NCBI RefSeq assembly: GCF_007970665.1
Contig: NZ_CP042430.1
Coordinates: 1,798,001 to 1,862,000, forward strand
Length of the DNA: 64,000 bases
Direction of reading: 5' to 3'
Origin: Baekduia soli
Lineage (GTDB): Bacteria > Actinomycetota > Thermoleophilia > Solirubrobacterales > Solirubrobacteraceae
The position numbers and the translations under genes were made by a program. Numbering within the stretch: the stretch's first letter is position 1; each line of letters opens with the position of its first letter. The notes beneath the pieces are model-generated. The model worked only from the letters and a program-made list of their open reading frames with translations, ran no database searches and was not told where the DNA came from. Shown piece by piece: positions 1 to 64,000 of this stretch.

Positions 1-1
1 G

Positions 2-58
2 TCGCCGGCGCCTACGGGGCGTCGCGCTCGGGGACCTCGCACCTCGAGGTCGTCGTGA
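2..58 (+). CDS. 3' end of an upstream gene (partial), probably the partner permease
   Basis: An open frame enters from the window edge and ends at a TGA (56-58) that overlaps the GTG start of the next gene in a GTGA arrangement, as is usual for co-translated transporter subunits. Only 18 arginine- and serine-rich residues are visible, so no function can be read from them. The following gene belongs to a family whose permeases are normally encoded in adjacent pairs, so a first permease is the best guess. The next gene's own frame is also open to the window edge, so this overlap is not proven. Confidence 0.4.
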   Translation, partial: SPAPTGRRARGPRTSRSS

Positions 59-969
59 GCTGGGGCGCCCTGACCGCGGCGATGCTGCGCTACGCCACGC
101 CGCTGACGTTCGCCGCGCTCGGCGGCCTGGTCAGCGAGCGCTCCGGGGTCGTGAACATCGCCCTGGAGGGCATGATGCTCATGGGCGCCTTCTTCGCCGC
201 GTGGGGCGCCGACCGCACCGACTCGTGGGTGCTCGGCCTGCTCATCGGCGTGCTGGCGGGCATGGCGCTGGCCGCCGTGCACGCCGTGTGGGCGATCACG
301 CTGCGCTCGGACCAGATCGTCTCGGGCACCGCGCTGAACTTCGTGGCCCTGGGCGTGACGGGCTACATGTACGTCAACTCCTACGGCCAGGACGGCACGC
401 CCGACAACCTGCCCGCCGTGCCCGAGATCCACCTGCCCACCGACTCGCTGGGCTTCATCGGCGACGCGATCAGCGACCTCAACCTGCTCGTGTGGGGCGC
501 CCTGGTCGCCGTCGTGGTGATCTGGGTCGTCGTGTTCCGCACTGCCCTGGGCCTGCGCCTGCGGTCGGTGGGGGAGAACCCGCGGGCGGCGGAGACCGTC
601 GGCGTCAAGGTGCTCTCCACGCGCTACGCCGCGGTCATCACGTCCGGCGGCCTGGCCGCGCTGGGCGGCGCGTTCCTGTCGATCGGCTTCGTGCACTCCT
701 TCACGCAGAACATGACCGCGGGCCGCGGCTTCATCGCGCTGGCGGCGCTGATCTTCGGCCGCTGGCGGCCGGGCGGGCTGCTCGCCGCGACGCTGCTCTT
801 CGGGTTCTCCAGCGCCCTGGCACAGCGGCTGCCCGAGTTCTCACCCCAGCTGGCGACGCTCTTCCAGGCGCTGCCCTACGTGTTGACGCTCATCGCGGTC
901 GCCGGCGTGGTCGGCCGCTCGACGCCGCCGGCCGCCGACGGCGTGCCGTACAAGCGCGAGAGCGCGTAG
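55..969 (+). CDS. ABC transporter permease, nucleoside/simple sugar type (BPD_transp_2)
   Basis: This is an inner-membrane permease of a BmpA/Yuf-type ABC importer, which brings in nucleosides or simple sugars with a lipoprotein binding protein and a double-ATPase subunit. The 304 residues form about eight to nine hydrophobic segments. The family signature NIALEGMML is at residues 34-42, a cytoplasmic coupling stretch (RSVGENPRAAETVGVKV) is near 171-187, and a glycine-rich GRGFIALAALIFG segment is near 222-234. Length is typical of the second permease of such systems. The start is GTG at 55, chosen for its 4-bp overlap with the preceding stop and because homologues begin just before the LRYATPLTFAALGG stretch. 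The frame is open upstream, so a longer form is possible. The ATPase and binding protein would lie outside the window. Confidence 0.85.
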   Translation: MSWGALTAAMLRYATPLTFAALGGLVSERSGVVNIALEGMMLMGAFFAAWGADRTDSWVLGLLIGVLAGMALAAVHAVWAITLRSDQIVSGTALNFVALGVTGYMYVNSYGQDGTPDNLPAVPEIHLPTDSLGFIGDAISDLNLLVWGALVAVVVIWVVVFRTALGLRLRSVGENPRAAETVGVKVLSTRYAAVITSGGLAALGGAFLSIGFVHSFTQNMTAGRGFIALAALIFGRWRPGGLLAATLLFGFSSALAQRLPEFSPQLATLFQALPYVLTLIAVAGVVGRSTPPAADGVPYKRESA

Positions 970-1060
970 GCCGACCTGCCCTCCGGGCCGGCATCGGCCT
1001 GTGACGCATCCGTCCGTCGCGCGTATGACCGGTGTGCTCACCACCGGTACGCTCGCGCCC

Positions 1061-3007
1061 ATGAGGCGCGCAAGCATCCTCGCCCTGTCGGCCGTCGCGG
1101 GGCTCGCCGCCGCGCCCGCCGCCCAGGCCGCCACCCGCGCCCCGCGCCTGACGACGTTCTCCTCATGCCGCGCGCTGCTCTCCTACGCGCGCGTCAACGC
1201 GGCCCGCGCCGGCGGCGTCGGGTCTCCGGTCCTGGCCGTGCAGGGCGCGCCGACCGGGCTGGCCTCGCCGGTGACCAAGACGACCGGGACCGCCGAGGAC
1301 CAGCCCGCCCCGGCGCCCACCGCCTCGGCGCCCGCCGCGGGCTCCACCACGCCGGCGTTCTCGAGCACGAACGTGCAGGAGGCCGGCATCGACGAGCCCG
1401 ACATCGTCAAGACCGACGGCCGCCGCATCGTCAGCGTCGCCGACGGCGTGCTGCGGGTCGTCGACGTCAGCGGCGACGCGCCGCGCCTGACCGGGACGCT
1501 CAAGCTCGACGGCAGCGCGGGCCAGCAGATCCTGCTGCGCGGCGACCGGGTGCTCGTGATCTCCAGCGTGGCGACCGCGATCCCCGTCGAGGGGCCGGTC
1601 CCCGTCGCCGGCCCGGCGCCCGTCGCCGTCGCGGCCCGCACGGCGCTGCTGCCCTACGGCAGCCCCACCACGCTGCTGACCGAGGTCGACATCACCGACC
1701 CGGCCACCCCCACGGTCGCCCGGACGATGACGCTGCCCGGCGGCTTCGTCGACGCGCGGATGACGGGCGGCACCGTCCGCGTCGTCGTGAGCAGCACCCC
1801 GGCGCCGCGGGCCGTGCCGCTGGCCAGGGCCTCGCTGCGCACGTTCGTGCCGGCCACGACCATCCGCAGCCGCATCTCCGGCCGCACGTTCCGGCGCGGG
1901 GTCGTGCCGTGCGGCGCGGTGCGCCACCCGGCGAGCTTCTCCGGACTGGGGCTGCTGACCGTGCTGACGGTCGACCTCGACCGCGGGCTCTACGACGTCG
2001 ACCGCGACGCGATCATGGCCGGCGCCGAGACCGTCTACGGGTCGGCCGACAGCCTCTACGTGGCCAGCCGGCGCTACGTGCCCGGCCTGCAGGACACCGG
2101 CGACGTGCCCCGGGGCCTGCGGACCGAGATCGACCGCTTCGACGCGTCGCAGCCGGGGGTGACGCGCTACGCCGGATCGGGCACCGTCCCCGGCTTCGTC
2201 GTCGGGCAGTACGCGCTGTCCGAGCAGGACGGCCGCCTGCGCGTGGCCTCGACCGACGAGCCGGCCTGGCTGCCCGAGACGGCCCAGGCCGACCCCGCGC
2301 AGAGCTACGTGACGGTCCTGGCGCCGCGGCCGGGCGGCGGCCTGGCGCAGGTCGGCCAGGTCGGCGGCCTGGGCCGCGGGCAGCGCATCTACGCCGTCCG
2401 CTTCGTGGGCAGCACGGGCTATGTCGTCACGTTCCGCCAGATCGACCCGCTGTACACGCTCGACCTCTCCGACCCGGCGGCCCCGAAGGTCGTCGGCGAG
2501 CTGGAGCTCTCGGGCTACTCGGCCTACCTGCACCCGCTCGGCGACGGGCTGCTGCTGGGCGTGGGCCAAGAGGCCTCGGCGGCGGGGCGCCCCGAGGGCA
2601 CCCAGATCTCGCTGTTCGACGTGTCCGACCCCGCCCACCCCCGGCGCCTGCAGCACGCCGTCTACGGCAGCGGCAGCTCGGACGCCGAGTTCGACCCCCA
2701 CGCCTTCCTGTGGTGGGCCGCGACGGGGCTGGCGGTCATCCCGCTCCAGCTTCCCCCGAGCATCGACCCCGCCACCGGGAGGTTCACGGGCAACGACGCC
2801 TTCACCGGCGCTGTCGGCCTGCACGTCGCCCGCGACGGGATCGCCGAGGTGGGCCGCGTCGTCCACGGCACGGGCGCCGGCGTCGCCCCCGTCGGGCGCT
2901 CGCTCGTCGTCGGCGACCGGCTCTACACGCTGTCGTCGCTCGGCCTGCAGGCGGCCCGGCTCGACACGCTGGCGCCGACCGCGTTCGTCGCCTTCGACCA
3001 GGGCTGA
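1061..3007 (+). CDS. secreted beta-propeller domain protein
   Basis: This 648-residue exported protein resembles the beta-propeller family of Pfam PF09826. Residues 1-23 are a signal peptide (MRRASILALSAVAGLA, Ala-rich, AQA cleavage motif). A Pro/Ala/Thr-rich linker covers about 60-98. The family's best marker, NVQEAGIDEPDIVKTDGRRI, is at 104-123, followed by repeated blades containing VDVSGDAP-, VDITDPATP-, LDLSDPAAP- and FDVSDPAHP-type strands. No catalytic motif is visible. A frame-compatible GTG lies 60 bp upstream at 1001, but the ATG at 1061 gives a clean signal peptide. The gene stands alone between the permease and an RsbW-like gene. The function of the family is unknown; an extracellular binding or scaffold role is an inference. 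Confidence 0.85.
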   Translation: MRRASILALSAVAGLAAAPAAQAATRAPRLTTFSSCRALLSYARVNAARAGGVGSPVLAVQGAPTGLASPVTKTTGTAEDQPAPAPTASAPAAGSTTPAFSSTNVQEAGIDEPDIVKTDGRRIVSVADGVLRVVDVSGDAPRLTGTLKLDGSAGQQILLRGDRVLVISSVATAIPVEGPVPVAGPAPVAVAARTALLPYGSPTTLLTEVDITDPATPTVARTMTLPGGFVDARMTGGTVRVVVSSTPAPRAVPLARASLRTFVPATTIRSRISGRTFRRGVVPCGAVRHPASFSGLGLLTVLTVDLDRGLYDVDRDAIMAGAETVYGSADSLYVASRRYVPGLQDTGDVPRGLRTEIDRFDASQPGVTRYAGSGTVPGFVVGQYALSEQDGRLRVASTDEPAWLPETAQADPAQSYVTVLAPRPGGGLAQVGQVGGLGRGQRIYAVRFVGSTGYVVTFRQIDPLYTLDLSDPAAPKVVGELELSGYSAYLHPLGDGLLLGVGQEASAAGRPEGTQISLFDVSDPAHPRRLQHAVYGSGSSDAEFDPHAFLWWAATGLAVIPLQLPPSIDPATGRFTGNDAFTGAVGLHVARDGIAEVGRVVHGTGAGVAPVGRSLVVGDRLYTLSSLGLQAARLDTLAPTAFVAFDQG

Positions 3008-3054
3008 CCATCCTCGGCCGGTCCGCGGGCGGAGATCGATCCGGCATCGGGTGC

Positions 3055-3489
3055 ATGGACGCGGCGCGTCCGGGCACCCCCCAGGACATGGCTCAGCCCG
3101 ACGGAAGCTGGACGGTGGCGGCGACGCCCGACCAGGTCGCCGTCCTGCGCAGCGAGGTGACGGAGTTCGCCGAGCAGGCGGGTCTCGACGCGCGCCGCCT
3201 CGGCGATGTGCGCCTCGCGATCTCCGAGGCGGCCACCAACGCTGTGCTCCACGCCTACCGCGACCGCGATCCCGGGCAGATCCGCGTCCACGCGTGCACG
3301 GAGGGCCACACCCTGACCATCGTGGTCGAGGACGACGGGTTCGGCCCGCTCCCGCGCCCCGACAGCCCGGGCCTCGGGCTCGGCCTGCCGACGATCGCGT
3401 CCGTGGCCGACGCCGTCGAGCTGTCGGCCGGCGGCTCGGCGGGCGCGCGCCTGCTCATGCGCTTCTCGTCCGCGCACGCGATGCACTGA
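3055..3489 (+). CDS. RsbW-like anti-sigma factor / serine kinase (HATPase_c_2)
   Basis: This 144-residue protein has a GHKL ATPase fold of the RsbW/SpoIIAB type. Such proteins bind and inhibit SigB/SigF-type sigma factors and phosphorylate an STAS anti-anti-sigma partner. The N box (AISEAATNAVLHAY) is at residues 55-68 with Glu58 and Asn62, the G1 box (DDGFG) at 93-97, and the G2 box (GLGLGL) at 106-111. The start is ATG 3055; ATG 3088 is in frame and equally possible because neither has a strong ribosome binding site. No STAS gene is adjacent. A SigB-type sigma gene occurs at the far end of the window, but a partnership cannot be inferred from distance alone. The last 35 bp overlap the 3' end of the convergent EamA gene. 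Confidence 0.85.
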   Translation: MDAARPGTPQDMAQPDGSWTVAATPDQVAVLRSEVTEFAEQAGLDARRLGDVRLAISEAATNAVLHAYRDRDPGQIRVHACTEGHTLTIVVEDDGFGPLPRPDSPGLGLGLPTIASVADAVELSAGGSAGARLLMRFSSAHAMH

Positions 3490-4348
3490 GCCCCGCCGCG
3501 GCGGCGGGGGGCGGCTCGGAAGCACGGTGCAGCGCGACGCCGCCGACGACGAGCGCGATGCCCGCGAGCTCCCGGACCGACGGGATCTGCGTGAGCACGA
3601 CCGCGCCGACGACGGTGGCGATCGCCGGCAGCAGCGAGACCATCAGGCTGTAGGTCGCGCGCGGCAGCAGCGCCAGCGCGCGCTGGTCGCAGACGTAGGG
3701 GATGACCGACGAGCTGAGCCCGACGCCGGCGCCGGCCGCCAGCGCCACCGGGTCGCCCAGCGCCGGCAGCGCCGAGGTGCCCGCCGGGATCGTCACCGCG
3801 ACCGCGGCGACGAGCATCGCGGCGCCCAGCGCGTCGACCCCGTCGAGCCCGGGGCGCTTCGCGGCGCGGTCGGCGAGCACGATGTAGGCGGCGAAGAGCG
3901 CCGCGTTGGCGGCGGCGAACGCGAGGCCGGCGGCGCCGCCCGCCACGTGGACGCCCGTGAGGAGGTAGATCCCGGGCACGGCGAGCGCCAGCGCCAGCGC
4001 GTTGCGCGGCGTCCGCGCGCCGAGGCAGGCCAGCGCCACGACGGGCAGGAACTCGACGGCGGCCACGGTGCCCAGCGCGAGCCGGTCGATGGCCTCGTAG
4101 AAGCAGCAGTTCATCGCCGCCAGCACGACGCCCCACGCGAGCAGGAGCCGGCGCCCCGCCGCGTCGATCCGGGCGGCCACGCGCCACGGGCGCCGCCAGG
4201 CCGCAAGCGCGACCGCGGCGACGGCGATCCGCAGCCAGGCCACGCCGAGGACGTCGACGCGCGCGAAGAGCAGCACCGCGAACGCGGGGCCCAGGTAGTG
4301 GAACAGCGCGCTCACGGCGAACCAGGCGTGGGGCGGGACGCGGCGCAT
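3455..4348 (-). CDS. EamA/DMT-family transporter (RhtA-like exporter)
   Basis: This 297-residue polytopic membrane protein has about ten hydrophobic segments in two repeated five-helix halves, the drug/metabolite transporter plan. Features such as AFAVLLFARVDVLGVAWLRIAV near the N-terminus and SSSVIPYVCDQRALALLPRATYS in the second half resemble RhtA-type amino acid or metabolite exporters. The gene is divergent from an Lrp-family regulator with about 65 bp between starts, the classical layout of an amino-acid exporter and its sensor. ATG 4348 best matches the family start; in-frame ATGs at 4387 and 4393 exist, and a TACCTT -10-like element (minus strand, 4397-4402) would fit 4387. The substrate is not readable from sequence. 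Confidence 0.85.
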   Translation of the reverse strand: MRRVPPHAWFAVSALFHYLGPAFAVLLFARVDVLGVAWLRIAVAAVALAAWRRPWRVAARIDAAGRRLLLAWGVVLAAMNCCFYEAIDRLALGTVAAVEFLPVVALACLGARTPRNALALALAVPGIYLLTGVHVAGGAAGLAFAAANAALFAAYIVLADRAAKRPGLDGVDALGAAMLVAAVAVTIPAGTSALPALGDPVALAAGAGVGLSSSVIPYVCDQRALALLPRATYSLMVSLLPAIATVVGAVVLTQIPSVRELAGIALVVGGVALHRASEPPPAAAAGLSASRARTRSA

Positions 4349-4400
4349 GCCCGGGGAAGGGTCGCGGAACGCGCCCCGGCCCACCATGGGCATCCGAAGG

Positions 4401-4406
4401 TAGGAT
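4401..4406 (+). promoter_or_regulatory. -10 element of the Lrp gene (leaderless start)
   Basis: TAGGAT ends 7 nt before the ATG at 4414, so transcription should begin at or next to the start codon. A minus-strand TACCTT (4397-4402) overlaps it and could serve the divergent EamA gene, giving face-to-face promoters that one Lrp site could control. Confidence 0.55.
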
Positions 4407-4413
4407 CGGCAAC

Positions 4414-4896
4414 ATGCCTGAACTTCGATGGTCAGAGACCGATGAGGCCGTCGTTTCGTTGGACGGGACGGACATCGGCCTGCTGCGCGAGCTGCAGGCC
4501 GATGCACGTGTCAGCCTCGCCGAGCTCGGCCGCCGCGTCGGTCTGTCCTCGCCGGCCGTGGCCGAGCGCGTGCGGCGGCTGACCGACGGCGGGGTCATCC
4601 GCGGCTTCCACGCCGACATCGACCCGCGCGCGCTGGGGCTGACGCTCGGCGTCGTCATCCGCGTCCGCCCGGCGCCGCGCCAGCTGCACCGCGTCGCCGA
4701 CCTGGCGCAGGCCACGCCGGAGGTCGTCGAGTGCCATCGCATCACCGGCGAGGACTGCTTCATCCTGCGCGCCCACGTCACCGGCGTCGAGCACCTGGAG
4801 GAGGTCATCGACCGCTTCGCGCCGTTCGGGCAGACCACGACGTCGGTCATGCAGAGCTCCCCGGTGCCCCTGCGCGGCGTGCACCTCGGCGCGTGA
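4414..4896 (+). CDS. Lrp/AsnC-family transcriptional regulator
   Basis: This is a 160-residue DNA-binding regulator of the feast/famine family. A winged helix-turn-helix covers about residues 20-62 (DIGLLRELQADARVSLAELGRR, then LSSPAVAERVRRLTDGGVI). A RAM/effector domain follows at about 72-150, with the typical GEDCFILRAHV strand near 112-122. Length matches the family (150-165). It is divergent from the EamA exporter, so it probably senses an amino acid and controls that exporter and itself. There is no Shine-Dalgarno; a -10 element lies 7 nt upstream, so the mRNA is probably leaderless. The 3' end is 7 bp from the convergent AbrB-type gene. Confidence 0.9.
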   Translation: MPELRWSETDEAVVSLDGTDIGLLRELQADARVSLAELGRRVGLSSPAVAERVRRLTDGGVIRGFHADIDPRALGLTLGVVIRVRPAPRQLHRVADLAQATPEVVECHRITGEDCFILRAHVTGVEHLEEVIDRFAPFGQTTTSVMQSSPVPLRGVHLGA

Positions 4897-4903
4897 GCGG
4901 AGC

Positions 4904-5953
4904 TCAGGGCGTGGTGGCGACGGCGGGCTCGCCGCGGCCGAGCAGCAGCCGCACGGCGACCGGCGCCAGCAGCACCATGACCACCACGCGCAGGCCCTGC
5001 ACCGCGATGACGAACGTCGAGTTGGCCCCCGAGCCGAACGCGACGGCCAGCACGGCGTAGATGCCGCCCGGCGTCGTGGCCAGGTAGGCGTTGAGCAGCG
5101 AGACCGACGTGAGCTGGTCGAGCGCGACGGCCAGCCCCGCGCAGGCGGCCATGAGCCCCAGCACGCTGGCCAGGACGGGCAGCAGCAGGCGCCCGGTCTG
5201 GCGCACGGTGTCCAGGGTGAAGCCGAGGCCGACCTGCAGGCCGATGATCGCGAACGCCGCGTCCTGCACGAGCCCGGGCACGGTGTACCAGCCCTTCGGC
5301 GCCGACAGGCTGACGGCGGCGGCCAGGACCATCGGGCCGATGAGCACCCCGGCCGGGACGCGGGCGACCCGCATGACCAGCCCGCCCGCCAGCGCCAGGC
5401 CGGCCGTCACGTACCAGTCGCGCGCGGTGCCGATGAGCGCCGTGCCCGCCGCCACCCCGCCGGCGTGGTGGCCGGGGAACGCCAGCGCGACCAGCACGGG
5501 GGTCAGCAGCACCACGACCAGCACGCGGAGGTACTGCATGAACGCCACGAGCCGGTCGTCGCCGCCGAGGTCGCGCGCCATCGTCACGATCCCCGACGCC
5601 CCGCCGGCGATCATCCCCAGCGCCGCCGTCGGCCGGTCCAGCTCGGTCGCGCGGGCCAGCACGACGCCGGCCAGGAGGCTGACGCCGAGCGTCGCGGCGC
5701 TGACGCCCGCCACCGGGGCCCACTCGCGTCCCAGCGCCGACAGCGACGACGCCTGGACGTAGGCGCCCAGCGCCACGCCGGCCAGGGCCTGGCCCACCGT
5801 GAACGCCGGGTCGCCGATCGCCAGGCGGCCCGGGCGGACCAGCGCGAAGCCCAGGCCGGCCAGCAGCGCGCCGAAGAGGTACGGGGAGGGCAGGCCGGCG
5901 GCGTCGAAGGCCACGCCGACGCCGGCGGTCACCCCGCCGAGCGCCGCCCACAC
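4904..5953 (-). CDS. AbrB-family integral membrane protein (PF05145-type)
   Basis: This 349-residue membrane protein belongs to the family often mislabelled as AbrB transcriptional regulator. It has about ten transmembrane segments arranged as an internal duplication: LPSPYLFGALLAGLGFAL near residues 21-38 recurs in weaker form as VPAGVLIGPMVLAAAVSL in the second half. The conserved motif GGASGIVTMA lies near 136-145 with a second copy TTPGGIYAVLAVAF in the C-terminal half. Some members are reported as ammonia mono-oxygenase-associated or transport proteins; the substrate here is unknown. The start lies 26 bp after the cyclopropane synthase stop on the same strand, so the two are probably co-transcribed. 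Confidence 0.8.
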   Translation of the reverse strand: MWAALGGVTAGVGVAFDAAGLPSPYLFGALLAGLGFALVRPGRLAIGDPAFTVGQALAGVALGAYVQASSLSALGREWAPVAGVSAATLGVSLLAGVVLARATELDRPTAALGMIAGGASGIVTMARDLGGDDRLVAFMQYLRVLVVVLLTPVLVALAFPGHHAGGVAAGTALIGTARDWYVTAGLALAGGLVMRVARVPAGVLIGPMVLAAAVSLSAPKGWYTVPGLVQDAAFAIIGLQVGLGFTLDTVRQTGRLLLPVLASVLGLMAACAGLAVALDQLTSVSLLNAYLATTPGGIYAVLAVAFGSGANSTFVIAVQGLRVVVMVLLAPVAVRLLLGRGEPAVATTP

Positions 5954-5979
5954 GCCCCACCCGGATGTCGAGCGTGCGC

Positions 5980-7188
5980 TCAGGGCTTGCGCGCGACCAC
6001 CTGGAAGATCGACAGGAATCCGGTCTCGAAGCCGCGCCGCGCGGTGCGCAGGTACAGCCGGAAGACGCGGACGCGCTCCTCACCGCCCAGCTCGATCGCC
6101 CGCTGGAGGTTGCTGTCGAAGTTGTCGGACCAGTGGCTGAGCGTCTCCGCGTAGTCGTCGCGGAAGCCCTCGGCGTGCGTGACCTCCAGACCCGCCCGCT
6201 CGAGGGCGAACGTGATCCGGCTCAGGTGCAGCGGCGCGGCGTCGGGGAAGACGTAGCGCTCGGAGAACGGGCCGGCCTCGGGGTCGGTGTGGCGCAGCCG
6301 GGCGATGCCGTGGTTGAGCAGGCGTCCGCCGGGACGCATGAGCGACGCGATGCGCGCGGCGTAGGCGTCGATGTTCACGCTGCCGACGTGCTCGACCATG
6401 CCGATCGACGAGATCGCGTCGAAGGGCTCGGCGTCCAGCTCGCGCCAGTCCATGACGCGGATGTCGACCTTGTCGGCCACGCCGGCCTCCCGCGCCCGCT
6501 GGCGGGCGAGCTGGGCCTGGGGCTCGGACAGCGTGATCCCGGTGACGTGCACGCCGTGCTCCACGGCGGCGTGCAGCGCGAACGCGCCCCATCCGCAGCC
6601 CACGTCCAGGACGCGCTCGCCGGGCTGGAGCCCGAGCTTGGTGCAGACGAGCTCGCGCTTGGTGAACTGGGCCTCCTCGAGCGTCTTGGCGCCACGGGAG
6701 AAGATCGCGCACGAGTACGTCATGGACTCGTCCAGGAACAGGCTGAAGTACTCGTTGGAGACGTCGTAGTGGTGGCGCACGGCCCGGCGGTCGCGCAGCG
6801 GGCTGTGGCGCCGGCCGCGCGGGCGCAGCTCGGCCTGCGGGGGCCGGGGCGGGCGGATGATGCCGGTGGAGCGCAGCGCGGCGCCGGCCAGGCGGGCCTT
6901 GGCCCGCCCGTGGAGGGCGGGCGGGCGCCACGTGTCGAGCATCACGAGCGCGGCGTCGAGATCATCGACGTCCAGCTCCCCGGAGACGTAGGCGCGACCG
7001 ATCCCGAGCTGGCCGGGGGCCATGATGGCGTGCGCCAGCGCCTTCGGCGAGCGGACGGTGAGGGTCGGTCCGGCGGTGCCGTTGGTGGGCGGCAGCGTGG
7101 TGCCGTCCCAGAAGTCGATCGAGAAGGGACGGTCGGGTAGAGCGCGCTGCAGCTCCTCGCGGAGCGCGGTCGGTGACGAGAGGGTCAT
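5980..7188 (-). CDS. cyclopropane-fatty-acyl-phospholipid synthase family methyltransferase
   Basis: This SAM-dependent enzyme adds a methylene or methyl group to unsaturated acyl chains of membrane phospholipids. In the 402 residues, the family block HHYDVSNEYFSLFLDESMTY is at about 139-158, SAM motif I VLDVGCGWG at 193-201, and the active-site region containing SIGMVEHVG near 261-269. Length agrees with CFA synthases. The start is ATG 7188; an upstream in-frame TTG at 7197 is less likely. A TAAGTT -10 (minus strand, 7196-7201) lies 7 nt before the ATG. The gene is divergent from a fatty acid desaturase, which would supply the double bond that this enzyme modifies: a plausible membrane-lipid module. 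Confidence 0.88.
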   Translation of the reverse strand: MTLSSPTALREELQRALPDRPFSIDFWDGTTLPPTNGTAGPTLTVRSPKALAHAIMAPGQLGIGRAYVSGELDVDDLDAALVMLDTWRPPALHGRAKARLAGAALRSTGIIRPPRPPQAELRPRGRRHSPLRDRRAVRHHYDVSNEYFSLFLDESMTYSCAIFSRGAKTLEEAQFTKRELVCTKLGLQPGERVLDVGCGWGAFALHAAVEHGVHVTGITLSEPQAQLARQRAREAGVADKVDIRVMDWRELDAEPFDAISSIGMVEHVGSVNIDAYAARIASLMRPGGRLLNHGIARLRHTDPEAGPFSERYVFPDAAPLHLSRITFALERAGLEVTHAEGFRDDYAETLSHWSDNFDSNLQRAIELGGEERVRVFRLYLRTARRGFETGFLSIFQVVARKP

Positions 7189-7195
7189 AGGGCGC

Positions 7196-7219
7196 AACTT
7201 AGCCGGACCCGTCTAGACT
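7196..7219. promoter_or_regulatory. divergent leaderless promoters, cfa and desaturase
   Basis: On the minus strand TAAGTT (7196-7201) lies 7 nt before the cfa ATG. On the plus strand TAGACT (7214-7219) lies 6 nt before the desaturase ATG. Both predict transcripts starting at or within a base or two of the start codon. Confidence 0.6.
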
Positions 7220-7225
7220 CGCCGG

Positions 7226-8220
7226 ATGCCCGACGTGGATGAGCAGGTCGCGGTCCTCGCCGCGCCGACACCCGACGCCGGCCTCGAGCCCCCCGCGGGC
7301 CCCGGATTCGTGCAGCCCGTGCAGCGGGAATGGCTGGATCGCCTGGCGACCGGCACCGTCACCGTGGCGCCGATCCTGGCCCTCGCCTACGCCGCCTACC
7401 ACTCCTGGCAGGGGCTGCTGCGCTGGAGCGACGTCATCGTCTTCGCCGCCGCCTACGTCCTCACGGGGCTGGGGGTGACGGTCGGCTTCCACCGCCTGTT
7501 CACCCACCGCAGCTTCAAGACCTCCAAGCCGGTGCGCGCGGCGCTGGGCATCCTCGGCTCGGCGGCCATCGAGGGCCCGGTCACCGCGTGGGTGGCCGAC
7601 CATCGCAAACACCATGACTTCTCCGACCAGCTCGGCGACCCGCACAGCCCGCACGTCGGCCACGGCCACGGGTTCCGCGCCGAGATGGCCGGCCTGTTCC
7701 ACGCGCACGTCGGCTGGCTGTTCATCCACACCCATCGCGGGGCCAAGGAGCGCTACGCCCGCGACCTGCGCGCCGACCCATGATGATGATGATCGACCGC
7801 CTCTTCCTCGTGTGGGCGATCGGCGGGCTGGCCGCGTGCTTCCTGGCCGGCTGGGCGATCGGCGGCAGCATCAACTCGGGGTGGACGGGTCTGCTGTGGG
7901 GCGGCGGCGTGCGGATGCTCGTCGTCCACCACATCACCTACTCCATCAACTCGATCTGCCACTTCATGGGCCGCCGCGGCTTCGAGACGCCCGACGAGTC
8001 GCGCAACGTCTGGTGGCTGGCGCCGTTCACGTTCGGCGAGTCGTGGCACAACAACCACCATGCCTTCCCGACGTCGGCGCGCCATGGGCTGCGCCGCTGG
8101 CAGTTCGACCCCTCGGCGCTCGTGATCCGCGGCCTCGAGAAGGCCGGCCTCGTGTGGGACGTCGTCCGCGTGTCGCCCGAGCGGATGGCCGAGAAGTCCG
8201 CCGCCGCCGCGGCGGCGTAG
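7226..8220 (+). CDS. fatty acid / acyl-CoA desaturase, interrupted by a frameshift
   Basis: This membrane di-iron desaturase introduces a double bond into acyl chains. The first frame (7226-7783, 185 codons) carries histidine boxes 1 and 2 (HRLFTHR and HRKHHDF), and the second frame (7780-8220) carries box 3 (HNNHH) and the later membrane helices. No single product therefore contains all iron ligands. The switch falls at a CCC run (7777-7779) followed by four ATG repeats. One extra base, for example CCCC, would restore one protein of about 331 residues reading ADP-MMMMIDRLF, as homologues do. As written, an ATGA overlap could permit termination-reinitiation, but split desaturases of this kind are not known to me. 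A one-base sequencing error is the simplest explanation. A leaderless -10 precedes 7226. Confidence 0.85.
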
Positions 8221-8383
8221 GGCGCCACGGGGCGCGGGCGCCGGGGGTCCGGGCCGGCGTCCGCGGTGCCCGATGGCGCGTTGGTGTGGTCATGCCCCCA
8301 CCGATGCGCCATCCGTCGGGCCCGGGCTGTCACCCCTTCGCCGCCTCCGGGCCGCGCCGGCGTTCGCGCGGCGCGACGGGGAG

Positions 8384-10546
8384 CTACGCCACCGGCCGCA
8401 GGTGCCGGTAGGGCTCCTCGTCGCGCAGCACCCGGATCACGCCCTCGACGACGCTCTCGCCGTCGATGCGCCTGCCGTCGGTGACCGCGGCGACGATCCC
8501 GCGCTTGCGCTCCAGCAGCTCGGCCATCGTCTCGTCGATCGTGTCGGCGGCCAGGAGGTACCAGGCGGTGACCGCGTCGTGCTGGCCGATGCGGTGGCAG
8601 CGGTCCTCGGCCTGGTCGTGCAGCGCGGGGGTCCACTCGAGCTCGAGGAACACGACGTTGGACGCGCGCGTCAGCGTGATGCCCTGGGAGGCGACGCGGG
8701 TCGCGCCGATGATGAGCTGCGGCCCGTCGGGCTGCTGGAAGGCCTGCACGGAGGCCTCACGCGCCTCGATCGTGTCGCGCCCGAACAGGTGCAGCGCGTC
8801 GGGGAAGCGCTCCAGCACGGCCTCCTGGACCTCGCGGTGGCGGCAGAACACGACGAGTGGCTCGCCCGACTCCAGGAAGTCGTGGATCCACGCCAGCGCC
8901 GAGCTGAGCTTGCCGCGGGCCGCCAGGCGCTGCAGCGCCCCGAGCTGGGCCAGGCGCTCGGCGCGCAGCGTCGCGGCGATCTTCGCGTCCAGCTCGGAGA
9001 GCTCGAGCGGCTGGGAGCGCAGCCACTCGACGACATCGCGCTCGGCGACACGGTACTCGCGGTCGTTGTCCAGGGCCACGGGCACGACGACCTGGCGCTT
9101 GGCCGGCAGCTGGGGGAGGACCTCGCTCTTGAGCCGGCGCACGAAGCAGCGCCGGCGCAGGTGCCAGTGCAGCCGCTCCTCGGTCAGGACGCCCTGGAAC
9201 TGGCGCGAGAAGCGCGCGCCCGAGCCGAACTCCTCCAGCCGGCCGATGATCCGCAGCTGGCTGATGAGCTCCTCGGCGTGGTTGAGCACCGGCGTGCCGG
9301 TGAGCGCCATGCGCAGGCCGCCGCGTCCGACGGCCTCGGCCAGGCGGCGCACCGCCTGCGTGCGCTTGGCGCGCGGGTTCTTGCAGTAGTGCGACTCGTC
9401 GACGACGATCGCGCCCGGCCGCAGCCGTGCGAGCGTGTCGCGGTGCTTGGCCACGACCTCGTAGTTGAGGATCGTGATGTCGCCCGTGCGCGGCACGGCC
9501 AGGCCGCCCTCGACGACCTCGACGCTGCGGTGCGGCAGCCAGCGGCGCGTCTCGCGCAGCCAGTTGAGCTTGAGCGAGGCGGGGCAGACCACGATGGCCG
9601 GGTAGGCGTCGTCGGCCTCCAGCGCCGCGAGCGCCTGGACGGTCTTGCCCAGGCCCTGCTCGTCGGAGAGGAACACGCGCCGGGCGTCCAGGACGTAGCG
9701 CACCCCCGCCCACTGGAACGGCTGCAGCTCGCCGCCGAGGCGCTCGGCGATGCCCGGGATCGGCTCGGCGCCCGTCGACCGCGAGCGCCGGATCGCGGCG
9801 GCGGCCTCGGCGGCCTCCTCGCGCAGCTCCTCCAGCGCGACGGCGGCCGGGGCGTCCACCTCCACGGCGTGCAGCACCAGGAACTCATCGAGGTGCGTGA
9901 CGACCCACGGGTCCAGGGGCAGCGAGCGGCCGCCGTCGGCGGTCCCGGGCAACCGCTCGAACGCGTCGCCGACCTCGGGGTCCCAGAGCGTCTCGAGCAG
10001 GAACGACTCGCCCTCGACGGAGTGGTGCAGCGTCAGCCGCGCCGGCGGCGCCTCGCCGCCGTGCACGAGCGCCAGCACGCAGCGGTGCGCCGCGCCGTCC
10101 AGCCGCGCGCCCCGCGCCTCGCCCAGCACCTCGGCGCCGGCCCGGGTCAGGGGCACCAGAAGGTCGCCGTCGCGCTGCACCGACCCCTCCAGCAGGACCT
10201 CGGGCACCTGGCCCGCCCGGGTGTCGAGCACCCACCAGCCGCGCCCGTCGAAGCGGGTGGTGCGCACGCGGCCGACCCAGCGCTCGCCCACGCCCTTGAG
10301 CCAGATGTCGACCTGGGCGCTGGTCGTCAGCTTGGGGAAGCGGCGGATGACCTCGGCGACGTGGACGGCCGCCCAGTCGTCGACGGGCGCCCACCACTCG
10401 CGGCGATCCCAGTCGAAGCGCCGCGACGGGATCTGGCGCACGACGGCCACGATGTGCGGGTCGTACGGGAAGCCGAGGACGACGATCGGTCCGCCGTCGG
10501 GGCCACGGCGCAGCTCGATGTTGGGGGACTCGGGAGCGAGCTGCAC
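8384..10546 (-). CDS. SNF2-family DEAD/DEAH helicase with HARP-like N-terminus
   Basis: This 720-residue ATP-dependent DNA translocase has motif I DEQGLGKT at 295-302, motif II DESH at 383-386, motif III LTGTPVLN near 411-418, and the helicase C-terminal half ending in the SNF2 signature CHRIGQHD and WYLLAADTIDE near the C-terminus. Residues about 22-54 (GFPYDPHIVAVVRQIPSRRFDWDRREWWAP) look like the HARP module of SMARCAL1-type annealing helicases; this resemblance is by eye only. The start is taken as GTG 10546, where the residues begin to resemble homologues and which clears the upstream gene; the Shine-Dalgarno is weak and close. A role in stalled-fork or DNA-repair metabolism is an inference from SMARCAL1-like relatives. 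Confidence 0.85.
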   Translation of the reverse strand: MQLAPESPNIELRRGPDGGPIVVLGFPYDPHIVAVVRQIPSRRFDWDRREWWAPVDDWAAVHVAEVIRRFPKLTTSAQVDIWLKGVGERWVGRVRTTRFDGRGWWVLDTRAGQVPEVLLEGSVQRDGDLLVPLTRAGAEVLGEARGARLDGAAHRCVLALVHGGEAPPARLTLHHSVEGESFLLETLWDPEVGDAFERLPGTADGGRSLPLDPWVVTHLDEFLVLHAVEVDAPAAVALEELREEAAEAAAAIRRSRSTGAEPIPGIAERLGGELQPFQWAGVRYVLDARRVFLSDEQGLGKTVQALAALEADDAYPAIVVCPASLKLNWLRETRRWLPHRSVEVVEGGLAVPRTGDITILNYEVVAKHRDTLARLRPGAIVVDESHYCKNPRAKRTQAVRRLAEAVGRGGLRMALTGTPVLNHAEELISQLRIIGRLEEFGSGARFSRQFQGVLTEERLHWHLRRRCFVRRLKSEVLPQLPAKRQVVVPVALDNDREYRVAERDVVEWLRSQPLELSELDAKIAATLRAERLAQLGALQRLAARGKLSSALAWIHDFLESGEPLVVFCRHREVQEAVLERFPDALHLFGRDTIEAREASVQAFQQPDGPQLIIGATRVASQGITLTRASNVVFLELEWTPALHDQAEDRCHRIGQHDAVTAWYLLAADTIDETMAELLERKRGIVAAVTDGRRIDGESVVEGVIRVLRDEEPYRHLRPVA

Positions 10547-10572
10547 CTTCTCCAGGCTACCTCGCGGGGTGC

Positions 10573-11025
10573 TCAGCCGGGCAGCGAGGAGCCCGCGAAC
10601 GCGAAGAACCAGATCCCGAACAGGACGAGCGCGATGCCGACGCTCGTGAGCATCACCCCGTCGAGCACGCCGCGGTCGTCGTGGACGCCGCGGCGCTCCC
10701 CGCGCATGCTCTTCATCCACGCGGCCTGCGCCCGGCGGTCGCGCAGCCGCCCGGTCACCCGCATGTGCAGGCGGTTCAGCGCGCCGAGGCCCTTCCCGAT
10801 GGCGACCATCGACACGACCGTCCCGGCGAGGACGAGCAGGTAGGGGCCGATGCTCGGCTGGGTCGAGCTCGTCATGTGCGAGCCGAGCCACAGCCAGGCC
10901 ACGGGGACCACGAGCCACATGACGACGGAGCCGACGGCCATCGCGGCGACGAGCAGGACGCCGGCGGGATGGCGGCGCACCGGGGCCGGCGGCGCCTGGG
11001 GGTCGTCGTGGGCGTGGGTGCTCAT
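10573..11025 (-). CDS. hypothetical integral membrane protein
   Basis: I do not recognise this 150-residue protein. It has a His/Pro-rich N-terminal tail (1-22), a first hydrophobic pair at about 23-47, a helix near 60-77, a basic cytoplasmic loop at about 85-113 (LHMRVTGRLRDRRAQAAWMKSMRGERRG), and a C-terminal helix near 122-146. It lies 26 bp upstream of the SNF2 helicase on the same strand, so they may share a transcript, and it is divergent from a MerR regulator. No catalytic motif is seen. Confidence 0.7.
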   Translation of the reverse strand: MSTHAHDDPQAPPAPVRRHPAGVLLVAAMAVGSVVMWLVVPVAWLWLGSHMTSSTQPSIGPYLLVLAGTVVSMVAIGKGLGALNRLHMRVTGRLRDRRAQAAWMKSMRGERRGVHDDRGVLDGVMLTSVGIALVLFGIWFFAFAGSSLPG

Positions 11026-11073
11026 CGGGACGGAGCCTCGATGCTACACCGATCGATGTCACATCTGGCGCGC

Positions 11074-11079
11074 TACGCT
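11074..11079 (+). promoter_or_regulatory. -10 element of the MerR gene
   Basis: TACGCT lies 6 nt before GTG 11086. It decides between the GTG and the two upstream ATG candidates. Confidence 0.5.
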
Positions 11080-11085
11080 CGCCGC

Positions 11086-11853
11086 GTGTCCGAAGCGACC
11101 GAGGCGCCCGAAGGCGAGGCCGACGGCCAGGAGCTCACGATCGACGAGCTCGCGCGGCGCACCGGGATGACCGTGCGCAACATCCGCGCCCATCAGTCGC
11201 GCGGCCTGCTGCCGCCGCCGACCGTCCGCGGCCGCACGGGCTGGTACGGCGCCGAGCACGTCGCGCGCATCGAGCTCATCCGCGAGATGCAGGGCCAGGG
11301 CTTCAACCTCGAGGCGATTCGGCGGCTCGTCGAGGCCGCGCCGGGCTCCAGCGAGGAGCCCCTGCGCTTCCTGCGCGCCGTCGCCGAGCCCTACGTCACC
11401 GAGGCCCCGGAGCTGCTGACCGCGGAGGACCTCGCCACGCGCTGGGGCACCCGCGATGCCGCGCTGCTGGCCAAGGCGGTCAAGCTCGGCCTGCTGCGCC
11501 CGCTGGGCGACGGCAGCTTCGAGGACGTCACCCCGCGCCTCACGGCCGCCGGCCGCGAGCTGGCCGAGCTCGGCGTGCCCGCCGACGTCGCCCTCGAGCT
11601 CGCCGCGCGCATCCGCAAGCACGCCGACGGCGTCGCCCGGGGCTACGTGCGCCTGTTCGTCGACCAGGTCTGGAAGCCGTTCGAGGAGGCCGGGGCCCCG
11701 GAGGAGCGCTGGCCCGAGGTGCGCGACGCGCTCGAGCGCCTGCGCCCGCTGGCGGCCGAGTCGCTGCTGTCCATCTTCGGCGTCGCGATGGCCGACGCCA
11801 GCGAGGCCGCGTTCGGCCGCGAGATCGAGCGGCTGCGCAAGCGCCGCCGGTGA
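11086..11853 (+). CDS. MerR-family transcriptional regulator
   Basis: This 255-residue regulator has a MerR-type winged helix at about residues 15-82 (LTIDELARRTGMTVRNIRAHQSRGLLPPP, then GWYGAEHVARIELIREMQGQGFNLEAIRRLVE). A 165-residue C-terminal domain with no metal-binding cysteines follows, so it is a ligand- or protein-responsive member rather than a metal sensor. The start is GTG 11086, because TACGCT (11074-11079) ends 6 nt before it and gives a leaderless transcript; in-frame ATGs at 11041 and 11056 would lie upstream of that promoter. The divergent neighbour is the small membrane protein, a possible target. It ends 21 bp before a convergent hydrolase. Confidence 0.88.
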   Translation: MSEATEAPEGEADGQELTIDELARRTGMTVRNIRAHQSRGLLPPPTVRGRTGWYGAEHVARIELIREMQGQGFNLEAIRRLVEAAPGSSEEPLRFLRAVAEPYVTEAPELLTAEDLATRWGTRDAALLAKAVKLGLLRPLGDGSFEDVTPRLTAAGRELAELGVPADVALELAARIRKHADGVARGYVRLFVDQVWKPFEEAGAPEERWPEVRDALERLRPLAAESLLSIFGVAMADASEAAFGREIERLRKRRR

Positions 11854-11874
11854 GCGCCCGCCCCGGGGCGGGCT

Positions 11875-12786
11875 CTACGCCGCCGCGCGCCGGGCGGGGG
11901 CGCCCGCGTCGGCCGCGCGTGCGTGGTCCTCGATGGCTCGGAGGATCTGCGGCCACGCGCCGGACGGCAGGTCGTGCCCCATGCCCGGGATCGTCAGCAG
12001 CCGGGCGCCGGGGATCGCCCGGGCCGTGGCGCGGCCGCCGGACGGCGCGACGAGCCGGTCGGCCTCGCCGTGGATGACGAGCGTCGGCGCGGTGATCGCC
12101 CGCAGCTCGCGACGCCGGTCGCCCGAGGCGATGATCGCGCCGAGCTGGCGGGCGGTGCAGCGGGGGTCGAACGCGCGGTCATAGCCGCGCCCGACCATGG
12201 CGCGCAGTTCGTCCTCGTCGCGGTCGAAGCCCGGCGACCCGATCCGCGCCCACATGCGCAGCGCGTGCTCGACGTAGGCCTCGCGGTCGCGGGGCGCGCG
12301 GCCCAGGACCACGGGGTACGAGCGCAGCGCGGGTTGCCCGGTCAGCAGCGCGCCCGTGCTGGACATGATCGACGTCAGCGAGCGCACCCGCTGCGGGTGG
12401 CGGGCCGCGAGGGTCTGGGCGATCATCCCGCCCATGGAGGCGCCGACCACGTGGGCGTCCTGGAGGCCCAGGGACGAGAGCAGGCCCGCGGTGTCGAGGG
12501 CCATGTCGGCCAGCCGGTAGGGGGCGTCGGGGATGCGCCGGCGCACGAGCTGGCGCAGCCTCGGCACGGGCGCGCCGTCGAGGTGCGTCGAGCGGCCGGC
12601 GTCGCGGTTGTCGAACCGGGTGACCTGGAAGCCGCGGTCGGCGAGCGCGGCGCAGAAGCGGTCGTCCCAGCCGATCATCTGCATGCCCAGCCCCATGATG
12701 AGCAGGACGGGCGGCGCGGACGGGTCGCCGAAGGTCTCGTGGCAGAGGGTGATGCCGCGGCCCACCTCGGCGAAGCGCTCGTCCAT
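11875..12786 (-). CDS. alpha/beta hydrolase
   Basis: This 303-residue soluble hydrolase has an oxyanion-hole region LLIMGLGMQMIGW near 28-40, nucleophile elbow GASMGG near residues 115-120 (Ser the nucleophile), an acid in HGEADRLV near 246-253, and the catalytic His in GMGHDLP near 273-279. It resembles the aromatase/hydrolase or 3-oxoadipate enol-lactonase branch; the substrate is unknown. The start is ATG 12786: TACGCT (minus strand, 12793-12798) sits 6 nt upstream, so the longer frame up to 12861 is unlikely. It is downstream of the MBL and DUF3891 genes on the same strand but has its own apparent promoter. Confidence 0.85.
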   Translation of the reverse strand: MDERFAEVGRGITLCHETFGDPSAPPVLLIMGLGMQMIGWDDRFCAALADRGFQVTRFDNRDAGRSTHLDGAPVPRLRQLVRRRIPDAPYRLADMALDTAGLLSSLGLQDAHVVGASMGGMIAQTLAARHPQRVRSLTSIMSSTGALLTGQPALRSYPVVLGRAPRDREAYVEHALRMWARIGSPGFDRDEDELRAMVGRGYDRAFDPRCTARQLGAIIASGDRRRELRAITAPTLVIHGEADRLVAPSGGRATARAIPGARLLTIPGMGHDLPSGAWPQILRAIEDHARAADAGAPARRAAA

Positions 12787-12792
12787 GATCCG

Positions 12793-12798
12793 AGCGTA
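12793..12798 (-). promoter_or_regulatory. -10 element of the alpha/beta hydrolase gene
   Basis: TACGCT on the minus strand is 6 nt before the ATG at 12786, predicting a leaderless mRNA. Confidence 0.5.
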
Positions 12799-12890
12799 GC
12801 GTCGCGTGACGCTCAGGCCGCCCTCGTCGCGCCGGTCGGCGCCGCGGGCCGGCCGCCGCACGCGCCGTCGCCGGGAGTTGTACGCGCTCC

Positions 12891-12911
12891 GTCCGTGTCC
12901 GGGACACGGAC
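12891..12911. promoter_or_regulatory. perfect 21-bp palindrome, operator or hairpin
   Basis: Arms GTCCGTGTCC and GGACACGGAC are perfectly complementary around a single central base. It lies 18 bp past the MBL gene stop and about 105 bp upstream of the hydrolase start. As DNA it would suit a dimeric repressor of TetR type; as RNA it could end the upstream transcript, although no U-tract follows. Confidence 0.55.
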
Positions 12912-12928
12912 TGACGGATCGCGGAGGG

Positions 12929-13546
12929 TCAGCCCCGGCCGTCCTGCGCGTCCAGGAACGCCCGCAGCAGCGCCCGGCCGTCGCGGGTCACCGGGGCGCC
13001 GTGGGCGAACAACAGCGCGTCGAAGTCGGCCTCCAGCAGGGTGCGCAGCCGCCGTGCGAGCGCGGTCCGCACGCCGGCGGGGTCCTCGCCCATGAGGCTG
13101 TCGGGCACGTAGCTCAGCCGGCCGTCGGCGTCGCGGATCACCGCGTCGGCGAACAGGAGCGCCCCAGGGCCGGCGGCCAGGCGGAAGGCGGTGTCCTCGG
13201 GGGTGAGGGCTCCGACCTCCAGCGCGATGACCCCGGGCGCGACGGCGTCGCCGAACTCGAACGGCTGGACGGAGGGGCCATGGGAGAACTCGTGCAGGCC
13301 CGAGCGCTGGGCGCGGATCGGGCAGCCGAACGCCTCGGCGAACGCCTCGGCGTGACGCAGGTGGTGGCGGTTGGAGAGCAGGACCACCTCGGGGCGCCCG
13401 TGGCGGGCGACCTCCTCGATGCCCTCCTCGGGCACGCGCGGGTCGAACAGCGCGCCGCCCTCCACGAAGAAGTGCGAGTGCACGGGCTGGCCGATCCCCT
13501 CGTGGAAGGTCGTCCAGTGCAGCACGCCCGGGAGCACCTCGTCCAT
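12929..13546 (-). CDS. MBL-fold (metallo-beta-lactamase-like) protein, degenerate metal site
   Basis: This 205-residue MBL-fold protein has early strands (VLPGVLHWTTFHEG, SHFFVEGGALFDPRV), a metal loop SNRHHLRHAEAF at 58-69, and a late LLFAHGAPV strand near 181-189. The loop keeps His61, His62 and His65 but lacks the usual HxHxDH spacing: the acid that assists catalysis is missing and residue 63 is Leu. Either a non-hydrolytic role or altered metal binding is possible. The start is ATG 13546, 9 bp from the stop of the upstream DUF3891 gene, so the two are probably co-transcribed. Confidence 0.75.
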   Translation of the reverse strand: MDEVLPGVLHWTTFHEGIGQPVHSHFFVEGGALFDPRVPEEGIEEVARHGRPEVVLLSNRHHLRHAEAFAEAFGCPIRAQRSGLHEFSHGPSVQPFEFGDAVAPGVIALEVGALTPEDTAFRLAAGPGALLFADAVIRDADGRLSYVPDSLMGEDPAGVRTALARRLRTLLEADFDALLFAHGAPVTRDGRALLRAFLDAQDGRG

Positions 13547-13555
13547 GGGGGTGCA

Positions 13556-14338
13556 CTACCCGCTGGGCGCGTCCGGCGACCCCTCCGCGGGGCGCAGCGT
13601 GATGCGCACGGCGACGTGCGCCGCGCCGGCCAGCGCCGCCTGCAGCGCGGCGTCGTCGGCGAACGTCCCGGTCAACCGCCGTCCCTCGGCCTGCACGGTG
13701 AGCTCCGGCGGGCCCAGCGGCCAGGGGTCCAGGACGACGTGGTCGCCGCGGTCGTGCACCGCGATGTCGGTCCGGGCGTCGCCGCGGATGGGCACGCCGC
13801 CGACCGTATGGGCGCCCACGCGCCGGCACAGGACGAGCGACAGCTCGTCCCAGACGGCCACGAGCGCCTGGTTGCGGCGCAGCTGCGCGGGATCGGCGCC
13901 GACCTCGGCGGCCAGCCCGGCCTGCAGCGCCCGCTGGCCGTCGAGGTACGCCTGGATCGCGGCCGCCACGTCCGGGTCCGGCGTGTCGGGCAGGACGCGC
14001 TCGTACAGCCCGGTGCCGTGCAGCGAGACCAGCAGCGCGGCGTAGCGGCTCTGGGTGAGCATGCGCCGCGGGGCCTCGGTCCACAGCGCGAGGTGGGTGC
14101 GGCGGTCCATCTCGAAGAACTGCCGCGGCAGCCCCGTGCCGGGATGGCGCTGGGGCTCGAGGTCCCACAGCGTCATCCCCACGTCGTGCTGCTCGGCCCC
14201 GAGGCAGACCTCCTCGAACGGCTCGGGCGCGGCGAAGCGCGCGTTGCCCCACGCCCGGGCGAGCTGCCCGGAGATCCACGCGTGCGACGCCTGGCCCATG
14301 GCCAGGACGCTGCCCTCGCCGTCGGGGCGCAGCAGCAT
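13556..14338 (-). CDS. DUF3891 family protein
   Basis: This 260-residue protein matches my recollection of DUF3891 (PF13030). The N-terminal part reads LLRPDGEGSVLAMGQASHAWISGQLARAWG, followed by an HD-like motif AEQHDVGMTLWD near 48-59, FFEMDRRTHLALW near 74-86, and LSLHGTGLYERV near 103-114. The conserved His/Asp residues suggest a metal-dependent HD-like fold, but no activity is established for the family. It is flanked on the same strand by the MBL gene (9 bp downstream) and a disordered membrane protein (13 bp upstream), which points to one operon. Confidence 0.75.
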   Translation of the reverse strand: MLLRPDGEGSVLAMGQASHAWISGQLARAWGNARFAAPEPFEEVCLGAEQHDVGMTLWDLEPQRHPGTGLPRQFFEMDRRTHLALWTEAPRRMLTQSRYAALLVSLHGTGLYERVLPDTPDPDVAAAIQAYLDGQRALQAGLAAEVGADPAQLRRNQALVAVWDELSLVLCRRVGAHTVGGVPIRGDARTDIAVHDRGDHVVLDPWPLGPPELTVQAEGRRLTGTFADDAALQAALAGAAHVAVRITLRPAEGSPDAPSG

Positions 14339-14351
14339 CGGGCGCGGCGGG

Positions 14352-14924
14352 TCAGCGCTCGGGGCGGTCCTCGTCGTCGGCGGAGTCGCTCACGCGCTCC
14401 TCGTCGGCCTCGCCGGCGCGGCCCGTGACCTCGTCGGCCTCGACCTCGGGCGTGAACGCGTCGGAGATCGGGTCGGCGCGGCCGTCGCCGTGCGTCGCGT
14501 TCTCGATCAGCGCCTCCTCGGAGGCCTCGAAGCCCTCGGACTCGCCGCCGCCGGCCTCGTAGACGGCCTCCATCGCGGGGTGGCCGTGCGCGTCGTCGAC
14601 GCCGGGCCCGCCGATCGCGCCGGCCTCGGCCGCCGCGGCCGCGGTCTCGCGGTCGACGAGCTCGTCGATCGAGGTCGTGCCGCGGCCGGCCAGCACCTCG
14701 GAGTCGGGGGTGGCGGGCTCGGCGGCCGCGGCGGCGGTGCTCGCGGTCTCCGGCGGCGCGGGCGGGGTCACGGGCGGGGCGGGGGCGGCCGGGGGCGCAG
14801 GCGCCGGGGCGGCGTCGGTCGGGGAGGGGATCGCGGGACGGTCGGCACGGCGGCGGCGCAGGACGGCGAGGCCGGCGGCGGCCAGTCCGCCGAGGGCCAT
14901 GAGGCGCTTCGGGATGCGGGGCAT
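14352..14924 (-). CDS. hypothetical single-pass protein with disordered acidic tail
   Basis: I do not recognise this 190-residue protein. A basic start (MPRIPKR) is followed by one hydrophobic segment at about 8-22, an Arg cluster (RRRRAD), a Pro/Ala-rich linker near 35-60, and then an acidic Glu/Asp-rich low-complexity tail to the end. This suggests a membrane-anchored or exported, intrinsically disordered protein. TACGGA on the minus strand (14931-14936) lies 6 nt before the ATG. Very long minus-strand frames reaching this gene from 19 kb are shadows; only the last 190 codons look genuine. Confidence 0.6.
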   Translation of the reverse strand: MPRIPKRLMALGGLAAAGLAVLRRRRADRPAIPSPTDAAPAPAPPAAPAPPVTPPAPPETASTAAAAAEPATPDSEVLAGRGTTSIDELVDRETAAAAAEAGAIGGPGVDDAHGHPAMEAVYEAGGGESEGFEASEEALIENATHGDGRADPISDAFTPEVEADEVTGRAGEADEERVSDSADDEDRPER

Positions 14925-15026
14925 GTCGAATCCGTACCCGATCGCGACCCGATGCGAAAGGGCCGGTCCGCTCGGTGCGCCACGCGGCCGGCGTCGGAGC
15001 GTGCCGCCGGGTGTAGCGTGGGGCCC

Positions 15027-15227
15027 ATGAGCGAGCACTACGGAGCCGACCGCGTCGGCGGCGGCGAGGCGTCCTTGGGCGACGCCCAGTCCTCCAACCC
15101 GCCCGACGACCCGGACATGCTCTTCGACGACGCCGAGGAGCTCGACACGGACACGGACTGGGAGGGCGACGGGCCCGAGCCGCCGGAGGAGCGCGACAAC
15201 GAGGACCCGGCGCCCGCCGCGCCGTAG
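15027..15227 (+). CDS. small acidic hypothetical protein
   Basis: This 66-residue, highly acidic and probably disordered protein (runs such as NPPDDPDMLFDDAEELDTDTDWEGD) is of unknown function. Support comes from a TAGCGT -10 element at 15014-15019, 7 nt before the ATG, and from all-G/C third positions through the frame. It is divergent from the disordered membrane protein, which also ends in an acidic tail. No domain is recognised. Confidence 0.6.
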   Translation: MSEHYGADRVGGGEASLGDAQSSNPPDDPDMLFDDAEELDTDTDWEGDGPEPPEERDNEDPAPAAP

Positions 15228-15243
15228 CCCACAGGTGTCCCCT

Positions 15244-15287
15244 CCTGGTCTGCTCGGCTGACCAGGATCGCGCGCGCGTTGTATGTT
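15244..15287 (+). promoter_or_regulatory. promoter and palindromic operator of the FadR-type regulator
   Basis: A perfect inverted repeat CCTGGTC-N9-GACCAGG (15244-15250, 15260-15266) overlaps the -35 region (TGACCA, 15259-15264). A TATGTT -10 (15282-15287) is 17 bp further on and ends 6 nt before GTG 15294. FadR-type GntR proteins bind TGGTC/GACCA half-sites, so autoregulation is likely. Confidence 0.6.
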
Positions 15288-15293
15288 GCCCGC

Positions 15294-16070
15294 GTGTTCT
15301 CCCCTGTCCAGACCCGCCGCACGTTCGAGGAGGCGGCGGAGCAGATCGCGGACAAGGTCCGGATCGGGGAGCTGCGCGTCGGGGACAAGCTGCCGGGCGA
15401 GCGCGCGCTCGCCGCGCAGATGCAGATCAGCCGCCCGACGCTGCGCGAGGCGGTCAAGGTGCTCGTCGACGCCGGGCTGCTCGAGGTCCGCCGCGGGCCC
15501 GGCGGCGGCATGTTCGTGGCGACCGACGTCGTGGGCGTCGAGCTCGTGCGCCAGCGCTCGAGCCTGCGCCTCGGCGAGGTCGCCGGCGTGCTCGAGGCGC
15601 GGCGGATGCTCGAGCCGCGCGTGGCCCAGCTCGCCGCGGTGCGCGCCACCGACGAGGACTTCGCCACGCTGCAGCGCTCGATCGACGGCATGCACGCGCT
15701 CGTCGACGCGGGCCGCGCGCTCAAGGAGGAGGACCGCTTCCTCCAGCACGACGTGCAGTTCCACCTGGCGCTGGCCCGGGCCTCGGGCAACGCGACGGTG
15801 GAGTCGCTCATGCGCGTCCTGTTCCGCCAGCTGGAGATCGCCCGCGACATGGCGATGCACCTGCCGCTCGTCCCCGAGTGGACGATCGACATCCACGAGC
15901 GCACGCTGGCGGCGGTGCGCTCCGGCGACCTCATGGAGGTCGAGGCGGTCATGGACGAGCACGTCGGTCAGCTCGAGCGCACGTGGGAGGAGGAGACCGC
16001 CCGGGCGCTCGTGCGCCCGCTGCCGGACTTCCTGCTGCCCGCCGCATCGCGCACCAAGCCCGCGACCTGA
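15294..16070 (+). CDS. FadR-subfamily GntR transcriptional regulator (FCD domain)
   Basis: This 258-residue regulator has an N-terminal winged helix at about 8-72 (IADKVRIGELRVGDKLPGER, ISRPTLREAVKVLVDAGLLEVRRGPGGGMFV). An all-helical FCD effector domain covers about 85-235, with the metal-ligand pattern DVQFHLALARASGN and a late HERTLAAVRSGD His. FadR-type regulators sense carboxylates or acyl-CoA. The start is GTG 15294, set by the -10 element 6 nt upstream; the TTG at 15279 would lie upstream of the promoter. It sits 147 bp upstream of the indolepyruvate ferredoxin oxidoreductase gene, whose upstream region carries the same CTGACCA word, so it probably controls aromatic amino acid or keto-acid catabolism. 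Confidence 0.88.
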   Translation: MFSPVQTRRTFEEAAEQIADKVRIGELRVGDKLPGERALAAQMQISRPTLREAVKVLVDAGLLEVRRGPGGGMFVATDVVGVELVRQRSSLRLGEVAGVLEARRMLEPRVAQLAAVRATDEDFATLQRSIDGMHALVDAGRALKEEDRFLQHDVQFHLALARASGNATVESLMRVLFRQLEIARDMAMHLPLVPEWTIDIHERTLAAVRSGDLMEVEAVMDEHVGQLERTWEEETARALVRPLPDFLLPAASRTKPAT

Positions 16071-16085
16071 GCCTCCGGGCCTCCG

Positions 16086-16121
16086 CGCCGCGGCCCGGGC
16101 GCCCCGTCGCCCGGCGCGGCG
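16086..16121 (+). terminator. strong GC hairpin after the FadR-type gene
   Basis: Arms CGCCGCG and CGCGGCG enclose CCGGGCG and CGCCCGG with a 2-nt bulge and a 6-nt loop, a 14-bp stem of pure G-C pairs beginning 15 bp after the stop codon. No U-tract follows, so it would be a U-less terminator of the kind proposed for high-GC actinobacteria, or an attenuating structure. Confidence 0.5.
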
Positions 16122-16126
16122 TCGAG

Positions 16127-16142
16127 CTGACCACATGGTCAG
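16127..16142. promoter_or_regulatory. palindromic operator upstream of the ferredoxin oxidoreductase
   Basis: CTGACCACATGGTCAG: perfect 7-bp arms around a 2-bp centre. The half-site CTGACCA also occurs in the regulator's own promoter (15258-15264), and a near copy CTGACCC is at 16170-16176. TAAGGT (16161-16166) is a possible -10. This is the best candidate binding site for the upstream FadR-type protein. Confidence 0.6.
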
Positions 16143-16217
16143 GTCACCCTCCGTCCATGGTAAGGTCGCCTGACCCATTCGGGTCGGAGACTTGGCCACC
16201 GAGGAGAGGGAGCCTGC

Positions 16218-19200
16218 GTGTCGGGCGCGACGGACGGAATCGAGACCACCACGCGGCGCGCGGACGCGACGGCGCCGCAGGCGCCTGCCGCGCGCTCGAC
16301 GGCGCCGGTCAAGCTGCACCGCCCCGACGTCCGGATCGACGACAAGTACCGGCTGGAGCAGGGCACCGTGTTCCTCTCGGGCACCCAGGCCCTCGTGCGC
16401 GTCATGCTCGACCAGGTCCGCGCGGACCGCCACCGCGGGCTGCGGACCGCCACGTTCGTCTCGGGCTACCAGGGCTCGCCGCTCGGCGGCCTGGACAAGG
16501 AGATCCTCGGGCTCGGCGACCTCGCGGCCGAGCACGCGCTGCACTTCACGCCCGGCCTCAACGAGGAGCTCGCCGCGACCGCCGTCTACGGCTCGCAGCT
16601 GGCCCAGGGCCTCGGAGCCGCGCACCGCGCCCGCTTCGACGGCGTCACGGGCGTCTGGTATGGCAAGAACCCCGGCCTGGACCGGGCCAGCGACGCGCTG
16701 CGCCACGCGAACTTCGCAGGCACCGACCCCCACGGCGGTGCGCTCGCGCTCGTGGGCGACGACCCGTCGTGCAAGTCCTCCACGCTGCCCAGCGCCGCGG
16801 AGGCCACGCTGGCCGCCCTGCACATGCCGACGTTCTTCCCGGGCACGCTGCAGGAGGTCCTCGACCTCGGCCTCCACGCCATCGCCTGCTCGCGCGCGTC
16901 GGGCCTGTGGAGCGCGCTGAAGGTCGTCACGAACATCGCCGACGCCGCCGGCACCGTGCAGGTGTGGCCGCAGCGCGTGGGGCCGGTGATCCCCGAGGTG
17001 CAGTGGCAGGGCGCGCCCTACCGCCACACGCCGAACGGCAACCTGCTGGCACCGGTGTCGATGGACCTCGAGCGCAGCCTCTTCGGCGTCCGGCTGGAGA
17101 TCGCCCGGCGCTACGCGGCGCTCAACCAGCTCAACCCGGTCGCCGTGCCCACGCGCGACGCCTGGCTGGGCATCGTCGCCGCGGGCAAGGTCTACTACGA
17201 GCTCGTCCAGGCCCTCAGGGAGCTCGGCCTGGACCAGCGCGCGCTGGACCGCGCGGGCATCCGCCTCATGAAGGTGGGGATGCTCTACCCGCACGACCGC
17301 GAGGCCTTCCGCGCCTTCGCCCGCGGGCTGGACGAGGTGCTCGTCGTCGAGGAGAAGCTGCCGTTCCTGGAGACGGCGCTGCGCGACGCGCTCTACGGCG
17401 GTCCCGACCAGCCGCGCATCACGGGCAAGGCCGACGACGCCGGCGCCGCCCTGCTCTCGCCCGAGTCCGACCTGGACGCCGACGCGATCGCGCTGGCGCT
17501 GGCCCGCCGCCTGCAGGGCCGGGTGACCGACGAGGGCGTCGCCGCCCGCGTCGCGGTCATCGAGGCCCGCCACGGCGCCACGGCGCGCTCGGCGCCCACG
17601 CTGGCGCGCACCCCGTCCTTCTGCTCGGGCTGCCCGCACAACACCTCCACGCCGAACCCGGAGGGCACCCTGCTGGGCGCCGGCATCGGCTGCCACACGA
17701 TGGTGCTGCTCTCCCCGGAGGGCAAGGGCACGATCACCGGCATCACGCAGATGGGCGGCGAGGGCGCGCAGTTCGCCGGCCTGCAGCCCTTCGTCGAGGC
17801 CGACCACTTCGTGCAGAACGTCGGCGACGGAACGTTCCACCACTCGGCGTCGCTGGCGATCCGCTTCGCCGCCGCGGCCGGGGTCAACGTCACGTACAAG
17901 CTGCTCTACAACGACACGGTCGCGATGACCGGCGGCCAGGACGTCATCGGCCAGCTCAAGATCCCCGAGCTCACACGCTGGCTGGCGCTGGAGGGCGTCA
18001 GGCAGATCATCGTCACCACCGAGGACCCCTCGGACTACCGCGGCGTCGCGCTGGACCCCATCGCCAGCGTGCGCCATCGCGACGAGCTGCCCGCCGCCCA
18101 GGCCGAGCTGGCCCGGATGCCCGGCGTGACCGTGCTCCTGCACGACCAGCACTGCGCGGCCGAGCTGCGCCGCCTGCGCAAGCGCGGCAAGGCGCCCGAC
18201 CCCGTGCAGCGCATTCACATCAACGAACGCGTGTGCGAGGGCTGCGGCGACTGCGGCTCGAAGTCCAACTGCATGTCCGTGCTGCCCGTCGTCACGGAGT
18301 TCGGCCGCAAGACCCAGATCCACCAGTCCTCGTGCAACAAGGACTACAGCTGCGTCAAGGGCGACTGCCCATCGTTCCTCACGGTGATCCCGAAGGCCGG
18401 CGGCCGGGACGCGAAGCCCGTGGCGGCCGGCCTGCCGCCCGTCGACCTGCCCGAGCCCGCGCTGCGCGTGCGGCGCGACGACTTCCTCATGCGGATGCCG
18501 GGCATCGGCGGCACCGGCGTCGTGACGGTCTCCCAGATCGTCCAGATGGCCGCGATGCTCGACGGGCGCCACAGCTACGGCCTCGACCAGACCGGCCTGA
18601 GCCAGAAGGGCGGCCCGGTCGTCTCCGACGTCCGCATCGCCCGCGAGCGCATCGAGGGCTCCAACAAGGCCTCGGCCGGCGAGGCCGACCTGCTGCTCGG
18701 CTTCGACGTCCTCGGCGCGGCCAACCCGCGCAACCTGCTCGTCGCCGATCCCGCGCGGACCGTGGCGGTCGTCAACACCCACGCCGTGCCGACCTCGGCC
18801 ATGGTCACCGACACCGAGGTCCGCTTCCCGGCCCTGGAGCGCAACCGCGCGGCCATCGACGCCGCCACCCGCGCCGGCGAGAACGTCTACGTCGACGCCG
18901 AGGCGCTCTCGGAGGCGCTGTTCGGCGACCACATGCCGGCCAACACGGTGCTCATCGGCGCGGCCTACCAGGCCGGCTGCCTGCCCCTGACCGCCGACGC
19001 CCTCGAGCACGCCATCCGGCTCAACGGCGCGGCCGTGGAGAAGAACCTCGCGGCCTTCGCCTGGGGCCGGGCCGCCGTGGCCGCCCCGAGGTCGTCCGCG
19101 ACGTCCTGGCGGCCGCGTCGCGCGCGGACCGCGTCGGGACGGCCGCTGCGGGGGCGCTGTCCGGCGAGGCCGCCGAGATCGTCGCCGCGACCGGCGCGCA

Positions 19201-19870
19201 GGGCGAGCTGCTGCGGCTGCTGGAGATCCGCGTGCCGGAGCTCATCGCCTACCAGGATGCCGCCCTGGCGCGACGCTACGCCGACGACGTGATGGCCGTG
19301 GCCGCGCAGGAGGCCCGGCGCGGCGCGCCGGGCGAGACCGCCGTGGCCGAGGCCTACGCGCGCAACCTGTACAAGCTGCTCGCCTACAAGGACGAGTACG
19401 AGGTCGCGCGGCTGCACCTCGACGGGGTCGAGGCGGCGCGGCGCGACGCGACCTTCGGCGAGGGCGCCAAGGTGTACGTGATGCTCCATCCGCCGCTGCT
19501 GCGCGCGCTGGGCCTGAGGCGCAAGCTCAAGTTCGGTCGCTGGGCGTTCCCGGCGCTGCGCGGCCTGGCCGCGATGCGCCGGCTGCGCGGGACGCGCATG
19601 GACGTCTTCGGGCTGCCGCGGGTGCGGCGCGTCGAGCGCGCACTGCCGGGCGAGTACCGCGCGCTGGTCGAGCGCTCGCTGGAGCGCCTGACCCCGGCCA
19701 CGCACGCGACGGTCGCGCGCATCGCCGACCTGCCCGACGTCGTCCGCGGCTACGAGGACATCAAGCTGGCCAACGTGGAGACCTTCCACAGGCGGGCGGC
19801 CGCGCTCGAGCAGGAGCTCGCCGACGGCGCGCGCAGCGGCGGGTTCAGCCTGCCGATGGCCCAGGGCTAG
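16218..19870 (+). CDS. indolepyruvate ferredoxin oxidoreductase, single-chain, frameshifted near the 3' end
   Basis: This large TPP- and Fe-S-dependent enzyme oxidatively decarboxylates aryl-pyruvates (from aromatic amino acids) to acyl-CoA using ferredoxin. The first frame (16218-19292) gives the IorA-like pyrimidine-binding region, the TPP domain with CSGCPHNTSTPNPEGT near residue 470 and GDGTFHHSASLA near 535, a cysteine cluster CEGCGDCGSKSNC plus CNKDYSCVKGDC near 672-725, and the IorB/gamma domain (MRMPGIGGTGVVTVSQI near 757). The true C-terminal domain continues in another frame (VVRDVLAAASRADRV to SLPMAQG, ending 19870). The switch is at a CCCC run (19084-19087); one more C restores AAPEVVRD and a protein of about 1217 residues. 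A strong GAGGAGAGGGAG ribosome site precedes GTG 16218. Regulation by the upstream FadR-type protein is likely. Confidence 0.88.
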
Positions 19871-21083
19871 GCGCAGCCTCCGATCCGGCCGCGGGCGGCG
19901 CGGCCGGATCGACCAGCTCCCACAGCAGCGTCGACCAGCCGAACTCGCGGGCGCCCATGCCCGCACCGGTGCGGGCCTCGTAGTACTCGCGGAAACCCTC
20001 GCGCGCGACGACGGCGGTCAGTCGGTCGGCGAGCCGCGCCGCCTCGTCGTGCAGGCCCAGGCGCCGCAGGCCGAGCGCGACGAACCAGGCGCTGTTGACC
20101 CACGAGGGGCCGCGCCAGTGGCGGTGGCGGCCCCACCACGTCTCACGCGAGGAGTGGGCCGGGTCGCCCAGCGCGACGGCCGGCAGCGGCACGCCGTCGT
20201 CGAAGCGCGGCGAGCGCAGCACCTCGTCGACGAGTCGCTGGGCGATGGCGTCGGGCAGGTCGGGCAGCGCCAGCGGGGCGAGCGTGTCCCAGGTGAGCGG
20301 CCGCGCCGCGGGCGCCGTCGGCGCGACCGCGTTGACCACGGCGTCGGCGAACCGGCCGCGCACGGGGTCGTAGAGCCGCTCGATGATCGCCGGGGTCGGC
20401 GACGGGCGCCCGAGGGCCTGCTCGCTGAGCGCCCAGCCCACGTTGGTGAGGACCTCGCAGACCACCGGGTGGCCCGCGGCGCGCACGCGGCGCGCGTCGA
20501 AGCCGAGCCGGCGGTTGCGCGCGATGAGCAGCGGGAACAGGGGCCGGCCCTGGGCCAGCCGTCCCCACACGTGGTCGAACTTCGGGGAGGCGTCCATCCC
20601 GGACTCGTCGGGCTGCAGGAGCCACAGCAGCCCGTCGTCCTCCAGCGCGCGGTGCTCGCGCAGCCAGGCGTGGTGGGTCGCGATCCGCGGCTCGGCACGC
20701 GGGTCGCCGACCGCCCACGCCCACGCCCAGGCCAGGACCGGCGGCTGGATCGTGCTCGTCATGAGGTCGGCGCGCGAGGCGATGTTGTAGCGGATGGCCC
20801 GCTGGCGGTCGAGCGGGTGTCCCCACAGCACGGTGTGGCCGATGAAGCCGTCGGGATCCATCGCGGCCAGCAGCGTCTCGAGCTCCATCCGGGCCTTGGC
20901 CGGGTCGTAGCGGCGGCGCACGATGGCGTGGAAGCACGAGTCCCAATACCACTGCCAGGGATAGCTGCGCGGGCTCGGGACCGAGAACGCGTAGCGGCGG
21001 CCGCGGTAGTCGCCCTCGCGCCAGTTGCCCTCCAGGAGGTCGCGCGCGGCGCCGGGGACGTCGAAGCTCACGGCGGGGATCAT
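19845..21083 (-). CDS. GH63-like glycoside hydrolase (glucosylglycerate/mannosylglycerate hydrolase type)
   Basis: This 412-residue (alpha/alpha)6-barrel glycosidase carries the clan GH-G catalytic acid motif PWQWYWDSCFHAI at 42-54 (Asp48) and a late HRHWRGPSWVNSAWFVALGLRRLG stretch with EYYEARTGAGMGAREFGWS, which holds the probable base. It is shorter than eukaryotic glucosidase I and close in size to bacterial glucosylglycerate or mannosylglycerate hydrolases. Such enzymes recover glucose or mannose from compatible solutes, which would fit the trehalose and glucan genes nearby; specificity cannot be read from sequence. The start is ATG 21083. The last 26 bp overlap the convergent oxidoreductase gene. 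Confidence 0.78.
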   Translation of the reverse strand: MIPAVSFDVPGAARDLLEGNWREGDYRGRRYAFSVPSPRSYPWQWYWDSCFHAIVRRRYDPAKARMELETLLAAMDPDGFIGHTVLWGHPLDRQRAIRYNIASRADLMTSTIQPPVLAWAWAWAVGDPRAEPRIATHHAWLREHRALEDDGLLWLLQPDESGMDASPKFDHVWGRLAQGRPLFPLLIARNRRLGFDARRVRAAGHPVVCEVLTNVGWALSEQALGRPSPTPAIIERLYDPVRGRFADAVVNAVAPTAPAARPLTWDTLAPLALPDLPDAIAQRLVDEVLRSPRFDDGVPLPAVALGDPAHSSRETWWGRHRHWRGPSWVNSAWFVALGLRRLGLHDEAARLADRLTAVVAREGFREYYEARTGAGMGAREFGWSTLLWELVDPAAPPAAGSEAAPSPGPSAG

Positions 21084-21161
21084 CGCGCGCCCGGTGGCGG
21101 AAGCCCCCGCCCGGCCGCCCATCCCTCGCCGCCGTCGCCCGGGTCGGGTACACCTTGCGGC

Positions 21162-22010
21162 ATGGCTGACGACCCCGTCGACGAGCTCTACGGCCTCCCG
21201 CCCGCCGACTTCGTGGCACAGCGCGACGCGCTGGCGCGCCGCCTGCGACAGGACGGCGATCGCGAGCGCGCCGTCGCGGTCAAGGCGCTGGGCCGGCCGA
21301 CGCGGGCGGCGTGGGCGGTCAACCGGCTCGTGCGCGACCGCCCGGAGGAGATCGGCGCGCTGCTGGAGGCCGGCGAGGCGCTCGCGGCCGCTCAGGAGCA
21401 GCTGCTCGACGGCGCCGACGCGGGCGTCCTGCGTGCCGCGGCCGAGGCCTCGCGGCGGCTGGTCGACGCGCTGGCCCAGGAGGCCGAGGCCGACGGCGCC
21501 ACGCGCGATCGCGTGCGCGCGACGCTGCATGCGGCGACGGTGGACCCGGCCGTGCGGGCCGAGGTCGCCGCGGGGCGCCTGACCAAGGAGCGCTCAGCGT
21601 CGGGCTTCGGCCCCGAGGCGCCCGGCGATCGGCGGCGGTCGGGTGCCCGGGGCGCCGGGCGCCGGGCGGCGACCGGACGCAAGGGGGCCGCCGGCGGCGG
21701 GCGCGGAGCCGCGGCGGCGCGCAACGGCAAGGACAAGGACAACGGCGCCGCGGCCTCGGCGAAGGCCGCCACGCGCGAGCCGCCGGCGCCCCGGCCCGAT
21801 CCGCGCGTGGCGCGGCGGCGCCGCGACGCGCTGCGCCGGGCCAAGGAGGCCGAGGCCACCGCGCAGGGCGCCGTGGCCGGCGCCCAGCGCGCCCTCGAGC
21901 AGGTTGAGGCGACGGTGCAGGAGCGCCGGCGGGACCTCGAGCGGGCCGAGGCGGCGCTCAGCGCGGCCCGGGCGCGCCGGGAGCGCGCGGAGCAGGCTGC
22001 GGACGGCTGA
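21162..22010 (+). CDS. hypothetical coiled-coil protein with basic linker
   Basis: I do not recognise this 282-residue protein. The N-terminal 135 residues are helical and Ala/Glu/Arg-rich (LYGLPPADFVAQRDALARRLRQDGD; VKALGRPTRAAWAVNRLVR). A low-complexity basic linker runs from about 150 to 210 (RKGAAGGGRGAAAARNGKDKDN). The C-terminal 70 residues form a long coiled coil (AQRALEQVEATVQERRRDLERAEAALSAARARRERAEQ). A basic linker between two helical parts suggests nucleic-acid or envelope association, without further evidence. TACACC lies 7 nt before the ATG. The 3' end overlaps the convergent acyltransferase gene by 53 bp. Confidence 0.65.
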   Translation: MADDPVDELYGLPPADFVAQRDALARRLRQDGDRERAVAVKALGRPTRAAWAVNRLVRDRPEEIGALLEAGEALAAAQEQLLDGADAGVLRAAAEASRRLVDALAQEAEADGATRDRVRATLHAATVDPAVRAEVAAGRLTKERSASGFGPEAPGDRRRSGARGAGRRAATGRKGAAGGGRGAAAARNGKDKDNGAAASAKAATREPPAPRPDPRVARRRRDALRRAKEAEATAQGAVAGAQRALEQVEATVQERRRDLERAEAALSAARARRERAEQAADG

Positions 22011-22589
22011 CGGCGCGCACGGGCCGGGGGACCGCGGCGGGCACCCCGCCGACCGCGGCGCCCGGCGCCACGTCGGCGCTGACCACGGCGTGGGCGCCGA
22101 CGACGGCGCCGGCGCCGACCGTCACGCCGCGCAGCAGCGCCGCGCCCGGTCCGACGCGGGCGCCGTCGCCGACGCTCACCGGCGCGGTGACCAGGCCCTG
22201 CTCGCGCAGGGGCGCTCGGGGTCGTCGAAGCGCCGGTCGGCGTCGGTCAGCACGACCTCGTCGGCCAGCAGGCATCCCGTGCCGAGCGTGACGCGCTCGT
22301 GGGCGCTGAGCACGCAGCGGTCGCCGAGGCGCGTCCCGGCGCCGACGACGACGGTCGCGCCGGGCCCGGCCTGCAGGCGGCAGCCGTCGCCGAGGGCGCA
22401 GCCGGCGCCGAGCACGATCCGCGCGCCGGGGCCGACGGCGAACCGCACGCCGCGCCCGAGGACGATCGTGCCCTGCACGGTGACGCCGCGCCGCGTGGCA
22501 CGGCGCGTGCGCAGGCGGTCGCGCCACCCGGCCGGCCGGGGCGGCGCGGCGGGCGGTGCGACCTCAGGATGCGGATGGGCGGCCGTCAT
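21958..22589 (-). CDS. LbetaH (hexapeptide-repeat) acyltransferase, frameshifted
   Basis: This left-handed beta-helix protein of the serine/sugar acetyltransferase type has repeated hexapeptides (IVLGRGVRFAVGPGARIVLGAG, VVVGAGTRLGDRCVLSAHERVTLGTG) in the first frame. The rest (APVSVGDGARVGPGAALLRGVTVG, VVGAHAVVSADVAPGAAVGGVPA) lies in a second frame. The switch occurs at a run of four G on the plus strand (22209-22212); one extra base rejoins DPERPLREQGLVTAPVSVGD, which is what homologues read at the substrate loop before the last coils. Intact length would be about 211 residues. Start ATG 22589, with an alternative at 22601. Likely role: acetylation in polysaccharide or capsule synthesis, acceptor unknown. 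Confidence 0.72.
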
Positions 22590-22659
22590 CGGGCCGCCCA
22601 TCGTAGGAGCCGGGGCGCGCTCGCGGTCCCTCGCGAGCGGTCCGGCGGTCGGTCGGTGC

Positions 22660-23514
22660 CTAGGCCGCGACGCGCAGGGACTTGACGTCCCCGTCGGCGG
22701 CCAGCCGGCGCAGGGCGCGCTCCTCGGCCTGGCGGGCCTTGGAGGGCGGCATGCCGAGCCGGCGCGCGGCCTGGACGAGCGTGTGCTCGCCATCGCCGCC
22801 GGTGCCGAAGCGCAGGTTGATGACCTCGCGCTCGTCCTCCGGCAGGCGGTTGACGGCCTCGCGCAGCGAGGACGCCTCCGTCTCACGCTCGACCTCCTCG
22901 TCGACGGTCTCGCCGTCGGCGGGGAGCAGGGCGCCCAGCGCGGTCTCGCCGTCGTCGCCGACGGTCTGGTCCAGGCTGGCCAGCGCCCGGTCCCGCTCCC
23001 GCAGGAGCGCGACCTCGTCGAGCTCGAGCTCGGCCGCGGCGGCGATCTTCTCGTCCGTCGGCGGCTCGCCATGCTCGGCGGTCAGCTCACGCTCCACGCG
23101 GGCGATCCGTCGCGCGCGCTGCGACATATGGGAGGGAAGGCGGATCGTGCGGCCGGTGTTGTCCAGCCCGCGCTGGAGCGCCTGGCGGATCCAGATCGTC
23201 GCGTACGTCGAGAACCGGTAGCCCTTGCGGTAATCGAACTTCTCGACGGCGCGGATGAGGCCGAGCATGCCTTCCTGGACGAGGTCGTCCAGCGTCAGGC
23301 CCTGCCCCACGTAATGGCGTGCCACCGAGACGACCAGACGCAGGTTCGAGTTCACCAGGAGGTCCTTCGCATCGAGGTCGCCGCGCTCGATGCGCTGGGC
23401 GAGCTCGATCTCCTTGGCGGGATCGAGGAGCTGGTACTGGCTCGCGCGACGCAGGAGCTGGTCCAGCGGCGTCGCGAGGACGTCATGGGTGAGGGTGGGG
23501 GTGGAGGGGGTCAA
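22660..23514 (-). CDS. sigma-70 family RNA polymerase sigma factor (SigA-like, regions 1.2-4)
   Basis: This 284-residue sigma factor has region 1.2 (DVLATPLDQLLRRASQYQLL, about 11-30) and region 2 with the core-binding and -10 recognition helix (LVQEGMLGLIRAVEKFDYRKGYRFSTYATIWIRQALQR). Region 3 follows, then region 4 with its helix-turn-helix (HTLVQAARRLGMPPSKARQAEERALRRL). It lacks the long acidic 1.1 region of housekeeping SigA and so resembles SigB/HrdB-like paralogues. No ATG fits. TTG 23514 is chosen because AAAGGA lies 5 nt upstream; TTG 23517 is the alternative. A near-consensus promoter precedes it (see next entry). Confidence 0.85.
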   Translation of the reverse strand: MTPSTPTLTHDVLATPLDQLLRRASQYQLLDPAKEIELAQRIERGDLDAKDLLVNSNLRLVVSVARHYVGQGLTLDDLVQEGMLGLIRAVEKFDYRKGYRFSTYATIWIRQALQRGLDNTGRTIRLPSHMSQRARRIARVERELTAEHGEPPTDEKIAAAAELELDEVALLRERDRALASLDQTVGDDGETALGALLPADGETVDEEVERETEASSLREAVNRLPEDEREVINLRFGTGGDGEHTLVQAARRLGMPPSKARQAEERALRRLAADGDVKSLRVAA

Positions 23515-23535
23515 CAAGGTCCTTTCCCGGGTCAA

Positions 23536-23585
23536 ATCCCGATTGCTACAGTCGGGATTGTACGCGATAGTCGTTGCTTGCGCAA
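23536..23585 (-). promoter_or_regulatory. sigma-70 promoter and leader palindrome of the sigma gene
   Basis: On the minus strand, TTGCGC (23580-23585) and TACAAT (23557-23562) are separated by exactly 17 bp. A perfect inverted repeat, ATCCCGA-N9-TCGGGAT, occupies 23536-23542 and 23552-23558, overlapping the -10 and the transcription start. It could be an operator or a 5' hairpin in the roughly 40-nt leader. The adjoining stretch 23586-23695 has no gene that I can support. Confidence 0.7.
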
Positions 23586-23734
23586 CTGTGACGCACGTCA
23601 CGGAGGCGTCGAGTTGCGCGGGGAGGGGATTCGGGGTCAGCCGCCTCCGCGAGGCGACGGTCACAAGGTTCCAGACCCGCCTGAAGCGCTCCTAAGGCCC
23701 GGCGCGCACGGTGTTCCCGTTCCTTCGCCGTACG

Positions 23735-23761
23735 AAAACCAGGACCTGCCCGGTTCACCGG
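23735..23761 (-). terminator. possible terminator after the SGNH hydrolase gene
   Basis: Reading the minus strand after the stop at 23766: hairpin CCGGT-GA-ACCGG (23750-23761), then about 11 nt later a run of four T (23735-23738). The stem is short and the T-run distant, so support is weak. Confidence 0.3.
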
Positions 23762-23765
23762 CCCG

Positions 23766-24452
23766 TCAGCGGGCGCGCTCGGCCCACCGGCGCCGCCGGT
23801 CGCGCAGCAGATGCGCGGGCTGGCGGGTCAGCGCGTAGCGCAGGTCGGCACGCGGCCCCCGCATGACCCCGGCGATCGCGGCGGGCCGGGCCGCCAGGCC
23901 CAGCGCGGCGGCGGCCCGCTCGGCGATCTCGAGCTGCCCCAGCGCCGTGGGGTGCACGGCGTCGGGGAAGACCAGCCGCCAGCCGCGGAGGTCGTCGAGG
24001 CCGGCGACGGCGGCGTCGTGACGCGCGGCCGCCGCGCGCACGATCGCGTTGAGCACGGCGACCTTGGCGCCCGCGCGCGGGCGCCCCAGGTCCAGCGGCA
24101 GCGTGGCGACGCAGAGGCGCTGCGCCCGCGGCGCCAGCGTCGCGAGGATCGTCTCCAGCGCCTGCGCGTACGCGCCCGGGTCCCAGCCGGGCGCGCGCAC
24201 ATCGTTGGTCCCCACGTGCACGCAGGCCAGCGCGTAGTCGCCGCGGGCGCGCGGGAGGAGCCCGGCGGCGATGTCCGGCGCGACGGCACCGGCGCGGGCG
24301 AGCCGGTGGAACGGGAGGTCCAGGGCCTCGGCCAGCCACTGGGCCCACGCGCGGGGCGGCACGCCGAACGCGCCCTCCTCGGGCCCACAGGAGATCGAGT
24401 CGCCCAGGCCCAGCACGGGGCCGCCCGGTGCGGCGCCCCCGGCCTCAGGCAC
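23766..24452 (-). CDS. SGNH/GDSL-type esterase
   Basis: This 228-residue serine esterase has block I LGLGDSISCG at 14-23 (nucleophile Ser19), block III HVGTNDVRAPG near 78-88, and block V FPDAVHPTALG near 165-175 with the catalytic Asp/His pair. No signal peptide is seen, so it is probably cytosolic. The GTG start (24452) overlaps the malQ stop by 8 bp, implying translational coupling; the reason for pairing an esterase with a glucanotransferase is unknown, although removal of acyl groups from carbohydrate would fit. Confidence 0.82.
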   Translation of the reverse strand: MPEAGGAAPGGPVLGLGDSISCGPEEGAFGVPPRAWAQWLAEALDLPFHRLARAGAVAPDIAAGLLPRARGDYALACVHVGTNDVRAPGWDPGAYAQALETILATLAPRAQRLCVATLPLDLGRPRAGAKVAVLNAIVRAAAARHDAAVAGLDDLRGWRLVFPDAVHPTALGQLEIAERAAAALGLAARPAAIAGVMRGPRADLRYALTRQPAHLLRDRRRRWAERAR

Positions 24453-25701
24453 GCCCCGCCTCCTCGGTCACCGCGCGCAGGCGGCGGGCGTGCGCGGCGG
24501 TGAGCTGGCCCTCCCGCAGGCGCCACTTCCAGGAGCGCCCGGCCGTCCCGGGCAGGTTCATGCGCGCCTCGCCGCCCAGGCCGGCGACGTCCTGGGCCTG
24601 GAGCATCACGAGGTCGGCGGCCGAGCGCATCCACAGGCGGGTGACCGCCCACTCGATCTGCTCGTCATCGATCCCCGCCTCGTCCAGCGCCGCGCGGACC
24701 TCCGTGCGCCGGGGTGCCTCCAGCGTGTCCCACCAGCCGCGCAGGGTGTCGGTGTCATGGGTGCCCGTGTAGGCGACGACGTCGCGGGCGTGGTTCTCGA
24801 GGCGGTGCGGCCCCCGCGGGTCGTCGGGGTCGAAGGCGAACTGCGCGACGACCATCCCGGGGTAGCCGAGGGCGCGCCGCAGGCGGGTCACCGGCGGGGT
24901 GATCACGCCGAGGTCCTCGGCGATGAACGCCATGGCGTCCAGCTCGCGCGCCGCGGCACGGAAGGGCGCGATGCCCGGCCCGCGGCGCCAGGTGCCGCCG
25001 CGCGCGTCGCGGTCGCCCGCGGGCACCGCCCAGTAGGCCACGAACGCGCGGAAGTGGTCCAGGCGCGCGAGGTCGTAGAGCTCGAACGTGCGCCGGAACC
25101 GCTCGACCCACCAGCGGTAGCCGCGGCGCTGCAGCGCCGGCCAGTCGTAGATCGGGTTGCCCCAGCGCTGGCCCGCGGCGGTGAACGCGTCGGGCGGGAC
25201 GCCCGCCACGACGCCGTCGAGGAAGAGCTCGGGCCACGCCTTCTGGTCGTAGGAGCCGGGCGCGACGTAGATCGGCACGTCGCCGATGAGCCGCACGCCG
25301 CGCGCCGCGGCGTAGGCGCGCAGCGCCGCCCACTCGCGGTCGAAGCGCACCTGGTCGGGCAGGGCGCGCGCCGGCAGCGAGCCGGCCCAGAAGGCGTGCG
25401 CGGCCACGAAGGCCTCGAGCTCCTCCGGGGCGACCTCGGCATCGGGGTGCTCGAGGAACCCGGGCCAGGCGGCGAACGCCGAGCTGGCCTTGTAGGGCGA
25501 CCCATAGCGGTCGGGAGGGCCCAGCGGGAGCATCTGCCACCAGGACTGGCCGGCCTCGGCGAGCCAGTCCACGAACCCGCGCGCGTCAGGCCCCAGACGT
25601 CCGGAGGGCAGCGACGTGAGGTGCAGCTGGACCCCGCTGGAGCGCCCCGCGGGGCGGTCGCGGGCCTCCGGGGCTGGATTAAGACGTTCGGCAGGCGTCA
25701 T
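24445..25701 (-). CDS. malQ: 4-alpha-glucanotransferase (GH77)
   Basis: This enzyme transfers maltosyl or longer 1,4-glucan segments between oligosaccharides. The 418 residues hold the GH77 core: GSPYKASSAFA near 67-77 (substrate loop), LIGDVPIYVAPGSYD near 138-152, nucleophile region ARLDHFRAF near 211-219, acid/base IAEDLGV near 263-269, and the third Asp in TGTHDTDT near 315-322. It lacks roughly 80 or more residues of the usual (about 500) bacterial enzyme, mostly at the N-terminus. The start ATG 25701 is only 20 bp from the divergent glgE start, so both promoters share the same short region. It is part of the glucan locus. Confidence 0.9.
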   Translation of the reverse strand: MTPAERLNPAPEARDRPAGRSSGVQLHLTSLPSGRLGPDARGFVDWLAEAGQSWWQMLPLGPPDRYGSPYKASSAFAAWPGFLEHPDAEVAPEELEAFVAAHAFWAGSLPARALPDQVRFDREWAALRAYAAARGVRLIGDVPIYVAPGSYDQKAWPELFLDGVVAGVPPDAFTAAGQRWGNPIYDWPALQRRGYRWWVERFRRTFELYDLARLDHFRAFVAYWAVPAGDRDARGGTWRRGPGIAPFRAAARELDAMAFIAEDLGVITPPVTRLRRALGYPGMVVAQFAFDPDDPRGPHRLENHARDVVAYTGTHDTDTLRGWWDTLEAPRRTEVRAALDEAGIDDEQIEWAVTRLWMRSAADLVMLQAQDVAGLGGEARMNLPGTAGRSWKWRLREGQLTAAHARRLRAVTEEAGRA

Positions 25702-25721
25702 TCTGGGAAGAGTCGATCACA

Positions 25722-27725
25722 GTGCCCGATCGCCCAACGGACCAACCCACCCGTGCTCGCCCCGCCAAGGACGGAGGCGCGCCTCGACGCGCACGCACGC
25801 CCGCGCCGCCGCGGATCGTCATCCTGGCCCCGCAGCCCGTGCTCGACGGCGGCCGCTTCGCCGCCAAGCGCTCCGTGGGGGAGTCCGTGCCGGTCAGCGC
25901 GACGATCTTCGCCGACGGCCATGACGTGCTGCGCGCCGTCGTGCGCTGGCGCGCCCCGGGCGGCCGGCGCTGGAGCGAGGCGCCGCTGACGCACATCGAC
26001 GCCCACGTCGACGGCGACACGTGGGCCGGCACGTTCCCGGTCGACGCCGCCGGGCGCTGGCAGTGGACGATCGAGGCATGGGTCGACGCCTTCGCGTCCT
26101 GGCGCAAGGAGTTGCACCGCAAGGTCGACGCCGGTCAGCACGACCTCGCGGGCGAGCTCAGCGAGGGCGTCGCGCTGCTGCGCGCCGCGGCACGACGGGC
26201 GAAGTCCGCCGGCGACCGCCGCCTGATCGAGCACGCGGTCACGACCCTGACCGACGACGAGGTCCCCGAGGAGGCCAAGCACGACGTCGCGCTCGGCGCC
26301 GAGCTGGCCGCGGCCGTCGAGCGCCACCCCGATCGCTCGCAGGCATCCTCGCTCGAGGCGCCCGCCGAGCTGGACGCCGACCCCGAGCTCGCGCGCTTCG
26401 GCAGCTGGTACGAGCTGTTCCCACGCTCGTGGGGCGGGTTCCGCGGCACCGCCGACGCCGTGCCGGACATCGCGGCACTCGGCTTCGACGTCCTGTACCT
26501 CACGCCGATCCACCCCATCGGCGAGACGAACCGCAAGGGCGCCAACAACACGCTGACGGCCGGCCCCGGGGACCCCGGCAGCCCGTGGGCCATCGGCCTG
26601 CACGGCGTCGGCGGCCACGAGGCGGTGCACCCCGACCTGGGCACGCTGGAGGACTTCGACCACCTGGTCCAGACCGCCAAGGCCCACGGCATGCAGATCG
26701 CGCTGGACTTCGCGATCCAGTGCTCGGCCGACCATCCGTGGCTGACCGAGCACCCGGAGTGGTTCCACCGCCGTCCTGACGGGTCGTTGAAGTACGCCGA
26801 GAACCCGCCGAAGAAGTACCAGGACATCTACAACGTCAACTTCCAGTCCGAGGACTGGAAGAACCTGTGGAACGCGCTGCTGAAGATCGTGCTGCTGTGG
26901 GTCGACCGCGGCGTGACCGTCTTCCGCGTCGACAACCCGCACACCAAGCCGATCGCGTTCTGGGAGTGGATGATCCGCGAGGTGCGCGCCAAGCGCCCCG
27001 ACGTGATCTTCCTCGCCGAGGCGTTCACGCGCCGCGCGGTCATGCGGACGCTGGCCAAGGCCGGGTTCAACCAGTCCTACACGTACTTCACGTGGCAGCA
27101 GTCGCGCTGGGACCTGGAGCGGTACCTGCTCGAGCTCGCCTACGAGACCGAGGACTACTACCGCCCCAACTTCTTCGCCAACACCCCGGACATCCTCACG
27201 GAGCAGCTCCAGCACGGCGGCCTGCCGGCCTTCGAGTCGCGACTCGTGCTCGCGGCCACGCTGAGCCCGACGTACGGGATCTACTCGGGCTACGAGTGGG
27301 GGGAGAACGTCGCGGTCCGCGAGGGCAGCGAGGAGTACCTGGACTCCGAGAAGTACGCGACCCACGAGCGCTCGCTGCACGGCGCGCCGCTGCTCGGGCT
27401 CGTGCGGCTGCTCAACGAGGCGCGCCGCGCCCACCCCGCGCTGCAGCACCTGTCCAACATCGAGTTCCTGGACACCGCCAACGACGGGCTCATCGCCTAC
27501 GTCAAGCGCCACGAGGGCGACACGGTGCTCACCGTGGTGTGCCTCGACGCGCAGTGGGCGCAGGAGGGCCTGGTCACCGTGCCGGCCCATCTCGGGCTGC
27601 CGCCCGTCTTCCAGGTCCAGGACCTCCTCGACGGCCGGCGCTACGACTGGCACCTGGGCGGCAACTTCGTGCGGCTGGTGCCCGGCGAGAAGCAGGCCCA
27701 CGTCTTCCGCGTCGTGCACGCATGA
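25722..27725 (+). CDS. glgE: alpha-1,4-glucan:maltose-1-phosphate maltosyltransferase
   Basis: This GH13_3 enzyme extends alpha-glucan with maltosyl units from maltose 1-phosphate. The 667 residues include an N-terminal domain (about 30-200, starting with PPRIVILAPQPVLDGGRFAAKRSVGE), the GlgE marker FGSWYELFPRSWGGFRGTADA near 226, PIHPIGETNRKGANNT near 262, the nucleophile Asp in FRVDNPHTKP near 404, and the acid Glu in IFLAEAF near 430. Length agrees with characterised GlgE proteins. The GTG start is divergent from malQ. The stop overlaps the maltokinase ATG (ATGA), so the two are translationally coupled, matching the known GlgE-maltokinase pathway. Confidence 0.93.
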   Translation: MPDRPTDQPTRARPAKDGGAPRRARTPAPPRIVILAPQPVLDGGRFAAKRSVGESVPVSATIFADGHDVLRAVVRWRAPGGRRWSEAPLTHIDAHVDGDTWAGTFPVDAAGRWQWTIEAWVDAFASWRKELHRKVDAGQHDLAGELSEGVALLRAAARRAKSAGDRRLIEHAVTTLTDDEVPEEAKHDVALGAELAAAVERHPDRSQASSLEAPAELDADPELARFGSWYELFPRSWGGFRGTADAVPDIAALGFDVLYLTPIHPIGETNRKGANNTLTAGPGDPGSPWAIGLHGVGGHEAVHPDLGTLEDFDHLVQTAKAHGMQIALDFAIQCSADHPWLTEHPEWFHRRPDGSLKYAENPPKKYQDIYNVNFQSEDWKNLWNALLKIVLLWVDRGVTVFRVDNPHTKPIAFWEWMIREVRAKRPDVIFLAEAFTRRAVMRTLAKAGFNQSYTYFTWQQSRWDLERYLLELAYETEDYYRPNFFANTPDILTEQLQHGGLPAFESRLVLAATLSPTYGIYSGYEWGENVAVREGSEEYLDSEKYATHERSLHGAPLLGLVRLLNEARRAHPALQHLSNIEFLDTANDGLIAYVKRHEGDTVLTVVCLDAQWAQEGLVTVPAHLGLPPVFQVQDLLDGRRYDWHLGGNFVRLVPGEKQAHVFRVVHA

Positions 27726-29137
27726 GCCGCGCCCGGCCGGAGCCCGTCGGCGGACAGCGGCTCGACCTCCCCGGCGAGGACGCGCTGCGGGCCTTCGTGG
27801 TGGGCCGGCGCTGGTTCGGGTCCAAGTCGCGCGAGGTCGCCCACGTGCGCATGCTCGAGACGATCCCGCTCACCGACGGGCCGCTCGTGCTCGGGCTGCT
27901 CGAGGTCGAGTTCGCGGAGGGCGACACCGACCTCTACCAGCTGCCGATCGGCGTCCGCGAGGAGGGCAGCTGGACCGGCGAGGTCATCAGCGCCGGCGAC
28001 GGCACCGTGACCTACGACGCGATGACCGACCCCGAGCTGGTCCGCGCGCTGGTGCGGCTCATGGGCGACGACGCCGACGTCGAGACCGCCCACGGCACCG
28101 CGGAGTTCCGCGCCCTGGCGCCGGGCCTCGGCGAGGTCGGCGCGGTGCGCCCGATGGGCGCCGAGCAGTCCAACTCCTCCGTCGTGCTCGACGAGCGCCT
28201 CGTGCTCAAGGCCTACCGCCGGCCGGGCCGGGGGCCCAACCCCGAGCTGGAGATCCTGCGCTTCCTCACCGCGCGCGGCTTCCCCCACATCGCCACCCTG
28301 CGCGGCTGGTATGCCCACACGGGCCCGGCGCTCGACGCCACGCTGGGCATCGTCCAGGACTTCCTCGGCGGCGCGACCGACGGCTGGGACCTCGCGCTGG
28401 CCGACCTCGGCGAGGACCCGGGCCGCTTCGTGGCCCGCGCCCGCGCGCTGGGCGAGGTCACCGGCCGGATGCACACCGCGCTGGGCTCCGGGCACGACGA
28501 CCCCGCCTTCGCCCCCGAGGCGAGCGCCCCCGAGACGCTCGGCCTGCTGGCCGCCGAGCTCGACGCCGAGATCCGGCGCGTCTTCGCCGCCCTGCCCGGC
28601 GACCGCGACGACCTCGCGCCGGTCCGCGGGCGCGGCGAGGCGGTGCGCGAGCGGCTGGCCCAGCTCACGCGCGACGGCTCGGCCGGGCCCGTCATCCGCC
28701 ACCACGGCGACTACCACCTCGGCCAGGTCATGCACACCGCCGGCGGCGACTGGGTCGTCCTGGACTTCGAGGGCGAGCCGGCCCGGACGCTGGCCGAGCG
28801 GCGCCGCAAGCGCTCGCCGCTGCGCGACGTGGCGGGCATGCTGCGCTCCTTCGCCTACGCCGCGGCGGCCGGCCGGCTGCTGCACGGGGCCGAGGCGCCC
28901 GCCGGCTGGGAGGACGAGGTCCGCGCCGCCTACCTGGACGGCTACCTCGAGCACACCGACGAGCGCCTGCTGCCGCCGGGCCGTGGCGCCGTGGCCCGGC
29001 TGCTGTCGGTGTTCGAGCTCGAGAAGGCCGTGTACGAGCTGCGCTACGAGCTGGACAACCGCCCGGACTGGGTCCCCATCCCGGTGGCGGGCATCGCGCG
29101 GCTGCTGGAACCCGACGAGCACGAGGTGGAGGGATGA
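27722..29137 (+). CDS. mak: maltokinase
   Basis: This kinase phosphorylates maltose to maltose 1-phosphate, the donor for GlgE. The 471-residue kinase-fold protein has an N-terminal cap (FVVGRRWFGSKSREVAHV, typical of Mak/Pep2), GAEQSNSSVVLDERLVLKAYRR near 145-166 for nucleotide binding, the catalytic loop HHGDYHLGQV near 326-335, and the metal-binding VVLDFEGEP near 342-350. It is free-standing; in many actinobacteria this domain is fused to or adjacent to TreS, which is absent here. ATGA overlaps at both ends link it to glgE and glgB. Confidence 0.9.
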   Translation: MSRARPEPVGGQRLDLPGEDALRAFVVGRRWFGSKSREVAHVRMLETIPLTDGPLVLGLLEVEFAEGDTDLYQLPIGVREEGSWTGEVISAGDGTVTYDAMTDPELVRALVRLMGDDADVETAHGTAEFRALAPGLGEVGAVRPMGAEQSNSSVVLDERLVLKAYRRPGRGPNPELEILRFLTARGFPHIATLRGWYAHTGPALDATLGIVQDFLGGATDGWDLALADLGEDPGRFVARARALGEVTGRMHTALGSGHDDPAFAPEASAPETLGLLAAELDAEIRRVFAALPGDRDDLAPVRGRGEAVRERLAQLTRDGSAGPVIRHHGDYHLGQVMHTAGGDWVVLDFEGEPARTLAERRRKRSPLRDVAGMLRSFAYAAAAGRLLHGAEAPAGWEDEVRAAYLDGYLEHTDERLLPPGRGAVARLLSVFELEKAVYELRYELDNRPDWVPIPVAGIARLLEPDEHEVEG

Positions 29138-31349
29138 GCCGCATGATGCATCAGGAGCGCTTCACCAAGCCCTGGCAGCGCGACGCCGAGGCGCTCGCGC
29201 ACGGGGAGCTGTCGGACCCGCACGCGCTGCTGGGCGCCCACCCCGACGGCGACGGCGGCACCATCGTGCGCGCCTGGCGCCCTGGCGCCGAGCACGTCGC
29301 GGTCCGCACGGCCGACGGGCGCAGCTTCGGCTGCGAGCAGGTCCACCCGGCCGGCCTGTGGGCCACGCACCTCGACGGGCTCGCGCCCGCGCCGCGCTAC
29401 GAGATCGAGACGCGCTACCCGGACGGCCTCGAGGTCACCGCGCCCGACCCCTACGCCTTCGGTCCGACGGTCGGCGACGTCGACCTCCACCTGGCCGGCG
29501 AGGGCCGCCACGAGGAGATCTACGAGCGCCTCGGCGCCCACGAGCGCGAGCTCGACGGCGTCGCCGGGTGCGCGTTCGCGGTGTGGGCGCCGGCCGCCCG
29601 CTCCGTCGCGCTCGTCGGGGACTTCAACTCCTGGGACGGCCGGCAGCACCCGATGCGGGCGATGGGCGCCTCCGGCATCTGGGAGCTCTTCCTGCCCGGC
29701 GTGGGGGAGGGCACCCTGTACAAGTTCGAGATCCGGACGCAGGCCGGCGAGCTGCGGGTCAAGACCGACCCCTATGCGCGCCAGGTCGAGATCTCGCCCA
29801 GGACCGCCTCGATCGTCTCGCGCAGCCGCCACGAGTGGACCGACGGGGAGTGGATGACGCGGCGCCGCGCCGAGGTCCCGCACGACCGGCCGATGTCGGT
29901 CTACGAGGTCCACCTGGGCTCCTGGCGCCGCGACCCGGGCAGCCCCGAGGGGCTGTTGACCTATGCGCAGCTGGCCGACGAGCTGGCCGCCTACACCACC
30001 GACATGGGGTTCACCCACGTCGAGCTGCTGCCGGTGATGGCCCATCCGTTCACGGGGTCGTGGGGCTACCAGGTCACCGGGTACTTCGCGCCCGACCCGC
30101 GGCTCGGCACGCCCGACGACCTCAAGGCGTTCGTCGACCGGATGCACGAGCACGGGGTCGGCGTGCTGCTGGACTGGGTGCCCGCGCATTTCCCGCGCGA
30201 CGACTGGGCGCTGGCGCGCTTCGACGGCACCGCGCTCTACGAGCACGAGGACCCACGCCGCGGAGCGCACCCGGAGTGGGGCACGCTGGTGTTCAACTTC
30301 GGGCGCAACGAGGTCCGCAACTTCCTGCTGGCCAGCGGCCTGTTCTGGTGCGACGAGTACCACGCCGACGGGCTGCGGGTCGACGCCGTGGCCTCCATGC
30401 TCTACCTCGACTACTCGCGCAAGGCGGGCGAGTGGATCCCCAACGAGCACGGCGGCCGTGAGGACCTCGAGGCCGTCGCGTTCCTCAAGGAGCTCAACGA
30501 GGTGCTGCACGCGCGCCAGCCCGGCGTGATCTCGGCGGCCGAGGAGTCGACCGCGTGGCCGGGGGTCTCGCGGCCGACGTACGTCGGGGGCTGGGCTTCG
30601 GGTTCAAGTGGAACATGGGCTGGATGCACGACACGCTCGACTACTTCGCCCACGACCCGATCCACCGCCGCTACCACCACCACGAGCTGACGTTCTCGCT
30701 GATGTACGCCTTCAGCGAGAACTTCATCCTGCCGCTGAGCCACGACGAGGTCGTCCACGGCAAGGGCACGATCTACTCGCGCATGCCCGGCGACCACTGG
30801 CAGAAGCTGGCCAACACCCGCGCCCTGTACGCCTACCAGTGGGCCCACCCCGGCAAGCAGCTGCTGTTCATGGGCCAGGAGTTCGCCCAGGTCCAGGAGT
30901 GGTCGGCCGAGCGCTCGCTGGACTGGCACCTGCTCGAGGACACCTCCGGGCACGGCGGGGTCCAGCGCCTCGTGCGCGACCTCAACCACGTCTACCGCGA
31001 CCGGCCGGCGCTGTGGCAGCGCGACGAGTCCCCGGAGGGCTTCTACTGGATCGAGGCCAACGACGCCGAGAACAGCGTCGTGGCCTTCGCCCGCGAGGGC
31101 GAGGACGGCCGCGTCGTCGTCTGCGTGATGAATCTCACGCCCGTCGTCCGCAAGGGCTACCGGATCGGCCTGCCGCGCCCGGGCCGCTGGCTCGAGATCC
31201 TCAACACCGACGCCGAGGTCTACGGCGGCTCGGGCGTGGGCAACCTCGGCGCCGTGGAGGCCGAGGCGCTGCCATGGCACAGCCAGCCCATGTCGGCCGC
31301 CCTGGACCTGCCGCCGCTCGGCGTGCTCTGGCTGGCGCCGGAGGGCTGA
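29134..31349 (+). CDS. glgB: 1,4-alpha-glucan branching enzyme, frameshifted
   Basis: This GH13_9 branching enzyme makes alpha-1,6 branches in glucan. N-terminal CBM48-type modules (about 20-240; [22 protein letters not shown]) precede the barrel with [22 protein letters not shown], nucleophile Asp in [18 protein letters not shown] near residue 415, and acid Glu in [11 protein letters not shown] near 470. The frame is then lost at a run of five G (30586-30590) inside [20 protein letters not shown]. The remaining barrel ([23 protein letters not shown]) and C-terminal domain continue in a second frame to 31349. A sixth G would give one protein of about 738 residues, the normal length. The ATG overlaps the maltokinase stop. 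Confidence 0.92.
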
Positions 31350-31448
31350 GGGGCCGCGGGCGCGCCAGACGCCCCGCGTCCTGCGTGGGTCCAATCGAGC
31401 GTCACATGGACTCCACCATCGACCCAGGCCGGCGAGCGGACCGCGGGC

Positions 31449-31500
31449 GCGGGCAGCCCGGGCGCCGGTGCCCGCCCCACCCCCGAGATCGCACGCGATC
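31449..31500. repeat. inverted repeats between glgB and treZ
   Basis: Two palindromic elements sit in the 230-bp gap: GCGGGCA-N13-TGCCCGC (31449-31475), and GATCGC-AC-GCGATC (31487-31500). The first could terminate the glgB transcript, and the second has the form of a repressor site ahead of treZ. The rest of 31350-31570 shows no gene. Confidence 0.4.
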
Positions 31501-31579
31501 GCGCGCTTCGCCAGGATGGGAGGCGCCCTCCGGCGAGGCCCACGTGTCCGCAGGGCCGCATGAGGGAACGGTGCATCCG

Positions 31580-33328
31580 ATGTCCGCCACGACACTCCCC
31601 TGGGAGCGCCCGCTGGGCGCCACGCCCGTCGGCGACGGCCGCGTGCGGTTCCGCGTGTGGTCCCAGCACACGCAGCCCACGCTCGTCGTCGGGGAGGCCG
31701 AGCACGCGATGGACGACGAGGGCCACGGCGTGTGGTGCGCCACGGTGCCCGCCGCCGCCGGCGACGACTACGCCTACGTCCTGGACGGCGTGCGCCACCC
31801 GGATCCGTGCACGCGCCTGCAGCCCGCGGGCCTGCGCGGCCCGTCGCGCGTCGTGGACCCCGGCGCGTGGACCTGGCACGACCAGGCGTGGGACGGCGTG
31901 CGCCTCGAGGACCTCGTCCTCTACGAGCTGCACGTCGGCACGTTCACCGACGAGGGGACGTTCGACGCGGTCATCGGCCACCTCCCCGAGCTGGCCGCCC
32001 TCGGCGTGACGGCCATCGAGCTCATGCCCGTCGCCGACTTCCCCGGCCGCCGCGGCTGGGGCTACGACGGCGTCTACGTCTGGGCCACGCACGAGGCCTA
32101 CGGCGGGCCCGACGGCCTGCAGCGCCTCGTCGACGAGGCCCACCGCGCCGGAATCGCCGTCATCCTCGACCTGGTGCTCAACCACGTCGGCGCGTCGGGG
32201 GAGGCGTCCCTGCGCGCGTTCGGCCCGTACTTCACCGACCGCTACTCGACGTTCTGGGGCGAGGCGATGAACTACGACGGCGCCGGCTCGGGTGCCGTGC
32301 GCGAGTGGGCGTGCCAGGCGGCCGAGGCCTTCGTGCGCGACCTGCACCTCGACGGCCTGCGCCTGGACGCCGTGCACGCGATCTTCGACCAGGGCGCCGA
32401 GCACCTCGTCGCCGCGCTCGCGCGACGCGTGCACGCCGAGCGATGGTCGTCGCTCGTCATCGCCGAGTCGGGCCTCAACGACCCCAAGGTGGTGCGCGAC
32501 GCCGCCCACGGCGGCTGGGGCTGCGACGCCGCGTGGGCCGACGACGTCCACCACGCGATCCGCACGCTGGTCACCGACGAGCACGAGGGCTACTACGCCG
32601 AGTTCGGCCGCATGGCCGATCTGGCCCACGTCTTCCGCGACCCCCACCTGCACGACGGCCGCTGGTCCGAGTTCCGGGCCCGGCGCTTCGGCGCCCCCGC
32701 CGGCGGCGAGGCGCCGGAGCGCTTCGTCGTCTTCGACCAGAACCACGACCAGGTCGGCAACCGCGCGCTCGGCGACCGCCTGCCGCCGCAGGCCCGCCCG
32801 CTGGCCGCGTTCTGCACGCTGCTGTCGCCGTACACGCCCATGCTGTTCATGGGCGAGGAGTACGGCGAGCGGGCGCCGTTCCAGTTCTTCACCGACCACA
32901 TCGACGAGGAGATCGCCATCGCCACGCGCGACGGACGCCGACGCGAGTTCGCGTCGTTCACGAGGTTCGCCGGGGAGGAGGTCCCCGACCCGCAGGACCC
33001 GGCGACGTTCGAGCGCTCCCGGCTCACCCGCGAGGGCGACCCGGCGCTGCGCGAGCTCTACCGCGCGCTGCTGGCCGCGCGGCGCCGGCTGCCGCGGGGG
33101 CCCGTCGACGACGTCCGCTTCGACGAGGACGCGCGCTGGATCCGCGTGCGCCGGGGCGATCATGACCTCGTGATGAACTTCGCCGCCGCCCCGCAGACGC
33201 TGCCCGCCCGTGCGCAGGACCTGGTGCTGGCCACCGACGACGCCGCCGCCGTGCTGTCCGACGGCTGGGTGGCGCTGCCCCCGCTCTCGGGCGCTCTGGT
33301 GCGACGCTCCGCCGAGGGTCCGGCGTGA
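31580..33328 (+). CDS. treZ: malto-oligosyltrehalose trehalohydrolase
   Basis: This GH13_10 enzyme releases trehalose from maltooligosyl-trehalose. The 582 residues start with an N-terminal beta domain (RVRFRVWSQHTQPTLVV), followed by the barrel: LVLYELHVGTFTDEGTF near 112-128, MPVADFPGRRGWGYDGVYVWA near 151-171, nucleophile Asp in LRLDAVHAIFD near 260-270, acid Glu in IAESGLND near 294-301, and FDQNHDQVGNR near 386-396. Start ATG 31580; GTG 31571, 4 nt after GAGGG, is an equally reasonable in-frame start. The stop overlaps the glgX GTG by 4 bp (GTGA), so treZ-glgX-treY form one coupled unit. Confidence 0.93.
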   Translation: MSATTLPWERPLGATPVGDGRVRFRVWSQHTQPTLVVGEAEHAMDDEGHGVWCATVPAAAGDDYAYVLDGVRHPDPCTRLQPAGLRGPSRVVDPGAWTWHDQAWDGVRLEDLVLYELHVGTFTDEGTFDAVIGHLPELAALGVTAIELMPVADFPGRRGWGYDGVYVWATHEAYGGPDGLQRLVDEAHRAGIAVILDLVLNHVGASGEASLRAFGPYFTDRYSTFWGEAMNYDGAGSGAVREWACQAAEAFVRDLHLDGLRLDAVHAIFDQGAEHLVAALARRVHAERWSSLVIAESGLNDPKVVRDAAHGGWGCDAAWADDVHHAIRTLVTDEHEGYYAEFGRMADLAHVFRDPHLHDGRWSEFRARRFGAPAGGEAPERFVVFDQNHDQVGNRALGDRLPPQARPLAAFCTLLSPYTPMLFMGEEYGERAPFQFFTDHIDEEIAIATRDGRRREFASFTRFAGEEVPDPQDPATFERSRLTREGDPALRELYRALLAARRRLPRGPVDDVRFDEDARWIRVRRGDHDLVMNFAAAPQTLPARAQDLVLATDDAAAVLSDGWVALPPLSGALVRRSAEGPA

Positions 33329-35457
33329 GCCGCGAGGCCTGGCCCGGCGAGCCGTTCCCGCTCGGTCCGATCTGGGACGGCGAGGGCACCAACTTCTCCC
33401 TGTTCAGCGAGCACGCCGAGGGCGTCGAGCTGTGCCTGTTCGACGGCGACGGGGCCGAGGAGCGCATCCGCGTCGTGGACCACACGGCCCACAACTGGCA
33501 CGTCTACCTGCCGGGCGTCGGCCCGGGGCAGCGCTATGCCTACCGCGTGTACGGCCCGTACGCGCCGACGCAGGGCCATCGCTTCAACCCCGCCAAGCTG
33601 CTCATCGACCCTTACGCCAAGGCGATCGACGGGACGGTGGACTGGGACGCGGCCAACGCGCTGCCCTACACCCCGCCCGACGACGAGGTCACCGACGACG
33701 CCGACCTCGAGCCCGACGACGAGGACAGCGCGCCCGCGATCCCCAAGTGCGTCGTCGTCGACCCGTCGTTCGACTGGCAGGACGACCGGCCACCGCGCAT
33801 CCCGTGGACCGACACGGTGATCTACGAGACCCACGTCAAGGGCCTCACCAAGCGCTTCCCCGGACTCCCCGAGGAGCTCCAGGGCACCTACGCCGGGCTG
33901 GCCAGCGACGAGGTGGTCGGCTACCTCAAGGACCTGGGCGTCACGGCCGTCGAGCTGCTGCCCGTGCACCACATCGCCGACGAGTCCTTCCTGCACGAGC
34001 ACGGCCTGACGAACTACTGGGGCTACTCGACGATCGGCTACCTGGCCCCGCACTCGCCCTACGCCGCCAGCAAGGACCCGGGCGGCAACCTCAAGGAGTT
34101 CAAGGGCATGGTCAAGGCGCTGCACCGCGCCGGCCTCGAGGTGTTCCTCGACGTGGTGTACAACCACACCGCCGAGGGCAACCACCTCGGACCGATGCTC
34201 TCGTTCAAGGGCGTGGACAACTCGAGCTACTACCGCCTGTCGCCCGAGGACCCGCACTTCTACATGGACTTCACGGGCACGGGCAACACGCTCAACGCCG
34301 TGAGCCCGGCGGTGCTGCGCCTCATCATGGACTCGCTGCGCTACTTCGTCCTGGAGTGCCACGTCGACGGGTTCCGCTTCGACCTGGCCAGCACCCTGGC
34401 CCGCCAGTTCTACGACGTCGACCGGCTCTCGACGTTCTTCGACACCATCCACCAGGACCCGGTGCTGTCACAGGTCAAGCTCATCGCCGAGCCCTGGGAC
34501 GTCGGCCCCGGCGGCTACCAGGTCGGCAACTTCCCCGTGCTGTGGAGCGAATGGAACGGCATGTACCGGGACACGATGCGCGACTTCTGGCGCGGGCAGG
34601 CCTCCGTCGCGGACTTCGCGTCGCGCTTCACGGGCTCCAGCGACCTCTACGGCGACGACGGCCGCCGGCCGTTCGCGTCGGTGAACTTCATCACCGCCCA
34701 TGACGGCTTCACCCTGCACGACCTCGTCACCTACAACGACAAGCACAACGAGGCCAACCACGAGGACAACCGGGACGGCACCGACGACAACCGCTCCTGG
34801 AACCACGGCGTCGAGGGGGAGACCGACGACGCCGACATCGTCAAGCTGCGCAGCCGGCAGAAGCGCAACCACCTGACGACGCTGCTGCTGAGCCAGGGCG
34901 TGCCGATGCTCCTGGGCGGCGACGAGATGTGCCGCACGCAGCAGGGCAACAACAACGGCTGGTGCCAGGACTCCGAGCTGTCCTGGTACGACTGGGACGT
35001 CCGCGACGACTGCACCGAGCAGCGCGACTTCACGCGCCGGCTCATCGCGCTGCGCCGCGCCGAGCCCGTGTTCCGCCGCGAGCGCTTCCTCGCCGGAGAG
35101 CAGTCGGCGCCGGGCCTGCCCGACGTCTGGTGGTTCCGTCTCGACGGGCGGCGCATGACGCGCCGCGACTGGGAGAACCACGAGCACCGCTGGCTCGGCG
35201 CGTTCTTCAACGGCGACGACACCGGCATGCGCGACCGCCACGGACAGCCCATCACCGGCTCCTCGTTCCTGCTGCTGTTCAACGCCCATCACGAGGACGC
35301 CGTGTTCAAGCTGCCGGCCGCGCGCTTCGGTGCCCGCTGGGACGTCGAGCTGACCACCGCGGCGCCGTGGATCCAGCCCGGGGCCGAGAGCTACCGGGCC
35401 CGAGGCGACTGCTATGTCACGTCGCGCTCGATCACGGTGCTGCGGAGGACCACATGA
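33325..35457 (+). CDS. glgX: glycogen debranching enzyme (isoamylase type)
   Basis: This GH13_11 enzyme hydrolyses alpha-1,6 branches. The 710 residues comprise a CBM48 domain (PLGPIWDGEGTNFSLFSEHAEGVELCLFDGDG, about 12-43) and a barrel with VIYETHVKGLTKRFPG near 166-181, NYWGYSTIGYLAPHSPYAAS near 230-249, nucleophile Asp in GFRFDLASTL near 349-358, acid Glu in IAEPWDVGPGGYQVG near 387-401, and TAHDGFTLHDLV near 457-468. Length is typical of GlgX/TreX. It sits between treZ and treY with GTGA and ATGA overlaps, as in other treX-treY-treZ operons, and supplies linear chains to TreY. Confidence 0.93.
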   Translation: MSREAWPGEPFPLGPIWDGEGTNFSLFSEHAEGVELCLFDGDGAEERIRVVDHTAHNWHVYLPGVGPGQRYAYRVYGPYAPTQGHRFNPAKLLIDPYAKAIDGTVDWDAANALPYTPPDDEVTDDADLEPDDEDSAPAIPKCVVVDPSFDWQDDRPPRIPWTDTVIYETHVKGLTKRFPGLPEELQGTYAGLASDEVVGYLKDLGVTAVELLPVHHIADESFLHEHGLTNYWGYSTIGYLAPHSPYAASKDPGGNLKEFKGMVKALHRAGLEVFLDVVYNHTAEGNHLGPMLSFKGVDNSSYYRLSPEDPHFYMDFTGTGNTLNAVSPAVLRLIMDSLRYFVLECHVDGFRFDLASTLARQFYDVDRLSTFFDTIHQDPVLSQVKLIAEPWDVGPGGYQVGNFPVLWSEWNGMYRDTMRDFWRGQASVADFASRFTGSSDLYGDDGRRPFASVNFITAHDGFTLHDLVTYNDKHNEANHEDNRDGTDDNRSWNHGVEGETDDADIVKLRSRQKRNHLTTLLLSQGVPMLLGGDEMCRTQQGNNNGWCQDSELSWYDWDVRDDCTEQRDFTRRLIALRRAEPVFRRERFLAGEQSAPGLPDVWWFRLDGRRMTRRDWENHEHRWLGAFFNGDDTGMRDRHGQPITGSSFLLLFNAHHEDAVFKLPAARFGARWDVELTTAAPWIQPGAESYRARGDCYVTSRSITVLRRTT

Positions 35458-37529
35458 CCGCCCCGTTTCGCGCGACCTACCGCCTCCAGCTCGGCACCGA
35501 CCTCGACTTCGCCGCCGCTCGCGCGCTCGTCCCCTACCTGGCCGAGCTCGGCGTGTCGCACGTCTACCTCTCGCCGTCCTTCCAGGCGCGCGAGGGCTCG
35601 ACGCACGGCTACGACGTCATCGACCCGGGCCACGTCAGCGACGCCCTCGGCGGCGAGGAGGGCCTGCGCGCGCTGGCCGACGACGCCCACGCGCACGGCA
35701 TGGGGATCATCCTCGACGTCGTCCCCAACCACATGGCGGCCGACGACGCCAACCGCTACTGGTCGGACCCGGCCCTGCGCGAGCAGTTCTTCGACGTCGA
35801 CCCGGTCAGCGGCCGCCACCGCCGCTTCTTCGACATCGACGACCTCGCGGGCGTGCGGGTCGAGGACCCCGAGGTCTTCGCCGCGACCCATGCGCTGGCG
35901 CTGCGCCTCGTGGCGGAGGGCGTCGTCGACGGCCTGCGCATCGACCACCCCGACGGGCTCGCCGACCCGGCGCAGTACCTGCGGCGCCTGCGCGACGGCG
36001 GCGCCGCGCACGTGTGGGTCGAGAAGATCCTCGACCCCGCCGAGGAGCTGCGCCCCGACTGGCCCGTCGACGGCACGGTGGGCTACGAGTTCGCCAACGA
36101 CGTCGCCGCGCTCTTCGTCGACCCGGCCGCCGAGGCCACCCTGACCGAGTTGTACGCCTCGCTGACGGGTGAGACGCGGCCGTTCGAGGCGCTGGCCGCG
36201 GAGGCCAAGCTCGAGCAGGCGACGACGACCTTCGCGCCCGAGGTCGAGCGCCTGCGCCGGCTGTGGCCGCAGGTGCCCGGCCTGGAGGAGGGGCTGGCGT
36301 CGCTGCCGGTCTACCGGACCTACGTCGAGCCGGCCGAGGGCCGCGTGGAGCAGGCCGACCGCGACGCGCTGGCGCAGGCCGACGGCCTGCCCGACGCCGT
36401 GCGCCATGCCGTCCTGCTCGAGGACGACGCCGCCGGCGCCGGCTGGAGCGACCTCGACGAGGCCACGCGCCGGGAGTTCGTCGTGCGCTTCCAGCAGACC
36501 ACGCCGCCCGTGATGGCAAAGGGCGTCGAGGACACCGCCTTCTACCGCTACGTGCGGCTGCTGGCGCTCAACGAGGTCGGCGGCGACCCCGGCCGCTTCG
36601 GCATCACCGTCGACGCGTTCCACGCCGCCAACGCCCGGCGGCCGGTGCACAACCTCCTCGTCTCGAGCACGCACGACACGAAGCGCTCGGGCGACGTGCG
36701 CGCCCGGCTGTGCGCGCTGACGGCGATGCCCGGCGAGTGGGCCGGGGCGGTGCGCTCGTGGTTCGAGGTCAACGCGCCCCTGCGGACCGCCGGTGCGCCG
36801 ACGCCCGCCGAGGAGCTGCTGATCTACCAGACGCTCGTCGGGGCGTGGCCCATCGAGGCCGAGCGCCTGGAGGACTACCTCGAGAAGGCGCTGCGCGAGG
36901 CGAAGGTCACCTCGAACTGGATCGACCCCGACCTCGAGCACGAGGCGGCCGTCAAGGCCTTCGCGGTCGGGCTGCTCGACCACGGGCCGTTCCGGTACGG
37001 CTTCGACGCCGTGGCGGCCCGTGTCGCCGAGCTCGGCGAGCGGGTGGCGCTGGCCCAGACGCTGCTCAAGCTCACCGTGCCCGGGATGCCCGACGTCTAC
37101 CAGGGCGACGAGCTCTGGGCGCTGTCGCTCGTGGACCCCGACAACCGCCGCCCGGTCGACTGGGACGCCCGGCGCGCTGCGCTGGCCGCCCTGGGCGACG
37201 GTGCGCGCCCGACGCACGAGACGGCGAAGCTGCACGTCGTCGCCGCCGCGCTGGACCTCAGGCGCCGGCGCCCGGAGGCCTTCGACGGCGGCTACCGCGT
37301 CGTGCCCGCCGGCGACGACGTCGTCGCGTTCCTGCGCGGCGACGCGGTGCTGGCCGCCGTCGCCGTGCGCGACGACGCGACGGGCGCCGGCGGCTGGGAG
37401 CTGCCGCCCGACGCGGCCGGGCGCTGGCGCGACGTCCTGGGCGGCGAGGAGTACGAGCTGCCCGACGGCGCGACGCTCGCGGGCGTGCTCGGCCCCGACG
37501 GCCGGGCGCTGCTCGAGCGCGTGGGCTGA
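35454..37529 (+). CDS. treY: malto-oligosyltrehalose synthase
   Basis: This GH13_26 enzyme isomerises the reducing end of maltodextrins to a trehalose unit. The 691 residues begin with the hallmark FRATYRLQLGTDLDFAAARAL at 5-25. Then come LSPSFQAREGSTHGYDVID near 39-57, LDVVPNHMA near 86-94, nucleophile Asp in GLRIDHPDGLADP near 160-172, acid Glu in WVEKILDP near 188-195, VMAKGVEDTAFYRY near 350-363, and SSTHDTKRSGDVRARL near 403-418. It is somewhat shorter than many TreY (700-800). The ATG overlaps the glgX stop. The partner TreZ is two genes upstream. Confidence 0.93.
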   Translation: MTAPFRATYRLQLGTDLDFAAARALVPYLAELGVSHVYLSPSFQAREGSTHGYDVIDPGHVSDALGGEEGLRALADDAHAHGMGIILDVVPNHMAADDANRYWSDPALREQFFDVDPVSGRHRRFFDIDDLAGVRVEDPEVFAATHALALRLVAEGVVDGLRIDHPDGLADPAQYLRRLRDGGAAHVWVEKILDPAEELRPDWPVDGTVGYEFANDVAALFVDPAAEATLTELYASLTGETRPFEALAAEAKLEQATTTFAPEVERLRRLWPQVPGLEEGLASLPVYRTYVEPAEGRVEQADRDALAQADGLPDAVRHAVLLEDDAAGAGWSDLDEATRREFVVRFQQTTPPVMAKGVEDTAFYRYVRLLALNEVGGDPGRFGITVDAFHAANARRPVHNLLVSSTHDTKRSGDVRARLCALTAMPGEWAGAVRSWFEVNAPLRTAGAPTPAEELLIYQTLVGAWPIEAERLEDYLEKALREAKVTSNWIDPDLEHEAAVKAFAVGLLDHGPFRYGFDAVAARVAELGERVALAQTLLKLTVPGMPDVYQGDELWALSLVDPDNRRPVDWDARRAALAALGDGARPTHETAKLHVVAAALDLRRRRPEAFDGGYRVVPAGDDVVAFLRGDAVLAAVAVRDDATGAGGWELPPDAAGRWRDVLGGEEYELPDGATLAGVLGPDGRALLERVG

Positions 37530-37537
37530 GGCCGGAC

Positions 37538-37583
37538 CGCGGCGCCGCGACGCGTCGCGTCCTGGCCACCCGGCCAATACGAT
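37538..37583. promoter_or_regulatory. palindromes and -10 element upstream of the GT4 gene
   Basis: Two overlapping palindromes, CGCGGCGCCGCG (37538-37549) and CGCGACGCGTCGCG (37546-37559), fill the treY-GT4 gap, followed by TACGAT (37578-37583), which ends 9 nt before TTG 37593. They could be an operator for the glycosyltransferase promoter or a treY terminator. Confidence 0.4.
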
Positions 37584-37592
37584 GGCCCCACG

Positions 37593-38801
37593 TTGCCGTT
37601 CCGGGTTCTGATCGTCTCGTGGGAGTACCCGCCGATCGTGGAGGGCGGCCTGGCCCGCGCGGTGCGCAAGCTCAGCGAGGCCCTCGTCGCGGACACCGCC
37701 GCCGAGGTCCATGTGCTGACCCGCGCCGGTGACCGCGGGCCGCTGGACGAGGTGCGCCACGGCGTGCACGTGCACCGGGTGCGCGAGCCGCGGCCACCGG
37801 CCGACCTCGAGGAGTTCGTGCAGTGGGTCGGCCACATGAACGGCGACCTGCTCGACCGTGGACGGCAGCTCGTGGAGGAGCATGCGTTCGATCTCGTCCA
37901 CGGCCACGACTGGCTCGTCGCGGTCGCCGCCAAGCGGCTGGCCGACCACGCCGGCTGCCCGCTGGTGGCGACGGTCCACGCGACCGAGCACGGCCGCCAC
38001 CAGGGCTGGGTGCACAAGCCGCCGCAGTCCGACATCCACCGCGCCGAGCGCTGGATGGTGCGGACCGCCGACCAGGTCCTGGTCTGCTCGCACTACATGC
38101 GCGGCCACGTCGCCGACGTCTTCGGGCTCGACGAGGCGCGCATCACGGTCACGCCGAACGGCATCGACCCCGACGACCTGCAGCCCATGCACGACCTCGA
38201 CGCGCTGCGCGCGCGGTTCGCGGCGCCCCACGAGACGCTCGTGCTGCTCGTGGGGCGGCTGGTCTACGAGAAGGGCTTCCAGCACGCGCTGGAGGCGCTG
38301 GCCGGGCCGCAGGGCGTCATCGCCCGCGTGGGCGGGGTCCGGTTCCTCGTCGCCGGCTCGGGCTCGCACGAGTGGGAGCTCAAGGACCAGGCGCGGCGGC
38401 TGGGCCTCATGGACCACGGCACGTTCATGGGCTGGATCGGCGACGACGTCCTGCACTCGCTCTACCGGATCGCCGACCTCACGGTCGTCCCCTCGATCTA
38501 CGAGCCGTTCGGGCTCGTGGCGCTGGAGGCGATGGCGTCGGGCTGCCCGTGCATCGTCGCCGACACCGGCGGGCTGCGGGAGGTCGTGCCCAACGAGCGC
38601 GTCGGGCTGCGCTTCACCGCCCGCGACCCGCGGTCGCTGGGCCGCATGATGGAGCGCGTCCTGACCGACGACGCGCTGCGCGAGCGCCTCGTGGCCCAGG
38701 CCTCCGAGCACGTGCTCGGCTTCGACTGGTCCGACGTGGCGCGCCAGACGCGCCGGGCCTACGCGGCGCTGCCGGGGCGCGGCGCGCCGGTCGCACGCTG
38801 A
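37593..38801 (+). CDS. GT4 glycosyltransferase, GlgA/GlgM-like glucan synthase
   Basis: This 402-residue GT-B glycosyltransferase has the N-terminal donor/acceptor loop SWEYPPIVEGGLARAVRKLSEAL at 9-31 in place of the GT5 KTGGL motif, the region DLVHGHDWLVA near 98-108, VTPNGIDPDDL near 187-197, and the GT4 EX7E motif in SIYEPFGLVALEAMASG near 304-320. This matches the actinobacterial glycogen synthase/GlgM group, which makes maltose 1-phosphate or elongates glucan from ADP-glucose. Its place after treY supports a glucan role, but the acceptor cannot be fixed. The start is TTG 37593; ATG 37582 is out of frame. Confidence 0.85.
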   Translation: MPFRVLIVSWEYPPIVEGGLARAVRKLSEALVADTAAEVHVLTRAGDRGPLDEVRHGVHVHRVREPRPPADLEEFVQWVGHMNGDLLDRGRQLVEEHAFDLVHGHDWLVAVAAKRLADHAGCPLVATVHATEHGRHQGWVHKPPQSDIHRAERWMVRTADQVLVCSHYMRGHVADVFGLDEARITVTPNGIDPDDLQPMHDLDALRARFAAPHETLVLLVGRLVYEKGFQHALEALAGPQGVIARVGGVRFLVAGSGSHEWELKDQARRLGLMDHGTFMGWIGDDVLHSLYRIADLTVVPSIYEPFGLVALEAMASGCPCIVADTGGLREVVPNERVGLRFTARDPRSLGRMMERVLTDDALRERLVAQASEHVLGFDWSDVARQTRRAYAALPGRGAPVAR

Positions 38802-38820
38802 GGGGCGCGGGCGGGCGGGG

Positions 38821-38852
38821 GCGGTCCGGGCCCGGGCGTCGGCGGCGACCGC
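38821..38852. terminator. hairpin between convergent genes
   Basis: GCGGTC (38821-38826) and GACCGC (38847-38852) enclose a GC-rich loop that itself contains CCGGGCCCGG. It lies in the 70-bp gap between the convergent GT4 and protease genes, so it could end both transcripts; no T-run is present. Confidence 0.35.
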
Positions 38853-38871
38853 GGGCGGTCCCCGGCCGCCC

Positions 38872-40404
38872 TCAGCGCGACGTCCGGCGGGTCACCTTGA
38901 CCGCGCGGGACTGGCGGTTGCCGGCCTGGTCGGCGGCGGCGACGGAGAAGACGTGGGTGCCCTTGCGCAGGCGTCCGGTGCTGACGGTGTAGGTCCCGGT
39001 GCCCGTGGCCCTGGCCTTCAGCGTCTTCCTCGTGGTCTTCGTGCAGGAGCGGCGCTTGCCCTTGCGGACGCACGACGTGCGGTAGCTCGTGGTGACGCTG
39101 ACGCTGACGCGGGCGAGCCCGGAGCTGGGCTGGGGGTCGCTCACCGACAGCTTGAGCACGCAGGAGGCGCCCCTGCACCTGGCCGAGGTGACCTTCGCGG
39201 TCGGCGCACGCGTGTCGGCGGGGATGACCGGGAGCCCCTGCGGGGCCGTCGACGTCGGCGGCGGCGTGATGACGGCCGGGGGCGTCGCCACGGGCACCGG
39301 CACGGGGGCCGGGATCGCCACGGGCGCCGAGCGCGCCGTGGTCGTGCCGCTGAAGTTCGCATACGTCACCGTGCACGTCACGGTCGAGCCCGCGACCGAG
39401 GCGGGCACGGTGAGACTGCCTGAGGTGGAGAGCACCGTGCCGTCGGCCGCCACGAAGCTCATCTCGGTGGCGTGGCCACTGCTCCAGGCCCCCGCGGCAC
39501 ACGAGAGGACGCCCCCTACCGCGGGTGTCCCGGTCACGACCGGTGCACTGGTGTTCACCGGCACCGTCTCGGCCCGGGCGGTCGGGTTGACCAGGAAGGC
39601 GTGGACATCCGGGCCGGCGACGCGCGTATAGACCCCCGGGTATTGCGCCGTGGCGCACCCGACGCCCCAGCTGATGATGCCCACCAGCCGCCAGGTCCCG
39701 GAGATGCTCTGGGCCAGCGGCCCTCCGCTGTCGCCCTGGCAGGCGTCCTTGCCCAGGGTCCCCGCGCAGATCTGGATGGTGGTGTCGATCCCGCCGTAGG
39801 GCGCGCACGACGCCTTGTGGAGGTCGGAGATGACCTGCAGCGTGTTCGAGAGCGTGGGCGGGTTGGTCCCGCCGGCGGCCTGAGCCGCTGTCGAGCCCCA
39901 GCCACTGATCTGCAGGTTGTCGCTGAAGGACGGGTCGTGACCGACGTCGTCGAGGGCGATCGGCTTGACGCTGTCGCCGTTGAAGCTGAATCCGGGTGCC
40001 TGCAGCGTGAGGACGGCCGCGTCGTTGCTGAACGCGACCGGATCGAAATCCGGCTTGATCGCCACGGAGATGACGGTGACGCGCTGAACGCTCCCGCCGG
40101 TGAGCTGCCGACGATCACTCACGCCCCCGTAGACCCGGATCTCGTCCGGGGACGAGACGGCGTCGTTGTCGGTCGTGTCGTAGACGCAGTGCGCGGCGGT
40201 GACGACGTGCGTCGCGTCGAGGATCGATCCGCCGCAGAGGAACTGGCCCGGCAGCACCAGCGCCTGCCACGGCGCGTCGGTGGGGCTCGCCGTCGTCCCG
40301 CCCACGATCCGCGGCGCGACGGTGCCCGTGGTCGCGGCCTGTCCGCCGGCGGCGCCGACCAGGGTGGCCACCAGGGCAGCCAGGACCATGGTCACACGAC
40401 GCAT
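38872..40404 (-). CDS. secreted trypsin-like serine protease with Ig-like C-terminal region
   Basis: This 510-residue exported S1 protease has a signal peptide at 1-23 (MRRVTMVLAALVATLVGAAGGQA), a short propeptide, and an activation site R-IVGG at 32-36. The catalytic triad is His72 (TAAHC), Asp128 (FSNDAAVL) and Ser226 (QGDSGGP). Asp220 is at the base of the S1 pocket, giving trypsin-like Arg/Lys preference. After about 265 comes a beta-rich Ig-like segment with a Cys pair (LSCAAGAW ... TVTCTVTY), a Pro-rich linker near 345-385, and a C-terminal beta module with paired Cys (CRGASC) and basic residues. The start ATG 40404 is fixed by the signal peptide; the frame extends upstream without a better start. 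Confidence 0.9.
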   Translation of the reverse strand: MRRVTMVLAALVATLVGAAGGQAATTGTVAPRIVGGTTASPTDAPWQALVLPGQFLCGGSILDATHVVTAAHCVYDTTDNDAVSSPDEIRVYGGVSDRRQLTGGSVQRVTVISVAIKPDFDPVAFSNDAAVLTLQAPGFSFNGDSVKPIALDDVGHDPSFSDNLQISGWGSTAAQAAGGTNPPTLSNTLQVISDLHKASCAPYGGIDTTIQICAGTLGKDACQGDSGGPLAQSISGTWRLVGIISWGVGCATAQYPGVYTRVAGPDVHAFLVNPTARAETVPVNTSAPVVTGTPAVGGVLSCAAGAWSSGHATEMSFVAADGTVLSTSGSLTVPASVAGSTVTCTVTYANFSGTTTARSAPVAIPAPVPVPVATPPAVITPPPTSTAPQGLPVIPADTRAPTAKVTSARCRGASCVLKLSVSDPQPSSGLARVSVSVTTSYRTSCVRKGKRRSCTKTTRKTLKARATGTGTYTVSTGRLRKGTHVFSVAAADQAGNRQSRAVKVTRRTSR

Positions 40405-40706
40405 ACGACGCTCAACGGCAGCTTTGGGCAAGAACTTAAGACTAACCCGGGAAGGCAAACGGGAGGGGGCTCGACGTCCGGGTGGCGCGCTCACGCCCAG
40501 GCGCACGCATCCCTCAATGTCAAGTGACTTCATGCAGAATTCGGATCGTGCCGCCCACATCGGCGACGAGCCCGCGGTCACGCTGCACCTCTGCTCGCCG
40601 CCGATGGGCCGGATGGGCGCCTACGAGGTCCTCGACGACGGGCGGCCGTCGCGCCGCTGGATCGCGGCCGACCAGGAGCTGGGGCAACGGCTGATACAAC
40701 CCCGCC
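40405..40706. other. intergenic region (302 bp) with a possible small gene
   Basis: This is the region between the divergent protease and FAD oxidoreductase genes. It must hold both promoters. From 40517 to about 40684 the plus strand reads as coding (next entry). TACAAC lies just before the ATG at 40707. The stretch 40405-40516 shows nothing else that I can support. Confidence 0.5.
40517..40694 (+). CDS. possible small protein, frame uncertain at the 3' end
   Basis: From ATG 40517 (or 40532) the frame reads MSSDFMQNSDRAAHIGDEPA, then a stretch with LHLCSPPMGRMGAYEVLDDGRPSRRW. From about codon 12 on, third positions are nearly all G or C, like the real genes around it. The frame then runs without a stop into the next gene. 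If one G of the GGGG run at 40681-40684 is removed, it ends ADQELGNG-stop at 40694, giving about 58 residues and a normal 12-bp gap to the next gene. No family is recognised; it may be a small regulatory or cytosolic protein, or not a gene at all. Confidence 0.35.
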
Positions 40707-41909
40707 ATGCCCGACCGCCGCGTGGACCATCTCCTCATCGGCGGTGGGATCGCCGCCGCGACCTGCGCGCAGGCGCTGCGCGAGCAGCGCGCCCCGGGCT
40801 CCGTGCTGCTCGTCGGCCGCGAGCTCGACGCGCCCTACCACCGGCCGCCGATCACCAAGGGCTACCTCGCGGGCACGGAGACGCGCCAGGACGCGGCCAT
40901 CGAGCTGCCGGACGACGTCGAGGTGCTCACCCGGACGTCCGTGACGGCGCTGGACCCGGCGACCCACACCGCCACGCTGTCGACGAAGGAGACCGTCGAG
41001 TACGGCAACGCGCTGCTGGCCACCGGCGCGATGGTCCGCCGGCTGCAGGTCGACGGCAGCGCGCTGGAGGGCATCCACCACCTCCGCGCCCTGGGCAACG
41101 CCGACGCGCTGCGCGCCGACGCCGAGCAGGCCGGCGACGTCGTCTGCGTCGGCGGCTCCTACATCGGCTGCGAGGTCGCCGCGACGCTGGCCGCCCAGGG
41201 ACGGCGCTGCACGGTGCTCCTGCAGGAGGAGGAGCCCTTGGAGCGCGGCTTCGGCCTCCAGGCGGGTGCCTGGGTGCGCGGCGTGCTCGAGGCCCACGGG
41301 GTGCAGGTCCTCGGCGGCGTCGAGGTCGAGCGCTTCGAGGCCGAGGGCGACGGCGACCGGGTCACCCGCGTCGTGCTCGCCGGCGGGCGCACCCTGCCGG
41401 CCGAGGTCGTCGTCTGCGGGGTCGGCGCGATGCCCGACGTCATGCTCGCGCGCAAGACCGGCCTGGAGCTCGGCCCGGCCGGCGGCGTGTGCTGCGACGC
41501 GCAGCTCGCGGTGCAGGGCGTCGAGGGGCTGTTCGCCGCCGGCGACGTGTGCGAGTACGAGAGCGTCGTGCACGGCCGCCGCGTGCGGATCGAGCACGAG
41601 GAGGTCGCCGCCGCGCACGGCCGCACGGCGGCGCGCAACATGCTCGGCGCCGGCGTGGAGCACACCGAGGTGCCCTACTTCTGGAGCGACCTGGCCGACT
41701 GGGCGACGCTCGAGTACGTCGGACCCGCCCACGCGTGGGACGAGGAGGTCGTCGACGGCGACATGGCCGGCGGGGCCTTCGCGATCTGGTACCTGCGGGA
41801 GGGCCGCGTCGCGGCGATGCTGCGCGCCGGCGACCACGGCGACCTGGACCGTGCCCGGGCGCTCATCGCGTCCGGCGAGGCGGTCGCGGCCGCCGACCTG
41901 CGGTCCTAG
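40707..41909 (+). CDS. FAD/NAD(P)-dependent oxidoreductase (ferredoxin-reductase-like)
   Basis: This 400-residue two-dinucleotide-binding flavoprotein has the FAD Rossmann motif LIGGGIAAATCAQAL at 10-24, YHRPPITKGYLAG near 43-55 (rubredoxin/ferredoxin-reductase group), the NAD(P) motif VCVGGSYIGCEVAATLA near 147-163, and the FAD-closing motif GLFAAGDVCEY near 272-282. The C-terminal dimer domain begins near 325 (WSDLADWATLEYVG). Such enzymes pass electrons from NAD(P)H to ferredoxin, rubredoxin or an oxygenase; no partner gene is adjacent. The stop overlaps the convergent small membrane gene by 4 bp. Confidence 0.87.
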   Translation: MPDRRVDHLLIGGGIAAATCAQALREQRAPGSVLLVGRELDAPYHRPPITKGYLAGTETRQDAAIELPDDVEVLTRTSVTALDPATHTATLSTKETVEYGNALLATGAMVRRLQVDGSALEGIHHLRALGNADALRADAEQAGDVVCVGGSYIGCEVAATLAAQGRRCTVLLQEEEPLERGFGLQAGAWVRGVLEAHGVQVLGGVEVERFEAEGDGDRVTRVVLAGGRTLPAEVVVCGVGAMPDVMLARKTGLELGPAGGVCCDAQLAVQGVEGLFAAGDVCEYESVVHGRRVRIEHEEVAAAHGRTAARNMLGAGVEHTEVPYFWSDLADWATLEYVGPAHAWDEEVVDGDMAGGAFAIWYLREGRVAAMLRAGDHGDLDRARALIASGEAVAAADLRS

Positions 41910-42085
41910 ACCGGCTGGTTGTCCTCGCGCGCGTCGAGGTACTCCTGGTTCTCGGCCCGCTCGCCGAGCGACTGGGCCACGGCGAAGCCGATGAGCCCGT
42001 GCAGCAGCAGCGGGAACGCGACGAAGAACACGACGGCGAGGCCGAAGGTGGCCTTCCAGGCGGAAAGGGCGAGCACGAAGGACAT
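41906..42085 (-). CDS. small membrane protein
   Basis: This 59-residue protein has a single long hydrophobic stretch at about 11-37 (KATFGLAVVFFVAFPLLLHGLIGF) and a polar acidic tail (ERAENQEYLDAREDNQPV). The start is taken as ATG 42085, since the residues before it in the longer frame are not membrane-like. It begins 13 bp after the lysyl-oxidase-like gene on the same strand. Family not recognised. Confidence 0.55.
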   Translation of the reverse strand: MSFVLALSAWKATFGLAVVFFVAFPLLLHGLIGFAVAQSLGERAENQEYLDAREDNQPV

Positions 42086-42098
42086 CTCGCCGCGGATC

Positions 42099-42896
42099 CT
42101 ACCGTCCTGAGGGGCAGCCGCGTGGTGCCACGCTGCCATGGCGCGGCGGCAGCCGGATCATGCGCTGCGCGGCGTTGTCGTCCTCGCGCTCCTCGATGAG
42201 CTCGCCGGTGGGATCGGCGCGGTGCACGAAGGCGAAGCAGCCGCGCAGCCCGGTGATGCTGATCCAGTTCTCGTGGTAGTGCCACGGGTACACGTCGGCC
42301 CATCCCGGCGATACGCCGAGGCGCAGCTCGCGGCGCGCATGGTCCTGGCTGCACGCCGGGTAGACGGCGCGACGCGGGCTGCGGGCGTAGCCGGCCACGC
42401 GGTCCAGGTCGCGGAGGCAGTACGACAGCTTGGGGCCGGTGCGGATCATGGCGGCGCGGGAGCCGTCGGGGTTGACCGTCCACAACTCGAAGCGCGCCGC
42501 CCGGAAGTACTTCCAGTAGTGGCCCTGACCGGGGATCGCCTTCCAGTAGACATAGCCGGCCTCGGGGAAGTAGACGGGGCGCCCGCGGCGGTCGTAGATC
42601 ACCTGGGAGGCCTTGGCGTACCGCGGGTCCGACGTACGCGTGGCGCGCAGCTCCAGGGGCCCGGCGCCGTTGTTGACGATGTGGTTGGTCGCCAGCAGGC
42701 GCAGCACGTGCCCGGCTCGCTGCACGTGCAGGTCGCTGGGCGGGTCCATCCGCAGGTTGGGGCAGCGCAGGGCCAGCAGCGGGTCCTCGCACGGGCTCGT
42801 GCCGGGTCCGGCGGGACCGTCCTCGGCGGAGGCGGGCGCGGCGAGCAGCGCGCAGAGGATCGAGAGCGCGCAGGCAGCGCGACGCAGTCCGGGCAT
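42099..42896 (-). CDS. secreted lysyl-oxidase-like protein
   Basis: This 265-residue exported protein has a signal peptide at 1-24 (ALSILCALLAAPASA). The mature part matches the bacterial lysyl-oxidase fold (PF01186 type): CPNLRMDPPSDLHV, LLATNHIVNNGAGPLELR, GHYWKYFRAARFELW, then GWADVYPWHYHENWISITG and the closing DPTGELIEEREDDNAAQRMIRLP. The animal copper-binding HxHxH block is only partly present (WHYHEN), so amine oxidase activity is uncertain; many bacterial members are annotated by fold only. The start ATG 42896 is defined by the signal peptide. Confidence 0.78.
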   Translation of the reverse strand: MPGLRRAACALSILCALLAAPASAEDGPAGPGTSPCEDPLLALRCPNLRMDPPSDLHVQRAGHVLRLLATNHIVNNGAGPLELRATRTSDPRYAKASQVIYDRRGRPVYFPEAGYVYWKAIPGQGHYWKYFRAARFELWTVNPDGSRAAMIRTGPKLSYCLRDLDRVAGYARSPRRAVYPACSQDHARRELRLGVSPGWADVYPWHYHENWISITGLRGCFAFVHRADPTGELIEEREDDNAAQRMIRLPPRHGSVAPRGCPSGR

Positions 42897-42928
42897 GGGG
42901 CACGGCAGTCTGACGAAAGACGGACCTC

Positions 42929-43729
42929 TCAGGTCCGCTGCGCGGCGCCGACCTGGCCGAGGAACCCGAGCACCCGCCGCCACGCGTCCTCCGAGGCCTC
43001 GGCGAACTGCTCCTGCTTGCGGTCGAAGAACGAGTGCGGCGCGCCGGGGTAGACGACGACCTCGTGCTCGGCGCCCGAGCGCTGCAGGCCCGCGGCGAAC
43101 ACGTCGCGGTCGGCCGCGGGGATGCTCGCGTCGTCGCCGCCGAACAGCGCGAGCACGGGGCAGCGCGTGGCGCCCGCCTCGTCCTTGGGCGACGGGATGC
43201 CCAGGCGCTCGCCGCTCAGCCCGCCGTAGAAGCCGACGGCGCCGTCGAGGGGCAGCGCCGCGTTCGTGGCGGCCAGGAACGCCTGGGCGCCGCCGAAGCA
43301 GAAGCCGACGGTGACGATCGTCGTGGCGCTGCCGCGCTCGCGCAGCAGGTCGATGGCCTTGGCCATGTCGGCCTGGATCTGCTCGGGGGTCGTCTGGCGC
43401 ACGTGGTCCCAGTAGTCCCAGTCGTTCTCGCGCTCGCCGGTGCCCGCGGTCCGCCCGAAGAAGTCGATCGCCACGGCGTCGTGGCCGGCCTCGGCGAACC
43501 GCTCGGCCAGCTCGATGTAGAAGCGGTACAGCCCGCGGACGTCGGGCAGGATCACGACGCCGGTGCCGCCGGGCTGGGGCGACCGGGCCAGGGCGGCCGA
43601 GAACGGGGTGCCGTCGTCGGACTGCAGCTCGGTGACCTCCGCGGCGGCCCCGCCCGCCAGGCGGCGCAGGACGAGGTCGGCGGGCAGGTCGGGCGGGAGG
43701 GCGTCGTGGTCGAAGCACATGGCGGGCAT
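42929..43729 (-). CDS. dienelactone hydrolase family protein
   Basis: This 266-residue alpha/beta hydrolase has a cysteine nucleophile: VGFCFGGAQA at 141-150 (Cys144), Asp in FGGDDAS near 197-202, and His232 in GAPHSFF, the dienelactone hydrolase triad. The oxyanion segment is VILPDVRGLYRFYIELAERFAEAGHDAVAIDFFGR at 59-93. Typical members open dienelactones in aromatic degradation or hydrolyse other small esters. ATG 43729 has AGGGG 7 nt upstream; ATG 43720 is the alternative. It is divergent from the Rrf2 regulator. Confidence 0.87.
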   Translation of the reverse strand: MPAMCFDHDALPPDLPADLVLRRLAGGAAAEVTELQSDDGTPFSAALARSPQPGGTGVVILPDVRGLYRFYIELAERFAEAGHDAVAIDFFGRTAGTGERENDWDYWDHVRQTTPEQIQADMAKAIDLLRERGSATTIVTVGFCFGGAQAFLAATNAALPLDGAVGFYGGLSGERLGIPSPKDEAGATRCPVLALFGGDDASIPAADRDVFAAGLQRSGAEHEVVVYPGAPHSFFDRKQEQFAEASEDAWRRVLGFLGQVGAAQRT

Positions 43730-43818
43730 TCTCGCCCCTGCGAGGATCCGGTGATGCACCGCGGGCTGCGCACCCTGTGAGCCGCGGGCCGGTCGCCTCC
43801 GGGCGATCGGTCCTTCTC

Positions 43819-43844
43819 CGACCCCTGCGGTAGGATTAGGGTCG
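43819..43844 (+). promoter_or_regulatory. operator-like inverted repeat and -10 of the Rrf2 gene
   Basis: CGACCC (43819-43824) and GGGTCG (43839-43844) flank a TAGGAT -10 (43831-43836), which ends 8 nt before ATG 43845. This layout suggests autoregulation of a leaderless transcript. Confidence 0.5.
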
Positions 43845-44378
43845 ATGATCTTCACGACGAAGGCGGAGTACGGCGTCCGGCTCCTCGTCGAGCTGGGCCG
43901 CCATCACGACGGCGACGGGTCCCCGACGCCGGTCTCCCTCAAGGCGATCGCCGAGGCCGAGGCCCTGCCGCTCGCCTACCTGGAGCGGATCGTCGCGCTG
44001 CTGAAGAAGGCCGGCCTCGTCGAGGCCACCCGCGGCGCCCACGGCGGCTACCGGCTCACGCGCGAGCCCGGCGCCATCACGATGGACGAGGCCGTCCAGG
44101 CGCTGGAGGGCGGCGTGGCCCCCATGACCTGCTTCGTCGCCGAGGACGGCACCTCCGCGCATGGGCGCGTCGTCTGCAACCACGAGGCCGACAGCGGCCA
44201 CGGGTGCGCCACCAAGCTCCTGTGGACGCGCGTCCAGGGCGGCGTCGTCAAGGCCCTGGCCCAGACCACGCTGGCCGAGCTCGTCGCCTTCTCGTCGGCC
44301 CGCCCCAGCACGGCGGGCCCCGCGCTGCCGCTCGCGGCCCCCACCACCACCCTGTCCGACCGCGCCGCCGTCGCCTAG
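43845..44378 (+). CDS. Rrf2-family regulator, SufR/IscR-like
   Basis: This 177-residue regulator has the Rrf2 winged helix at 1-80 (MIFTTKAEYGVRLLVELGRH, LAYLERIVALLKKAGLVEATRGAHGGYRL). Three cysteines, Cys96, Cys111 and Cys121, in the spacing C-x14-C-x9-C could ligate an Fe-S cluster. The spacing differs from IscR (C-x5-C-x5-C). Position immediately before sufC (50 bp) argues that it senses Fe-S status and controls the sufCSU block. A Ser/Thr/Pro/Ala tail follows residue 145. Confidence 0.87.
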   Translation: MIFTTKAEYGVRLLVELGRHHDGDGSPTPVSLKAIAEAEALPLAYLERIVALLKKAGLVEATRGAHGGYRLTREPGAITMDEAVQALEGGVAPMTCFVAEDGTSAHGRVVCNHEADSGHGCATKLLWTRVQGGVVKALAQTTLAELVAFSSARPSTAGPALPLAAPTTTLSDRAAVA

Positions 44379-44428
44379 ACCCGTCGCGCCCCCAACCCCT
44401 CCCGACCACGAAACGACACCGAGGACAC

Positions 44429-45196
44429 ATGGCCGAGCTCGAGATCCGCAACCTTCACGTCCAGGCCGGGGACAAGCAGATCCTCAAGGGCCTGGACCTC
44501 ACCGTCGCCAAGGGTGAGATCCACGCCCTCATGGGGCCCAACGGCTCGGGCAAGTCCACGCTGGCCAACGCGATCATGGGCCACCCCGGCCTCGAGGTCA
44601 CCGAGGGCCAGATCCTCTTCAAGGGGCAGGACATCACCGAGGCCGACCCCGACGAGCGCGCCCGCGCCGGCCTGTTCATGGCCTTCCAGTACCCCGTCGC
44701 CATCCCCGGCGTGACGATCACGAAGTACCTGCGGATGGTGCTCAACGCCCATCGCGAGGCCCGCGGCGAGGACGAGATCTCGCTCAAGGAGTTCCGTAAG
44801 ACCGTCGAGGCCGCGATGGAGCTGACCAACGTCCCGCGCGAGTTCGTCGCCCGCTACCTCAACGACGGGTTCTCCGGCGGCGAGAAGAAGCGCCTGGAGG
44901 TCCTCCAGCTCGCGCTCCAGCTCCCGCAGATGGCGGTCCTGGACGAGACGGACTCCGGCCTGGACATCGACGCGCTCAACGTCGTGGCCAACGGCGTCAA
45001 CACGGTGGCCAAGGGCTCGGACATGGGCGTCCTGATCATCACCCACTACCAGCGCATCCTGCACCTGGTCCAGCCCACCCGCGTCTCCATCATGTTCGAC
45101 GGGCGGATCATCAAGGAGGGCGGCCCCGAGCTCGTCGAGCAGCTCGAGTCCGAGGGCTACGCGAACATCAAGGAGGCGGCGGGCGTCGGCGCCTGA
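44429..45196 (+). CDS. sufC: Fe-S cluster assembly ATPase SufC
   Basis: This 255-residue ABC-type ATPase works with SufB and SufD as the cluster scaffold. The Walker A motif GPNGSGKST is at 36-44, the Q-loop is in FMAFQYPVAIPG near 86-97, the signature FSGGEKKRLE near 146-155, Walker B AVLDETDSGLDIDAL near 170-184, and the switch His in ITHYQR near 204-209. GAGGA lies 3 nt before the ATG. SufB and SufD, its obligate partners, are encoded 9.7 kb downstream rather than next to it. Confidence 0.95.
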   Translation: MAELEIRNLHVQAGDKQILKGLDLTVAKGEIHALMGPNGSGKSTLANAIMGHPGLEVTEGQILFKGQDITEADPDERARAGLFMAFQYPVAIPGVTITKYLRMVLNAHREARGEDEISLKEFRKTVEAAMELTNVPREFVARYLNDGFSGGEKKRLEVLQLALQLPQMAVLDETDSGLDIDALNVVANGVNTVAKGSDMGVLIITHYQRILHLVQPTRVSIMFDGRIIKEGGPELVEQLESEGYANIKEAAGVGA

Positions 45197-45202
45197 CCCG
45201 TC

Positions 45203-46414
45203 ATGGCCGCCACCACCGCACTCGACCTCCGCGCCCAGTTCCCCACGCTGCAGCGTGAGGGGGTCGCCTACCTGGACAGCGCCGCGACGTCGCAGACGCC
45301 CGAGCCCGTCCTGGCGGCCATGGACGACTACTACCGCCACCACCGCGCCTCGGTGCACCGCGGCGTCTACCCGCTGGCCGCCGAGGCCACCGACCTCTTC
45401 GAGGGCGCCCGCACCCGGATCGCCGCGCGCCTGCGCTGGCCCGACCGCGACACCGTCTTCACGCGCAACGCGACCGAGGCCATCAACATCGTCGCCGCCG
45501 GCTGGGGCCGCCGCCACGTCGGCCCGGGCGACCGGATCCTCGTCACGACGATGGAGCACCACTCCAACTTCGTGCCGTGGTGGTCGCTGGCCAAGGAGGC
45601 CGGCGCCGAGCTCGTGGAGGTCCCCATCGACGACGAGGGCCTGCTCGACCTCGACGCGCTGGACCGCCTGCTGCCCGGCGCCAAGGTCCTGGCCGTGGCC
45701 CACGTCTCCAACGTGCTGGGCACGATCAACCCGATCGCCGACATCCTCGCCCGCGCCCGCGCCCACGGTGTCGTGACGGTCGTCGACGGCTCGCAGGCCA
45801 TCCCGCAGCTCCCCGTCGACCTCGGCGCGCTGGACCCCGACTTCTACGCGTGGACCGGCCACAAGGCCTACGGGCCGACGGGCGTCGGCGTCCTGCACGG
45901 CCGCCACGACCTCCTGCTGGACACCGAGCCGCTCATCGGCGGCGGGCACATGATCTCCAGCGTGTCGTTCGAGGAGGTCCGCTGGGCCGCGCCGCCCACG
46001 CGCTTCGAGGCCGGCACGGGGGCCATCGCCGAGGTCATCGGCCTCGGCGCCGCGTCGGACTGGCTCGGCGGCATCGGCATGGACGCGGTCCGCGCCCACG
46101 AGCACGACATCACGGCCTACGCGCTGGCGCGCCTCGGCGAGGTCGAGGACCTGACGCTGCACGGCCCGCGCGACGCGGACCGCCGCGGCGCGCTGGTGTC
46201 CTTCGCCGTCAAGGGCGTGCACCCGCACGACGTGTCCGAGATCCTCGGGCGCCGCGGCGTGTGCGTCCGCGCCGGCCACCACTGCGCCCAGCCGCTCATG
46301 CGGCGCCTGGGGGAGTCCGCCACGACGCGGGCGTCGTTCGGCGTCCACACGACGCGCGAGGAGATCGACGCGCTCGTGGAGGGCCTGGGCGAGGTCCGGA
46401 GGATCTTCGCCTGA
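45203..46414 (+). CDS. sufS: cysteine desulfurase SufS
   Basis: This class II PLP enzyme (403 residues) takes sulfur from cysteine for cluster assembly. The segment [18 protein letters not shown] is near 91-108, the PLP-contacting THEHHSNFV-like stretch reads [12 protein letters not shown] near 116-127, the PLP lysine lies in [11 protein letters not shown] near 219-229, and the catalytic Cys in [15 protein letters not shown] near 356-370. The start is 6 bp after the sufC stop, and the stop shares one base with the sufU ATG, so the three are one transcript. Confidence 0.94.
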
Positions 46415-46842
46415 TGGACGACCTGTACCGCGAGGAGATCCTCCAGCACTACAAGCGGCCCCACAACTGGGGCCCGATGGAGGACCCCGACCTCGAGGCC
46501 GCCGACCACAACCCGCTGTGCGGCGACCAGCTCAAGGTCATGTTGAAGGTCGACGACGCGGGCCGGATCGCCGACGTGCGCTTCGAGGGCCACGGCTGCG
46601 CGATCTCCCAGGCCTCGGCCTCCATGGTCTCCGACGAGGTCACGGGCATGCCGGTCGACGAGCTGCTGCGCCTGGACCGCGACTTCGTCCTGGACCTGCT
46701 GGGGATCGACATCAGCGCGACGCGCATGAAGTGCGCGCTGCTCTCGCTCAAGGTCCTCAAGTCGGCCGGGCTCGGCCACGATGTCGACTGGGAGCCCGAG
46801 ACGCCGCCGGCGTCGGCGCCCGCCGATCCGTCCTCGCTCTAG
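46414..46842 (+). CDS. sufU: sulfur acceptor / zinc protein SufU
   Basis: This 142-residue SufU accepts the persulfide from SufS. The zinc/sulfur ligands are Cys36 (NPLCGD), Cys62 ([10 protein letters not shown]) and Cys107 (MKCALLSL), with Asp38 as the fourth ligand. The SufU-specific insertion relative to IscU ([19 protein letters not shown] near 73-92) is present. The start ATG 46414 overlaps the sufS stop by one base. A disordered Pro/Ala tail ends the protein. Confidence 0.93.
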
Positions 46843-46859
46843 GCCGACGGCACCGGGCC

Positions 46860-47573
46860 ATGCTCCTCCAGGCCGCCCTCAACGGCGACCGCACCCGCGC
46901 CGAGCACCTGGCGGTGCCGCTGACGGCGGCCGACCTGGCCCGCGACGCGGCGGCGTGCGTGGCCGAGGGGGCCGGGGCCATCCACCTGCACCCGCGCGAC
47001 CGCCGCGGCGAGGAGTCGCTGCGCGCCACGGTCGTCGACGCGGTGGTCGCCGAGGTCCGCGAGGCCTGCCGCGTGCCCGTGGGCGTCTCGACGGGCGCGT
47101 GGATCGAGCCCGACCTCGACCGCCGCGTGTCGCTCGTGCGCGCCTGGCGGGCCCCCGACTACGCGTCGGTCAACGTGTCCGAGCCCGGCGCGCCGCGGAT
47201 CATGGAGGCCCTGCTCGCCGCCGGGGTCGGCATCGAGGCCGGCGTCTGGTCGGTCCCCGACGCGCAGCGCCTGGCCGACTCGGGCTACGCCGACCGCGTG
47301 ACGCGCGTGCTCGTGGAGCCCGTCGACGCGCCCGCGGCGACCGCGGTGGCGACCGTCGCGGCCATCCACGACGCGCTCGACGCCCTCGGCATCGGCGCGC
47401 CGCGCCTGCAGCACGGCGACGGGGCCGCGGCCTGGGTGCTCATCGCCGACGCCGTCGCCCGCGGCATCGACACGCGCGTCGGGCTCGAGGACACGGTGAA
47501 CGCGCCCGACGGCGTCCGGGCCGCGGGCAACGCGGCGCTCGTGGCCGCCGCCCGCGCCCTCGGCGCCGGCTGA
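46860..47573 (+). CDS. BKACE-family (DUF849) beta-keto acid cleavage-like enzyme
   Basis: This 237-residue TIM-barrel protein has the zinc-binding motif AIHLHPRDRRG at 40-50 (His42, His44), VGVSTGAWIEPD near 76-87, ASVNVSEPG near 103-111, and GLEDTVNAPDG near 207-217. BKACE enzymes condense beta-keto acids with acetyl-CoA. This one is some 40-60 residues shorter than usual, so substrate-binding loops may be reduced. It starts 17 bp after sufU and may be on the suf transcript by read-through. It ends 1 bp from the convergent typA stop. Confidence 0.78.
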   Translation: MLLQAALNGDRTRAEHLAVPLTAADLARDAAACVAEGAGAIHLHPRDRRGEESLRATVVDAVVAEVREACRVPVGVSTGAWIEPDLDRRVSLVRAWRAPDYASVNVSEPGAPRIMEALLAAGVGIEAGVWSVPDAQRLADSGYADRVTRVLVEPVDAPAATAVATVAAIHDALDALGIGAPRLQHGDGAAAWVLIADAVARGIDTRVGLEDTVNAPDGVRAAGNAALVAAARALGAG

Positions 47574-47574
47574 C

Positions 47575-49440
<1,866 letters not shown>

Positions 49441-49476
49441 GTGCGGCCCCGGAGGCTAGGGCCTTCGGGACCGCAC
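49441..49476 (-). promoter_or_regulatory. hairpin abutting the typA start codon
   Basis: On the minus strand GTGCGG pairs with CCGCAC, then a U-G wobble, CCCG with CGGG, an A-C mismatch, and AGGC with GCCT, closed by a CCTA loop; the ATG follows with no gap. TAGCCT within it could instead be a -10 element. It may act as a structured leader, a DNA operator, or the end of the upstream flavoprotein transcript. Confidence 0.5.
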
Positions 49477-49510
49477 CGGCTCCCCGGCACCGGGCCGGGA
49501 CGCCGCAGGC

Positions 49511-50935
49511 TCAGCCGGCGGGCGTGATGTTCTGGTTGCGGTGGAACACGTTGTCGGGGTCATAGGCGGCCTTGATCGCCTGCAGCCGGGCCCAGCCCTC
49601 CGGGCCGTAGGCGTCCTGCACGCGGCCCGCGCCCTCGTCGTCGAGGAAGTTGATGTAGGCCCCGCCGGTGAGGTGCCCGGCGAGCGAGGCGTAGCCCTCG
49701 CGGCCCCAGGCCAGGCAGGCCTCGTCCTGGGCCGGGTCCTCCCAGCGCGAGATCAGGTTCACCACGTAGGGCGCGGCGCGGTGCGCGAACGCCGAGGCGT
49801 CGGCGGGCACGCGCCCGGCGGCGCCGCCCATGACGTGCACGTGCAGCTCGCACTGCGGCGCGGGCTTGCGCTCGTAGGCCGTCACGAGCGCGTCGACGGC
49901 CCCGTCGTCGAGGTCGGCGAGGTAGCCGGCCTTCATGTGGTTGCGCGCGCCCCTGGTCCACAGCGGGTCGACGAGCTGCTGCAGCGCGACGTAGGGGATC
50001 GGGCCGAGCAGGTCGACGGCGACGCCGCCCAGGTCGCGGACGGGCGCGAACTGCCGCTCGCCCTCCTCCACCGCGCCGGCCCAGCAGCCGATGAGGATCG
50101 CCACCGGCCTGCCGTGGATCTCCTCGGGCAGGAACGGCGCCGGCGGCGCGGTCGTCAGGTTCAGGATCGGGGTGAGCTCGTCGGGCAGGCCGGACGCCGC
50201 CCAGTCGCGGACGAAGCGGGCCAGCTCGGCGGCGCGGTGGCCCTCGAAGAACGCGGCGCCGCCGTAGACCATGGGGCCGATCGGGGCGGCCTGGAACTCC
50301 AGCGAGGTGACGATCCCGAAGTCGCCGCCGCCGCCCTTCAGCGCCCAGAGCAGGTCGACGTCCTCGCCGGCGCCCAGGCCGGCCCGGACGAGGCGCCCGT
50401 CGGCGGTGACGACGTCGGCGGCGATGAGCCGGTCGCAGGCCAGGCCCAAGGGCCGGACCAGGTGGCCGATGCCGCCGCCGAGCGTGAAGCCCGACACGCC
50501 GGTCGTCGAGATGATGCCGCCGGTGGTGGCCAGGCCGAACGCCTGGGTCTCGTGGTCGAGCTCGTGCCACTGGAGGCCGGCCTGCGCGGTGACGCGGCCG
50601 GTGGCCGGGTCGACGCGGACGCCCTTCATCGGCCCGAGGTCGATGACGATGCCGCCGTCGACGGCCGAGAAGCCCGGGATGCTGTGGCCGCCGCCGCGGA
50701 CGGCGATCTCCAGCCCCTCGCTGCGGGCCAGGCCGACGGCGCGGATCACGTCGGCCACGCCCGCGCAGCGCACGACCACGGCCGGGCGCAGGTCGTCGAA
50801 CATGCCGTTCCAGATGGTGCGGGCCGCGTCGTAGCCGGCGTCGCCGGGCGTCAGGACCTCGCCCCGGACGCCGGCGCGCAGCTCGGCCACGGCGCCGGCG
50901 TCGAGGGTGGGGCGGGACTGCTGGGTGGTGCTCAT
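49511..50935 (-). CDS. FAD-binding oxidoreductase (BBE/PCMH type)
   Basis: This 474-residue flavoprotein oxidase has a PCMH FAD domain (PAVVVRCAGVADVIRAVGLARSEGLEIAVRGGGHSIPG, about 51-88), in which His84 would carry the 8-alpha-histidyl FAD bond. The second covalent site (Cys in berberine-bridge enzymes) is replaced: the loop reads STTGVSGFTLGGGIGHLVR, so attachment is probably single. The C-terminal BBE motif is WARLQAIKAAYDPDNVFHRNQNI. Relatives oxidise sugars, alcohols or natural-product intermediates. It lies 43 bp downstream of a SARP-type regulator on the same strand, a hint of a secondary-metabolism or catabolic role. Confidence 0.87.
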   Translation of the reverse strand: MSTTQQSRPTLDAGAVAELRAGVRGEVLTPGDAGYDAARTIWNGMFDDLRPAVVVRCAGVADVIRAVGLARSEGLEIAVRGGGHSIPGFSAVDGGIVIDLGPMKGVRVDPATGRVTAQAGLQWHELDHETQAFGLATTGGIISTTGVSGFTLGGGIGHLVRPLGLACDRLIAADVVTADGRLVRAGLGAGEDVDLLWALKGGGGDFGIVTSLEFQAAPIGPMVYGGAAFFEGHRAAELARFVRDWAASGLPDELTPILNLTTAPPAPFLPEEIHGRPVAILIGCWAGAVEEGERQFAPVRDLGGVAVDLLGPIPYVALQQLVDPLWTRGARNHMKAGYLADLDDGAVDALVTAYERKPAPQCELHVHVMGGAAGRVPADASAFAHRAAPYVVNLISRWEDPAQDEACLAWGREGYASLAGHLTGGAYINFLDDEGAGRVQDAYGPEGWARLQAIKAAYDPDNVFHRNQNITPAG

Positions 50936-50978
50936 GCGGGGAGTCCTCCGAGAGGGGGTCGGGGTGTTCGGCGCGACG

Positions 50979-53900
50979 CTAGGCCGCGGGGTCTTTGCGC
51001 CCGCTTAGCGCCGCCTGCACGGCCAGCAGCGCCTCCGCCTCCGCCACGCCCCGCGCGTCGGCGACGTCGAGCAGCGCCGCGTGCGCGGTCCGCCCGGAGG
51101 CGGCGGCGCCGGCGGCGTCCCCGAGCCGCACCTGCACGGCGCCGCACGCCAGCGTGGCCCAGGCGTCCAGCCGGGCCAGCCCCTGGGCGCGCCAGGTCGC
51201 CGCGGAGGCGGCGTACAGGTCCCGCGCGCGCTCGGGCTCGCCGGCCAGCTCCTCCAGCAGCCCCCAGTTGTTGCGCGTCCCCCCGACGGCCGGCACGTCG
51301 TCGGCGGCCAGGAAGCGGTCCAGCGCCCGGCCGTACAGCGAGCGCGCGCCGCCGAGGTCGCCGGCCGCCGCGCGCACGAGGCCGAGCCCCAGCTCGAGCA
51401 CCGCGGCCTCGCGCCACTCGCCCAGCCCCTGCATGCGCGCGATCCCGTCGGCCAGCAGCGCGGCTGCCGCCTCGTGATCGCCGCGGGTGCGCTCGAGGTG
51501 GCCGAGGTGGGCCAGCGTGAGCGCCTCGCCGACCGCGTCGCCCGTCGCCCGGGCGACCGCCAGCGCCTCGCACAGGGCGCCCTGCGCGACGTCGAGGTCG
51601 CTCGCCACGCGCTCGAGCCAGGCGAGGTTGCCCAGCGCGAGGACCACCCCGCCGTCGCGGTCCAGGCGCCGGAACTGGAACAGCGTGGCCTCCCACACCA
51701 TGCGGACCCCGCCGTCCAGGCCCTCGGGCAGCAGCGGCTGGCCGAACGTGATCGACGGGATGACGCGCCCGCCCGCCCCGGGCAGCGCGCGCAGCCGGTC
51801 CAGGGCGTCGAGGAGGCGGGCGCGCGCGCCGGGAAGGTCGGACCGGTGCCAGGGCGTCAGCGCCGACGCGTGCACGGCGGCGGCCGCGACCTGGTCGTCG
51901 CCGATGCGCTCGGCCGTGGCGATGGCCTCGCGGAACCGGCGCTCGGAGCGGGCCGAGGAGCGGTGGTACTCCTCGAAGACGGCGTGCTGCAGCCCGGCCT
52001 CGGCGCTCGCGCGGGTGTCGTCGAGGCCGCGCATGATCTCGACCGCCTCGTCGACGTCGCGCAGGTAGCCGGCGGTGTCGCCGCGGCGCAGCGCCATGCC
52101 CGCGGCGGCCAGCAGGGCGTCGACGCGCGCCGCGGTCGGGTCCGGGGCCGCGTCGAGCGCCTCCCGCAGCCACCGCGTGCCCTCCACGAACAGCGACTGC
52201 GCCAGCCAGAAGCGCCAGAGGTGGTTGGCCAGGGCGAGCGCCGCCGGCGGGTCACGGCGCACCGCGAAGGCCAGGGCGGCGCGCAGGTCGTCGTGGGCCG
52301 CCTCGAGCGCCGCGGGGTCCAGCGTGCCGCCCGCGACGGGATCGTGAGCCCGTGCGTGCGCGAGGCACCAGGCGAGGTGGGCACGCGCGGTCGGCTCGCG
52401 CTCGCCGGCCTCGCGCAGCGCCTCGCCGGCGAACTGGCGGATCGTGTCCATCATGCGGAAGCGGCCGGCCTCGGCGACCACGAGCGACTTGTCCACCAGG
52501 CGCGCCACGAGGTCGGCCACGCGCCGGGTGCTCAGTGGGGCCGCGGCCGCGACGGCCTCCGCGGCCTCCAGCGTGAACGTCCCGGCGAACACGGCCAGGC
52601 GCCGGAACAGCGTGCGCTCCTCGTCGGTGAGCAGGTCGTGACTCCACGCGATCGTCGCGCGCAGCGTCGCCTGGCGTGTCAGCGCGGTGCGGCTGCCGGC
52701 GCTCAGCACGTCCAGCGAGTCGCCGAGCCGGTCGGCGATCTGCGCGACGGTCAGCGCGCCGGTGCGCGCCGCGGCGAGCTCGATGGCCAGCGGCATCCGG
52801 TCCAGGCGCCAGCACACCGCCTCGACCAGCGCCTGCTCGTCGTCGGTCCAGCCGTCGCCCGGCCGCACCGCGGCGGCGCGCTGGCGGAAGAGCTCGGGCG
52901 CCTCGGCCAGCGACGGCACGCGCCAGGCGACCTCGCCGGCGCAGCGCAGCGGCTCGCGGCTGGTGGCCAGCAGCCGCAGCTCGGGCCCGGCCGCCGTCAG
53001 CGCCTCGGCCAGGTGCGCGCAGGCGTCGAGCAGGTGCTCGCACGTGTCGAGGACCACGAGGGTCGCGGGGCGATCGGCGACGTGGGCCAGCAGGCCGTCC
53101 AGCGCGGGGCGGTTGGCGGGGATCGGCACGCCGAGCGCCGCCGCCACCGTCTGGTGCAGCAGGGCCGCGTCGCCGACGGTCCCGAGGTCGGCGAACGCCA
53201 CGCCGCCGGGCAGCGCGGCCGCCCGCGCGGCCGCGGCCTCCAGGGCGAGACGGGTCTTGCCCGCCCCGCCCGGGCCCGTGAGGGTCAGCAGCCGCGTGCG
53301 GTCCAGCAGGCGCCGGAGCTCGCCGAGCTCGCGCTCGCGCCCGACGAAGCTCGTCCGGGCGACGGGCAGGCGGGGCGGCGGGAGGTCCGGCGGCGCGGGA
53401 TCGGCGAGCAGCTCGCGGTACAGCGCCCGGGTCTGGGGATCGGGATCGGCCTCGCTGTGGGCCCGCAGCCCGGCCCGCAGCTCCTCGAACTGGGCCAGGG
53501 CGTCCTGGCGGCGCCCCGCCGTGGCCAGGACGCGCATGAGGGCGCGCCGCGCCGGCTCGTGGCGGGGCGCGTCGGCGACGGCCCGCTGCAGCCGCGTGAT
53601 CGCCGAGCCGTGGTCGCCTCCGGCGGCGTCGCGCTCGGCGATCCGCAGGACGACGTCGAGCTGCAGCTCGGCGAGCGCCCGCCGCTGGCCCTCCGTCCAC
53701 GGCTCGAAGCGGTCCTCGGGCAGCAGCTCGCCGCGATAGAGCTCCAGGGCCTCGTCGAGCCGGCCCGCCGCGGCCGCGGCCTCGAAGGCGTCGACGTCGG
53801 TCCACGCCCCGGGGTCCAGCGCCAGGACCTCGTCGGCCAGCGTCAGCGCACCTGGGTCGCCGAGTGCACGGCGGGCGGCGTGCAGCGCCTGGTGCAGGTT

Positions 53901-54104
53901 GTTGGCCGCCGCGGCGGCATCGCGCTCGGGCCAGAGCAGCTCGGCGACCGCGTCGCGGTGCTCGCGCCGCCCGGGGGTCAGCGCCAGGACCTTGACGAGC
54001 GACCGGGCCTTGCGCAGGCGCCATGCGCGCTCGGCGACCGTCACCTCTGCGGTCTGCACCGAGAAGCCGCCCAGGAGTCGGATGCGCAGGGTGTCTCGGG
54101 ACAC
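50979..54104 (-). CDS. AfsR/SARP-family transcriptional regulator with P-loop ATPase and TPR-like repeats
   Basis: This 1041-residue signal-integrating regulator has an OmpR-like winged helix at about 5-95 (IRLLGGFSVQ, HRDAVAELLWPERDAAAAANNLHQALHAARRAL), a BTAD domain at about 100-245, and a STAND/AfsR ATPase starting FVGRERELGELRRLL at 253-267 with Walker A GPGGAGKTR at 277-285. An NB-ARC-like LVVLDTCEHLLDACAHLAEAL stretch follows near 345, and the C-terminal half is made of helical TPR-like repeats. Such proteins activate nearby antibiotic or enzyme genes in response to ligands or phosphorylation. The start is GTG 54104. The flavoprotein gene directly downstream is the likely target. Confidence 0.9.
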   Translation of the reverse strand: MSRDTLRIRLLGGFSVQTAEVTVAERAWRLRKARSLVKVLALTPGRREHRDAVAELLWPERDAAAAANNLHQALHAARRALGDPGALTLADEVLALDPGAWTDVDAFEAAAAAGRLDEALELYRGELLPEDRFEPWTEGQRRALAELQLDVVLRIAERDAAGGDHGSAITRLQRAVADAPRHEPARRALMRVLATAGRRQDALAQFEELRAGLRAHSEADPDPQTRALYRELLADPAPPDLPPPRLPVARTSFVGRERELGELRRLLDRTRLLTLTGPGGAGKTRLALEAAAARAAALPGGVAFADLGTVGDAALLHQTVAAALGVPIPANRPALDGLLAHVADRPATLVVLDTCEHLLDACAHLAEALTAAGPELRLLATSREPLRCAGEVAWRVPSLAEAPELFRQRAAAVRPGDGWTDDEQALVEAVCWRLDRMPLAIELAAARTGALTVAQIADRLGDSLDVLSAGSRTALTRQATLRATIAWSHDLLTDEERTLFRRLAVFAGTFTLEAAEAVAAAAPLSTRRVADLVARLVDKSLVVAEAGRFRMMDTIRQFAGEALREAGEREPTARAHLAWCLAHARAHDPVAGGTLDPAALEAAHDDLRAALAFAVRRDPPAALALANHLWRFWLAQSLFVEGTRWLREALDAAPDPTAARVDALLAAAGMALRRGDTAGYLRDVDEAVEIMRGLDDTRASAEAGLQHAVFEEYHRSSARSERRFREAIATAERIGDDQVAAAAVHASALTPWHRSDLPGARARLLDALDRLRALPGAGGRVIPSITFGQPLLPEGLDGGVRMVWEATLFQFRRLDRDGGVVLALGNLAWLERVASDLDVAQGALCEALAVARATGDAVGEALTLAHLGHLERTRGDHEAAAALLADGIARMQGLGEWREAAVLELGLGLVRAAAGDLGGARSLYGRALDRFLAADDVPAVGGTRNNWGLLEELAGEPERARDLYAASAATWRAQGLARLDAWATLACGAVQVRLGDAAGAAASGRTAHAALLDVADARGVAEAEALLAVQAALSGRKDPAA

Positions 54105-54125
54105 GCGGGATCCCCCGCGGCGAGC

Positions 54126-54533
54126 CTACTCCCGTCCGGACGGCGCCGGGACCGCGGCGCGGCGCTCGCGGGAGCGGTGGTGGAAGAAGGAGGCGAACGT
54201 GCCCGCCATCGACGTCACGACGGTCACCGCGTAGAGCTCGAGCCCGACGTCGAGGATCTTGCCGCCCGGGGTCAGCGGGTTGGGGAACTGCGAGGACACC
54301 GTGAGCATCTGCGTCGTGGTCCAGAACAGCGCGTTGCCGAACGTCGTGATGTCCCCGCGGCCGTGCTCCAGCCCCCATCCGGCGCCCGCCGCCAGGAGGT
54401 CGACGATGACCGTGACGAGCATCAGGCCGGCCAGGCGGCTGCGCAGGTCCGCGTGCGCGGGGGTGGCGCCCCGCAGCGTCATCGACGCCGACGCGAGCAG
54501 GCGCAGCAGCGGATGGGGGTGCGGATCGGGCAC
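54126..54533 (-). CDS. hypothetical ion-channel-like membrane protein
   Basis: This protein of about 135 residues has two or three transmembrane segments: one near 40-60 (AGLMLVTVIVDLLAAGAGW), a re-entrant-looking stretch FGNALFWTTTQMLTVSSQFPNPLTPGG, and a last helix (LYAVTVVTSMAGTFASFF). The arrangement helix, pore loop, helix is that of two-TM potassium channels, but the filter reads TVSSQFPN rather than TVGYGD, so potassium selectivity is doubtful. The start is uncertain: GTG 54533 is used; GTG 54602 and ATG 54482 are alternatives, the first lying inside the divergent Rieske promoter. Confidence 0.6.
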   Translation of the reverse strand: MPDPHPHPLLRLLASASMTLRGATPAHADLRSRLAGLMLVTVIVDLLAAGAGWGLEHGRGDITTFGNALFWTTTQMLTVSSQFPNPLTPGGKILDVGLELYAVTVVTSMAGTFASFFHHRSRERRAAVPAPSGRE

Positions 54534-54562
54534 GGCCGCGAGTGTCCCGGGGGCGGCGGACG

Positions 54563-54590
54563 GTGACGGCGTCCCCGTGCTCGGTACAAT
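54563..54590 (+). promoter_or_regulatory. promoter of the Rieske-sufB-sufD operon
   Basis: GTGACG (54563-54568) and TACAAT (54585-54590) are 16 bp apart. The -10 is near-perfect. Transcription would start near 54597, leaving a leader of about 23 nt to the TTG at 54620. Confidence 0.6.
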
Positions 54591-54619
54591 CCCTCCTGCC
54601 ACAGTCGGATTTGAAACCG

Positions 54620-54937
54620 TTGCCCGAGATCATCGACATCTGCCCCGTGACCGAGCTCCCCCCGGGCGCCATGCGCGTCGTGGAATGGGAGGACCTCGAG
54701 ATCGCCGTCATCAACTGCGCCGGAGAGCTGTTCGCGATCGAGGATCGCTGCTCCCACGACGACGGTCCGCTGGCCGAGGGCGTCCTGCACCAGGACGCCT
54801 GCGCGATCGAATGCCCGCGGCACGGCTCCCTGTTCGACCTGCGCACCGGATTCCCGAAGACCCTTCCTGCCTATGAGCCCGTGGAGACCTTCTCCGTCCG
54901 GGTCCAAGGCGACCTGATCAAGCTGGAGGTCGAGTAG
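54620..54937 (+). CDS. Rieske-type [2Fe-2S] ferredoxin
   Basis: This 105-residue soluble Rieske ferredoxin of the non-heme dioxygenase type has cluster ligands Cys44 and His46 (EDRCSHDDGPL) and Cys65 and His68 (ECPRHGSLFDL). It lies directly before sufB (3 bp), a common actinobacterial arrangement in which the ferredoxin is thought to donate electrons to, or receive a cluster from, the SUF machinery. TTG 54620 is preferred: GGA at 54607-54609 is 10 nt upstream and the promoter -10 ends at 54590. TTG 54611 is the alternative; earlier starts would lie in the promoter. Confidence 0.88.
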   Translation: MPEIIDICPVTELPPGAMRVVEWEDLEIAVINCAGELFAIEDRCSHDDGPLAEGVLHQDACAIECPRHGSLFDLRTGFPKTLPAYEPVETFSVRVQGDLIKLEVE

Positions 54938-54940
54938 CCC

Positions 54941-56389
54941 ATGGCTGCCACGCCCGAGTCCACGAAGGTCCTGACCCCCGACGAGGCCTCCCTCCGGACC
55001 CTCGGCTCCGACTACACGGAGCGCTACGGGTTCCACGACGCCGAGAACTACCTCTACAAGGCGCCGAAGGGCCTCAACCGCGAGATCGTCGAGAAGATCT
55101 CCGAGCTCAAGGACGAGCCGCAGTGGATGCGCGAGTTCCGCCTCAAGGCGCTGGACTACTTCCTCGCGCGCCCCATGCCGACGTGGGGCTCGCCGATGCT
55201 CGCCGACGTCGACTTCGACGACATCCACTACTTCGTGCGGTCCTCCGAGAAGGCCAGCCGCTCCTGGGACGACGTGCCCGAGGACGTCAAGCGCACGTTC
55301 GACCGCCTCGGGATCCCCGAGGCCGAGCGCAAGTTCCTGGCCGGCGTCGGCGCCCAGTACGAGTCCGAGGTCGTCTACCACCAGGTCAACAAGGAGCTCG
55401 AGGCCCAGGGCGTCGTGTTCCTCGACATGGACACCGCGCTGCGCGAGCACGAGGACATCGTCAAGGAGTACTTCGCGACGATCATCCCGCCCAACGACAA
55501 CAAGCTCGCCGCGCTCAACAGCGCCGTGTGGTCGGGCGGCTCGTTCGTCTACGTGCCGCCGGGCGTGCACGTCGAGATGCCGCTGCAGGCCTACTTCCGC
55601 ATCAACACGGAGAACATGGGCCAGTTCGAGCGCACGCTGATCATCGCCGACGAGGGCTCCTACGTGCACTACGTCGAGGGCTGCACGGCCCCGACCTACT
55701 CGTCGGACTCGCTGCACTCCGCGGTCGTCGAGCTCATCGCCAAGCCGGGCGCGCGCATCCGCTACACGACGGTGCAGAACTGGTCCAACAACGTCTACAA
55801 CCTGGTCACCAAGCGTGCGGTCGCCCAGACCGACGCCACGGTCGAGTGGGTCGACTGCAACCTCGGCTCCAAGCTGACGATGAAGTACCCCGCCGTCTAC
55901 CTCATGGGCGAGCGCGCCCACGGCGAGGTCCTGTCCATCGCCTTCGCGGGCGCGGGCCAGCACCAGGACGCCGGCGCCAAGATCGTCCACGCCGCGCCGA
56001 ACACCACGAGCAACATCTTCGCCAAGTCGATCTCCAAGGACGGCGGCCGCTCGTCCTACCGCGGCCTGCTCGAGGTCGCCAAGGGCGCGCACGGCTCGAA
56101 GTCCAAGGTCGTCTGCGACGCGCTGCTGCTCGACGAGCACTCGCGCTCGGACACCTACCCGACGATCCGCATCAACGAGGATGCCGTCGACGTCGGTCAC
56201 GAGGCCACGGTCTCCAAGGTCGGCGACGAGCAGCTCTTCTACCTCATGTCGCACGGCCTCAGCGAGGAGGAGGCGGGCAAGCTCATCGTCAACGGCTTCA
56301 TCGAGCCCATCGTCAAGGAGCTCCCGATGGAGTACGCCGTCGAGATGAACCGCCTGATCGAGCTGCAGATGGAGGGCTCCATTGGCTAG
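54941..56389 (+). CDS. sufB: Fe-S cluster assembly protein SufB
   Basis: This is the 482-residue scaffold subunit of SufBCD. The N-terminal helical part ([29 protein letters not shown], about 29-57) is followed by the right-handed beta-helix core with [42 protein letters not shown]. The later [46 protein letters not shown] stretch holds the conserved Cys used for cluster assembly, and [24 protein letters not shown]-like residues follow (here MSHGL). Length is normal for bacterial SufB. It overlaps sufD by 8 bp. Confidence 0.95.
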
Positions 56390-57596
56390 CGCCACCGCGC
56401 ACGGAAGCGACCCCGCCGTCGGGGCGTCCGTGCCGCAGCTCGGCGTCGAGCTGCCCACGTTCAAGGGGACGCCCGGCTGGGAGTTCACCCCGATCGACAA
56501 GCTCGACCTCGCGGCGCTGCCGGCCGCCCCGGCCGGCACCGGCACCGCGGGCGTCGCGCTGCTTGCGCCCGAGGGCGGCGTGGGCCCCTCCGAGGAGGAG
56601 CCCGGGACATCGGACCCATCTGCCCTCATCGTCGCCCCGTTGCGCGTGGCGCTCGAGCGCCACGCCGAGGTCGTCGGCCGGCACTTCGGCACCGTCGTGC
56701 GCCCGTCGTACTTCGCGACGGTCAACGCCGACCAGTGGACCGACGGCACCCTGGTCTACGTCCCGCGCAACGTCAAGGTCGAGGCCCCGATCGTCATCAC
56801 GACGGTCCAGGACCGCCCGGGCACCTCGCTGCACCACCGCACGCTCGTGGTGCTCGAGGAGGGCGCGGAGGCCGAGGTCTGGGACCAGGTCGCGTCCTCC
56901 CACGACGAGGAGGCGCTCGTCAACGGCGTCGTCGAGCTCGTCGTCGGCGACAACGCCACGCTGCGCTACTTCGGCGCCCAGACCGTCAACGAGAAGACCT
57001 GGGTCTTCGGGTCCCAGCGCGCCGTCCTGGGCAAGGACGCCGAGCTGGACTGGACGACGCTGGGCTTCGGCGGCTCCAACGGCAAGGTGTTCCTGGAGAC
57101 CACGCTGGCCGGCCGCGGGTCGACGGCCAAGGTCACCGGCGCCTACGCCACGCGCGGGCGCCAGCACATCGACTACGACACGCTCCAGGAGCACGCGGCG
57201 GCCGACACGGTCTCCGACCTCGCGTTCCGCGGGCTGGTCAGCGGGCGGTCCACGGCGGTCTGGCGCGGCATGATCAAGGTCGACCCGGGCGCGCAGCGCA
57301 CCGACGCCTTCCAGGAGGCGCGCAACCTGCTCATCGGCAACAAGGCCCACGCCGACGCCATCCCCGGCCTGGAGATCCTCGCCGACGACGTGCGCTGCAC
57401 CCACGCCGCCGCGATCGCCCAGATCGACCCCGAGCAGATCTTCTACCTGCGCTCGCGCGGACTGGAGCGCCCCGTGGCCGAGCGGCTCGTGGTCGAGGGC
57501 TTCCTCGGCGCCGTCGTCGAGCGCTACGCCGAGGGCCCGATCCGCGACACGCTGGCCGGCGCCATCGACGCGCGCCTGGCGACCGTCCTGGGCTAG
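56382..57596 (+). CDS. sufD: Fe-S cluster assembly protein SufD
   Basis: This 404-residue partner of SufB has [17 protein letters not shown] near 28-44 and the beta-helix core with [20 protein letters not shown] near 124-143. The C-terminal conserved region reads [52 protein letters not shown], with a conserved His. The TTG start at 56382 has GGAGGG 5 nt upstream inside sufB. The stop codon lies within the first copy of a 91-bp tandem repeat. Confidence 0.93.
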
Positions 57597-57771
57597 GCCG
57601 CCGGAGACCGCGGGCCGCGGGTTTCGCCCCCTGGGCGAGCACCCGCCGAGCGAACCTCGCCTCCTGGGCGAGCGTTCTCCGGGCTAGGTCGACGGAGACC
57701 GCGGGCCGCGGGTTTCGCCTCCTGGGCGAGCACCCGCCGAGCGAACCTCGCCTCCTGGGCGAGCGTTCGCC
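57590..57771. repeat. 91-bp tandem direct duplication, 96% identical
   Basis: Copy 1 (57590-57680) and copy 2 (57681-57771) abut exactly and differ at 4 of 91 positions. Copy 1 contains the sufD stop; copy 2 encodes the last 29 residues of the convergent peroxiredoxin, whose stop codon is the mirror image of the duplicated sufD stop (CTAG reads as a stop on both strands). Within each unit the word CTCCTGGGCGAGC or a one-base variant appears twice, so smaller repeats are nested. GGTTTCGC and GCGAACC can pair within a unit and may end both transcripts. Confidence 0.9.
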
Positions 57772-58211
57772 AGCACCTGCGTGAGCTGGTCCACGCTGAC
57801 GAAGTCCAGGCCCAGCGCGTGGAGCTTCTTCCACGCGACGCGGCCGGCCTCGTCGATGACGAACGTCGCGCGCTGGGTCCCCAGGACGGGGCGCGCCACG
57901 CCGTAGGCGCGCGCGACGGCCTTGTCGGGATCGGCGAGCAGCGGGACGGTCAGGCCGTGGTTGGCGGTGAACGCCTCGTGGCTGGCGACGTCCTGGCCCG
58001 AGATGCCCACGACGATCGCATCGAGCGCCGAGAGGTCCTCCGAGCGGTCGCGGTAGGAGCAGAACTGCTTCGTGCACACGGGCGTCTCGTCGCCGGGGTA
58101 GAACGCCAGCACCACGCGGCGGCCGCGATGGTCGCCGAGGCGGAAGCGGCCGGCGGTGCCCTGGAGCTCGAAGTCGGGCGCAAGCTCACCCACCTGCGGT
58201 CCTCGTGGCAT
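57684..58211 (-). CDS. peroxiredoxin (BCP/PrxQ type) with repeat-derived C-terminus
   Basis: This thiol peroxidase reduces hydroperoxides using thioredoxin. The 175 residues have the start PRGPQVGELAPDFELQG, the active-site motif DETPVCTKQFC at 41-51 with peroxidatic Cys46 and probable resolving Cys51 (the C-x4-C spacing of PrxQ), and VLGTQRATFVIDEAGRV near 110-126 with the conserved Arg. The natural fold ends near residue 146; the remaining 29 residues (ARPGGEVRSAGARPGGETRG) are encoded by the tandem repeat and are absent from relatives as far as I know. TACTCT (58219-58224, minus strand) is 7 nt before the ATG: a leaderless start. Confidence 0.87.
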   Translation of the reverse strand: MPRGPQVGELAPDFELQGTAGRFRLGDHRGRRVVLAFYPGDETPVCTKQFCSYRDRSEDLSALDAIVVGISGQDVASHEAFTANHGLTVPLLADPDKAVARAYGVARPVLGTQRATFVIDEAGRVAWKKLHALGLDFVSVDQLTQVLANARPGGEVRSAGARPGGETRGPRSPST

Positions 58212-58218
58212 GCGTGGA

Positions 58219-58224
58219 AGAGTA
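58219..58224 (-). promoter_or_regulatory. -10 element of the peroxiredoxin gene
   Basis: TACTCT on the minus strand lies 7 nt before ATG 58211. It shares the 20-bp gap with the divergent M20 peptidase start. Confidence 0.5.
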
Positions 58225-58231
58225 GGGGACC

Positions 58232-59383
58232 GTGGACCCCTGGATCGCCGCCCGCGCCACCGCCATCGCCGCACGTGCCGAGCGCGAGCTCGAGGCCCTC
58301 GTCGGCGTCTCGACCCCGTCGGGCGACGTCCGCGGCGCCCAGGAGGCCGCCGCCATCGCCGCGGCGCTCCTGCCCGACGGCGCCGAGGTCGAGCACGTGC
58401 CGTGCTCCTCGCCCGGCCACGCCCCCGACCTGGTGGCGCGCCTGAGGGGCACGGGACGCGGGCGCATCCTCCTGCTCGGTCACCTCGACACGGTCGTCGC
58501 CCACGACGGCCACCGTCCCCTGGAGCCCGACCCTGACGACGCCGACCGCCTGTTCGGGTCGGGGACCGTGGACATGAAGGGCGGCGACGTCCTGGCGCTC
58601 GGCGTCATGCGCGCGCTGGCCGCCGAGCCCGAGCGCTTCGCCGAGATCGCGCTGCTGCTCGTCGTCGACGAGGAGTGGCGCGTCGGCCCGTTCGCCCACG
58701 TGGAGCGGTTCGCGGGCTTCGACGCCTGCCTGTGCTTCGAGGCCGGCGAGCTCACCACCGGCGGCGAGGACGCGGTCGTCGTCAAGCGCAAGGCGGCGGG
58801 GACCGTCGAGGTGCTGGCCCAGGGCCGGTCGGCGCACTCGGGCTCGGCGCCCGACCGCGGCGTCAACGCCCTGCTGGCGCTCGCCGAGGCCGCCCGGGCC
58901 ATCGCCGGCTGCCACGATCCCCGCGGCCCCGAGCGGCTGACCGCCGTGCCGACCGTGCTGCACAGCGGCGACGCCTTCAACGTGGTCCCCGCCGAGGGCC
59001 GGCTCATCGCCGACGTCCGGGCCGACCGGCTCGAGGCCTTCGCCGCCGTGCTGGCCGCCGTGCCGGCGCAGGTCGGCGGCGCGACGCTGACGACGCGCCT
59101 GGCGCGCGAGTGGCCGGGGATGGACGCGCGCGCGGCGACGGGCCCGCTGCTCGAGCAGGCCGGGGCGCTGCTGGGGCGGCGCGTGGCCGGCGCGGCCCGC
59201 GGCGGCGCCAGCGATGCCAGCCACTTCGCCTCGGCGATCCCCCTGACCGTCGACGGCCTCGGCCCCCGCGGCGGGGCCGCGCACAACCCCGGGGAGTTCG
59301 TGCGGGTCTCGTCGCTGCGGACCCGCGCCGAGGTCGCGCTCGCCGTCGCGCTCGCGGCCCTGGATCCTGGAAATGGGGCGTGA
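58232..59383 (+). CDS. M20-family metallopeptidase (carboxypeptidase G2-like)
   Basis: This 383-residue dizinc peptidase or deacylase has the metal and catalytic residues in LLGHLDTVV near 89-97 (His, Asp), GSGTVDMKGGDVLAL near 109-123 (Asp), LLVVDEEWRVG near 142-152 (two Glu), CFEAGE near 168-173, and a late His in ASDASHFAS near 328-336. The dimerisation lid between about 175 and 290 includes GRSAHSGSAPDRGVNALL. It most resembles glutamate carboxypeptidases; the substrate is unknown. The GTG start is divergent from the peroxiredoxin, 20 bp apart. Confidence 0.87.
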   Translation: MDPWIAARATAIAARAERELEALVGVSTPSGDVRGAQEAAAIAAALLPDGAEVEHVPCSSPGHAPDLVARLRGTGRGRILLLGHLDTVVAHDGHRPLEPDPDDADRLFGSGTVDMKGGDVLALGVMRALAAEPERFAEIALLLVVDEEWRVGPFAHVERFAGFDACLCFEAGELTTGGEDAVVVKRKAAGTVEVLAQGRSAHSGSAPDRGVNALLALAEAARAIAGCHDPRGPERLTAVPTVLHSGDAFNVVPAEGRLIADVRADRLEAFAAVLAAVPAQVGGATLTTRLAREWPGMDARAATGPLLEQAGALLGRRVAGAARGGASDASHFASAIPLTVDGLGPRGGAAHNPGEFVRVSSLRTRAEVALAVALAALDPGNGA

Positions 59384-59409
59384 AGGTACGCATTCGGACG
59401 TCGTTATGA

Positions 59410-59438
59410 CGACATCCCGCCGCGCGCCTCGCTAAGCT
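59410..59438 (+). promoter_or_regulatory. probable promoter of the riboswitch transcript
   Basis: CGACAT (59410-59415) and TAAGCT (59433-59438) are 17 bp apart, placing transcription start near 59445, just where the riboswitch begins. Confidence 0.5.
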
Positions 59439-59439
59439 C

Positions 59440-59605
59440 ACGCGGTCGTTTCACCAGCCGAATCCCCGGCGGACGTCGTCGGGGAGCGGGGGACCCAATG
59501 GCCGGAACCATCCGGTCACGGGGCGAGTCGTCGCCAGCGTGCGACGTAGCGCCACTCTCTTGGCGCGAGCCCGACAGCTAACCCCGTAGGCGCCGCCAAA
59601 GAGAG
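59440..59605 (+). ncRNA. cyclic di-AMP riboswitch (ydaO/yuaA type)
   Basis: The conserved blocks of the ydaO aptamer occur in order: GCCGAATCCCCGG (59457-59469), GGAGCGGGGGACCCAA near 59482-59498, CGGGGCGAGTCG near 59519-59530 (counterpart of GGGGUGAAUC), and GAGCCCGACAGCTAACCCCG followed by TAGGCG near 59567-59592. In actinobacteria this element precedes cell-wall hydrolase genes, where c-di-AMP binding normally turns expression off; the gene that follows is exactly such a hydrolase. CTCTCTTGGCG (59555-59565) can pair with CGCCAAAGAGAG (59594-59605), which includes the ribosome binding site, giving a possible translational switch. Confidence 0.9.
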
Positions 59606-59615
59606 GGTTCCCCCG

Positions 59616-60695
59616 TTGTCGTCGTTGTCGTTCCGTTCGTCGTTCCTCGGTCTGGTGGCCGCCTTCGCGGCTGCCGCGGTGCTCCTCGTCCCCGCCGCCG
59701 CGGGCGCCGCCACCTCGGCCTCGAGCACCAGTTCGGCCGCTCTGGGCAAGAGCACCCTGCGCCGCGGCGACACCGGCGCCGCGGTCAAGGCGCTGCAGCG
59801 CCTGCTGACCCGGGCCGGGTTCAAGACCACCGCCGACGGCCAGTTCGGGTCCGGCACCGCGAAGGTCCTGCGCCGCTTCCAGCGCGCGGCCGACCTCAAG
59901 GCCACCGGCGTCGCCGACGCGGCCACCGTCAGCGCCCTGCGGCGCGCCACCAACGGCTCGGCGTCGCGCAACACCAACGGCGGGTTCGGCCTGCGCAGCG
60001 CCGGCGGGTCCCAGCACCTCGGCGACCGCATCCCGCTCCAGCAGGGCATGAGCGGCCACGACGTCCGGATCCTCCAGGACTTCCTCACCCGCGCCGGGTT
60101 CAAGACCGGCATCGACGGCGAGTTCGGGGCGGGCACCCTCAAGAGCGTCAAGCTCTTCGAGACCGACCGGCAGGTCGCCCAGGACGGGATCGTCGACGCC
60201 GCCGACATCGACCTCCTGCGCTCCCTGGTCGCCGGGGACGGTGGCGCCCCCGCCACGGCGGCCCAGCCCCCGCCGCTGGCGCCCGGCGACAAGGCCACGA
60301 TCGGCGCCGACGGCCTGGCGGTCGCCCCGGCCAGCGCGCCCGACCCGGTCAAGCAGATCATCGCCGCCGGCAACGAGATCGCCAAGACGCCCTACCACTA
60401 CGGCGGCGGGCACGGCACGTGGCAGGACACGGGCTACGACTGCTCGGGCTCGGTCTCCTACGCGCTGCATGGCGCGGGCCTGCTCGACCAGGCCCTGCCC
60501 TCCGGCGACTTCACCTCCTGGGGCGAGCCCGGCCCCGGCCAGTGGGTGACCCTGTACGCCAACGGCGGCCACATCTACATGATGGTGGCGGGCCTGCGCT
60601 ACGACACCAGCGGCCGCCAGCAGGACGGCACGCGCTGGCATGCCGACACCCGGTCGAGCAGCGGCTACACGGCCGTCCACCCGCCCGGCCTCTGA
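59616..60695 (+). CDS. secreted peptidoglycan hydrolase: two PG-binding domains plus NlpC/P60-like domain
   Basis: This 359-residue exported cell-wall enzyme has a signal peptide at 1-31 (LVAAFAAAAVLLVPAAAGA). PG_binding_1 repeats lie at about 48-110 (LRRGDTGAAVKALQRLLTRAGF) and 137-204 (LQQGMSGHDVRILQDFLTRAGF). A linker precedes a C-terminal NlpC/P60-like domain at about 245-359 with nucleophile Cys276 (GYDCSGSVSYAL) and His319 (GGHIYMMV). The TTG start is 8 nt after GAGAGGG; TTG 59625 is the alternative. Control by the c-di-AMP riboswitch upstream ties wall remodelling to osmotic signalling. Exact bond specificity is not readable. Confidence 0.88.
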   Translation: MSSLSFRSSFLGLVAAFAAAAVLLVPAAAGAATSASSTSSAALGKSTLRRGDTGAAVKALQRLLTRAGFKTTADGQFGSGTAKVLRRFQRAADLKATGVADAATVSALRRATNGSASRNTNGGFGLRSAGGSQHLGDRIPLQQGMSGHDVRILQDFLTRAGFKTGIDGEFGAGTLKSVKLFETDRQVAQDGIVDAADIDLLRSLVAGDGGAPATAAQPPPLAPGDKATIGADGLAVAPASAPDPVKQIIAAGNEIAKTPYHYGGGHGTWQDTGYDCSGSVSYALHGAGLLDQALPSGDFTSWGEPGPGQWVTLYANGGHIYMMVAGLRYDTSGRQQDGTRWHADTRSSSGYTAVHPPGL

Positions 60696-60726
60696 TCCGA
60701 AGGCTCCGCGCAGGGGTGCGTGGCGA

Positions 60727-60753
60727 CGGCGGGGGGCCCCGGGCCGCCCGCCG
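60727..60753 (+). terminator. GC-rich hairpin after the cell-wall hydrolase gene
   Basis: CGGCGGG (60727-60733) and CCCGCCG (60747-60753) are complementary, with further pairing possible inside. It lies 31 bp after the stop and has no T-run, so it would be a U-less terminator. Confidence 0.4.
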
Positions 60754-60797
60754 CCGACCTGCCGGCGCGCGGGGCCGGTGCAGTACAACACCGGTCC

Positions 60798-61508
60798 GTG
60801 CCGCCGCACCCCGAACGCCCGCCCGCGACCACCGACGAGGAGCTGCTCGGCACCAAGCGCCGCTCCATCGTCGCCACGCGCACCGAGTCCGAGCGCGTCG
60901 AGGTCATCGAGCACGAGCTGCGCACGGGCTTCGGCGCGCTGCGCGAGCTGGGTCCCGCCGTGTCGTTCTTCGGCTCGGCGCGCACGCCGCCCGAGGCCGA
61001 CGCCTACGCGAAGGCCCGCGAGACCGCACGCCGGCTGGGCGAGGCCGGCTTCGCGATCATCACGGGCGGCGGTCCCGGGATCATGGAGGCCGCCAACCGC
61101 GGCGCGCGCGACGCGGACGCCACGTCGGTCGGGCTGAACATCGAGCTGCCGTTCGAGCAGGCGGCCAATGCCTACCAGGACATCGAGCTGCGGTTCTCAT
61201 ACTTCTTCACCCGCAAGCTCATGTTCGTGCGCTACGCCACGGCGTTCGTGGTCATGCCCGGCGGCTTCGGGACGCTGGACGAGCTGTTCGAGGCGCTCGT
61301 CCTCGAGCAGGTCGACAAGATCCGCGACTTCCCCATCATCCTGTTCGGGACGGCGTTCTGGGCGGGCCTGCAGGCGTGGATCGTCGAGCGCCTGCTCGAC
61401 GAGGGCCTCATAGGCCCCGCCGACCCCGGGCTGCTCGTGGCCACCGACGATCCGGCCGAGGTCGTCAGGCTCGTCGAGGCGGCGCGGACGCGCCAGGAGG
61501 ACCCGTGA
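60798..61508 (+). CDS. LOG-family protein (cytokinin-activating / nucleotide 5'-monophosphate phosphoribohydrolase-like, TIGR00730 type)
   Basis: This 236-residue Rossmann-fold protein has signature motifs GGGPGIMEAANRGA near 92-105 and PGGFGTLDELFE near 154-165, plus VSFFGSARTPP near 55-65 at the nucleotide site. LOG proteins cleave ribose 5-phosphate from adenosine-type monophosphates, and many bacterial members are of unknown physiology. The start is taken as GTG 60798, since TACAAC (60784-60789) lies 8 nt upstream; the frame is open to GTG 60720, but those residues do not look conserved. The 3' end overlaps the convergent phospholipase D-like gene by 44 bp. Confidence 0.85.
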   Translation: MPPHPERPPATTDEELLGTKRRSIVATRTESERVEVIEHELRTGFGALRELGPAVSFFGSARTPPEADAYAKARETARRLGEAGFAIITGGGPGIMEAANRGARDADATSVGLNIELPFEQAANAYQDIELRFSYFFTRKLMFVRYATAFVVMPGGFGTLDELFEALVLEQVDKIRDFPIILFGTAFWAGLQAWIVERLLDEGLIGPADPGLLVATDDPAEVVRLVEAARTRQEDP

Positions 61509-62583
61509 CCGCCGACGGCGCCACGGGCGGCGTCACGTCGTCGTAGCGGGCGCGCACCGCGTCGATGTAGTCGGCCATGTGCTGGGCGACCCCCGGGTCG
61601 TCGATCTCCAGCACGTTCTCGGCGTTGAGCTCGCCCGACCGCGACAGGTTGAACGAGCCGACGAACGTCACGTCGTCGGCGACCGTCACCTTGGCGTGCA
61701 TGTAGTCGTGGACGGTGCCCGGCGCATAGGGCGTCGAGCGCTTGCCGTGGAAGGCGGCCCCCTCGAGCACCTGCGCGAGCAGCGGTGCCTTCCACGACGA
61801 CGCGGGGTTGGCGCCCCACTGGTCGAAGACCTGCAGGACCTGGGTCCAGTCGCACACCCCGGCGACGTCGACGCGCCGCTCGGCGCAGACCTCGGCCAGG
61901 GTCCCGAGCACGGGCCCGGAGGTCAGCACGGGGGAGGCGATGCGCACGCGGCGGCGGGCGCGGCCGATGACGGCCGCGATGCGGTGGGCCAGCGCCTCGC
62001 CACGCCCCGGGCAGAACCAGGGCGCGACCGTGGCGGTGCCGCCGACGGAGACCGCGACGGCGTCGCGCTCGCCCGAGCCCTCGACGCGGCCGCGGGACCA
62101 CAGGTCGTCGAAGTCGCGCGCGTAGGCGGCCGCGACCGCCGCCGAGTCGACGGTGACGATGACGTTCTCCTCGCGGGTCCACGAGTCCAGCGTCCAGTTC
62201 GTCGATCCCGTCCACACGCCGGTCCCGTCGCGCACGACGTACTTGTGGTGCATGAGGTCCGGCTCGCCTCCGATGCCGCGCAGCGGCACGCCGAGCTGGG
62301 CGAGGATGTCCGGACGGGTCCGCGGCGGCGGCGGGAACGGGACGCGCCGGGCGCCGTCGACGTTGTAGGCGATGCGCACCGCGACGCCGCGCCCCGCGGC
62401 CGAGCGCACGGTGCCGGCGACGGCGTCGCCGACGGCGCCGGGCAGGCGCACGTCGTACAGCGCGATGTCGAGGCTCGTGTGGGCCGTGCCCAGGAACGCG
62501 ATGAGGTGGGCCGCCACCGCCTCGGCGGTCTGGCCGCCGTCGGTCAGGGTGTGCAGCGTGATGGGTCCGTCGCGTCCGTCCAT
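61465..62583 (-). CDS. phospholipase D-like domain protein
   Basis: This 372-residue PLD-superfamily protein has two HKD motifs: MHHKYVVRDGTGVWTGSTNW near 112-131 and MHAKVTVADDVTFVGSFNLS near 305-324. Two motifs on one chain make a complete active site, as in phosphatidyl transferases, endonucleases or cardiolipin synthases. No membrane helix or signal peptide is evident, so a soluble phosphodiesterase is likely; the substrate is unknown. The start ATG 62583 is the first at which the residues look native; the upstream open frame to 62958 is antisense to the ArfB gene. Confidence 0.85.
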   Translation of the reverse strand: MDGRDGPITLHTLTDGGQTAEAVAAHLIAFLGTAHTSLDIALYDVRLPGAVGDAVAGTVRSAAGRGVAVRIAYNVDGARRVPFPPPPRTRPDILAQLGVPLRGIGGEPDLMHHKYVVRDGTGVWTGSTNWTLDSWTREENVIVTVDSAAVAAAYARDFDDLWSRGRVEGSGERDAVAVSVGGTATVAPWFCPGRGEALAHRIAAVIGRARRRVRIASPVLTSGPVLGTLAEVCAERRVDVAGVCDWTQVLQVFDQWGANPASSWKAPLLAQVLEGAAFHGKRSTPYAPGTVHDYMHAKVTVADDVTFVGSFNLSRSGELNAENVLEIDDPGVAQHMADYIDAVRARYDDVTPPVAPSAVTGPPGASAPPRRA

Positions 62584-62661
62584 CGGCGGGCGCGACGCTA
62601 CCGGCCGCGCCACCTGCTTGCATGCACGATCGCCCGGTGCCCCGCGCCGGCCGACCGCGCC

Positions 62662-63075
62662 ATGAGCGACGACGCCCTGCATCCCACCCGCTCGGTCCGC
62701 ATCCCGCTGACCGAGGTCGTGCTGCGGGCGAGCCGGTCCTCGGGGCCGGGCGGCCAGCACGCCAACGTGACCGCGTCGCGGATCGAGGCCTCCTTCGACG
62801 TGGCGGCCTCCACGGCGCTGACCCCCGAGCAGCGCCGCCGCGTCATGGACCGCTGCGGGCCGGTCGTGCGGGCGGTGGCCCAGGACGCCCGCAGCCAGGC
62901 CCGCAACCGGGAGCTGGCCCTCCAGCGCCTGGAGGAGCGCCTGGCCCGCGCCCTGCACGTCCAGCGCTCGCGGACCCCGACGCGCCCCACGAAGGCCTCG
63001 CGGACGCGCCGCCTGGACGCCAAGGCCCGCCGCTCGTCGGTCAAGCGCGCCCGCCGGCCACCGGGCGACGACTGA
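62662..63075 (+). CDS. arfB: ArfB-like peptide chain release factor domain protein (peptidyl-tRNA hydrolase)
   Basis: This 137-residue stalled-ribosome rescue factor has the class I release-factor GGQ motif in SSGPGGQHANVTASR at 26-40 (GGQ 30-32) and lacks the codon-recognition domain. The C-terminal tail is strongly basic (TRPTKASRTRRLDAKARRSSVKRARRP), as ArfB/YaeJ needs to occupy the empty mRNA channel. Length agrees with ArfB (about 140). The ATG at 62662 is divergent from the PLD-like gene with about 78 bp between. Confidence 0.88.
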   Translation: MSDDALHPTRSVRIPLTEVVLRASRSSGPGGQHANVTASRIEASFDVAASTALTPEQRRRVMDRCGPVVRAVAQDARSQARNRELALQRLEERLARALHVQRSRTPTRPTKASRTRRLDAKARRSSVKRARRPPGDD

Positions 63076-63103
63076 TCCGACGCGCCAGGTCGGGGCCCGC
63101 GCC

Positions 63104-63129
63104 GTTTACCGCGTGGTCCGACCGGGAAC
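63104..63129 (+). promoter_or_regulatory. SigB-type promoter of the downstream sigma gene
   Basis: GTTTAC (63104-63109) and GGGAAC (63124-63129) are 14 bp apart, matching the SigB/SigF-class pattern GTTT-N14-16-GGGTA. Predicted transcription start is about 63136, 5 nt before the ATG. This implies positive autoregulation. Confidence 0.65.
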
Positions 63130-63140
63130 CTCCAAGGTCT

Positions 63141-63929
63141 ATGACGGTCGTTTCCACGCCTCGTCCCGCCGAGGGCACCACCCACCTGCCCCCGCGCACC
63201 GACGCCCAGCTGCTGGAGGCCTATGCGCACTCGCGCGATCCCCGTCTCCGCAGCGCCCTCGTCGAGCGCTTCCTGCCGCTGGCCCGCTCGATCGCCAAGC
63301 GCTACCGCAAGGCCGAGGAGCCCTTCGACGACCTGCTGCAGGTCGCCAGCCTCGGGCTTCTGAAGGCGATCGACCGCTTCGACCCCGCCCGCGGAATCGC
63401 GTTCTCGAGCTTTGCCGTGCCGACCATCGTCGGCGAGCTGCGCCGCCACTTCCGCGACCGCTGCTGGTCGGTGCGCCCGCCGCGCGAGCTGCAGGAGCGC
63501 GCGCTGGAGGTCGACAAGTACCGCACCGAGCTCACGACACGGCTGGGGCGCTCACCGTCGGTCCGCGAGATCGGCCAGGCGCTCGAGCTCGACGACGAGC
63601 AGGTGCTCGAGGCGCTGCAGGCCCAGCAGGGCATGCGCGCCACGTCGCTGGACGCCCCGCGCGGCAACGGCGAGGACCAGGACGCCACGCTGGCCGACGC
63701 GTTCGGCGCCGAGGACCCCGAGCTGGGCCGCGCGGAGCATCGCGCGACGCTGTCGCGGCTCTTCGAGCGCCTCGACGAGCGCGAGCAGCGCGTGCTGCGC
63801 CTGCGCTTCGAGGAGGACCTCACCCAGGAGGAGATCGGCCGCATCGTCGGCGTCTCCCAGATGCAGGTCTCGCGCATCATCCGCGGCGCGGTGGGCAAGC
63901 TGTCCGCGTCGCGCGGCCGGTCGCTCTGA
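63141..63929 (+). CDS. SigB/SigF/SigG-family RNA polymerase sigma factor
   Basis: This 262-residue stress-type sigma factor has region 2 (LVERFLPLARSIAKRYRKAEEPFDDLLQVASLGLLKAIDRFDPARGIAFSSFAVPTIVGELRRHFRD, about 41-107), region 3 (ELTTRLGRSPSVREIGQALELDDEQVLEALQA), and region 4 (LSRLFERLDEREQRVLRLRFEEDLTQEEIGRIVGVSQMQVSRIIRGAVGKL). The motif order and the GELRRHFRD stretch are typical of SigB/SigF. Such factors are usually held by an RsbW-type kinase; one lies at 3 kb in this window. The start ATG 63141 follows the SigB-type promoter with almost no leader. Confidence 0.9.
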   Translation: MTVVSTPRPAEGTTHLPPRTDAQLLEAYAHSRDPRLRSALVERFLPLARSIAKRYRKAEEPFDDLLQVASLGLLKAIDRFDPARGIAFSSFAVPTIVGELRRHFRDRCWSVRPPRELQERALEVDKYRTELTTRLGRSPSVREIGQALELDDEQVLEALQAQQGMRATSLDAPRGNGEDQDATLADAFGAEDPELGRAEHRATLSRLFERLDEREQRVLRLRFEEDLTQEEIGRIVGVSQMQVSRIIRGAVGKLSASRGRSL

Positions 63930-63982
63930 CCCGTCGTCCCGGTGGGCGGCGGACCTCACGCCCCGCGGGATGGGGTCGGGCG

Positions 63983-64000
63983 ATGAGCGCCAACCTCGCG
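63983..64000 (+). CDS. possible start of a gene running off the window
   Basis: An ATG at 63983 begins MSANLA and continues to the edge; a purine-rich GGGATGGGGTCGGG stretch lies before it. Six codons are too few to judge. Confidence 0.2.

What the first reader, a model, noticed from the sequence alone, without database searches (positions are those of the whole stretch)
59440..59615. c-di-AMP riboswitch with a possible anti-Shine-Dalgarno arm
The aptamer blocks are clear, and the strand CTCTCTTGGCG inside the aptamer is complementary to CGCCAAAGAGAG at its 3' edge, which contains the ribosome binding site of the hydrolase. That would place the switch at translation rather than at a terminator: no terminator hairpin with a T-run lies between the aptamer and the TTG start.
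Basis: partly seen in the sequence, partly recalled or inferred. Interest (0 to 1): 0.65.

Follow-up and report, generated by a model that had tools for sequence, protein, structure and literature searches.

The report
c-di-AMP riboswitch hiding ribosome site
This is a genuine c-di-AMP riboswitch in front of a secreted cell-wall enzyme gene; the strand thought to be a special ribosome-site blocker is the riboswitch's own built-in pseudoknot, which in this bacterial class nearly always lies just before the start codon, so it is probably an ordinary translation OFF switch of a kind already reported in Corynebacterium.

Summary
The finding is real and well placed. RF00379 matches window 59446-59608 (+) at 70 bits (cut-off 38). 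No terminator lies downstream, and a TTG start at 59616 follows. The gene encodes a secreted-looking peptidoglycan-binding, NlpC/P60-like hydrolase.

The "anti-Shine-Dalgarno arm" is not a separate expression platform. It is the hairpin loop of the aptamer's own pseudoknot: CUCUCUU (59555-59561) pairs with AAGAGAG (59599-59605). The crystallised ydaO RNA has the matching loop and tail. Loop and tail covary in every taxonomic group tested, and orthologues in the window's genus show two compensatory changes.

In this class (Thermoleophilia) the start codon lies 0-20 nt after the pseudoknot in 102 of 116 loci, against 4 of 38 outside Actinomycetota and Bacillota. Terminators are almost absent.

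Best explanation: c-di-AMP stabilises the pseudoknot, which covers the ribosome site and represses translation. C. glutamicum nlpC already has reporter evidence for translational control and a proposed pseudoknot. This is a new member of a known kind; the comparison extends that case to a whole class.

The parts
59446..59608 (+). c-di-AMP riboswitch aptamer (RF00379), including the 3' pseudoknot tail
   Evidence: cmscan 70 bits, E 3.4e-14, model 1-134
59457..59459 (+). P1 5' strand GCC, pairs with 59589-59591 GGC (3 bp, with an A/G mismatch at the outer position)
   Evidence: Rfam alignment and sequence
59549..59566 (+). Hairpin GCGCCA-CUCUCU-UGGCGC whose loop is the 5' strand of the pseudoknot
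   Evidence: Rfam structure line; coordinates
59555..59561 (+).
   Evidence: Complementarity and permutation test of loop-tail pairing
59599..59605 (+). Pseudoknot 3' strand AAGAGAG, overlapping the ribosome site
   Evidence: compensatory changes in L162 and L164
59603..59606 (+). SD-like GAGG, 9 nt before the start codon (weak match; three of its four bases lie in the pseudoknot)
   Evidence: Sequence; SD overlap statistics for relatives
59616..60695 (+). Regulated gene: 359-aa secreted-looking peptidoglycan-binding, NlpC/P60-like hydrolase, TTG start
   Evidence: ORF, PF01471, weak NlpC/P60 matches in the PDB, start position shared by relatives

Best explanation
A translational OFF riboswitch for c-di-AMP. 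The aptamer folds on the leader and its hairpin loop (CUCUCUU) pairs with the purine tail (AAGAGAG) just downstream of P1, forming the class's built-in pseudoknot. In this gene, as in most relatives in its class, that tail overlaps the ribosome binding site, with the start codon about 10 nt further on. With c-di-AMP bound, the folded aptamer and pseudoknot hold the ribosome site closed and the hydrolase is not translated; when c-di-AMP falls, the tail is released. Shown here: family membership, pseudoknot covariation, overlap of the tail with the ribosome site, no terminator, a diadenylate cyclase gene in the genome. Inferred: ligand binding, the sign of the effect, and the level of control.
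For: RF00379 70 bits. Loop-tail pairing beats all 5000 permutations in each of four groups. Within the genus the pair changes as CUCUCUU/AAGAGAG, CUCUCAU/AUGAGAG and CUCUAUU/AAUAGAG. Start codon 0-20 nt after the pseudoknot in 102 of 116 Thermoleophilia loci, SD-like match overlapping it in 71 of 94, terminator-like hairpin in 1 of 117. No terminator here. DAC domain gene present, 91.7 bits. Reporter evidence in C. glutamicum nlpC: transcript unchanged, protein reduced, only the first gene affected (PMC9960051).
Against: The SD is weak (4 nt). Nested folding of this copy favours an 11-bp helix that hides the site without ligand, though that model cannot represent the pseudoknot or the ligand. 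Two copies in the same genome (L004, L005) show no clear pseudoknot. Streptomyces rpfA is described as terminating transcription (PMC10117811). No binding or expression data exist for this organism.
Confidence: 0.78

Rival explanations
1. Transcriptional control: the c-di-AMP-bound leader causes premature termination by a non-canonical or Rho-dependent route, perhaps as a consequence of blocked translation, as proposed for Streptomyces rpfA.
For: Streptomyces rpfA transcripts rise in a disA mutant and terminated transcripts are reported (PMC10117811; discussed in PMC9960051).
Against: No terminator-like site here and in 1 of 117 class members; the start codon follows the aptamer at once, leaving little room for a terminator.
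Confidence: 0.13
2. Strand exchange by the reader's 11-nt arm: CUCUCUUGGCG leaves its hairpin and pairs as a long nested helix with CGCCAAAGAGAG, and the choice between the two states is the switch.
For: Complementarity in this copy and perfectly in L162; the helix dominates nested folding of this copy.
Against: Stem invasion of 4 bp or more in 3.5% of relatives against 1.8% of swapped pairs; not kept uninterrupted in L159 or L164; both states hide the ribosome site.
Confidence: 0.05
3. A degenerate aptamer that no longer switches.
For: P1 is short (3 bp with an A/G mismatch) and the SD is weak.
Against: 70 bits over the whole model; compensatory changes among congeners show that the pairing is maintained.
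Confidence: 0.04

Closest known systems
c-di-AMP (ydaO/yuaA, kimA) riboswitch class, RF00379
   Same: Whole-model match, same hairpin and pseudoknot layout as the crystallised ydaO RNA whose sequence is quoted in PMC5393176.
   Different: The Bacillus members control an intrinsic terminator; here there is none and the start codon follows the pseudoknot directly.
C. glutamicum nlpC c-di-AMP riboswitch (PMC9960051)
   Same: Same class, same kind of target gene (NlpC/P60-type hydrolase), no terminator, loop pyrimidines complementary to the RBS; the authors suggest pseudoknot blocking of the RBS.
   Different: Other organism; there the effect was measured, here it is inferred, with covariation added. 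Its authors frame CTCC/GGAG as a new contact; the comparison here identifies it with the class's general pseudoknot.
Streptomyces rpfA c-di-AMP riboswitch (PMC10117811)
   Same: Actinomycetota, several copies per genome in front of cell-wall hydrolases, no canonical terminator.
   Different: Described as ending transcription.
RBS-occluding pseudoknot riboswitches such as SAM-II and preQ1 (review PMC10907184)
   Same: Works alike: the RBS is one strand of a ligand-stabilised pseudoknot; the review names ydaO among translational docking switches.
   Different: Unrelated aptamers and ligands.

Membership tests
RF00379 c-di-AMP riboswitch | Covariance-model score above the gathering cut-off | tested here: met
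   70 bits against 38, model 1-134
RF00379 c-di-AMP riboswitch | Hairpin loop to 3' tail pseudoknot | tested here: met
   CUCUCUU/AAGAGAG; permutation test and compensatory changes in congeners
RF00379 c-di-AMP riboswitch | Binds c-di-AMP | not testable with these tools
   Needs probing or binding assay; a DAC domain gene is present
Translational (RBS-occluding) c-di-AMP riboswitch, C. glutamicum nlpC type | Pseudoknot tail overlaps the ribosome site, start codon close behind | tested here: met
   GAGG 59603-59606 overlaps tail 59599-59605; TTG 59616; class-wide pattern
Translational (RBS-occluding) c-di-AMP riboswitch, C. glutamicum nlpC type | No intrinsic terminator before the start codon | tested here: met
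   0 found in 59200-60000
Translational (RBS-occluding) c-di-AMP riboswitch, C. glutamicum nlpC type | c-di-AMP lowers protein without lowering transcript | not testable with these tools
   Needs reporter and mRNA measurements
Terminator-type c-di-AMP riboswitch (Bacillus ydaO, kdp) | GC hairpin plus U-run between aptamer and start codon | tested here: not met

The most novel reading that the evidence does not exclude
In Thermoleophilia, and probably many other Actinomycetota, the c-di-AMP riboswitch has no separate expression platform: the general aptamer pseudoknot, whose tail strand is purine-rich in all groups, was taken over as the ribosome binding site, so one aptamer runs as a translational switch here and feeds a terminator elsewhere. 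Translational control would then be the default in this lineage and not a Corynebacterium exception.
Probability: 0.6. Interest if true: 0.45.

Novelty: new member of a known kind. Interest (0 to 1): 0.28.

Why it matters
The copy itself is ordinary. The comparison around it gives covariation support for a mechanism so far suggested for one Corynebacterium gene, for a class of bacteria (Thermoleophilia) that carries several such switches per genome, and it points to a direct test of the disagreement between translational (Corynebacterium) and terminating (Streptomyces) models in Actinomycetota.

Tried and rejected
Strand-exchange reading of the 11-nt arm: stem invasion is 3.5% against 1.8% in swapped pairs at 4 bp or more, and 12.4% against 8.8% at 3 bp or more. 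An earlier version of that test with a cruder pseudoknot definition gave less extension in true than in swapped pairs, 1.13 against 1.41 bp. Column-wise pair counting on a MAFFT alignment was dropped: the alignment has no gaps and the pseudoknot register shifts by a few columns, so a register-free permutation test was used. Nested folding cannot represent the pseudoknot. In one search the constrained runs that force P1 used a register off by one, and the run meant to reserve the pseudoknot strands gave the unconstrained fold; none of these is relied on. Automatic start-codon choice failed for L001 and L006, where the close start was read by eye, so counts of close starts are probably slightly low. 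The primary papers on ligand identity, crystal structures and Streptomyces rpfA are not held; reviews and papers that cite them were used. Streptomyces-like loci of the phylum search (L244 and similar) did not match my core pattern and were not analysed.

Full report
Observation. The window region 59440-59615 contains a full-length match to RF00379, the c-di-AMP (ydaO/yuaA) riboswitch, at 59446-59608 on the + strand, 70 bits against a gathering score of 38; it is the only Rfam family match over cut-off in the window. The element lies between an M20 peptidase gene ending at 59383 and a 359-aa frame starting with TTG at 59616. That frame encodes a secreted-looking protein (hydrophobic N-terminus, by eye) with PG_binding_1 domains (PF01471, 2.8e-26) and an NlpC/P60-like C-terminal domain (3pbi and LytE chains; best E 6e-4). 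No terminator-like site is present in 59200-60000.

What the arm is. The RF00379 structure places 59549-59566 (GCGCCA-CUCUCU-UGGCGC) as a hairpin. Its loop CUCUCUU pairs with AAGAGAG just 3' of P1. The ydaO RNA used for the crystal structures has the same layout, loop ACUCCUUCG and tail CGAAGGAG (sequence quoted in PMC5393176), and that paper discusses its pseudoknot; the assignment of these two stretches to it is mine, from complementarity. Only its first seven bases belong to it; TGGCG is part of the hairpin's 3' stem.

Covariation. I collected 237 loci: eight from the window's own genome, 109 more from genomes of its family and 120 from a pattern scan of GTDB genomes over many phyla; 224 distinct loci carried the core. 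The loop-tail helix score was compared with 5000 permutations of tails within each group: true pairs beat every permutation in Thermoleophilia (z 8.7), other Actinomycetota (3.9), Bacillota (7.1) and other phyla (10.0). In relatives of this very gene within the genus (tblastn 186-237 bits) the pair is CUCUCUU/AAGAGAG (L003, L159), CUCUCAU/AUGAGAG (L162) and CUCUAUU/AAUAGAG (L164): two compensatory changes, with the G-rich ribosome site after it kept.

Link to the ribosome site. Taking the longest frame after each aptamer, the start codon lies 0-20 nt after the pseudoknot in 102 of 116 Thermoleophilia loci, 12 of 15 other Actinomycetota, 16 of 31 Bacillota, and 4 of 38 in the remaining phyla (Fisher p 1.4e-18 for the first against the last). 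Where it is close, an SD-like match usually overlaps the pseudoknot (71 of 94 in Thermoleophilia). Terminator-like hairpins occur in 1 of 117, 0 of 15, 14 of 46 and 7 of 43 loci of the four groups, and close starts and terminators hardly ever occur together (1 of 134 loci with a close start). The pseudoknot exists in the groups with distant starts too, and its tail is 84-94% purine in every group, against 50-61% in the spacer before it. My reading is that the tail was suited to become a ribosome site and was used so in Actinomycetota and part of Bacillota. Group labels follow record titles and family membership; L123 was counted with other Actinomycetota although it is from the window's family (the same contig as L184). 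The pattern scan favours loci with a perfect core, so it is not an unbiased sample.

The longer arm. The additional pairing of the hairpin's 3' stem with CGCCA occurs in this copy (with a bulge) and perfectly in L162, but not uninterrupted in L159 or L164; over 113 relatives 3.5% show 4 bp or more, against 1.8% of swapped pairs. In nested folding it dominates the predicted fold of this copy and hides the ribosome site; in 80% of 95 relatives the nested pairing of the two pseudoknot strands is not favoured. It is best seen as incidental, or at most a local property of two species.

Mechanism. Committed explanation: c-di-AMP stabilises the aptamer and its pseudoknot; the pseudoknot tail overlaps the ribosome site; translation of the hydrolase is repressed at high c-di-AMP. 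Shown: membership, pairing by covariation, overlap, absence of a terminator, presence of a DAC-domain gene (91.7 bits). Inferred: binding, sign and level of control. The sign follows published OFF behaviour in Bacillus and Corynebacterium (PMC6488665; PMC9960051).

Novelty. Translational control by this class has reporter evidence for C. glutamicum nlpC, where the authors suggest that loop CTCC pairs with the RBS GGAG as a pseudoknot, and a 2024 review lists ydaO among riboswitches that occlude the RBS. Several copies per genome in front of cell-wall hydrolases are known in Streptomyces (seven in S. coelicolor). Nine matches here, eight over the cut-off, and every one of 61 genomes in the family having some, are in line with that. 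The finding is a new member of a known kind; what is added is the class-wide comparative support.

Limits. The SD is weak (GAGG). Two copies in the same genome, L004 and L005, lack a clear pseudoknot. Start codons were called mechanically. The primary structural and Streptomyces papers could not be read.

Noticed in passing
L004 (G000:C1:3592459-3592592, minus strand) and L005 (G000:C1:3452902-3453034, minus strand): Two copies in the window's genome score well (66 and 57 bits) and precede secreted-looking proteins, but their hairpin loop has no clear complement in the tail; how they would switch is unexplained.
   Followed up: partly
L267 (G000:C1:3527294-3527484, minus strand): A ninth, sub-cut-off match (27.4 bits) has an intact conserved core but a much enlarged pseudoknot hairpin and a strong AGGAGG further downstream, followed by a TTG-started secreted-looking frame; possibly a diverged copy.
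   Followed up: partly
L008 (G000:C1:1910311-1910478, minus strand): The pseudoknot tail GGAUGA contains an in-frame ATG, so the pairing may cover a start codon itself; TTG 14 nt further on is the alternative start.
   Followed up: no
L044, L049, L068, L075, L089, L090, L103, L125, L153 (Paenibacillus and Cohnella): These loci have a close GTG after an AAGAGAG-type tail that opens only a short frame, followed in several by a repeated GAAGCCACGAAAGAGTCCT-like stretch; perhaps a short leader peptide or a tandem element.
   Followed up: no
window 60720-61508: The next gene on the same strand encodes a possible lysine decarboxylase / SLOG-fold protein (PF03641), probably unrelated to the switch.
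   Followed up: no
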